A stretch of 36,565 bases of DNA from Chloroflexota bacterium (GCA_022565155.1 JADFKB010000015.1:1-36565); one strand, 5' to 3'; numbered from the stretch's first letter, positions 1-36,565 are shown. A program made the numbers and translations. The notes: a model not told the origin generated them from the letters alone.

Positions 1-579
1 CTCTCCGTCGAGCAGGACGCCAGCGGCCACGCCTGGGACACGCTCCTCGCGCTCGCTAAATGTATCGGCACACTCTCCGCCAACGGCGGCGGCGCCTTCG
101 AGCTGTCGGCGCGAGACGAGACGGTGCTCGACCTCTACCACGAACAAGGCTTCGGCTCGCTCTTCGGCACCATGTTCTTCCTGATGCTGGACGTCGGCCT
201 CAAGGCCGGCATACCGGCGGAAGCGCTGGTACTCGACCTCTACCTCTCAGGCGAGGCGACGCAGACGCTCCAGGCGATGGCCGATGTCGGCTTCTACGAG
301 CAGTCGAAGCTCCACTCGCGCACCAGCCAGTACGGCGGCATGATGCGTACGCTCGGCCTCGACAACGAGGCGATGCGCCGCCATTTGGAGAAGGTGGTCG
401 AAGAGGTGAAAGACGGTAGCTTCGCCAAACGGTGGGCGGCCGAGCGCGAATCCGGCTACGTGAACTTCGAAAAGCTGCGAGAGCTGGCCGGCCGAGCGAA
501 CCCGTTCACGCCGATCGAAGCGCGCGTTCGCGACGCCATGCGCGCGGCCCACGAGCGCGGCGAAGCGAAGAATCGATGA
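1..579 (+). CDS. Ketol-acid reductoisomerase-like protein, C-terminal part (5' truncated by window edge)
   Basis: Frame 1 is open from base 1 (LSVEQDASGHAWDTLLALAKCIGTLSANGGGAFELSARDETVLDLYHEQG...), matching the KARI EQDASG..A...AK.IG...D..DL..EQ pattern and the C-terminal S.T..YG / GSFAKRW..E...G..NF..LR motifs. Confidence 0.65.
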   Translation, partial: LSVEQDASGHAWDTLLALAKCIGTLSANGGGAFELSARDETVLDLYHEQGFGSLFGTMFFLMLDVGLKAGIPAEALVLDLYLSGEATQTLQAMADVGFYEQSKLHSRTSQYGGMMRTLGLDNEAMRRHLEKVVEEVKDGSFAKRWAAERESGYVNFEKLRELAGRANPFTPIEARVRDAMRAAHERGEAKNR

Positions 580-580
580 C

Positions 581-943
581 CTACCCGGCGATCTCCTGGG
601 TGAACTCCCACTCGTAACCGTTTGGGTCCTTCACGTGGAACGTGCGCAGTCCCCACGGGCGGTCTTGCGGCGGCTCAGCGACGTCAACGCCCCGCTCGAC
701 GATCTGCCGGTGATACGCATCGACGTCGTCCACCCAGAGGTGGAGGTGCATCGCCAGGTCTGCTGGCGCCGCCGGCGGCCCACCGACATGCACCAGCAGC
801 CGGAAGTCTCCGGCCCGCAGCATCGACGCTCGCTCCGTCCGCTCCTCGACCGTGAAGCCCAGCTTGTCGACATAGAAGTCGACCGTCGCATCGTACTCCT
901 GCACAAAGATCGAAGCGGAGTTCAGACCGGTAATCGTCGCCAT
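581..943 (-). CDS. VOC family (glyoxalase/bleomycin-resistance-like) protein
   Basis: 120 aa; NSASIFVQEYDATVDFYVDKLGF...HLHLWVDDVDAYHRQIVERGV...PWGLRTFHVKDPNGYEWEF is a typical VOC pattern. Confidence 0.88.
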   Translation of the reverse strand: MATITGLNSASIFVQEYDATVDFYVDKLGFTVEERTERASMLRAGDFRLLVHVGGPPAAPADLAMHLHLWVDDVDAYHRQIVERGVDVAEPPQDRPWGLRTFHVKDPNGYEWEFTQEIAG

Positions 944-974
944 GACACCTCCCTACCAGCGTTCGCCGGGCCGC

Positions 975-1325
975 TCACATCTCCTGTTGGACGACTTCGA
1001 ACTGGCGGCCGTCCGGGTCCTGTAGCACCGCTCGCTTGCCAAACGCCTCGTCGGCCACTCCGCGTAAGATCTTCGCGCCATGCGCCTCGAATCGCGGGAC
1101 GGCCTCGTCGATATCGTCAACGTCGAACGAGATATTGAATCCTTCAACGTCGTGGCCGGAGCCTTCCTCCACCGCGTGGAGCGCGAACGTCCCGCTAGCC
1201 AACTGAAACGGCCGCCAGTCCCCGTAGTTGTCTGGCTCAACACCGAGCGCGCCTTCATAGAACCGCTGCAGCGCCTCGAGCTCACGCGTGTACACATACA
1301 CGGTTATTCCGCTACCCACTGTCAC
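975..1325 (-). CDS. VOC family protein
   Basis: 116 aa; VYVYTRELEALQRFYEGALGVEP...FDVDDIDEAVPRFEAHGAKIL...AVLQDPDGRQFEVVQ. GTG start in a GTGA overlap with the upstream RHH stop. Confidence 0.85.
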   Translation of the reverse strand: MTVGSGITVYVYTRELEALQRFYEGALGVEPDNYGDWRPFQLASGTFALHAVEEGSGHDVEGFNISFDVDDIDEAVPRFEAHGAKILRGVADEAFGKRAVLQDPDGRQFEVVQQEM

Positions 1326-1513
1326 CGCTCCTTCCTTTGCTTCGTCCTTCGATTCAAGAATTCCCTGAAGATCCGCTCTACGTAACCGCTCAGAGAGAGG
1401 CTGTCATCGATAGCCGCGTGTTTTAGTTCTCGTACCAGCTCCGGCGGCAAGTAGATATTGAACTGCTGCTTGCCAAAGGCGTCACGTTGGCCCTCTGTCT
1501 TCTCATCGGTCAT
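1322..1513 (-). CDS. Ribbon-helix-helix (CopG/Arc-like) small DNA-binding protein
   Basis: 63 aa; FNIYLPPELVRELKHAAIDDSLSLSGYVERIFREFLNRR has the beta-strand plus two-helix RHH pattern (.YLP.EL...LK..A...SLS.YVE.I). Confidence 0.75.
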   Translation of the reverse strand: MTDEKTEGQRDAFGKQQFNIYLPPELVRELKHAAIDDSLSLSGYVERIFREFLNRRTKQRKER

Positions 1514-1515
1514 TG

Positions 1516-1535
1516 CTAGTATCCTAGTTCTCTAG
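1516..1535. promoter_or_regulatory. Candidate operator: three CTAG sites at exact 8-bp spacing upstream of the RHH gene
   Basis: CTAGTATC-CTAGTTCT-CTAG read directly at 1516, 1524 and 1532, ending 3 bp from the RHH ATG (complement of 1511-1513). Confidence 0.4.
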
Positions 1536-1593
1536 CAGACGTTTGTCAAGCACCCGGCCGATCCTTACGAAGCCGTGGTACACTGCTCGCGAC

Positions 1594-2610
1594 ATGCGTA
1601 GGGCGGTTGCAGCTCTGATCGCGCTGGCAGCTCTCCTCCTCGGGTGCGGAGGCGATTCCGCTCGACCGGCGCTGCCGGAGGAGGCGGATCAGCCCGGCAC
1701 GATAATCTACTTCCGCCAGAGCCCTGTTCCCCAGACGCTGGTGGCCGTCAACGCGGACGGCTCAGGCGAACGCCAGCTCTTCCCTATCGAGCCCGGCAAT
1801 ATACCGTATCCTGGCGTCGTGTCTGCCGCCTGTGCTCCGGACGGCGTTACGATCACCTACATGCTAGTCGGCGAAGACCTGAACGGTGAATATCAGCGGA
1901 CGCTGATCAGCGCCAACCTCGATGGGTCAGACGCGAGAAAGCTGCCCAGCATCCTGGAAACAGCATGGCAACCTTCGTGGTCACCGGATGGCAAGAGCAT
2001 GGCGTTCGTCCGGCTGGGAATACGTGCGCCCTTAGGCGAATACGGAGAAATCTGGGTCGCGGATTCGGATGGCTCGAACCCGCGGCTTTTGACGTCCGGT
2101 CCCGATGCCGGCCCCGTCTGGTCGCCGGATGGGAAGCGCATCGCGTTCTCATCTGTGCGCGATGGGAACATGGAAGTCTACACGATCACCATCGACGGAA
2201 AGGGCCTGACGAACCTGACCCAGAGCGAAGCCGGAGAAAAAGGCGTGGGCTGGTCCCCGGACGGCCAGCGAATTCTCTATTATTCATCATTCGAATCCGG
2301 CAGCCTTCATTCAATAGACACAGATGGGAGTAACAAGACCACGTTCTCCCTTGCCGTCCCCGAGGAACATGTAGAATTCGCTGGCTTGAATCCACTCCAT
2401 CCCAAATGGTCGCTCGACGGCAAACTGTTCGCATTCACCGCTCCTGTACCATCAGGCTCGGGTGGCGACCAGGTGACGATCTCGGGGACAAGGGCCCTTA
2501 ATGCAAGTGTAGGCGTCTTCGTTAGTAACGCCGATGGCACCGACCCGCATCGCGTGGACTCGGCGGAGAGCGCCATCCTCCTCACCTGGTGCCCCGATTC
2601 GCCGTCCTGA
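1594..2610 (+). CDS. Lipoprotein with TolB-like/PD40 beta-propeller repeats
   Basis: ATG at 1594 gives MRRAVAALIALAALLLGCGG (lipobox LLGC); repeated WSPDGK.(I/M)AF motifs. The ORF-track start at 1543 is a TTG upstream of the signal peptide. Confidence 0.85.
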   Translation: MRRAVAALIALAALLLGCGGDSARPALPEEADQPGTIIYFRQSPVPQTLVAVNADGSGERQLFPIEPGNIPYPGVVSAACAPDGVTITYMLVGEDLNGEYQRTLISANLDGSDARKLPSILETAWQPSWSPDGKSMAFVRLGIRAPLGEYGEIWVADSDGSNPRLLTSGPDAGPVWSPDGKRIAFSSVRDGNMEVYTITIDGKGLTNLTQSEAGEKGVGWSPDGQRILYYSSFESGSLHSIDTDGSNKTTFSLAVPEEHVEFAGLNPLHPKWSLDGKLFAFTAPVPSGSGGDQVTISGTRALNASVGVFVSNADGTDPHRVDSAESAILLTWCPDSPS

Positions 2611-2668
2611 GCCTCCACCAGCGCCCCGTGCTAGGATAATCGCAACCCCACCTTGAGTAGGAGGCTCC

Positions 2669-3103
2669 ATGCAGAAGGTCACCGTCCAGTATCTGCCCGA
2701 CTACACCTACAGCCAGCTTCTGACCACCGGATCGCACGCCTTCGTCGCCGACGAACCCAAGAACGCCGGCGGCGACGACCTCGGCCCCAGCCCCTACGAG
2801 CTGCTGCTCTGGGCGCTCGGCTCTTGCACCGCGATGACGCTGCTCATGTACGCCCGCCGCAAGGGCTGGGACCTCGCCGAGTGCTCCGTTCATCTCACCC
2901 ATGACCGCGTCCACGCGGAAGATTGCGAGGACTCCGAAACGGGTATCGGCCGCGTCGAGGTGATCAACCGCGACATCTCCCTCCGCGGTAAGTTGACGGA
3001 CGAGCAGAAAGAACGCCTGCTCGAAATCGCCGGCCGCTGTCCCGTGCATCGAACGATAACGGGCAATCCCAAAGTCGTCGATACCATCATCGTCGGAGAG
3101 TAG
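2669..3103 (+). CDS. OsmC family protein
   Basis: 144 aa; GP(S)PYELLLWALGSCTAMTL..YA.RKGW and LLEIAGRCPVHRTI motifs; preceded by AGGAGG. Confidence 0.9.
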   Translation: MQKVTVQYLPDYTYSQLLTTGSHAFVADEPKNAGGDDLGPSPYELLLWALGSCTAMTLLMYARRKGWDLAECSVHLTHDRVHAEDCEDSETGIGRVEVINRDISLRGKLTDEQKERLLEIAGRCPVHRTITGNPKVVDTIIVGE

Positions 3104-3179
3104 GTGATCTCCCTAACGAACCCCGCACAGCGTTGTGATAAGATCAATGTTGGCAAGGAGGCCAACCCTGGCATCCTGC

Positions 3180-3191
3180 CGATAGCTATCG
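3180..3191. repeat. Perfect 12-bp palindrome CGATAGCTATCG abutting the lipB start
   Basis: Read directly; ends 1 bp before the ATG at 3193 and 13 bp before the alternative ATG at 3205. Confidence 0.55.
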
Positions 3192-3192
3192 T

Positions 3193-3894
3193 ATGGAACC
3201 GGCGATGCCGCTACCGATCACAACCGCCCCCTGCACCGTCCGCCGCCTCGGCCTCGTCCCCTACGACGAGGCGTTGGCGGAGCAGCGACGGCTGGTCGAA
3301 GCCTGCCGCCGCGACGGCCACGCCCGCCTGCTGCTGCTGGAGCATCCGCCCACCTACACGCTGGGCGTCCGCGCGCGGCAAGAGCACCTGCTGCTTGATG
3401 CCGAACGGCTGGCCGCGCTCGGCGCCTCCGTTCATCGCACCGACCGCGGCGGCGACATCACCTTCCACGGCCCCGGCCAGCTCGTCGGCTACCCGATTCT
3501 CGACCTGCGCCGCTGGCAGCAGGGCCCGCGCTGGTACGTACGCTCGCTGGAGGCAGCGCTGATCGAAACGCTGGCGGCCTTCGGCATCGACTCGCACCGC
3601 GTAGACGGACGCCCCGGCGTCTGGGCCGGCGACGCGAAGATCGCCGCCATCGGCGTTCGCATCTCCCGCGGCGTCACCAGTCACGGCTTCGCCCTCAATG
3701 TCGACCCCGACCTGCGTTACTTCTCGCACATCGTGCCTTGTGGCCTGCCCGATGTCACCGTCACCTCGATGGCCGAAGTGCTGAGCCGGGTGCCCTCGAT
3801 GAACACCGTCATGGACGAAACCATAGCCGCATTCGCCCGTGTCTTCCATCTGAAAATGGCAGAGGAGCCGGCTGCGGCGCTGGCGGCAGTCTAG
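3193..3894 (+). CDS. lipB: Octanoyltransferase (lipoyl(octanoyl) transferase)
   Basis: LLLLEHPPTYTLGVRARQEHLL, DRGGDITFHGPGQLVGYPILDLR, SHGFALNVDPDLRYFSHIVPCGL; followed immediately by lipA. Alternative ATG at 3205. Confidence 0.94.
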   Translation: MEPAMPLPITTAPCTVRRLGLVPYDEALAEQRRLVEACRRDGHARLLLLEHPPTYTLGVRARQEHLLLDAERLAALGASVHRTDRGGDITFHGPGQLVGYPILDLRRWQQGPRWYVRSLEAALIETLAAFGIDSHRVDGRPGVWAGDAKIAAIGVRISRGVTSHGFALNVDPDLRYFSHIVPCGLPDVTVTSMAEVLSRVPSMNTVMDETIAAFARVFHLKMAEEPAAALAAV

Positions 3895-4812
3895 ATGCCT
3901 ATGGACAGCACCGTCATCCCCCTCGAAGAGCGGCCGCAGCCCCGCCAGCCGAAGCCACCCTGGCTGAAGGTGCGCTTCCCCGCAGGCGAACGCTACCAGC
4001 AGATCAAAAGCCTCCTGCGCCAGAACGAGCTCCACACCGTCTGCGAAGAAGCGCACTGCCCCAACATCGGCGAGTGCTTCAACAACGGCACCGCCACCTT
4101 CATGATCCTCGGCGATGTCTGCACCCGCGCCTGCGGCTTCTGCGCCGTCACCAGCGGCCGTCCCCAGCCGACGCTCGACGTGCTGGAGCCATACCGGCTG
4201 GCGCAGGCTGTACGTAAGCTAAACCTGGACTACGTCGTCATTACTTCCGTCAACCGCGACGACCAGCCCGACGGCGGCGCGGCGATCTTCGCCGGTTGCA
4301 TCAACGCCATCCGCCACGACAACCCCGACTGCCGCGTCGAAGTGCTGATCCCCGACTTCATGGGCAACTGGGGCGCGCTGGAGACGGTCGTGCGCGCGCA
4401 ACCGTTCGTGCTCAACCACAACATCGAGACCGTCCCGCGACTCTACAGTCGCGTCCGGCCCAAGGCGCGCTACGAACGCTCGCTCGAGCTGCTGCGCCGG
4501 GCAAAGGAGATCGACGCAACGATGCTCACCAAGTCCGGCATGATGGTCGGCCTCGGCGAGAGTGAGAGCGAGATCTTCGAGGTTATGGCCGGCCTGCGCG
4601 ACGTCGGCGTCGACATCGTCACGATCGGCCAGTACTTGCGCCCGAGCGCGAAGCACCTGCCCGTCGAACGCTACTACCCGCCGGCAGAGTTCCAACCGTT
4701 CGTGGAGCGCGGCCGCGACCTTGGCTTCCGCCACGTGGAAGCGGGGCCGCTCGTCCGCAGCTCCTACCACGCCCACAAGCAGGCGGGCATACCGGAGGCG
4801 AGCGCATCGTGA
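3895..4812 (+). CDS. lipA: Lipoyl synthase (radical SAM)
   Basis: CEEAHCPNIGECFNNGTATFMILGDVCTRACGFCAV (both 4Fe-4S motifs); KSGMMVGLGE; S at C-terminal RSSYHA. Confidence 0.97.
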   Translation: MPMDSTVIPLEERPQPRQPKPPWLKVRFPAGERYQQIKSLLRQNELHTVCEEAHCPNIGECFNNGTATFMILGDVCTRACGFCAVTSGRPQPTLDVLEPYRLAQAVRKLNLDYVVITSVNRDDQPDGGAAIFAGCINAIRHDNPDCRVEVLIPDFMGNWGALETVVRAQPFVLNHNIETVPRLYSRVRPKARYERSLELLRRAKEIDATMLTKSGMMVGLGESESEIFEVMAGLRDVGVDIVTIGQYLRPSAKHLPVERYYPPAEFQPFVERGRDLGFRHVEAGPLVRSSYHAHKQAGIPEASAS

Positions 4813-6242
4813 CCACGTACGACGTCGCCATCATCGGAGGCGGCCCCGGCGGTTACGTCGCAGCCATCCGCGCCGCCCAGCTCGGACTGAAGGCCGCCGT
4901 CATCGAGGAGGAGCGCGTGGGCGGCCTCTGCCTCAACTGGGGCTGCATTCCCAGCAAAGCGCTGCTCTGGAACGCCGAACTGGTCCATCTGTTCCAGGAG
5001 TCCAAGGACTTCGGCATCACCTACGATGCGCTGCACATCGACATGGGCGCCGCCATCGACCGCAGCCGCAAGGTCGTCGACCGCATGGTGCAGGGCGTCG
5101 AGTTCCTGCTCAAGAAGAACAAGGTCGCAGTCATCCCCGGTCGCGGGCGGCTGGCCGGCAAGAACGAGATTGTTATTGAGCCCGGCGGCGTGGCTGGCGA
5201 GCCGGGCGGCGCGGCCAACGGAGCCGGAGGCGATACGGTCGACGCCGGCAACATCATCATCGCCACCGGCGCCCACGCCCGCTCCCTCCCCGGCGTCGAG
5301 ATCGACGGGGAGACCGTCATCACCAGCCGCGAGGCGCTGCTGCTGCGCGAACCGCCGGAGAGCGTCGTCATCGTCGGCGGCGGGGCGGTCGGCGTCGAGT
5401 TCGCCTACTTCTACCGCGCCTACGGCTCCGATGTCACCATCATCGAGCTGCTCGACCGCCTCCTGCCACTCGAAGACGAAACGATCAGCAGCCAACTGGA
5501 GCGCGCCTTCAAGAAGCAGGGCATCGCCTACCGCACCGGCACGCAGGTTGAGGGCATCGATGTCGCGAACGGGCGAGCCACGGTCTCCATCGCCAAGAAC
5601 GGCCAACAGGAAGAGCTGGCGGCAGACAAGGTGCTGATCGGCATCGGCATGGCGGGCAACACCGACAGCCTCGGCCTCGAAGACGCCGGCGTCGCTGTCG
5701 AACACAGCTTCATCCAGATCAACGACCGCATGGCGACGAGCGTTCCCGGCGTCTACGCCATCGGCGATGTCACCGGCCGGCTACTGCTGGCCCACGTCGC
5801 CTCCGCCCAGGGCGTCATCGCCGTCGAGGCGATCGCCGGCCGCGAGCCGCCGCCGCTCGACTACGAGAAGATGCCGCGCTGCACCTACTGCCAGCCGCAG
5901 GTCGCCAGCCTCGGCCTCACCGAAGCGCAGGCGCGCGAACGCGGCATCGAGGTCAAGGTCGGCAGCTTCCCCTACCGCGGCAACGGCAAGGCGATCGCGA
6001 TGAACCGGCTGGACGGCGTCGCCAAGCTCGTCGCCGACGCCGCCACCGGCGAGATCCTCGGCTACCACATCATCGGCCAGGACGCGACCGAACTGCTGGC
6101 CGAGGCAGCGCTCGGCAGTGCGCTGGAGACGACGCCGCGCGAGCTGGGCTGGACCGTCCACGCCCACCCGACGCTCTCTGAGGTCGTCAAGGAAGCCGCT
6201 CTCGCCGTGAACGGCGAAGCGATCCATTTTTGGACAGAATGA
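4809..6242 (+). CDS. lpdA: Dihydrolipoyl dehydrogenase (E3)
   Basis: GTG start overlapping the lipA stop (GTGA). GGGPGGYVAAIRAAQLG, GGLCLNWGCIPSKALL, VYAIGDVTGR, HAHPTLSEVVKEAAL. Confidence 0.95.
   Translation: MTTYDVAIIGGGPGGYVAAIRAAQLGLKAAVIEEERVGGLCLNWGCIPSKALLWNAELVHLFQESKDFGITYDALHIDMGAAIDRSRKVVDRMVQGVEFLLKKNKVAVIPGRGRLAGKNEIVIEPGGVAGEPGGAANGAGGDTVDAGNIIIATGAHARSLPGVEIDGETVITSREALLLREPPESVVIVGGGAVGVEFAYFYRAYGSDVTIIELLDRLLPLEDETISSQLERAFKKQGIAYRTGTQVEGIDVANGRATVSIAKNGQQEELAADKVLIGIGMAGNTDSLGLEDAGVAVEHSFIQINDRMATSVPGVYAIGDVTGRLLLAHVASAQGVIAVEAIAGREPPPLDYEKMPRCTYCQPQVASLGLTEAQARERGIEVKVGSFPYRGNGKAIAMNRLDGVAKLVADAATGEILGYHIIGQDATELLAEAALGSALETTPRELGWTVHAHPTLSEVVKEAALAVNGEAIHFWTE
5178..5240 (+). 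repeat. In-frame tandem repeat, about 3 x 21 bp, inside lpdA
   Basis: gagcccggcggcgtggctggc / gagccgggcggcgcggccaac / ggagccggaggcgatacggtc, encoding EPGGVAG-EPGGAAN-GAGGDTV. Confidence 0.6.
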
Positions 6243-6311
6243 TGACACTTCTAAGGCTATCGTTATGTCAATCATAGAACAGCAACCCTTCTGCCTCCAG
6301 GCGTCGCTCAT

Positions 6312-6328
6312 CCCCGCCGTAGGCGGGG
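6312..6328. repeat. Intergenic hairpin CCCCGCC-GTA-GGCGGGG (lpdA-pdhA gap)
   Basis: Perfect 7-bp stem, 3-nt loop, read directly. Confidence 0.6.
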
Positions 6329-6347
6329 TCGCCATTGAGATAACACC

Positions 6348-7349
6348 ATGACACAGCTAGCAGACAAACCAACGGCGAAGGAACTCGACAGCAGCCAACT
6401 GATCGGCTTGCTGCGCCAGATGATGCTGATCCGCCGCTTCGAGGAGAAGGCGGCGGAGATGTACGCCAAGCAGCGCATCGCCGGCTTCCTCCACCTCTAC
6501 AACGGCGAGGAGGCCGTCGCCGTCGGCGCTATCTCCGCCCTCAACAGCGACGACCACATCTTCACTCACTACCGCGACCACGGCCACGCGCTCGCCCGCG
6601 GCATCGAGCCGCGCCGGATCATGGCAGAGTTATTTGGCCGCGAAACCGGCGTCAGCCGCGGCAAGGGCGGCTCCATGCACCTCTTCGACGTCGAGCGCTC
6701 CTTCATGGGCGGCTACGCCATCGTCGGCGGCCACCTGCCGCTCGCCTGCGGCATGGCGCTGGCCAACCAGCGGCTCGGCAACGGCCGCATCGTCCTCTGC
6801 ATCTTCGGCGACGGCGCCGTCAACGAAGGCGAGTTCCACGAATCGCTCAACCTCGCCGCCGTCTGGAAGCTGCCCGTCCTCTTCCTCTGCGAGAACAACT
6901 TCTACGGCATGGGCACCGACATCCGCCGCGTCTCCGCAGTCATCGAGATCTACAAACGCGCCGCCGCCTACGCCATGCCCGCTGAGCAGGTTGACGGCAT
7001 GAACGTGCTCGAGATGTATCAGGCGGTTCAGCGCGTGGCTCAGGGCGTTCGGGCCGGTAACGGTCCCGCCTTCCTGGAAGCGATCTGCTTCCGCTTCCGC
7101 GGCCACTCCATGGCCGACCCGGAGTTCTACCGCCGCAAGGAGGAGACCGAAAGGTGGCGTGAGCTCGACCCGATCACCACCTTCCACCGGAAGCTGGAGC
7201 AAGACGGCGTCATCGACGAGCCTGCGTTCCAGTCGCTCCAGGCTGAGATCGAAGAGATCGTCAACGAAGCCGTCCAGTTCGCCGCAGAGAGCCCGGAGCC
7301 GCCGCCGGAAGCGCTCTACGACGATGTCTACGCACAGGAGCGCGACTAG
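6348..7349 (+). CDS. pdhA: Pyruvate dehydrogenase E1 component, alpha subunit (thiamine pyrophosphate-dependent)
   Basis: MMLIRRFEEKAAEMY, GKGGSMHLF, GDGAVNEGEFHESLNLAAVWKLPVLFLCENN, FRFRGHSMADPEFYR. Confidence 0.92.
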   Translation: MTQLADKPTAKELDSSQLIGLLRQMMLIRRFEEKAAEMYAKQRIAGFLHLYNGEEAVAVGAISALNSDDHIFTHYRDHGHALARGIEPRRIMAELFGRETGVSRGKGGSMHLFDVERSFMGGYAIVGGHLPLACGMALANQRLGNGRIVLCIFGDGAVNEGEFHESLNLAAVWKLPVLFLCENNFYGMGTDIRRVSAVIEIYKRAAAYAMPAEQVDGMNVLEMYQAVQRVAQGVRAGNGPAFLEAICFRFRGHSMADPEFYRRKEETERWRELDPITTFHRKLEQDGVIDEPAFQSLQAEIEEIVNEAVQFAAESPEPPPEALYDDVYAQERD

Positions 7350-7351
7350 CC

Positions 7352-8323
7352 ATGGCCGAGATCGCCTTCCGCGAGGCGCTGCGCCAGACGATGCGAGAAG
7401 CGTTGCTCGCCGACGACCGCGTGGTCATGATCGGCGAGGACATCGGCGCTTACGGCGGCTCCTACGCCGTCACCAAAGGCCTGCTAGAGGAGTTTGGCCC
7501 GGAGCGGATCATGGACTCGCCGATCTCCGAATCGGTCGTCGTCGGTTGCGGCATCGGCGCGGCCATGGGCGGCTTGCGCCCCATGATCGAGCTGATGACG
7601 ATCAACTTCAGCCTCCTCGCGTTCGATCAGATCGTCAACAACGCCGCCAAGCTCTCCTACATGTCCGGCGGCCAGATCAGCGTCCCAATGATCATCCGCA
7701 TGGCCAGCGGCGCCGGCAGCCAGCTCGCCGCCCAGCACTCGCACAGCCTGGAGGGCTGGTACGCCCACATCCCGGGCATTAAAGTCGCCGTGCCCTACTC
7801 CCCCCGCGACGCCCGTGGCCTGCTCAGAACCGCGTTCAGCGAGCCGAACCCGGTGATCTTCATCGAGCACACCGCCCTCTACGCCCGCAAGGGCGAGGTG
7901 CCGGACGGCGACTACACCATCCCCTTCGGCCAGGCGGAAGTGCTGCGAGAGGGCAGCGACGTAACGCTGATCGGCTACTCCGGCAGCGTCCACCAGGCGT
8001 CGCAGGCGGCCGAACTGCTGGCTGAGTCAGGCTGCCACGCTGAACTGCTCAACCTGCGCACGCTGCGGCCGCTCGACGTCGAGGCGATCATCACCTCGGT
8101 GCGCAAAACCCATCGTGCCGTCGTCGTCGAGGACGACTGGAAGTTCGGCGGCTTCGCCGGCGAGATCGCCGCCATCATCATGGAAGGGGCGTTCGATAAC
8201 CTCGACGCGCCCGTCGCCCGCGTCTGCGGCGCCGACGTCCCCATCCCGTACGCGAAGGCCCTCGAGCAAGCGGCGCTCCCCAGCGCCCAGCAGATCGCCG
8301 ACGCCGCACTGGAGCTGATGTGA
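7352..8323 (+). CDS. pdhB: Pyruvate dehydrogenase E1 component, beta subunit
   Basis: MIGEDIGAYGGSYAVTKGLLEEFGPERIMDSPISE, FSLLAFDQIVNNAAK, SHSLEGWYAHIPGIKV. Confidence 0.92.
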   Translation: MAEIAFREALRQTMREALLADDRVVMIGEDIGAYGGSYAVTKGLLEEFGPERIMDSPISESVVVGCGIGAAMGGLRPMIELMTINFSLLAFDQIVNNAAKLSYMSGGQISVPMIIRMASGAGSQLAAQHSHSLEGWYAHIPGIKVAVPYSPRDARGLLRTAFSEPNPVIFIEHTALYARKGEVPDGDYTIPFGQAEVLREGSDVTLIGYSGSVHQASQAAELLAESGCHAELLNLRTLRPLDVEAIITSVRKTHRAVVVEDDWKFGGFAGEIAAIIMEGAFDNLDAPVARVCGADVPIPYAKALEQAALPSAQQIADAALELM

Positions 8324-8341
8324 TGCCGTTCGCCCGGCCCC

Positions 8342-8356
8342 CGCGCCGCAGGCGCG
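8342..8356. repeat. Intergenic hairpin CGCGCC-GCA-GGCGCG (pdhB-pdhC gap)
   Basis: Perfect 6-bp stem, 3-nt loop; shares the GCCGYAGGC core with the hairpins at 6312 and 26449. Confidence 0.5.
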
Positions 8357-8402
8357 TCCGCGAATCTAGATGCCGCGTCCGGCGACTAAGAGAGGGACAA
8401 CC

Positions 8403-9674
8403 ATGATCTCAGAAGTCGTCATGCCCCAGATGGGCGCCGATATGGAAGAAGGCACCGTCGTCCGCTGGCTGAAGCAGCCCGGCGACGCCGTCGAGCGCGG
8501 CGAGATCATCGCCGAAATCGAGACCGACAAGGCGAACGTCGAGATCGAAGCCTTCGACTCCGGCACCTTCCGCAAAACGCTCGCAAGCGAAGGCGACACC
8601 GTCTCCGTCGGCACAGTAATCGCCCTCATTACGGACGCGGACGAAGACATCTCGCAGTATCAGCCGGCTACTACCATCAGCAGCGACACGCAAGCGGCCG
8701 CTACCGCCGCCCCCTCCGCACCGAAGGCGCGTACCGGCGCTGATGATGAGACCGAAGCCGATACCGCGACAACTACCTCATCAACGCCCGCGCCCTCCCG
8801 GCCAACAGCAAGTATCGAGACCACTCCCGGCCGCGTCCGCGCATCGCCCGTCGCCCGCAAGCTCGCCCAGGAGAACGGCATCGACCTCACCCAACTCGCC
8901 GGCACCGGCCCGGACGGCCGCATCGTCCGCCGTGACATCGAGGCCGCGATCGAATCAGGCGTCGCTCGCTCCGCGCCAACGGCGCGTCCGCAACCAATAA
9001 CCACCGGCCAAAGTAAGATGCGCCAGACCATCGCCAGGCGCATGTCCCAGAGTAAGCGCGAAGCGCCTCACTACTACATCACGGTCGAGATCGACATGAC
9101 GGACGCCGAGCGCCTGCGCCGCCAGCTCAACGAGGCCGCCGAAGATTACCCGCGCGTCAGCGTCAACGACCTGATCGTCAAAGCCTGCGCCGGCGCGCTG
9201 GCCCGCCACCCGATCTTCAACACCTCACTGGTCGAAGGCGCAATACAGGCGCATGAACAGATCAACGTCTGCATTGCCATCGCGCTCGACGACGGCCTGA
9301 TCGCGCCGGCGATCCTCGACTGCGCCAACAAAAACCTCGGTCAGATCGCGGAGGCGAGCCGCAGCCTGGCGGAGCGCGCGAAGTCGGGCAGCCTCAAACC
9401 GGAGGAGTACTCCGGCGGCACGTTCACCGTCAGCAACCTCGGCATGTTCAACGTAGAGTCACTCGTCGCCATCATCCAGCCGCCGCAAACAGCCATCCTC
9501 GGCGTCGGCGCGGTGCGGGCCATGCCCATCGTGCGGGACGGGAAGATCGAACCTGCCGAGATGATGAAGGTAGCCCTGTCCGCCGACCACCGCGTGACGG
9601 ACGGCGCGCAGGGCGCTCAGCTCCTCAACGAGATCCGCAGGCTACTGGAGAACCCCGCCGCCCTGCTGGTCTAA
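8403..9674 (+). CDS. pdhC: Dihydrolipoamide acetyltransferase (E2), one lipoyl domain
   Basis: Lipoyl domain [24 protein letters not shown]...[18 protein letters not shown]3-binding domain [36 protein letters not shown]; catalytic [19 protein letters not shown] at 8403 preferred to 8370. Confidence 0.93.
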
Positions 9675-10111
9675 GGAATCTCTTCGCCCTCAAGCCTGCG
9701 GATGATCTTGCTCAGCTGCGGCAGCATAGAGAGGGCAATGCTCGGGTTCGTGCGCAGCTCCGCTGTAAAGTCCCAGCGCGTCATCACCAGGCACTCCGTA
9801 TCCTCCAGCGCGATGACGCTCGTCGAGCGCGGAAAGCCATCGAGCAGCGCCATCTCGCCGAACGGCTCCCCCGCCCCCTTCGTCGCCAGCTCGGTGCCGC
9901 CCTTGGTCACCTGCACCTTGCCGCTGACGATCACGTAGAAGGCAACCGCCTGCTCGCCCTCCTTGACGATCTCAGCGCCCTTCTTATACGTGCGCGCGAC
10001 AACGGCCTTGCCCAGCCGGTTCAGATCGTCCTGCTCCAAGCGGGAGAAGAGCGGTACGGAAGCCAGCATCTCTTCGTACGGCATGGTCACATCTCCTATC
10101 GGCGACGCCAT
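9671..10111 (-). CDS. Cyclic nucleotide-binding domain (Crp-type sensor domain) protein, no DNA-binding domain
   Basis: LFSRLEQDDLNRLGKAVVARTYKKGAEIVKEGEQAVAFYVIVSGKVQV...GEPFGEMALLDGFPRSTSVIALEDTECLVM; 146 aa with no HTH extension. Confidence 0.88.
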   Translation of the reverse strand: MASPIGDVTMPYEEMLASVPLFSRLEQDDLNRLGKAVVARTYKKGAEIVKEGEQAVAFYVIVSGKVQVTKGGTELATKGAGEPFGEMALLDGFPRSTSVIALEDTECLVMTRWDFTAELRTNPSIALSMLPQLSKIIRRLEGEEIP

Positions 10112-10207
10112 GATTGGCAGGTCAACGCTGGCGTATTCTAACCGCCTGGCACTTCCGCCGCAAGCTACGCACTGTCATAAGCGCCTACCGCCCGCTATCA
10201 TCGCAGC

Positions 10208-11521
10208 ATGAACGGCAGCATGAACGCCCTCCAGCGCGCTCATCGCTCCCTCAGCCTCGGCTGGCTGGCGGCGAGCATCTTCGCCGGCTATCGATGGCAC
10301 GGCTGGCGCACGCGCCGGCTGCCTCCCGATGAAACGCAACGGCGCCTCTCTGCCCTCCACCGCCGCAACGCGGAACGCATCTACGATACGGCTGCCCGCC
10401 TCAAGGGCCTGCTGATCAAGGTCGGCCAGCTTGTCGGCGCCCGCGCAGACATCTTCCCGGACGAGTACATCGAGGTGCTGTCCCGCTTACACGACACCCT
10501 GCCGCCGCGGCCGTACGCCGTTATCCGCCACGTGATCGAGAGCGAGTTGGGCGCTTCGATCGACGACATCTTCGCAGAGCTGAACCAGACCGCGATCGCC
10601 GCCGCTTCACTCGCGCAGGTGCATCGCGGCCGCCTCCACGACGGGCGCGATGTCGCCGTCAAGGTGCAGTACCCGGAGATCGAAGCGATCGTGCGCGTCG
10701 ACCTCCAGAACATGCGGCTCCTCGCCCGCGTCGCCGGGCGGCTGCTACGCGACTTCGACTTCACGTCGATCGTCGATGAGCTGAGCGAAAACGCACCATT
10801 GGAACTCGACTTCATCCACGAGGGGCACAACGCCGAGACGTCGGCCGAAAACTTTGCCGGGCAGGAAGACATCATCATCCCGCGCATCTACTGGGAGCAC
10901 ACGACGAGGCGCGTGCTGGTGATGGAGTTCGTAGACGGCATCAAGATTACGGATGTCGCGGCGCTGAAGGCGGCGGAGATCGACATCAACGCTGTCGTCC
11001 ACCTGGTCACGGAGAGCTACCTGCGCCAGATCTTCGCCCACGGCTTCTTCCACGCAGACCCGCACCCCGGCAACCTCTTCGTCCAGCCGGGGCCGAAGCT
11101 CGTCATCGTCGATTACGGATTGGCGAAGCAGCTACAGCCGGGCTTCCTGCAGGGGTTCATCCGCCTCATGACGGCCCTCATCGCTGCCGACCAGAGCGGC
11201 CTGGCCCAGGCCTTTCGCGATCTCGGTTTCCACACCCGCCACGAGGACGATGCTGTCTTCGAGGCTCTCGGCGAATCGATGATCACCCGCCTCTCTCGCA
11301 GCGCCGAGTTCAACCAGAACCGCCAGCTCCTCTTCGAATTCCAGGAGCGGATGATGCGCATCTTCCGCGAAAACCCCGTCGTCCGCATCCCCGGCGAGTT
11401 CCTGTACATCGGCCGCGTGTTGGGGCTGCTCAGCGGCCTCGGCGCCCAGCTCGGCGCTGAGATCGACCTGATGGAAGTGCTCGGCGAACAGGTGCCATCT
11501 CCTGCCGCGTCTACCCAGTAA
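10208..11521 (+). CDS. ABC1/AarF/UbiB family atypical kinase
   Basis: LLIKVGQLVGARADIFPDEYIEVLSRLHDTLPP (KxGQ), AAASLAQVHRGRLHDGRDVAVKVQYP, FHADPHPGNLF, IVDYGLAKQL. Confidence 0.92.
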   Translation: MNGSMNALQRAHRSLSLGWLAASIFAGYRWHGWRTRRLPPDETQRRLSALHRRNAERIYDTAARLKGLLIKVGQLVGARADIFPDEYIEVLSRLHDTLPPRPYAVIRHVIESELGASIDDIFAELNQTAIAAASLAQVHRGRLHDGRDVAVKVQYPEIEAIVRVDLQNMRLLARVAGRLLRDFDFTSIVDELSENAPLELDFIHEGHNAETSAENFAGQEDIIIPRIYWEHTTRRVLVMEFVDGIKITDVAALKAAEIDINAVVHLVTESYLRQIFAHGFFHADPHPGNLFVQPGPKLVIVDYGLAKQLQPGFLQGFIRLMTALIAADQSGLAQAFRDLGFHTRHEDDAVFEALGESMITRLSRSAEFNQNRQLLFEFQERMMRIFRENPVVRIPGEFLYIGRVLGLLSGLGAQLGAEIDLMEVLGEQVPSPAASTQ

Positions 11522-11617
11522 CCGCGCGCGCTGTTGCGATCGAACCCCGCAAATCGTTACACTTCACAGCCAACACGAGTGTCGCTCCATTCGAACGGCA
11601 GTCGAGGGATAATCGCT

Positions 11618-13090
11618 ATGTCGAACGATACGCACGAACGCCTACAGATAAAGAGCCAGCCGGTCCCGAAGCAAGACCCGCGGGTTCGCATCAACAACTG
11701 GCAGGAGACGTTCCTCGGTTACAGCGAGGGCGCAGCCAAGATCGAGGCGACGCGCTGCATCGACTGCCCCGACGCCCCATGCCAGGCAGCTTGCCCCGTC
11801 GGCAACGACATCCCTGGCGCCCTCATGCTTCTAGAGAAAGGCGATATCGTCGGCGCCGCTAACGTCTTCCGCGAGACGAACCACCTGCCGGATATGTGCG
11901 GGCGGCTCTGTCCGCAAGAGAGCCTCTGCGAGGGCGACTGCGTCGTCGGCTTCGCCATCCGGCCCGAAGATCTGCAGCCGCAGAAGCCCGTCGCCATCGG
12001 CAAGCTGGAGGCGTTCGTCACGGACTACCAGCGCCTAACGGAGGGCCTGCCGCTGCCGGAGCTGCCGCCCGCCACCGGTCAGCGCGTCGCCGTCGTCGGC
12101 GCCGGGCCGGCCGGCCTCGCCGTCGCCGAGGAGCTGGCGAAGAAGGGGCACAGCATTACCATCTTCGACTCCTGGTCCGAAGCCGGCGGCGTCCTCCTCT
12201 ACGGCATCCCCAACTTCAAGATGCAAAAGGAGATCCTCGACGCCAAGCTCGACTACCTTTGGCAACTCGGAATCACCTTCACCGGCAACACCTACATCGG
12301 CCGCGACCTGACGATCGACCAGCTCTTCGAGCAAGGCTACCACGCCGTCTTCCTCGGCTTCGGCGCCAGCCAGGGCAACGATCTGGAGCTGCCCGGCGGC
12401 GACCTGCCCGGCGTGATCCAAGCCACCGAGTACCTGGTGCGCGGCAACCTGAAGCCCGACCAGCTGCCGGAGCAGATGCGCGAGCCGCTGCCCCAGAGCG
12501 AACGCGTGCTCGTTATCGGCGGCGGCGACACCTCGATGGACTGCGTGCGCACCGCCGTCAGGCTAGGCGCGGACGAGGTCACCTGCGCCTACCGCCGGAC
12601 GGAGGCTGAGCAGCTAGGGCGTGTCGAGGAGCGGGTCCACGCCGTAGAGGAGGGCGTCCGCTTCGAGTACCTGGCGGCGCCGCTGCGCTTCGTGGCGGGG
12701 CCGGACGGCCACATCGCCCAGGTGCAGTTCGCGCGGATGGAGCTGGGAGAGCCGGACGAATCGGGCCGCCGCCGTCCCGTGCCCACCGGCGAAGAGTTCA
12801 CCGTCGCCGCCGATACCGTCGTCATCGCCATTGGCTACGGCGCCGACGATGAGGTGGTTCAATCGGCAAGCGGGATCGAGACCGAACGCTCGCTCGTCGC
12901 CGTCAACACCGATACGTTCGAGACCAGCCGGCCCGGCGTCTTCGCCGGCGGCGACTGCGTCAACGGCGCCGACCTCGTCGTCACCGCCCTCGCCGACGGC
13001 CGCCGCGCCGCCGAAACCATCGATGCCTACCTGAACAGCCTGCCCCGCAAGCGCCCCTCCGCCATCACCGGCCTCGCCCCGCACAACTAG
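11618..13090 (+). CDS. GltD-type NAD(P)-dependent FAD/Fe-S oxidoreductase (glutamate synthase small-subunit family)
   Basis: ATRCIDCPDAPCQAACPVGNDIPG, GRLCPQESLCEGDCV, VVGAGPAGLAVAEELAKKGHSITIFD, VIGGGDTSMDCVRTAVRLGA, VFAGGDCVNGADLVVTA. ATG at 11618 preferred. Confidence 0.9.
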   Translation: MSNDTHERLQIKSQPVPKQDPRVRINNWQETFLGYSEGAAKIEATRCIDCPDAPCQAACPVGNDIPGALMLLEKGDIVGAANVFRETNHLPDMCGRLCPQESLCEGDCVVGFAIRPEDLQPQKPVAIGKLEAFVTDYQRLTEGLPLPELPPATGQRVAVVGAGPAGLAVAEELAKKGHSITIFDSWSEAGGVLLYGIPNFKMQKEILDAKLDYLWQLGITFTGNTYIGRDLTIDQLFEQGYHAVFLGFGASQGNDLELPGGDLPGVIQATEYLVRGNLKPDQLPEQMREPLPQSERVLVIGGGDTSMDCVRTAVRLGADEVTCAYRRTEAEQLGRVEERVHAVEEGVRFEYLAAPLRFVAGPDGHIAQVQFARMELGEPDESGRRRPVPTGEEFTVAADTVVIAIGYGADDEVVQSASGIETERSLVAVNTDTFETSRPGVFAGGDCVNGADLVVTALADGRRAAETIDAYLNSLPRKRPSAITGLAPHN

Positions 13091-13105
13091 CGGCAGCGTT
13101 CTGCA

Positions 13106-13369
13106 TTCGCGGGACCGGCTTTAGCCTGTCGAACGTCGGGTGCGAGCCTCAGGACGAAGCCTCTTCTGTCAGGGTCTAAAGACCCTAACCTACTTCACTC
13201 TCTGGCTCACCTCGCATCGTCGGACAGGTTCTCTTTATCTTGTGGGACAGGCTTCACCCCCTACCTGCCGCCGGACAGGCTCTCTTTACCTTGCGGGACA
13301 GGCTTCAGCCCCCTACCTACCGCCGGACAGGCTCTCTTTACCTTGCGGGACAGGCTTTAGCCTGTCACC
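13106..13369. repeat. Composite palindromic/tandem repeat region between convergent genes (about 3 units of 51-52 bp)
   Basis: CGGACAGG(T/C)TCTCTTTA(T/C)CTTG(T/C)GGGACAGGCTTCA... starts at 13221, 13272 and 13324; GACAGGCTTTAGCCTGTC inverted repeat ends the array; GGACCGGCTTTAGCCTGTC lies near the left end; palindrome AGGGTCTAAAGACCCT at 13171-13186. Confidence 0.8.
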
Positions 13370-14384
13370 CACCATCAGACAGTTCATACCGCACCACGCC
13401 ATCACGCATAGATCGAACCAGCCGCCCCTCCTGCACCGCGTACTCCAGGTGCGCCAGCGTCTCGCTGATCGCCGCGCGCCGCATCCAGAACGAGAACGTC
13501 TCGTACGTGCCTGTCGTCCAGACGATGCCCGACGCCACATCGTAAGCCGTAGTGCCCCCGTCGCCGACGATCGCCAGCATCTCGTTCAGCCGCGTATCGT
13601 GGTGCTCCACGATCTCGTTCACTCGGCCGCGCAAGTCTTTAAACTCGTACTCGTGGGCCGGCAGCACCCGCTCCACGTCGAGCGTCTCCAACCGGCGCAA
13701 CGACGCCAGGTAGTCGCCCAGCGGGTTGCCCATCTGCTGCGGGTGGAGGCTGACGTTTGGCGTGATCGAAGGCAGCACGTGATCGCCGGTGAGGATGAAG
13801 CGCTGCTTGCGCTCGTAGAAGCAGAGGTGTCCCGGGGAGTGGCCGGGCGTCCAGTAGACCTCGAACACGTAGCGGCCGAAGTCGAGCGTCTCGCCGCCCC
13901 AGAGCACCCTGTCCGGCTCCACGGGCGTAACCCACGCCCGCGCCGGCATTGATGCCTGCTGCAGTTCGGTCATCTCGCTCTTCGGCACGCCGTTCTCGAC
14001 AAGCCAACCGGCCATCCGTTCGAGAAGCTGCTCGGGGTTTCGATAACGGCTGCGGATGAAGTCGCGCTCGCGCTGGTGGATGATCACCTCCGCGTTGCAG
14101 ATCTCCTTAATCCGACCGGCCAGTCCGTAGTGGTCCGGGTGCACGTGAGTCACTAGCAGGCGTTTTATATCGTCGAAGGTCACCTTGACCTCCTTCAGCT
14201 CCTCCTCCAGCGCCGCGAACGCCTCCGGCGTGTTCCAGCCGCAGTCGACGAGCGTGTAGCCGTCATCCCCGGGAACGAGGTACGGCAGCACCCAGCCGAG
14301 CGGGTTATTCGGGATCGGTACCTTGAGCTGGTAGAGGCCGGGCAGAACTTCAGTGGCCAAGCGATACCTCCTCGCATCGAACAA
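13365..14384 (-). CDS. MBL-fold metallo-hydrolase
   Basis: LLVTHVHPDHYGLAGRIK (HxHxDH), YWTPGHSPGHLCFYE, FILTGDHVLP. A TTG at 14360 with AGGAGG 6 nt upstream (14372-14367) may be the true start. Confidence 0.92.
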   Translation of the reverse strand: MFDARRYRLATEVLPGLYQLKVPIPNNPLGWVLPYLVPGDDGYTLVDCGWNTPEAFAALEEELKEVKVTFDDIKRLLVTHVHPDHYGLAGRIKEICNAEVIIHQRERDFIRSRYRNPEQLLERMAGWLVENGVPKSEMTELQQASMPARAWVTPVEPDRVLWGGETLDFGRYVFEVYWTPGHSPGHLCFYERKQRFILTGDHVLPSITPNVSLHPQQMGNPLGDYLASLRRLETLDVERVLPAHEYEFKDLRGRVNEIVEHHDTRLNEMLAIVGDGGTTAYDVASGIVWTTGTYETFSFWMRRAAISETLAHLEYAVQEGRLVRSMRDGVVRYELSDGG

Positions 14385-14399
14385 GCCCTTGGCAGATCA

Positions 14400-14425
14400 C
14401 AGGGGCGACTAATCAATCGCCCCTG
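14400..14425. promoter_or_regulatory. 9-bp perfect inverted repeat in a divergent promoter region
   Basis: CAGGGGCGA-ctaatcaa-TCGCCCCTG between the MBL hydrolase (-) and surface protein (+) genes. Confidence 0.45.
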
Positions 14426-14568
14426 ACCTCTTCGTGAGCCAGTGCATTGTACACAGGCCCCAGATTCAGCGACAGCCTCGCTACGGGCTAGCGCGGTTGA
14501 CAACGCGCATAGGCGATAGTACATTCGACGTAGCTTGCGAGACGCGCCATACTTGCGGAGGTGCAAGG

Positions 14569-17028
14569 ATGCTGTTTGTACGGATCGCCCACGCCGCCGT
14601 CGTCGTCACGCTAATCGCCCTGATTGCCACCGCGCTGCTCTGGCCTCAGCTACGTGGCACCGCCCGCGCCGACAACACCGGCTTCCAATCGCCAAGCGAC
14701 ACCCACGCACCGGAAAACCAATGGGTCACACCGAGGCGCGCCTTTGAACTGGGCGTTGCCACGGCCAGCGCGATCGGCAACAAGCAAGGCTACTCCGCGT
14801 TCGGCTTCTCCGTTGCCGGTGGCGCATTTATCCTCGGCATCGCCGTCCAGGTAAACGCTAAAGCCCTGGACGCAAGCGGCTGTGATCTGCAGGTGACGTT
14901 ATCCGGGGAAGGCGGCAGTAATCCCAGCACCCCGCAGATTGCAGACCTCACAGACTCGTTCACTGATCACACGCTCGGTGGCAGCAACGACACCTGGGAC
15001 CGCGACTGGACGTCTGGCGAGTTCACCGACACCAACTTTGTTGTCACAGTCGAGTACATCAACACGGGTGGCTGTAACGACACAGATATCAGCCTGGACA
15101 CCCTCCGGGTGAACGTCTACTTCAAGTCGGTCACCCCAGGCGATCTCCACCCGCCCACGCTCAGCCAGCCGCCGAACGGGTGGAGCGACCCGAACAACGC
15201 ATTCGCAAGCGATACCGACTACGCCACCGCCTCCGGGAACGCCGACCAGGGCTACGCTAACTTCAACCTCTCAGTGCCCTCTCCGTCTATCATCACCGGC
15301 ATCGAAGTCGTGATCGAGGCCTTCTCCAGCGACCCCAGCGGCTGCCAGATCCAGGCGCGCGTCTCCGGCAACGGCGGCGACACCATCCCCAACTTCTCCA
15401 GCTTCCCCAAGGAAACCGCCGAGCTCACCGACACCGAGACGCTACACACCCTGGGCGGCCCAGAGGAGCTCTGGAACGGCACCTGGCTCGCCGCCAACTT
15501 CTCCAACACCAACTTCGCCCTGGAGCTGCACAACAACGACCCGGATCCCGGCAACAATGTGACCTGCACTGATGCCGCCACCACCTCTCTGAACCAGGTG
15601 CAAGTCCGCGTCTACTTCAAGCCTCTCCAACAGACTGGCAAGTCCTCACCCTCCGCCACGCCTGCGCCAAGCGAGTGGACAAATCCCGGCAACGCCTTCG
15701 CCAGCGACAACGCGGACGCCACCGGCCGCGCGGACAGCACCGCGACCGACGAACAGGCCTACGGCAATTTCGGCCTGTCGACGATCCCCACCTCGTCGCT
15801 AATCGTCGGCATCGAAGTCCAGGTTGAAGCCCACTCCGACGATCTCGGCAACGACTGCGCTCTGAATGTACAGATCTTCGGCCGCGGCGGCTTTACTGCT
15901 GCAGAGACCGCCAATCTCACCGTGGCAGATGACGATTACGTACTGGGCGGCCAGGAAGACCTCTGGGGCGCAACCTGGACGCCAAACGATTTCAGCGATG
16001 CCAACTTCGTTGTCAAAGTCACTGCGATCGATCCCGGCACCGACTGCGCGAACACTGCCGTGACATCGCTCGATCACATCCAGGTCAACGTCTTCTACAA
16101 GCAGATCGCCGACAGCGGGTTCAGGTCGCCATTAGCCACGGCCACGCCGAGCGAATGGACAGATCCCCAGAACGCATTCTCCGGCACCGACGGCAACTTG
16201 GACGCCACCGGCCGCGCGGACAGCACCGCGACCGACGAGCAGGCCTACGGCAACTTCGGGCTCTCCGTGCCCGCCGACTCGATCATTACCGGCATCGAGG
16301 TGCGCGCCGAAGCCCACTCCAGCGACGCCGGCGGCGCTTGCGAGTTGGATGTTGAGCTCTCCCCCGACGGAGGCGCAGGCTTCATCCTGGAGGAGAAGAC
16401 CGCTGTCCTCACCGGTTCGGACGTCGTCTACTCCCTCGGCGGCAGCAGCGACACATGGGGCGAAACCTGGTCGGCAGGCGACTTCAGCAACACGAACTTC
16501 GTCGTCAAAGTCACCGCAGTAGATCCCGGCGGTTGCCTGGACGCTGCCGTGACATCCTTAGATCACATTGAAGTGAACGTCTACTTCAAATCTTCCACCC
16601 CGCCGGTGACCAACACGGCGACCAGTACCAACACGCCCACGATCACCTCCACCCCAACGATCACGCCAACCGCCACCATCACACCGACACCGACCACCAC
16701 GGATACGCCGACGGCTACTATCACACCGACCGCCACGGATACGCCGACGGCCACCGCCACGCCGCCCAGCACCAACACGCCCACGCAGACAGCGACGCCC
16801 ACGCGGACGGCGACGCCCGTGAAGCTGCTGGGTGACGTCAACCTCGACACCTTCGTCAACAGCATCGATGCGCTGTTTATCCTGCAGTTTAACGCCCGCC
16901 TGCTCGGCACGTTGCCCAACGCAGCGAACGCAGAGGTAAACTGTGACGACGTGATCAACGCCCTGGATGCCGCGCTCATCCTCCAATTTGGCGCCAACTT
17001 CCTGACGGCTCTGCCCGGCTGCCCGTAG
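14569..17028 (+). CDS. Secreted surface protein: four ~160-aa repeats, Thr/Pro-rich stalk, C-terminal dockerin type I-like domain
   Basis: ATG at 14569 after GGAGGTGCAAGG; N-terminal hydrophobic signal; repeated '..W..P.NAF...AYGNFGLS...I.GIEV..EA...LGG..D.W..TW...FS..NF.V.V...SLD.I.VNVYFK'; TNTPTITSTPTITPTATITP linker; DVNLDTFVNSIDALFILQF / EVNCDDVINALDAALILQF EF-hand-like dockerin pair. Confidence 0.88.
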   Translation: MLFVRIAHAAVVVTLIALIATALLWPQLRGTARADNTGFQSPSDTHAPENQWVTPRRAFELGVATASAIGNKQGYSAFGFSVAGGAFILGIAVQVNAKALDASGCDLQVTLSGEGGSNPSTPQIADLTDSFTDHTLGGSNDTWDRDWTSGEFTDTNFVVTVEYINTGGCNDTDISLDTLRVNVYFKSVTPGDLHPPTLSQPPNGWSDPNNAFASDTDYATASGNADQGYANFNLSVPSPSIITGIEVVIEAFSSDPSGCQIQARVSGNGGDTIPNFSSFPKETAELTDTETLHTLGGPEELWNGTWLAANFSNTNFALELHNNDPDPGNNVTCTDAATTSLNQVQVRVYFKPLQQTGKSSPSATPAPSEWTNPGNAFASDNADATGRADSTATDEQAYGNFGLSTIPTSSLIVGIEVQVEAHSDDLGNDCALNVQIFGRGGFTAAETANLTVADDDYVLGGQEDLWGATWTPNDFSDANFVVKVTAIDPGTDCANTAVTSLDHIQVNVFYKQIADSGFRSPLATATPSEWTDPQNAFSGTDGNLDATGRADSTATDEQAYGNFGLSVPADSIITGIEVRAEAHSSDAGGACELDVELSPDGGAGFILEEKTAVLTGSDVVYSLGGSSDTWGETWSAGDFSNTNFVVKVTAVDPGGCLDAAVTSLDHIEVNVYFKSSTPPVTNTATSTNTPTITSTPTITPTATITPTPTTTDTPTATITPTATDTPTATATPPSTNTPTQTATPTRTATPVKLLGDVNLDTFVNSIDALFILQFNARLLGTLPNAANAEVNCDDVINALDAALILQFGANFLTALPGCP

Positions 17029-17072
17029 CCGGAGAGCGCGCGCGTCTAGCAACCGCGGTAGACACCAAGAAA

Positions 17073-17101
17073 GCCAGGCATGATGCGGCATGATGCCTGG
17101 C
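17073..17101. terminator. Stem-loop GCCAGGCAT-N11-ATGCCTGGC between convergent genes (candidate terminator)
   Basis: 9-bp perfect stem; read on the minus strand it is followed by TTTCTTGG; lies between the surface protein (+) and thiolase (-) ends. Confidence 0.5.
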
Positions 17102-17212
17102 CTTCCGCGCTCTCGCCCTGGCACGTGACCCGGCTCGGTCACGCGCGCTCAGTGTAGCTTCAGTCTACACGTTGAAAAATACAGCCCTGGTTTACGCGTG
17201 CGCGATACAACG

Positions 17213-18391
17213 TTAGTCCACGCGTTCAAATATCGTCGCGATGCCCTGGCCGCCGCCGATGCAGAGGCTGACCAGCCCGAAGCGGCCCTTGCTGCGCTCC
17301 AGCTCATACATCAGCTTCACGGTCAGGATCGCCCCCGTCGCACCCACAGGGTGGCCCAGCGCGATCGCCCCGCCGTTCGGGTTCGTCTTCTCCGGGTCGA
17401 GGCCGAGGACCTTGCTGCAGGCAGCCGCCACGGAGGCGAACGCCTCGTTCAGCTCCACCACGTCCATCTGGTCCACTTCCATGCCCGCCTTGTCCATCAC
17501 CTTGCGCACGGCCGGGATCGGGCCCATCCCCATCACCGCCGGCTCTACGCCTGCCTCCGCGCGAGCGACCATCCGCAGCCGCGGCTTGATGCCCAGCTCG
17601 TCGGCCTTCGTCCTACTCATCACCACAACGGCGGCCGCGCCGTCGTTGATGCCGCTGGCGTTGCCGGCGGTCACAACGCCGTCTTCCTTAAAGGCCGGCC
17701 GTAGCTTCGCCATCGACTCCATGTCGGCGTCCGGCCGCGGGTACTCGTCCGTATCGAAGATCTCCGTCTTCCGGCCGACCTTCACCTCCAGCGGCACGAT
17801 CTCGTCCCGGAACCTACCGGCCTCGATCGCGGCGCTGGCTCGTTGCTGGCTGCGCAGCGCCACCTCGTCCTGCTCCTCGCGCGTCACGCCGAACTTCTCC
17901 GCCAGGTTCTCGGCGGTGATACCCATGTGCTCTTTACTGAAGGGATCGCCCAACAGATGCAGAATGCCGTCCTCCAACTGGCCGTGTCCCAGCCGGTAGC
18001 CGGCGCGGGCACTGCGCACGTAGTACGGCATCATCGTCATGTTCTCCGCCCCGCCCGCGACGATGACCGATGCATCTCCCGACTGGATCCAACGAGCGGC
18101 CGTGTTAATCGCCTCCAAACCGCTGCCGCAGATGCGGTTCACTGTGTAAGCCGGCACTTCGATCGGGATGCCGGCCTTGACGGCGGCATAGCGGGAGATA
18201 TAGGCGTCCTCCATCACCTGCCCCACGCAGCCCAGGATCACCTGGTCTACCTGGTCCGGCGCCACACCGGCGCGAGATACGGCCTCCTTGAGCACGGCTG
18301 CGGCTAAGTCCGATGCCGGCATCTGCTGAAACGCGCCGCTGAGCTTGCCGATTGCCGTGCGGCAGCCGCTAACGAGCACAACCTCTTCCAT
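17213..18391 (-). CDS. Thiolase family protein (acetyl-CoA C-acetyltransferase)
   Basis: NRICGSGLEAINTAARWIQSGDASVIVAGGAENMT, NEAFASVAAACSKVLGLDPEKTNPNGGAIALGHPVGATGA, SLCIGGGQGIATIFE. Confidence 0.94.
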   Translation of the reverse strand: MEEVVLVSGCRTAIGKLSGAFQQMPASDLAAAVLKEAVSRAGVAPDQVDQVILGCVGQVMEDAYISRYAAVKAGIPIEVPAYTVNRICGSGLEAINTAARWIQSGDASVIVAGGAENMTMMPYYVRSARAGYRLGHGQLEDGILHLLGDPFSKEHMGITAENLAEKFGVTREEQDEVALRSQQRASAAIEAGRFRDEIVPLEVKVGRKTEIFDTDEYPRPDADMESMAKLRPAFKEDGVVTAGNASGINDGAAAVVVMSRTKADELGIKPRLRMVARAEAGVEPAVMGMGPIPAVRKVMDKAGMEVDQMDVVELNEAFASVAAACSKVLGLDPEKTNPNGGAIALGHPVGATGAILTVKLMYELERSKGRFGLVSLCIGGGQGIATIFERVD

Positions 18392-18499
18392 AGCCCTACC
18401 TCTCTCTGTAGCTACGTGCGATGTCCTTAGACGGGGAACGCAGCCGATTATAGCGGCGGCGTAACTGGGCGGTCAAGCAGCCTTCTGCCCGCTTCCTCA

Positions 18500-19852
18500 T
18501 CACTGAACCGTCCTGTTGTACTCTTGGATGATCTCCGTGGCTTCATCGGCTGCTGCCTGCAATTCGCTCGCCGGGTCGGCATCGCCGGCCAGCACCAGCT
18601 CAAACGCTTTGACCAGTCGATCGCGGACGGCGTTGAGCGGCGCCAGCAGCACCCCCTGCGTCGCCCGATTGTCCGGCGCCGCGCGCAACTGGTCGATCGC
18701 AGTCGTGAACTGCGGGAACTCTGCCCGCGCCTGCGCCGCCGCCGGCAGATCGTAGGCGGAGAGCCGTGTTGGGAAGTAGCCGGTATCGGAATGCCACTGC
18801 GCCTGGCGCTCCGGGCTGGCCGCGAACTTTAGGAACTCCCACGCGCCGAGCTGTTCGTCCTCCGACCGCTCGTTTATCACCCAGAACGCCGCGCCGCCCA
18901 GCGCAATGCCGCCGCCCTCGCCGTCCGGCCCCGGCATCGCCGCGGTGTCGTACTGCAACGGGTCCGCCGCCGCCACTCTGAGGAGCGAGATCGATATCCT
19001 GAGCGCCGCTGTCGAGCCGATCGCCATCGCCGCTTCGCCCGTCGCCAGCTTCAGCATCGCGTCGATGGCATCGCTGGCGGCGTTATAGGCCAGGCCATCC
19101 GCCACCATCTCGTCCCACCACCGGATGATCGCGATCCCCTCCTCGCTATCGAAGACCGCCTCCGTCGCCCGGCCGTCGCGGCCGTTGCCGTTGTTGGCGT
19201 ATAGCGCGCCGCTCTTCGCCAGCAGCTGCTCGAAGAACCAGGCGCTCGTCTGCAGCGAGATGCCGTACTGCGACGCACCGCTATCGACCAGTATCCGCGA
19301 CGCCTCGCGCACCTCTTCCAGCGTACGCGGCGGCTGGTCCGGGTCGAGGCCGGCGCTCTCGAACGCGTGCCGGTCGTAGTAGAGGATAGGGCCGGAAAGG
19401 TTGAACGGCATCGCGTAGAACGTCCCATCGATGGTGTAGTAAGCGAGCGCCTTCGACTCGAAGTCGGACAGGTCGTAGCCCTCGTCGTCAATGAACGCCT
19501 GGATCGGCGTGATGATCCCGCTATCGATCATGATCTGCGTCGAAGCGTCGCTCAACTGAATCACGGCCGGCTTGTTGACGGCGCTGGCCGTATTGATCAG
19601 CTTGTTCAGTGAGTCCGTATAGCCACCCTGGAAGATCAACTCGATCACGTAGACGCTCTGCGACTCGTTGAACTGGTCAGCGATCAACTGCAACGAGCCG
19701 CCGGCCGGGTTCGGCATCGAATGCCAGACGGTCACCGTCACCGGCCCGCTCGGCGTCGGGCGGGCCGTTTTTGTGTCGCCATCGCCGTTGCAGGCCGCCA
19801 GCAACACCAGCGCAAACAACAGCGCCGTTACACCCAACGCGATCTTCACCAT
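18500..19852 (-). CDS. ABC transporter extracellular solute-binding protein (sugar/glycerol-3-phosphate type, family 1)
   Basis: Lipoprotein signal LLFALVLLAACNGDGD; VTVWHSMPNPAGGSLQLIADQFNES; GGAAFWVINERSEDEQLGAWEFLKFAASPERQAQWHSDTGYFPTR. Confidence 0.9.
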   Translation of the reverse strand: MVKIALGVTALLFALVLLAACNGDGDTKTARPTPSGPVTVTVWHSMPNPAGGSLQLIADQFNESQSVYVIELIFQGGYTDSLNKLINTASAVNKPAVIQLSDASTQIMIDSGIITPIQAFIDDEGYDLSDFESKALAYYTIDGTFYAMPFNLSGPILYYDRHAFESAGLDPDQPPRTLEEVREASRILVDSGASQYGISLQTSAWFFEQLLAKSGALYANNGNGRDGRATEAVFDSEEGIAIIRWWDEMVADGLAYNAASDAIDAMLKLATGEAAMAIGSTAALRISISLLRVAAADPLQYDTAAMPGPDGEGGGIALGGAAFWVINERSEDEQLGAWEFLKFAASPERQAQWHSDTGYFPTRLSAYDLPAAAQARAEFPQFTTAIDQLRAAPDNRATQGVLLAPLNAVRDRLVKAFELVLAGDADPASELQAAADEATEIIQEYNRTVQ

Positions 19853-19970
19853 GCCGGCCTCCTTACGCAGACGTTCATGCCTATAGCTGAATTGTAACGC
19901 GCCGGCGGCGGTTGCGCTCCCCTGTCCGCCTTGCCCCCAGCACGCGCCATGCGCTAGGCTGCCCCTCGCT

Positions 19971-21461
19971 ATGGCCGGCCCAAGCTACGACCTGCTCATC
20001 CGCGGCGGCCGCGTCGTCGACGGCACCGGCGCCGCGCCCCGGCAGGCTGACGTCGCCGTCAGCGAGGGTAGGATCGCCGCCGTCGGGCAGATAGAGGGCG
20101 CCGCGCGACGGGAGATCGACGCCTCTGGCCTCGCCGTCGCCCCCGGCTTCATCGATGTCCACTGCCACGACGACATCGCCCTGCTCAACACCCCCATCCT
20201 CGACTTCAAGACGGCGCAAGGCGTGACAACGCTGGTCTGCGGCAACTGCGGCCTGGGCGCCACCCCCGCCAACGAGCAGTTCGAGCAGTTCTACGCCCGC
20301 GGTACGGAAGGCGTCCTCGGCCCGGTGCGCGAGTTCACCTGGCGCTCACACCAGGAGTTCTACGACACCGTCCGCGCCGCCGGGCCCGCCGCCAACGCCG
20401 CCTTCCTCGCCGCCCACGGCACGATCCGCATCGTGGCGATGGGCCTGGAGCGCGGCCCGCCCGACGACACACAGCTCGCGGCGATGAAAGACCACGTTCG
20501 GGAGGCGATGGACGCGGGGGCGTTGGGCCTCTCCACCGGGCTGATCTACCTGCCCGGCGCCTTCTCCCAGACCGAAGAGCTGATCGAGCTGGCGCGCGTC
20601 GTCGCAGAGTACGGCGGCCTCTACGTCAGCCACATCCGCAACGAGGGGGCAGGGCTGCTGGACGCCGTCGGCGAGGCGATCCGCATCGGCGAAGAAGCCG
20701 GCGTGCCCGTGCAGATCTCCCACCACAAGGCCAGCGGCCGCGCCAACTTCGGCCTCACCGCGCAGTCGCTGCCGCTCATCGACGAGGCGCGGGCGCGCGG
20801 CGTCGAGGTAACGATGGACGTCTATCCCTACACCGCCGCCAGCACCGCGCTCGTCGCGATCGCGCGCGGCGGCCGCCTCGCTGCGGAGATGGACCCGCAC
20901 GACGTACTCGTCGCTTCTGTCAAACACCAACACGAGTACGAAGGCAAGCGCCTGGACGAGATCGCGGCGATGATGGACCTGCCGGTGGAGGACGCCACGC
21001 GGCGCCTGCTGCGGGAAGAGGAGAACGCCGTCGTCGCCGTCATGTTCGTCATGGACGAGGGCGATGTTCAGCGCGTCCTTCAACACCCGCACTGCATGAT
21101 CGGCTCCGACGGCCTGCCATCGCCGACAGGGAAGCCGCACCCGCGACTCTACGGCACGTTCCCGCGCGTACTGGGCCGCTACGTCCGCGACGAGGGGCTG
21201 CTATCGCTGGAAGAGGGCGTGCGGCGCATGACCTCGCTGCCGGCGCAGACGTTCGGCCTGGCCGAGCGCGGGGAAGTGCGCGAAGGCTACTGGGCCGACC
21301 TGGTGGTCTTCGATCCGGACGCGATCGCCGATACCGGCACCTACGAAGACCCGCGCCAGTACCCGCTCGGCATCTCCCACGTGCTCGTTAACGGACAGCT
21401 CGTCGTGGAGGACGCCAAGCCGAAGCACGTCCCGGCTGGACAAGTCCTGGCGCGCGCCTAG
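19971..21461 (+). CDS. Amidohydrolase, N-acyl-D-amino-acid deacylase family
   Basis: DLLIRGGRVVDGTGAAPRQADVAVSEGRIAAVG, APGFIDVHCHDD, GNCGLG, GALGLSTGLIYLPG, VSHIRNEG, SHHKASGRANFG, MIGSDGLPS. Confidence 0.92.
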   Translation: MAGPSYDLLIRGGRVVDGTGAAPRQADVAVSEGRIAAVGQIEGAARREIDASGLAVAPGFIDVHCHDDIALLNTPILDFKTAQGVTTLVCGNCGLGATPANEQFEQFYARGTEGVLGPVREFTWRSHQEFYDTVRAAGPAANAAFLAAHGTIRIVAMGLERGPPDDTQLAAMKDHVREAMDAGALGLSTGLIYLPGAFSQTEELIELARVVAEYGGLYVSHIRNEGAGLLDAVGEAIRIGEEAGVPVQISHHKASGRANFGLTAQSLPLIDEARARGVEVTMDVYPYTAASTALVAIARGGRLAAEMDPHDVLVASVKHQHEYEGKRLDEIAAMMDLPVEDATRRLLREEENAVVAVMFVMDEGDVQRVLQHPHCMIGSDGLPSPTGKPHPRLYGTFPRVLGRYVRDEGLLSLEEGVRRMTSLPAQTFGLAERGEVREGYWADLVVFDPDAIADTGTYEDPRQYPLGISHVLVNGQLVVEDAKPKHVPAGQVLARA

Positions 21462-21471
21462 CCCCACCCGG

Positions 21472-21645
21472 CTAGCAAGTCACACGCAAGATGCAATCGG
21501 TGGCGGAACCGAACGCGCCCGCGAGCGCGGTGCGCATGATGATCACGGCTGAAATCACCACGCCAACCGCCACACGCGTAAGGATGAGGCTATATTCGGT
21601 TTGCGTCTGGCCGCTCTGTCTCCAGATCAGGCCGCAATTGGCCAC
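21472..21645 (-). pseudogene. Possible Flp/class III pilin-like short ORF or relic
   Basis: Minus-strand translation from GTG (complement 21645) to TAG: VANCGLIWRQSGQTQTEYSLILTRVAVGVVISAVIIMRTALAGAFGSATDCILRVTC; G-QTQTEY matches the Flp prepilin G/XXXXEY motif followed by a hydrophobic helix. No ATG; charged residues interrupt the hydrophobic stretch. Confidence 0.4.
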
Positions 21646-21722
21646 GGCTGTCCGTCCGTAGCCGAGCGTGTGCCATCACATAAGCAGATGTCGTCATAGT
21701 CGCGGGTATTCTGGAATACGCG

Positions 21723-22091
21723 CTAGTCGAGGCCTAGCCGCTCCAGCTCATCGTCGTCGATGCCGAAGTGGTGAGCCAGTTCGTGCAGCACAGTGTCCCG
21801 CACCTCCTCAACAAGCTCCGCCTCGCTCGAACACTCGCGCTGTATGGGCTCTTGAAAGATCGTGATGCGGTCGGGCAGCACCATCCCGTAGCCACTGTCC
21901 CGTTCTGTCTGTGGCACACCCTCATAGAGGCCCAGCAGCGTCTCTTCCGGGCCCAGGCCAGCCTCCCGCCGGTGGCGCGCCGTCGGCCGCCGTTCGATCA
22001 GGATGTCGATGTTATCGAGCCAGTCGCTATAGGGGGGCGGGATCTCATTCAGCGCCCGCCGCACCAGCTTCTGAAACCGGCCGCGCTGCAT
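21723..22091 (-). CDS. Metallopeptidase family protein (minimal MMP-like/zincin)
   Basis: VRDTVLHELAHHFGIDDDELERLG (HExxHxxGxxD); RITIFQEPIQREC...EELVEEVRDTVLHE. Confidence 0.85.
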   Translation of the reverse strand: MQRGRFQKLVRRALNEIPPPYSDWLDNIDILIERRPTARHRREAGLGPEETLLGLYEGVPQTERDSGYGMVLPDRITIFQEPIQRECSSEAELVEEVRDTVLHELAHHFGIDDDELERLGLD

Positions 22092-22100
22092 GGCCGGCGC

Positions 22101-22532
22101 TTACCTCTCCCAGAGCGCCTGGAACCCTTTGCCGGTGAGGGCGTTGTGCAGCTCCCGCCGCTCGGAGGCGCGCAACTCCTCCAGCACGCCTTGGCACTCC
22201 TCGGCCGCCTCGTGGAAGCCGGCGTCTTCGATGCGCTGGACGATCGCTCCCCAGATACCCCGGTTCACCATGCTCTCCACCGACTTAGGCCACCAGATGG
22301 CGCTGATCTTCTCTGGCAGGCGAAAGCGCGGGCGCAGCTTCTTCAGGCTGCGAAAGCGGTCCTCCACGCTGGTCGCGCGCGGCACCAGCTTCACCAGCGG
22401 CGGGTCGACCTCCGACGCGCGATTATCGATCAGCAGCCGCTCGCCGATGATGACGAACCGAAACGTGACGACTTCGGCTTCATTGATCGTCCGTTTGATC
22501 TCTTCGTCGTCGAGTAAGAAGTCGTTATCCAT
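22101..22532 (-). CDS. Hypothetical protein, 143 aa
   Basis: Intact ORF on the same strand as, and 9 bp upstream of, the metallopeptidase gene; no family recognised. Confidence 0.6.
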   Translation of the reverse strand: MDNDFLLDDEEIKRTINEAEVVTFRFVIIGERLLIDNRASEVDPPLVKLVPRATSVEDRFRSLKKLRPRFRLPEKISAIWWPKSVESMVNRGIWGAIVQRIEDAGFHEAAEECQGVLEELRASERRELHNALTGKGFQALWER

Positions 22533-22620
22533 AGAGGATCCAGCCTGAGCGCTGCTGCCACCATTCTAACACCAGCTACAAGGCCCAACAAGCGAGGCAG
22601 TCCTGTAACACACGTACACG

Positions 22621-22764
22621 ATGCCCGTCCGCGCCATCCTCTTCGACCTCGGCGACACGCTCATCTTCCAGCAGCGCCAGCCTAACGAAGACGAGCTATA
22701 CGCCGCACCCCGACGAGAACGCCGGCCACTACTAGCGCCCGTGCGCGCCCGTTCGGTAGCATGA
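22621..22764 (+). pseudogene. Truncated HAD-family N-terminus (47 codons)
   Basis: MPVRAILFDLGDTLIFQQRQPNEDELYAAPRRERRPLLAPVRARSVA*: HAD motif I followed by non-homologous tail; lies immediately upstream of a full-length HAD gene beginning MSVRAVLFDLGNTL. Confidence 0.55.
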
Positions 22765-22771
22765 GGGCGCT

Positions 22772-23539
22772 ATGTCCGTTCGAGCCGTCCTCTTCGACTT
22801 AGGCAACACGCTCTGGCACATTCCGGAGCGGCCACCCGTCAACGACATCCGCCGGGAGACAGTCAAGCGCATCTTCGGCGTTCTGCGCGACTGGAACGTC
22901 GAACCGGTCGACGAGCTGCGCTTCCTCGGCCGCGACATAAGACTGGCGATGGGCGAAGCCGACCGCGCGGCGTATGAGAGCGACTGCGTCAGCCCCCACT
23001 TTCCAACGGTTGTCCAGGGGGTCCTCAGCACGAAGGGGCTGGAGACCTCTCTGGAGCAGAGCGAGCAGCTCTGGGACGCCTGGAACCTAGAGGGCGCCTT
23101 CTTCGGCCGGCGGCTCTTCGACGACACCATGCACACGCTTCGCGGCCTGCGTGGCATGGGCCTGCGCCTCGGCTGCGTCACGAACCGGCCGTTCGCCGGC
23201 CCCTCGTTCGTGGCGGAGGTAGCCGATCACGGCCTCGCCGATCTCTTCGACGTGATGTCGGTCTCCTGCAACATCGGCTACATGAAGCCGCACCCGAAGA
23301 TCTACCAGCACGCGCTGGAAACCCTCGATATCGCACCGGAGGAGACAGTAATGGTCGGCGATTCGCTGCGGGCGGACATCGAAGGCGCGCAGGCGCTCGG
23401 CATGACGGCCGTCTGGCGAAAGCATCACGCGCTCAAAGAGAACATCGACCACGTGGAGCCCGACTTCACGATCAACGAACTAGGCGAGTTGCTCACACTC
23501 CCCTGCTTCCATAAGAACGGTCAAGCAGCCGCAGGCTAG
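22772..23539 (+). CDS. HAD family hydrolase
   Basis: VRAVLFDLGNTLWH, GCVTNRPF, KPHPKIYQHALETLDIAPEETVMVGDSLRADIEGAQALGMTAVW. Confidence 0.92.
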   Translation: MSVRAVLFDLGNTLWHIPERPPVNDIRRETVKRIFGVLRDWNVEPVDELRFLGRDIRLAMGEADRAAYESDCVSPHFPTVVQGVLSTKGLETSLEQSEQLWDAWNLEGAFFGRRLFDDTMHTLRGLRGMGLRLGCVTNRPFAGPSFVAEVADHGLADLFDVMSVSCNIGYMKPHPKIYQHALETLDIAPEETVMVGDSLRADIEGAQALGMTAVWRKHHALKENIDHVEPDFTINELGELLTLPCFHKNGQAAAG

Positions 23540-23544
23540 CCGCC

Positions 23545-24285
23545 ATGCCAATCGATAACGAGTGGTACCACGAACTCGGAGACGCCTGGTGGGACCCCGA
23601 AGGCGTCATCGCGCCGCTGCACGAGATCAACCCCACCCGCGTCGCCTATTTCTGCGACGTGCTCGGCGACCTTGCCGGTAAGCGCATCCTGGAGCTCGGC
23701 TGCGGCGGCGGGCTCATGGCGGAAGAGTACGCCCGTAGAGGCGCGACTGTCACCGGCATCGACCGCTCCGTACCCTCCCTTCGGGTGGCGCGCTCGCACG
23801 CCAGCGAAGGCGGCCTCTCGATTCGCTACGCCGGCTCCGTGGCGGAACGGCTGCCCTTCCCGGACGCCGCGTTCGATGCCGTCGTCTCCGCCGACGTCCT
23901 CGAGCACGTCGAGAGCGTCGAGCAGGTGATCGCAGAGGTGGCGCGCGTGCTGCGGCCGGACGGCCGCTTCGTCTACGACACGGTTAACCGCACCTGGAAG
24001 TCGCGCCTGCTGCTCGTGTGGCTACCGGAGCGCGTCTTCAAGATCGCGCCGCAGCACACCCACGACTACCAGCGCTTCATCAAGCCCGGCGAGTTGCACA
24101 GCATACTCGCCACGCACGGCCTGACAAACTGCGAAACGCGCGGCCTGGCGCTGAAGCGCAACCCTGTCGCCGCCGGCATATCCTACGCGCGGACGCGGCG
24201 CTTGGGCGGCTTCGTCCTCGGCGATGACACCGCCATGTCCTACGTCGGCTACGCCGTCAAGTCACCGATCCCGGCCGGAGCGTAA
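23545..24285 (+). CDS. Class I SAM-dependent methyltransferase (UbiG-like)
   Basis: KRILELGCGGGLMAEEYARRGATVTGIDRSVPSLRVAR...LPFPDAAFDAVVSADVLEHVESVEQVIAEVARVLRPDGRFVYDTVNRT. Confidence 0.9.
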   Translation: MPIDNEWYHELGDAWWDPEGVIAPLHEINPTRVAYFCDVLGDLAGKRILELGCGGGLMAEEYARRGATVTGIDRSVPSLRVARSHASEGGLSIRYAGSVAERLPFPDAAFDAVVSADVLEHVESVEQVIAEVARVLRPDGRFVYDTVNRTWKSRLLLVWLPERVFKIAPQHTHDYQRFIKPGELHSILATHGLTNCETRGLALKRNPVAAGISYARTRRLGGFVLGDDTAMSYVGYAVKSPIPAGA

Positions 24286-24288
24286 GCG

Positions 24289-25710
24289 ATGCCGCCTCGA
24301 AAGAAGTCGCGCCAAAAGAAAGCGAATACGACACCGGCTAAGACGTGGGGCGGCCGATTCAGCCAGTCCAGCCACCCGCTCGCCGACGCCTACACCGTCT
24401 CGGTCGATATCGACCGCCGGCTCTGGCGCGAGGAGATCGCGGCGTCGATCGCGCACGCGCGCATGCTCGGCCGCCAGCGCATCATCCCGCGCGCCGACGC
24501 CAGCCGCATCGTGCGCGGCCTGCGCGAGATCGGCCGCGAGATCGAGGCCGGCCGCTTCCGCTGGCGCGAGGAGCTGGAGGACATCCACACCAACGTCGAG
24601 GCGCGGCTGCGACAGAAGATCGGTGCGGCGGCCGACCGGCTGCACACCGCCCGCTCGCGTAACGACCAAGTCGCCACCGACCTCCGGCTCTACGCCAAGG
24701 CCGCCTGCGACCGGACAGCCGACGCAATACGCGCGTTCCAGCTCGCCTTGCTCGGCCTGGCGGAAGCGAACAGCACGGTCGCCATGCCCGGTTACACCCA
24801 TCTGCAGCGCGCCCAACCTGTGCTCCTGGCACACCACCTGCTCGCCTACATCGAGATGCTGGAGCGCGACATCGAGCGCTTCGCCCAGGCCCGCCACCGG
24901 GCCGACGCCCTCCCGCTCGGCAGCGGCGCCCTCGCCGGCGTCCCCTACCCGATCGACCGCGCCAGCGTCGCGAAAGAGCTCGGCTTCAGCCGCCTCTGCG
25001 AGAACAGCCTGGACGCCGTCGCCGACCGCGACTTCGTAGTCGACTACGCCGCCGCCGCCGCGCTCTGCATGACGCACATCTCGCGGCTCGCCGAAGAGAT
25101 CGTCCTCTGGTCCAGCGCCGAGTTCGGCTTCCTCCGGCTGCCGGACGCCTTCTCCACCGGCTCCAGCATCATGCCCCAGAAGCGCAACCCGGACATCGCG
25201 GAGCTGGCGCGCGCCCGCACGGCCCGCGTCCAGGGCGAGCTCGTCACGCTGCTATCGATGCTCAAGGGGCTGCCGCTCGCCTACAACCGCGACCTGCAGG
25301 AGGACAAGCGCGCCTTCTTCAGCGCCGAAGACACCCTGCTGGAAACGCTCGCCGTCTTCGCCGCCATGACGCCCGAGCTGCAGTTCGACGCCGAACGCGG
25401 CCGCAAAGCCGCCACCGCCAACTATGCCCTGGCGACAGACTACGCCGACCTGCTGGTGCGGCAAGGCCTGCCATTCCGCCAGGCCCACGAAGTGATCGGC
25501 AGGCTGGTGCGTTACGCCGAGAAGAAAGGCAAGCCGTTCGACGCGCTGACGCCGGCCGAGTTCCGGCGCTTCTCGCCGCTCTTCCCGGAGGACGCCGCGA
25601 ACCTCGGCCTCGACGCAGCGCTGCGCGCCAGGAGCGCGCCGGGCGGTACCGCCCCGCGCCGCGTAGCGGCGGCGCTGCGCCGCTGGCGCCGGAAGCTGGA
25701 AGACGCCTAG
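24289..25710 (+). CDS. argH: Argininosuccinate lyase
   Basis: WGGRFSQSSHPLADAYTVSVDIDRRLW, LHTARSRNDQVATDLRLY, PGYTHLQRAQPVLLAHHLLAY, GSSIMPQKRNPDIAEL. Confidence 0.96.
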   Translation: MPPRKKSRQKKANTTPAKTWGGRFSQSSHPLADAYTVSVDIDRRLWREEIAASIAHARMLGRQRIIPRADASRIVRGLREIGREIEAGRFRWREELEDIHTNVEARLRQKIGAAADRLHTARSRNDQVATDLRLYAKAACDRTADAIRAFQLALLGLAEANSTVAMPGYTHLQRAQPVLLAHHLLAYIEMLERDIERFAQARHRADALPLGSGALAGVPYPIDRASVAKELGFSRLCENSLDAVADRDFVVDYAAAAALCMTHISRLAEEIVLWSSAEFGFLRLPDAFSTGSSIMPQKRNPDIAELARARTARVQGELVTLLSMLKGLPLAYNRDLQEDKRAFFSAEDTLLETLAVFAAMTPELQFDAERGRKAATANYALATDYADLLVRQGLPFRQAHEVIGRLVRYAEKKGKPFDALTPAEFRRFSPLFPEDAANLGLDAALRARSAPGGTAPRRVAAALRRWRRKLEDA

Positions 25711-25712
25711 CC

Positions 25713-26429
25713 TTGACCACCAAGATCGCGCCGTCCTTCCTCACCGCCGACCTCGCGCGCCTGGCCGACGAGGTACGCGCCGTCGAGCAGGCAGGCGCCG
25801 ACTACCTCCACCTCGACGTCATGGACGGCCACTTCGTCCCGCCTATTTCATTTGGTCCTATCGTTGTCGAGGCGATACGCCGCGTCACCACCCTGCCGCT
25901 CGACATCCACCTCATGATCGAGCAGCCAGAACGCCAGCTCGAAGCGTTCGCCCAGGCCGCCGGCGCGAAACCTGCCGAAGGCGGCCCGGCCGCTAATACC
26001 GACACCATCCTCACCGTCCACGTCGAAGCCTGCCCAGACCTGCCGGCCGTCGTTCAGCAGATCAAGGCGCTCGGCTGCCGCGCCGGCGTCGGCCTCAGCC
26101 CCAACACGCCGATCTCCGCGATCGAGAGCGTCCTCGATGCAGCCGGCCAGGTGCTCGTCATGGGCGTGCAGCCCGGCTGGGGCGGCCAGGCGCTCATCCC
26201 CGCCACGCTGCCCAAGCTCCGCGACCTGCGCGCGCTCCTGAGCGAACGCGGTCTGGCGACCGATATCGAGATCGACGGCGGCGTCAAAGTCGACAACGCC
26301 GCTTCCTGCGCCCAGGCCGGCGCCAGCGTCCTCGTCGCCGGCTCCGTCATCTTCAACGACGCCGCGTCCGTCGCCGACAATATGGCCGCTCTTCGCAACG
26401 CGCTAGCGGCAGCGCACGCGAACCCTTAA
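25713..26429 (+). CDS. rpe: Ribulose-phosphate 3-epimerase
   Basis: IAPSFLTADLARLADEV..VEQAGADYLHLDVMDGHFVPPISFGPIVVEAIR, DIHLMIEQPE, VHVEAC, VLVMGVQPGWGGQ, EIDGGV, VAGSVIF. TTG start; carries a short loop insertion. Confidence 0.94.
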   Translation: MTTKIAPSFLTADLARLADEVRAVEQAGADYLHLDVMDGHFVPPISFGPIVVEAIRRVTTLPLDIHLMIEQPERQLEAFAQAAGAKPAEGGPAANTDTILTVHVEACPDLPAVVQQIKALGCRAGVGLSPNTPISAIESVLDAAGQVLVMGVQPGWGGQALIPATLPKLRDLRALLSERGLATDIEIDGGVKVDNAASCAQAGASVLVAGSVIFNDAASVADNMAALRNALAAAHANP

Positions 26430-26441
26430 CCGCGCCACGTT

Positions 26442-26497
26442 GAGCCTGCCCGCCGCAGGCGGGGCTCTGTCCGGCATCCTTCGACAAGCTTAGGATG
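26442..26497. repeat. Hairpin CCCGCC-GCA-GGCGGG plus CATCCT-N11-AGGATG inverted repeat (rpe/rpmB convergent gap)
   Basis: CCCGCC 26449-26454, GGCGGG 26458-26463, flanked by GAGC/GCTC; CATCCT 26475-26480 with AGGATG 26492-26497 (CATCCTTCGACAAGCTTAGGATG). Confidence 0.6.
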
Positions 26498-26547
26498 ATG
26501 TATCAGATACGTTCAGCAAGGAATACGTGGAGGTTCTAACCCGCCGC

Positions 26548-26763
26548 CTACGCCCGCGCCGTCTTCAACTCGCTGCGAAGACAGCGGGTGCAGAGCCGCA
26601 TCCGCACCTTCTTGCCATCCCGCCAGACGGACTGTCGCTGGAGGTTCGGCTTGAACTTCCGATTCGTGCGGTGCGCCTTCCGCTCCCAGCGGCCGGAGCT
26701 CTTGTGCCTGATGTTCCGGCCAAAGGCGGTGCCCTTGCCGCACTGGTCGCAGCGCGCTGCCAT
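26548..26763 (-). CDS. rpmB: 50S ribosomal protein L28
   Basis: MAARCDQCGKGTAFGRNIRHKSSGRWERKAHRTNRKFKPNLQRQSVWRDGKKVRMRLCTRCLRSELKTARA. The ORF-track entry 26548..27276 extends far upstream of the true ATG at 26763. Confidence 0.95.
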   Translation of the reverse strand: MAARCDQCGKGTAFGRNIRHKSSGRWERKAHRTNRKFKPNLQRQSVWRDGKKVRMRLCTRCLRSELKTARA

Positions 26764-26785
26764 CTCGTCAGTCCTTCTCCAGCGT

Positions 26786-26816
26786 CTTGCCCCGCTTCCG
26801 CCGGGCAAGCTAGAAT
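26786..26816 (+). promoter_or_regulatory. Candidate promoter (TTGCCC-N18-TAGAAT) with overlapping dyad CTTGCCC-N10-GGGCAAG
   Basis: -35-like 26787-26792 and -10-like 26811-26816; 7-bp perfect inverted repeat 26786-26792 / 26803-26809; in the divergent rpmB/FakA intergenic region. Confidence 0.4.
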
Positions 26817-26869
26817 GCGATACCGTATGGTAACAGGGCCACGGGTAGCGGACAACCCAGGCGAACTCT

Positions 26870-28552
26870 ATGGCCACGTCGCCTGACGATCGCACAGCGC
26901 CAAGTTCGACGCCGTCTCCAGCGACGGCGGCTACAGCGCGCACGCTCGACGGCCCGCTCTTACGTTCACTCTTCACCGACGCCTCCACGCTCCTCCATCG
27001 CCACGCTGACGCCCTCAACGCCATCAACGTCTTCCCCGTCCCCGACGGCGATACCGGCGTCAACATGCACCTCACCTTGCGCGCCGCCATCGAAGCGATG
27101 GAGAACGAACCCGGCAGCGACCTGGCAGCGAGCGCGCAGGCGCTCGCACACGGCGCCCTCATGGGCGCGCGCGGCAACTCCGGCGTCATCCTCTCGCAGA
27201 TACTGCGCGGCCTCGCCTCCGGCTTCGCAGGCCACCGCGACGCCGATGGCGCGACCCTGGCGGCGGCGTTAACCAACGCAAGCGACGCCGCCTACGCCGC
27301 ACTCGCGGAGCCAAAAGAAGGTACCATCCTCACCGTCATCCGGGCCGCAGCCGAAGCAGCTGCTGCGGCTGCCAGCCCAAAGGCTACAATTGAAGAAGTC
27401 TTAGCCCGCGCCACCGCCGCCGCTCACGAAGCTGTCGAACGCACACCGGAGCTGCTGCCCGTACTGCGGGAGGCCGGCGTCGTCGATGCCGGCGGCCTCG
27501 GCCTCGCCATCATCCTCGAAGGCCTGCTGCGCTCGCTGCGCCACGATTCGCTCGACGTCGACCTCGCGCCGGAGGCGCCCCCTGCCGCTGGCTGGCAGGG
27601 CGAGGCCGCCACGCTCCACCAGGCCCGCCACGGCGAGAGCGGTTACTGCACCGAGTTCATCGTCGGCGGCAGCGAGACGAACGCGGGCGACGTCCGCTCC
27701 CACCTCGTATCGCTCGGCGGTTCCGTCCTCGTCGTCGGCGACAGCGACCTGCTGCGCGTCCACGTCCACACGAAGCAGCCGGACGATGCGCTCGCCTACG
27801 GCCGCACGCTCGGAGAGGTGACGAACGTGAAAGTCGAAAACATGGACGCGCAGGTCGAACGCTTCGCCGCGGCAGGCGCGCCCGTCGCGCCCGTCGCCGG
27901 CATCGGAATCGTCGCCGTCGTGGCCGGCGAAGGACTAGAGGCGGCGTTCTTCAGCCTCGGCGTCACGCAGGTCGTCCATGGCGGCCAGACGATGAACCCC
28001 AGCGCCGGCGACATCCTCGCCGCGATCGAGGCCTGCGATCAGGACTACGTCGTCACGCTGCCGAACAATCAGAACATCATCGCCGCGTCAGAGCAGGCGG
28101 CGGAACAATCGTCGAAGCAGGTCAAGGTGCTTCCCTCCAGATCGGTACCGCAAGGCATCGCCGCCGCCCTCGCGCTCAGCCCCGATCTCTCGTTCGAAGA
28201 GAACGTCGCATCAATGCGCCGCGCTATGGACAGCGTCCGTTCGGCCGAGGTGACGAGAGCCGCCAAGCCCGGCGTCATCGACGGTCGCAAATTCCAGACA
28301 GGCCAGGCGATCGGCCTCGTCGACGGCTCGCTCCAGGTCGTCGCGGACGACATCGCCGCGGCCGCACTCGCCTGCATCGAGAAGATGCACGCGGAAGATA
28401 CAAGCCTGCTCACGCTCTACACCGGCAGCGACGTCCGCGACGAGGAGGCATCCGCCCTCGCCGCCGAGCTCCGCGCACGCTACCCTGGTCTCGAGATCGA
28501 GTTGGTCGCCGGCGGCCAGCCGCACTACCCATACCTCATCTCGCTAGAATGA
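26870..28552 (+). CDS. DAK2/DegV-associated fatty acid kinase subunit (FakA-like)
   Basis: NVFPVPDGDTGVNMHLTLRAAIEAM, HGALMGARGNSGVILSQILRGL, GVVDAGGLGLAIILEGLL, GYCTEFIVGG, LPNNQNIIAASEQAAE. Confidence 0.93.
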   Translation: MATSPDDRTAPSSTPSPATAATARTLDGPLLRSLFTDASTLLHRHADALNAINVFPVPDGDTGVNMHLTLRAAIEAMENEPGSDLAASAQALAHGALMGARGNSGVILSQILRGLASGFAGHRDADGATLAAALTNASDAAYAALAEPKEGTILTVIRAAAEAAAAAASPKATIEEVLARATAAAHEAVERTPELLPVLREAGVVDAGGLGLAIILEGLLRSLRHDSLDVDLAPEAPPAAGWQGEAATLHQARHGESGYCTEFIVGGSETNAGDVRSHLVSLGGSVLVVGDSDLLRVHVHTKQPDDALAYGRTLGEVTNVKVENMDAQVERFAAAGAPVAPVAGIGIVAVVAGEGLEAAFFSLGVTQVVHGGQTMNPSAGDILAAIEACDQDYVVTLPNNQNIIAASEQAAEQSSKQVKVLPSRSVPQGIAAALALSPDLSFEENVASMRRAMDSVRSAEVTRAAKPGVIDGRKFQTGQAIGLVDGSLQVVADDIAAAALACIEKMHAEDTSLLTLYTGSDVRDEEASALAAELRARYPGLEIELVAGGQPHYPYLISLE

Positions 28553-29481
28553 GCTTCGTCCAGCGACTCCGCCGCCTGATCCCGGGCCGAACAGCACCGG
28601 CCAGGCCCGTGCTCGTCGTCACCGATAGCACCGCCGACCTGCCTGCCCAGCTCGTCGATCAGCTCGGCATCACGGTCGTCCCCCTCCAGATCGCCTTCGG
28701 CCAGGAGAGCTTCGCCGACGGTGTCGACCTCACGAGCGAAGCGTTCTTCCAGCGCCTGCAAGAATCGGACGAACTCCCCACCACGTCGCAGCCATCTCTC
28801 GGCCAGTTCTTCCAGGTCTACGAGGCGCTGTGCGAACGGACCGATTCCATCCTCTCCATCCACCTCTCGTCCGGATTCTCCGGCACGCTGGCGACGGCGC
28901 AGCAGGCGGCCGCAGCAGGCGGCGAGCAGTGCCGCATCGAGGTGATCGACTCCACCACCGTCTCGATGGCGACGGGCTTCGCCGTCCTCGCCGCCGCCCG
29001 CGCAGCCCGCGACGGCGCAGACCTCGACGCCTGCGCCGAGATCGCCCGCTCCGTACTCAAACGGCAGCGCCTCGCCGTCATGCTCGATACGCTCGACTAC
29101 CTCCGGCGCGGCGGCCGCATCGGCCGCGCCCAAGCGTTCCTCGGCGGCCTGCTCCGGCTGAAGCCGATCCTCACCATCCGCAACGGCGAAGCGTCCCCTC
29201 TCTCCCGCGTCCGCACCCGCAAGAAGGCGATGGCCGAGCTGCTCCGCCTCTCCCTCGACCAGGGCAAGATCGACGAAGCCGCCATCATGCACGCCACCAG
29301 CCCTGACGACGCCCGCATGCTCGCCGATGAGATCGCCGCCCGTATGCCCGGCCTGCCCGTTCACATCGGCCGCATCGGACCGGTAATCGGCGTCCACGGC
29401 GGGCCGGGGCTGATCGGCATCGCTGTCGTCGCCAGCCAGGAGGAGGCGCAGGCAGGCTCCGGCGCAGAGACGGCGACGTGA
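28549..29481 (+). CDS. DegV family protein (FakB-like fatty acid-binding)
   Basis: VVTDSTADLPAQLVDQLGITVVPLQIAFG, TTSQPSLGQFFQVYE, SIHLSSGFSGTLATAQQAA; ATGA overlap with the FakA-like gene. Confidence 0.93.
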   Translation: MSFVQRLRRLIPGRTAPARPVLVVTDSTADLPAQLVDQLGITVVPLQIAFGQESFADGVDLTSEAFFQRLQESDELPTTSQPSLGQFFQVYEALCERTDSILSIHLSSGFSGTLATAQQAAAAGGEQCRIEVIDSTTVSMATGFAVLAAARAARDGADLDACAEIARSVLKRQRLAVMLDTLDYLRRGGRIGRAQAFLGGLLRLKPILTIRNGEASPLSRVRTRKKAMAELLRLSLDQGKIDEAAIMHATSPDDARMLADEIAARMPGLPVHIGRIGPVIGVHGGPGLIGIAVVASQEEAQAGSGAETAT

Positions 29482-31916
29482 CCACGGCACGCCGCACGGC
29501 CAAGCGCCCGCCGGACATGCTCGTCAGGCTCCGCAAGATTCTAGAGCTGGAGCGGAAGAGAGGCTACACAGATGCCGCCGTCGTCGGCGGCCTCGATAGC
29601 TTCCTCCGCGCCGCCCTCGCCGGCGACGGCCTGCCCAAGAACTCGTACGCCGCCCAGAGCGTCCGCCAGCTCCCCGCCGGCGGCTATCGCGCGCTCGGCA
29701 ACGAGAAGCGCCGTGATTGGCTCGACCAGACGATGCGCGGCCTCACCGGCACAGCAACGTCTGCCCGCCCCGCGCCAGCCGCACGGCCGCGGCGAAAGAC
29801 GCTTCCGCCCGCCAACGTCGATTCGCCGATCACCGCTCTCAGCGGCGTCAAGGCCGGCCTGGCCGCCAAGTTCGAGACACTGGGCGTCCGCACCATCCGC
29901 GACCTCCTCTACCTCTTCCCCCGCCGCCACAACGACTTCTCAAAGCTACGCAAGATCGGCGAACTCACACCCGGCGAGGACGAGACCGTGCGCGCGAGGG
30001 TCTGGAGCGCCGACCAAAAACGCCTGGGCCGCAGGATGGGCACGGAGGCATCAGTCGGCGACGAGTCCGGCATGATGAAGGTCGTGTGGTTCAACCAGCC
30101 GTTCATCGCCCGCCAGCTCCGCACCAACACAGAAGTCGTCCTCTCCGGCCGCGTCCGCCTCCACAACGGCCGCCCCTCGTTCGAGAACCCGGAGTGGGAA
30201 GTGCTCGGCAAGGACGAAACGCAGACGCATACGGGCCGCCTCATCCCCGTCTATCCGCTCACGAAAGGCATCACCGGCCGCAACCTGCGGCGGCTGATGG
30301 CGGCCGCGCTGGAGCGATACGTCGACGAGCTCGCCGACCCGCTGCCGACCGAGCTGCGCACACGCCTCGACCTGATCGATCTCCGCCCCGCCGTTCGCCA
30401 AGCTCACTACCCGGACGACAACGAGTCGCTCGCCGAGGCGCGCCGCCGCCTCGCCCTGGATGAGATGCTGCCGCTCCAGATCTCCGTGTTGCTGCGCCGC
30501 CGGGAGTGGCAGCAGCCTGGCAGCGCCGGCCCGCTCGTTCTGGAAGATACGCTTCGAAACGCCTACCTCGCTTCGCTCCCCTTCTCCCTCACAGCCGCCC
30601 AGCAAAAGTCGCTCGGCCAGCTCCTCGCTGACCTCCAGCGCGACGTGCCCATGAGCCGCCTGCTCCAGGGCGACGTCGGCAGCGGCAAGACCGTCGTCGC
30701 CGCGTGCGGCCTCCTCGCCGCCGTCGCCGAGTCGCGCCAGGCCGTGATGATGGCGCCGACGGAGATCCTCGCCACGCAGCACTTTCGCACCCTCTGCCAG
30801 CTCTTCGGCGCAGACGCCAACGACACCCCGATCGCCGAAGCAGCGCCGCCCTATCTCGAACGGCCCCTGCGCATCGCCATCCTCACCGGCAGCATGCGCA
30901 AGGCCGCGCGGACGGCCGTCTACGAACAGATCGAGGCCGGCGAGGTCGATATCGCGGTCGGTACCCACGCCCTGATCCAGGACCCCGTCACCATCCCGAA
31001 CCTCGGCTTCATCATCGTCGACGAGCAGCATCGCTTCGGCGTCATGCAGCGGGCGGCGCTGCGCGGCAAGTCCGACCGCTCCGTCCACATGCTCGTCATG
31101 ACCGCCACGCCCATCCCGCGCTCGCTCTACCTGACGCTCTTCGGCGACCTGGACGTCTCGATCATCGACGAGCTGCCGCCCGGCCGCAAGCCGATCCGGA
31201 CGCGCTGGTGGCCGCCCGACCGCCGCGACGAAGCCTACGTCTTCCTCCGCACCCAGGTCGATCTCGGCCGCCAGGCGTTCGTCATCTGCCCGCTCGTCGA
31301 AGCCTCCGGCGCAATACAGGCGAAGGCCGCCGTCGATGAGTTTGAGCGGCTGCGCACAGAGGTCTACCCCGACCTGCAGCTAGAGCTCATCCATGGCCGC
31401 ATGTCCGGCCGCGACAAGGACGCCGCCATGCGCCGCTTCCACAGCGGCGAGGCGCAGATCCTCGTCTCCACCTCCGTCGTCGAGGTCGGCATCGACGTCC
31501 GCAACGCCACCGTCATGCTGATCGAAGGCGCCGACCGCTTCGGCCTCGCGCAGCTCCACCAGCTTCGCGGCCGCGTCGGCCGCGGCGCCGACCAGTCCCA
31601 CTGCCTCCTCTTGTCCGAGAGCCCTTCGGCGGAAGCGCAGCAGCGGCTGCGGCTGATGGAGGAGACCTCGGACGGCTTCCAACTCGCCGAAGCCGACCTC
31701 CAGATGCGCGGCCCCGGCGAGTTCTTCGGCACCCGCCAGTCCGGCCTGCCCGACTTCCGCATCGCCAGCCTGCTCGACACCCGCCTGATCGAACTCGCCC
31801 GCACCGAGGCCGCCGCGATACTAGAAGCCGACCCCGATCTCCAGGCGCCGGAGCACGCCGCGCTCGCGCAGATCGTCGAGCGGCTGTACCAGCACGTCAG
31901 CGACGAAGTACACTAG
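29478..31916 (+). CDS. recG: ATP-dependent DNA helicase RecG
   Basis: LLYLFPRRHNDFSKLRKIGEL, RLLQGDVGSGKTVVAACGLLAA, MAPTEILATQHF, IIVDEQHRFGVMQR, MTATPIPRSL, QLHQLRGRVGRG; GTG start overlapping the DegV stop. Confidence 0.96.
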   Translation: MTTARRTAKRPPDMLVRLRKILELERKRGYTDAAVVGGLDSFLRAALAGDGLPKNSYAAQSVRQLPAGGYRALGNEKRRDWLDQTMRGLTGTATSARPAPAARPRRKTLPPANVDSPITALSGVKAGLAAKFETLGVRTIRDLLYLFPRRHNDFSKLRKIGELTPGEDETVRARVWSADQKRLGRRMGTEASVGDESGMMKVVWFNQPFIARQLRTNTEVVLSGRVRLHNGRPSFENPEWEVLGKDETQTHTGRLIPVYPLTKGITGRNLRRLMAAALERYVDELADPLPTELRTRLDLIDLRPAVRQAHYPDDNESLAEARRRLALDEMLPLQISVLLRRREWQQPGSAGPLVLEDTLRNAYLASLPFSLTAAQQKSLGQLLADLQRDVPMSRLLQGDVGSGKTVVAACGLLAAVAESRQAVMMAPTEILATQHFRTLCQLFGADANDTPIAEAAPPYLERPLRIAILTGSMRKAARTAVYEQIEAGEVDIAVGTHALIQDPVTIPNLGFIIVDEQHRFGVMQRAALRGKSDRSVHMLVMTATPIPRSLYLTLFGDLDVSIIDELPPGRKPIRTRWWPPDRRDEAYVFLRTQVDLGRQAFVICPLVEASGAIQAKAAVDEFERLRTEVYPDLQLELIHGRMSGRDKDAAMRRFHSGEAQILVSTSVVEVGIDVRNATVMLIEGADRFGLAQLHQLRGRVGRGADQSHCLLLSESPSAEAQQRLRLMEETSDGFQLAEADLQMRGPGEFFGTRQSGLPDFRIASLLDTRLIELARTEAAAILEADPDLQAPEHAALAQIVERLYQHVSDEVH

Positions 31917-31950
31917 CCCCGGTGGAGCCGATAGTTCTCCGTGGTAGCTA

Positions 31951-32436
31951 CTAGGGGTTAATCGACGATTGCTCTCGAATGGCCACGAACCTGCCTGCGA
32001 ACCCTTGGCTGTCTTCCCAGATTCCTACGATCTGAACTGATGAAATGACATCTGCTACGACCTCTATCGTAGACTGATCAAACTGCGCGGAGATGGCGAC
32101 AGCGTCGCGTTCGAACGACACGAATCCCGTCACCTCCGCTGAACGGCCTAGCACGGTACAGTCAAGTTCACCTTCGATGGCCGTGCTGATCTGATTGAAA
32201 ACACCGCTGCAGAAAAGAGATTCGCCGATCGAGTCCAATACCGGTCCATTATGAACGACGAGGCCAATACGCCAGGACCCTGTTACGTAATCTTGTTCTG
32301 CGGTTCCTGAGCGCAGCGCTATCAGGGATATCAGACCGGCGGTGAATAAGACGACCACTGCGCCAAGCAGTGTCACCGGCCACCCGGCACTCAGGATACT
32401 CACTCTGCGCGCCGAGTCGAGCCAGCGTCTCATCAT
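31951..32436 (-). CDS. Hypothetical protein with single N-terminal TM helix
   Basis: 161 aa; VTLLGAVVVLFTAGLISLIALRS followed by a soluble domain; no family recognised. Confidence 0.6.
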   Translation of the reverse strand: MMRRWLDSARRVSILSAGWPVTLLGAVVVLFTAGLISLIALRSGTAEQDYVTGSWRIGLVVHNGPVLDSIGESLFCSGVFNQISTAIEGELDCTVLGRSAEVTGFVSFERDAVAISAQFDQSTIEVVADVISSVQIVGIWEDSQGFAGRFVAIREQSSINP

Positions 32437-32511
32437 GCCATCATGGTACAGTACCGAGAGCTGTTCGCAGACTACGTCAGCTTAACCGCTGAGGATTGAG
32501 ACGGATACTGG

Positions 32512-34542
32512 TTGGACAGCGCTAGGCGTAACATCACAGTCTTTGGTCTCCTGCTGGCGCTCACCTTAGCGGGGTACGCTCAGTATGTCATCGGCAAGGC
32601 TAATCACTGGGCGGATGACTTGCCGCTTATCGCTTCCTTCGACGGCAAGTTGACATCGCTGTACCGCGGCGAGCAATCTGTTGCAGTAGCCATCCCTATC
32701 TTCGCCCTGGCGATGGCACTGTTCGCGTGGTCAGCCTGGTCTCTGCGGAACAAGTCAGAAGCGTCACACGGCGACCAGGAACCAGCATCCAAAACGCCGT
32801 CATCCACTGAGTCCCAGCGGTGGCATGGGTTAGCGCTCGTTGCGGGGGCTTTCGTCGCGCTGGCGGGTTGGAGCTATCTGATCGCAAGGCTCGCTACCGC
32901 TAGTTACGAAGGCTGGTATTTGGCCCTCTTCTTCTGCCTGCTGGCGCTCACAGCAGTTCTATTCGGTCTGTATGATCGCGTTCGTGGCAGCGACAACCCT
33001 CCACGGCTAGCTGTCCACTCTTGGGAATGTTTCGTTGTACTGGGGGCGATGGGATTGTTTGCCGGGTTGGTCGCCACTGACCTCACGAATTGGCGCTATG
33101 CGACCCTCGGTGACGACGGAACGTTTTTCATAGTTGCCCGGGATATCGTCAACGGAGAAAGGCAGCTCAATCTGTTCAGCCAGGTAGGACCGGCCGGAAA
33201 CCATCCACTCCTTAGCTCTGCGTATCAGGCGGCGGTCATGGACGTGGCTGGCGTGAACATCTTCGGTTGGAAGCTGGCGACGCTGCTCCTTCTGCTAGCC
33301 ACGATACCCTTGTTCTATCTGCTGATTCGGGCGATGACCAACGCGCGAACCGCTGTCTTCGCCACTGCGGTACTCGCCTTCTCGCACTACCTGCTCGGTT
33401 ACGCTCACACTGGCTACGACAACGTTTTCCCTCTACTACCAACCGTTCTCTCGTTCTGCCTGTTCGTGGCAGGGAGACGCAGATCCAGCCTCATTCTCAT
33501 ATTCTGTGCTGGTGCGGTCGCGGGCCTAGGCTTCTACACGTTCTTTTCGGGAAGAGCCGCGATCGTCATTCTGGCGCTCGTGCTGCTGTTCCTAGGCCGA
33601 AAACACTGGCGCCCGGCGACGGTCATCCCAATCACAGCCGGCTTTGCGTTGGCCGTAGCCCCTCTCTTCGCCGTCGAAGGCTGGGGCGTGATCAGCGAAA
33701 CTCTGCGTGAATCTCAGTCGTCGAATAAGACGCCTATCGAGACGATCTCCAGCTTCGCGGCGACCGCTCCACGAGTGTTCCTCGCCTTCAATTTCAACCC
33801 GTACCCGAAGCACTTCGTATCTGGCTCCTTACTCGATGACATCTCGGCGCCACTGGCGCTTCTAGGCCTAGCCTACACCGCGACCCGAGTACGAGAGGAG
33901 CGGTACCGGTTTCTTCTCATCTGGTTCCTCGTCGCGATTGTGGTGACGGGCCTGTTTCACCCACGACAGACAGAGATCAACAGCCGTCTGCACTACGTAC
34001 TGCCTCCCATGGCCGCATTCGCCGGTCTGGCTCTTGACCGTATCGTTGAGATGCTGCCAAGGTTGTTTCCGAGGCCTAGCATTCAGCCCGCGCTAGTGGC
34101 CTTGTGCGCCATCGGAGTCCTGCCTGCGATCCTCGGCCTCAACATTTACCGTCACTGGGAGGTTAGCCCCTCTGAGCTTCCGGTACCGAACGCTGCCCTA
34201 GTTCTGAGGGAGGCGCAGCGCCCGGCCTGTGATCTACCGGGCCTGCGGTCAGCGGTCTTCGCGCCACGGCCGTTTCCTGTGATGCCCTTGGTGTTCGAGT
34301 TCTATGAATGGGAGGGTAGAGAACCACTCCTCTTTCGCTTCGGCGACCCTCCTGAGGTCTACCGATCGGCTATCGCGTCTGGCAGCATAGGCTGCGTCAT
34401 TGTTGCCGAACCGCACACAAGAGAGGCACAAACGAGCGTTGCTTACTTGACGGAGTTGGCCGAAGGAACCAGTGCGATTATCCAGGAAGTTTCTGACGCG
34501 TCCGGCTTTACGACGCTGCTGGTTCTGAGGCTAACCAAGTGA
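32512..34542 (+). CDS. Polytopic membrane protein, GT39/PMT-like glycosyltransferase
   Basis: 676 aa with many TM segments; GDDGTFFIVARDIVNGERQLNLFSQVGPAGNHPLLSSAYQAAVMDVAGVNIFGWKLATLLLLLATIPLFYLLIRAM resembles PMT_2-type topology; TTG start. Confidence 0.65.
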   Translation: MDSARRNITVFGLLLALTLAGYAQYVIGKANHWADDLPLIASFDGKLTSLYRGEQSVAVAIPIFALAMALFAWSAWSLRNKSEASHGDQEPASKTPSSTESQRWHGLALVAGAFVALAGWSYLIARLATASYEGWYLALFFCLLALTAVLFGLYDRVRGSDNPPRLAVHSWECFVVLGAMGLFAGLVATDLTNWRYATLGDDGTFFIVARDIVNGERQLNLFSQVGPAGNHPLLSSAYQAAVMDVAGVNIFGWKLATLLLLLATIPLFYLLIRAMTNARTAVFATAVLAFSHYLLGYAHTGYDNVFPLLPTVLSFCLFVAGRRRSSLILIFCAGAVAGLGFYTFFSGRAAIVILALVLLFLGRKHWRPATVIPITAGFALAVAPLFAVEGWGVISETLRESQSSNKTPIETISSFAATAPRVFLAFNFNPYPKHFVSGSLLDDISAPLALLGLAYTATRVREERYRFLLIWFLVAIVVTGLFHPRQTEINSRLHYVLPPMAAFAGLALDRIVEMLPRLFPRPSIQPALVALCAIGVLPAILGLNIYRHWEVSPSELPVPNAALVLREAQRPACDLPGLRSAVFAPRPFPVMPLVFEFYEWEGREPLLFRFGDPPEVYRSAIASGSIGCVIVAEPHTREAQTSVAYLTELAEGTSAIIQEVSDASGFTTLLVLRLTK

Positions 34543-34701
34543 GTGAGACCGTACCCAGATAGGAAATCTGTCCCACCAGCTACGGCACAGAGAGCCCCCG
34601 GTGCTGTTCCCGGCTCCACCTGAGGCGATTCCTCAGAAAGGGAACATGAACTATACTAAGAACGCCCGAACACGGCATCCACCACGGAGGTGTAGTGACA
34701 A

Positions 34702-35559
34702 GTGCCAGGATTCTCATTCCGCCGCCTGATCGGCGGCGTGCCCCTCGGCTACCGATTACGGAGACGCTGGCAGTGGAGCCGCCCGCTCTCGCTGCCCCAG
34801 TACATCGCCGGAACGCCCTTTATCGACGGCACTGGCCCGAAAGACTTCTTTCTGCCGCCCAACCCCGCTACGCTCGCTGTGGCCGCGCAGGAAGCAACGC
34901 AACCCGTCGAGGAGATCCTCGCCCGCCTAACACAGACCGATCAGATCGCTGACGCCCAACTCTACTATCGATCCGCTCGGGATAAGTTTGGCGAGCGCTG
35001 GCGATACGCGGACATACTCACCACCCTCTGGGCCGCCGCCACGCTCGGCTCCCCGAAGACCTACCTCGAGATCGGCGTGCGAACCGGCCGTAGCGCGGCA
35101 GTCGTAGGCGCAATATCGCCGAGCTGCGACATCTACGGGTTCGATCTTTGGACGGAGGGATATGGCGGCTACGACAACCCTGGACCTGATTTCGTACGCG
35201 ATGAACTCCGCTCGGTGGGCCACACGGGCAGCGTGACGCTCGTATCCGGCGACAGCAGCAAGACGCTCGCGCCGTTCTTGGCGGAGCGCCCCGATCTCTA
35301 CTTCGACCTTATCGCCATCGACGGCGACAAATCTATCCGCGTCGCCTCCAGCGATTTCGCCAACGCCCTGCCCCGCCTCAAGGTCGGCGGCATCGTCGTT
35401 TGCGACGACATCTTCCTCGTTCCGCACCTGGAGCGCATCTGGCATGATGTCATTAGACGAGACGCCCGCTACGTGCACTGGCAGTTCACGCAAGGCGCCG
35501 TCGGCGTCGTTGCCGCCGTCCGTATGTCCGATGGCCCTCTCCACGCCCGAGATTTCTAG
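34702..35559 (+). CDS. Class I SAM-dependent methyltransferase (Methyltransf_24-like)
   Basis: KTYLEIGVRTGRSAAVVGAISPSCDIYGFDLWTEGYGGYDNPG...VTLVSGDSSKTLAPFL...FDLIAIDGDKSIRVASSDFANALPRLKVGGIVVCDDIF; GTG start with upstream GGAGGT. Confidence 0.82.
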   Translation: MPGFSFRRLIGGVPLGYRLRRRWQWSRPLSLPQYIAGTPFIDGTGPKDFFLPPNPATLAVAAQEATQPVEEILARLTQTDQIADAQLYYRSARDKFGERWRYADILTTLWAAATLGSPKTYLEIGVRTGRSAAVVGAISPSCDIYGFDLWTEGYGGYDNPGPDFVRDELRSVGHTGSVTLVSGDSSKTLAPFLAERPDLYFDLIAIDGDKSIRVASSDFANALPRLKVGGIVVCDDIFLVPHLERIWHDVIRRDARYVHWQFTQGAVGVVAAVRMSDGPLHARDF

Positions 35560-35680
35560 CGCAAGGCCGCACCTGGCTACGCAGAACGCCTCTCGGTGCG
35601 CCGGAGGTTCCCGGACTGTGGCAAAGGCCCTGTGCCGCAACGCGCAACCGCGCGCGCGTCGCAGCCGTTGGTAGCCGTGT

Positions 35681-35815
35681 CCGCCTGATCGAACTCGCCC
35701 GCACCGAGGCCGCCGCGATACTAGAGGCCGACCCCGATATCCAGGCGCCGGAGCACGCCGCGCTCGCCAAGACTGTCAAGCGGCTGTACCGCACATCAGC
35801 GACGAAGTACACTAA
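35681..35815 (+). pseudogene. Decayed duplicate of the recG 3' end
   Basis: ccgcctgatcgaactcgcccgcaccgaggccgccgcgatactag... aligns to recG 31781-31916 with 9 substitutions and one 1-nt deletion by my count; the deletion shifts frame before the stop. Confidence 0.92.
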
Positions 35816-35869
35816 CACCCAGCCGAACCGACACGAGCCCGGCACAGCTAACACACGCACCGCCTACCT

Positions 35870-36565
35870 ATGTCCTTTCCCCTCTACGTCCTCACCAGCT
35901 CGGCCATCGCCGCCGTCACGATGCTGGCCGTGCTCTCGCTCTCCGGCCGCCGCTGGCTCGCCGTCCTCGCCGCCTTCGCCGGCGCCACCGCCCTGATCCT
36001 TATCCACGGCCCGCTCTACTTCGACTTCTACGCCGACGACGCCTACATCACCCTCCGCTACTCCCAGCACCTCGCCGACGGCCTCGGCCCCAACTGGAAC
36101 AGCGAAGGCCGCGTCGAAGGCTACACCACCTTCCTCTGGATGGGCACGCTTGCCGGCCTCGCCAAGCTCGGCGTCGATCTCGTCGACGCCTCGCGCGTCC
36201 TCGGCTTCCTTTCGCTGCTCGCCACCTTCGCCGCCGTCTACCGCATCTGGCGGCTCTGGAGCGGCGAACAGCCGGAGAGCGGCCTGCGCAGCCCCGCCCT
36301 CCTCGCCGCCGCGCTGCTCGGCCTCGCCCTCACGGACGGCGTCGCCTTTTGGGGCTTCTCCGGCATGGAGACGCCGCTCTTCATGGCCCTCCTCACCTGG
36401 AGCGCCTACCTGTATATGGCCGAACGGCGCGGCGGGCTGCGCGAGCGGCGCGGCGGCCGCATCCCCTGGTCCGCGCTCGCCCTCGCCGCCACCGCCATGA
36501 CGCGGCCGGAGGGCCTGATCGCGGCCGGCGTCACCGGCCTCTTCGTCCTGTTCGATGCTTCCACC
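35870..36565 (+). CDS. Membrane glycosyltransferase (GT39/ArnT-like or arabinofuranosyltransferase-like), 3' truncated by window edge
   Basis: MSFPLYVLTSSAIAAVTMLAVLSLSGRRWLAVLAAFAGATALILIHGPLYFDFYADDAYITLRYSQHLADGLGPNWNSEGRVEGYTTFLWMGTLAGL...; DDAYIT.RY...L..G.G..(W)N..RVEGYT.FLW is a recognised pattern. Open to the last base; absent from the ORF track. Confidence 0.8.
   Translation, partial: MSFPLYVLTSSAIAAVTMLAVLSLSGRRWLAVLAAFAGATALILIHGPLYFDFYADDAYITLRYSQHLADGLGPNWNSEGRVEGYTTFLWMGTLAGLAKLGVDLVDASRVLGFLSLLATFAAVYRIWRLWSGEQPESGLRSPALLAAALLGLALTDGVAFWGFSGMETPLFMALLTWSAYLYMAERRGGLRERRGGRIPWSALALAATAMTRPEGLIAAGVTGLFVLFDAST

Follow-up and report, generated by a model that had tools for sequence, protein, structure and literature searches.

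An accessory cassette behind a duplicated recG tail, and recurrent gene-tail copies, in a family of uncultured Chloroflexota

Background

Insertion with long target duplication was reportedly described in Helicobacter pylori by Nobusato et al. 2000. It is known from two H. pylori genomes and often concerns restriction-modification genes (PMC1643837; PMC3031569). Homology-facilitated illegitimate recombination has been proposed to explain displaced gene ends in the T6SS loci of V. cholerae (PMC5361080). Cis-mobilizable elements (CIMEs) lack an integrase but retain att repeats at gene ends, and their accretion takes place at gene 3' ends (PMC5704250).

How single accessory genes come in when neither a transposase nor an integrase is involved has been little documented beyond a few competent species. 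Here we describe a locus at which the 3' end of recG stands on both sides of an accessory segment. The DNA examined, called the window below, is the whole of contig C22 (36,565 bp) of a Chloroflexota genome, G000 (2.8 Mb, 185 contigs), and we compare it with other genomes of the same family. Feature coordinates are collected in Table 1.

Table 1. Features at the recG locus, in window coordinates
Feature	Position	Strand	Basis
recG, complete	29478..31916	+	812 aa open frame; 66-75% identity to RecG of family members
recG tail, proximal copy, in frame, stop included	31781..31916	+	repeat search; alignment with four relatives
Insert (cargo), absent here in relatives	31917..35680		empty site in G001, G002 and G004; drop in GC and GC3
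Hypothetical protein, 161 aa, possible membrane anchor	31951..32436	-	without Pfam match
PMT_2 (GT39-like) membrane glycosyltransferase, 676 aa	32512..34542	+	Pfam PF13231, E 5e-8
Methyltransf_24 methyltransferase, 285 aa, multi-copy family	34702..35559	+	Pfam PF13578, E 6e-16
Right end of insert, unassigned, as far as the distal recG tail	35560..35680		no match among the other loci compared
recG tail, distal truncated and frameshifted copy	35681..35815	+	93% identity; derived at 6 of 10 differences against relatives
Native gene following recG, truncated by the end of the contig; exported or membrane protein	35870..36565	+	60-71% identical orthologues behind recG in G001, G002 and G004

Results

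The last 136 bp of recG recur in direct orientation at an offset of 3900 bp (BLASTN/repeat search). With 93% identity over 135 bp and an E of ~1e-53 this is the one outstanding direct repeat on the contig, and it is far beyond chance. Exact alignment gives nine substitutions between the copies (31826, 31839, 31868, 31869, 31873, 31874, 31878, 31896 and 31916) and a single deleted base in the distal copy, at 31891. Read in the recG frame, the distal copy has L>I, Q>K, I>T and E>K and then a frameshift. To the left of 31781/35681 similarity stops sharply, the copies being without extended resemblance there, and beyond the recG stop codon it is little and fading. The initial 45 bp of the repeat are identical in both copies, and six of the ten differences cluster inside 24 bp, a clustering that is not significant (P 0.14). 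In four relatives, the state found at 31826, 31869, 31874, 31878, the deletion at 31891 and 31896 is that of the proximal copy only; relatives are mixed at the remaining 4 of the 10 differences, and at 0 of 10 is the distal state alone backed. Since the relatives match the proximal copy only at six differences and the distal copy only at none, the distal tail is the decaying one; this polarity does not say which of the two tails was the resident copy. A first-pass annotation, made by a model from the sequence alone, had reported the duplicated recG end with nine substitutions and one deletion, had named three of the amino acid changes (Q>K, I>T and E>K) and the frame shift, and had judged that the distal copy looks like decaying debris; the alignment returns the same count, adds L>I and agrees on the decay, and the comparison of the two regions that it had proposed as a check gave the direct repeat described above.

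We consider it very improbable that the repeat is an artefact of metagenome assembly in which two strains were joined at a repeated recG tail. The number of contigs and an estimated contamination of ~2% would leave room for such an error, but the copies differ at ten positions, the distal copy has its own frameshift, and equivalent scars are found at other genes in separately assembled genomes of the family.

The comparison set consists of family members from other genera, with RecG ~66-75% identical, and includes no genome of the same genus. The recG site is readable in four of these genomes (G001-G004), the recG end being unreadable in G005. In three of the four (G001, G002 and G004) the next gene after recG, at a distance of ~10-45 bp, is the orthologue of the 35870 gene, which thus adjoins recG directly in the family. 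In G003 recG is directly followed by genes that we take to be DUF402-like and argS-like, and these sit further downstream in G001. The hypothetical, PMT_2 and methyltransferase genes are absent from the recG site in G001-G004, and none of these four genomes has a second recG tail. Because both cargo and second tail are missing there, the insertion belongs to the lineage of G000. The empty site that the first-pass annotation had proposed to look for is therefore present in three relatives, and the arrangement that it had named as fatal to its reading, all relatives carrying both tails, is not the one observed. Its assignment of the gene at 35870 to the GT39-like proteins is not confirmed, as neither the part present nor the full-length G002 orthologue has a Pfam match. 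G001 and G002 each have two tandem paralogues of this gene and G003 has none (L033, L034), which makes the interval between recG and argS variable on its own account.

Between the tail copies lie 3,764 bp with a GC content of 55-64%, against 69-71% in the flanks, and a GC3 of 0.61-0.77, against 0.89-0.94, so that the GC and codon-usage comparison suggested in the first-pass annotation sets the insert below its surroundings in both. That annotation had placed a hypothetical membrane protein, a GT39-like protein and a methyltransferase in this interval; Pfam bears out the last two, and the first is a possible membrane anchor only. A relative of the 161-aa hypothetical protein was sought in 294 genomes of the class and none was found, and relatives of the PMT_2 protein within the order have 37-42% identity. 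By Pfam the insert holds no restriction enzyme or DNA methylase, only PMT_2 and Methyltransf_24. A Phage_integrase domain was matched neither in the insert nor elsewhere on the contig, in agreement with the earlier remark that no integrase is visible; seven matches lie elsewhere in G000, none of them on the contigs of the other scars studied. The 36,565-bp contig contains no tRNA. Elsewhere in the window, a direct repeat of 120-125 bp (82%) at 15655-16259 lies inside an exported-protein-like open frame (14434-17028) and is probably a domain repeat.

The Methyltransf_24 family has five copies in G000, more in G001, G002, G004 and G005, and few outside. Direct repeats stand on both sides at 4 of 14 methyltransferase loci. 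One of them, 50 bp long and in G001, comes from the 3' end of a gene for an MBL-fold hydrolase, at a locus without a clean empty site, its downstream genes varying among relatives; another, in G000, is a fragment resembling a tRNA 3' half, read by eye and not called by ARAGORN. An Rfam search of L159, L161 and L162 gave no match. In the tree the methyltransferase of C22 pairs with a G004 copy at a different locus (100/100), and the other G000 copies are 50-61% identical to it. As its flanks match no other locus compared, there are no shared element ends. The G004 pairing, the distance of the paralogues and the unmatched flanks led us to reject recent transposition of the gene; phage carriage was rejected as well, with one distant relative (43%) in viral contigs. 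The tree shows the methyltransferase copies to be old paralogues; the gene is common cargo and not a recent transposon.

Gene-tail duplication is recurrent in the genomes of this family, so that the single recG case of the first-pass annotation, real in itself, has counterparts, and judging from the loci compared it is not tied to methyltransferase cargo. In G000, G001, G002 and G004, genes unrelated to one another are followed by tail copies of ~35-540 bp, and the cargo is ordinary. On G000 contig C183, a CaiB-like gene has a second copy of its 3' end (189 bp, 87%) beyond a small insert, and a thioesterase-like gene has one of its 3' part (540 bp, 95%) beyond a luciferase-like gene. Other tail copies belong to a ComEC-like gene in G002 (71 bp), a nitroreductase-like gene in G004 (46 bp) and a VWA gene in G001, and a kinase-like gene in G004 (L202, G004:C4, 14468-17779) has copies at both ends. 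This kinase-like gene lies at 16490-17392; its start is copied over 228 bp upstream of an insert of two genes, and 53 bp of its end recur downstream. In L161 (G000:C183), with the methyltransferase set on the + strand, four copies of ~90-120 bp (4164-4283, 5194-5286, 6291-6410 and 6836-6953) resemble the start of a phosphoglycerate-mutase-like gene and lie at insert borders, beside the duplicated CaiB-like and thioesterase-like ends.

By one automatic rule, a tail copy within ~4 kb downstream was found for 12 of 670 genes in samples of the family genomes, or nine after removal of tandem paralogues, two of them doubtful (L219, L229). The same rule gave 2 of 365 genes, one of them weak, in five genomes of other families; L208 in G011 is a tail copy outside the family. 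These rates are drawn from genome samples and not from whole genomes, and the excess in the family over other families is no more than suggestive. We excluded L254, a repeat upstream of the gene, and L230, L253 and L261, which are paralogous genes.

Some of the repeats have almost no cargo. At ~1341-1560 of L179 (G000:C8) the last ~66 bp of an acetolactate-synthase-like gene form three tandem copies that are set apart by spacers of 9 bp and hold no cargo, and in L197 a gene tail occurs twice at a spacing of 283 bp, almost without cargo. Duplication might therefore come first: the recG tail would have been duplicated as a short tandem, and unrelated DNA would later have entered between the tails or replaced the DNA there. 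This order calls for two events, independent of each other, at a single site, and at many genes, and none of the relatives has two recG tails lacking cargo. We therefore regard this order as unlikely.

Repeats of tRNA ends also flank inserts in these genomes (L191, L226, L228, and L200 with recombinase remnants), and these inserts may be ordinary integrase products. One tRNA-Gly-like end flanks 8.3 kb with recombinase fragments in G004 (L200, G004:C2, 3562-11936), and the same end flanks 3.5 kb with no obvious recombinase in G000 (L228, G000:C42, 2063-5642).

The locus behind the VWA gene, the most informative one, could be compared across six genomes, G003 (L286, G003:C78:4000-10270) and its counterparts L287-L291, which are G000, G005, G002, G004 and G001 in that order. 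In G001, G002 and G004 the gene is followed by a Y1-type (RAYT-like) transposase gene and then a tail copy. G005 has a PPOX-like gene and no tail copy, and G000 has a lipoprotein-like gene and then PPOX, again with no tail copy. In G003 the order is PPOX, a truncated tail, the lipoprotein-like gene and a second truncated tail, so that both G003 cargo genes adjoin the same VWA gene in relatives that are free of scars. Tail copies from different events do not share one left end. Gene conversion between the tail copies is likely in G001, because the distal tail there is hardly worse than the proximal one though the RAYT insertion appears to be shared across genera; repeat identity is no clock.

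Discussion

The recG insertion is real and well supported, and as a single case it is modest. We favour, with moderate confidence, the gain of a cassette by recombination that is anchored in the conserved gene and has an illegitimate far end. In the lineage of G000, an accessory cassette of 3.76 kb was gained between recG and its native neighbour, most likely from incoming DNA that bore a recG-tail-like end adjoining the cargo. One junction would have arisen by homologous recombination inside the recG tail, keeping recG whole, so that the insertion is tolerated. The other would have been illegitimate, ~136 bp before the resident recG stop, so that the resident tail was left as a truncated copy and, being under no selection, began to decay. 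Such insertions would be seen at gene ends because the gene is left intact there. DNA uptake may have been the route of entry: DprA is present in 6 of 6 family genomes and ComEC in 4 of 6, which would permit uptake, a weak hint since both are present in bacteria without natural competence in routine culture. The homologous anchor is backed at the VWA locus, since in G000 and G005 the cargo of G003 follows the same VWA gene. At recG it is inferred only, since a donor type, with recG followed by the same cargo, was not found in the genomes compared, and this is the main gap. The first-pass annotation had offered cassette exchange by homologous recombination as its alternative, and this comes closer to what the VWA comparison suggests.

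Its first choice had been a genomic-island insertion at the recG 3' end. From that proposal we retain the insertion, the empty site and the decaying distal copy; a classical site-specific island with its integrase was rejected, there being neither integrase domain nor tRNA on the contig. The main rival is a decayed, CIME-like element: a tyrosine recombinase would have integrated it at the recG 3' end, the integrase would then have been lost, the tails would be attL and attR, and the incoming att would have restored recG. We hold this to be possible and rather unlikely. The anatomy fits, with a gene 3' end restored and the old end displaced, the identical first 45 bp of the repeat are like an att core, and these genomes also hold inserts flanked by tRNA 3' ends, once in G004 with recombinase remnants. 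Accretion of CIMEs would also give tail arrays of the G003 type (PMC5704250). Against this stand the lack of a Phage_integrase match in the insert and on the contig, and the many unrelated gene ends per genome, for which as many different integrases would be needed. Among the VWA events, moreover, the tail copies have different left ends, and site-specific elements should have left tail repeats in G000 and G005 too, unless these were lost, yet the VWA cargo genes there are without them. The pattern in G003 is the one to be expected from recombination with an anchor in a conserved gene and an illegitimate junction at the far side, and this reading fits the VWA locus better than the island reading does.

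More tentatively, we propose that the family uses the 3' ends of conserved single-copy genes as routine anchors, at which accessory genes are stacked singly, with one truncated tail per event and without a dedicated recombinase. Tail copies outside the family, such as that in G011, count against the favoured reading of the recG cassette. If the proposal is true, the tails are a readable record of gene gain, and recombination between the copies would allow clean loss. If the tail scars are recombination footprints, gene-gain events at housekeeping genes of uncultured bacteria could be marked and ordered from assemblies alone; the locus of the G003 array is one at which scars and arrangements free of them can be read together with the order of gain. 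A recurrent scar at the housekeeping genes of an uncultured family merits a systematic survey.

Conclusions

The recG case shares with insertion with long target duplication an insert missing in a related genome, a long direct repeat that derives from the target and varies in length, and the lack of transposase and integrase: the site is empty in G001, G002 and G004, and the repeat is a 136 bp tail at 93%. Accounts of that system mainly concern restriction-modification genes, whereas the cargo here is a glycosyltransferase and a methyltransferase of non-DNA type; in addition, the repeats here are gene ends, and the relatives are other genera and not strains. With the T6SS effector arrays the family would share an anchor in a conserved gene, new DNA adjacent to it, an old gene end pushed downstream, and repeated events that build arrays. 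Those arrays consist of effector-immunity modules under known selection; here, in contrast, the anchors are housekeeping genes such as recG, the cargo is mixed, and the process is read from sequence. As in a CIME, a gene 3' end is repeated on both sides of the insert, an integrase is lacking and tandem arrays are possible. Unlike the case of a CIME, neither an integrase (by Phage_integrase matches on the contig), a relaxase nor a related intact element was found for the recG site, many unrelated tails serve as targets in one genome, and repeat lengths vary widely. Membership in any of the three systems is not proved; in the way it works, the finding is close to insertion with long target duplication and to homology-facilitated illegitimate recombination.
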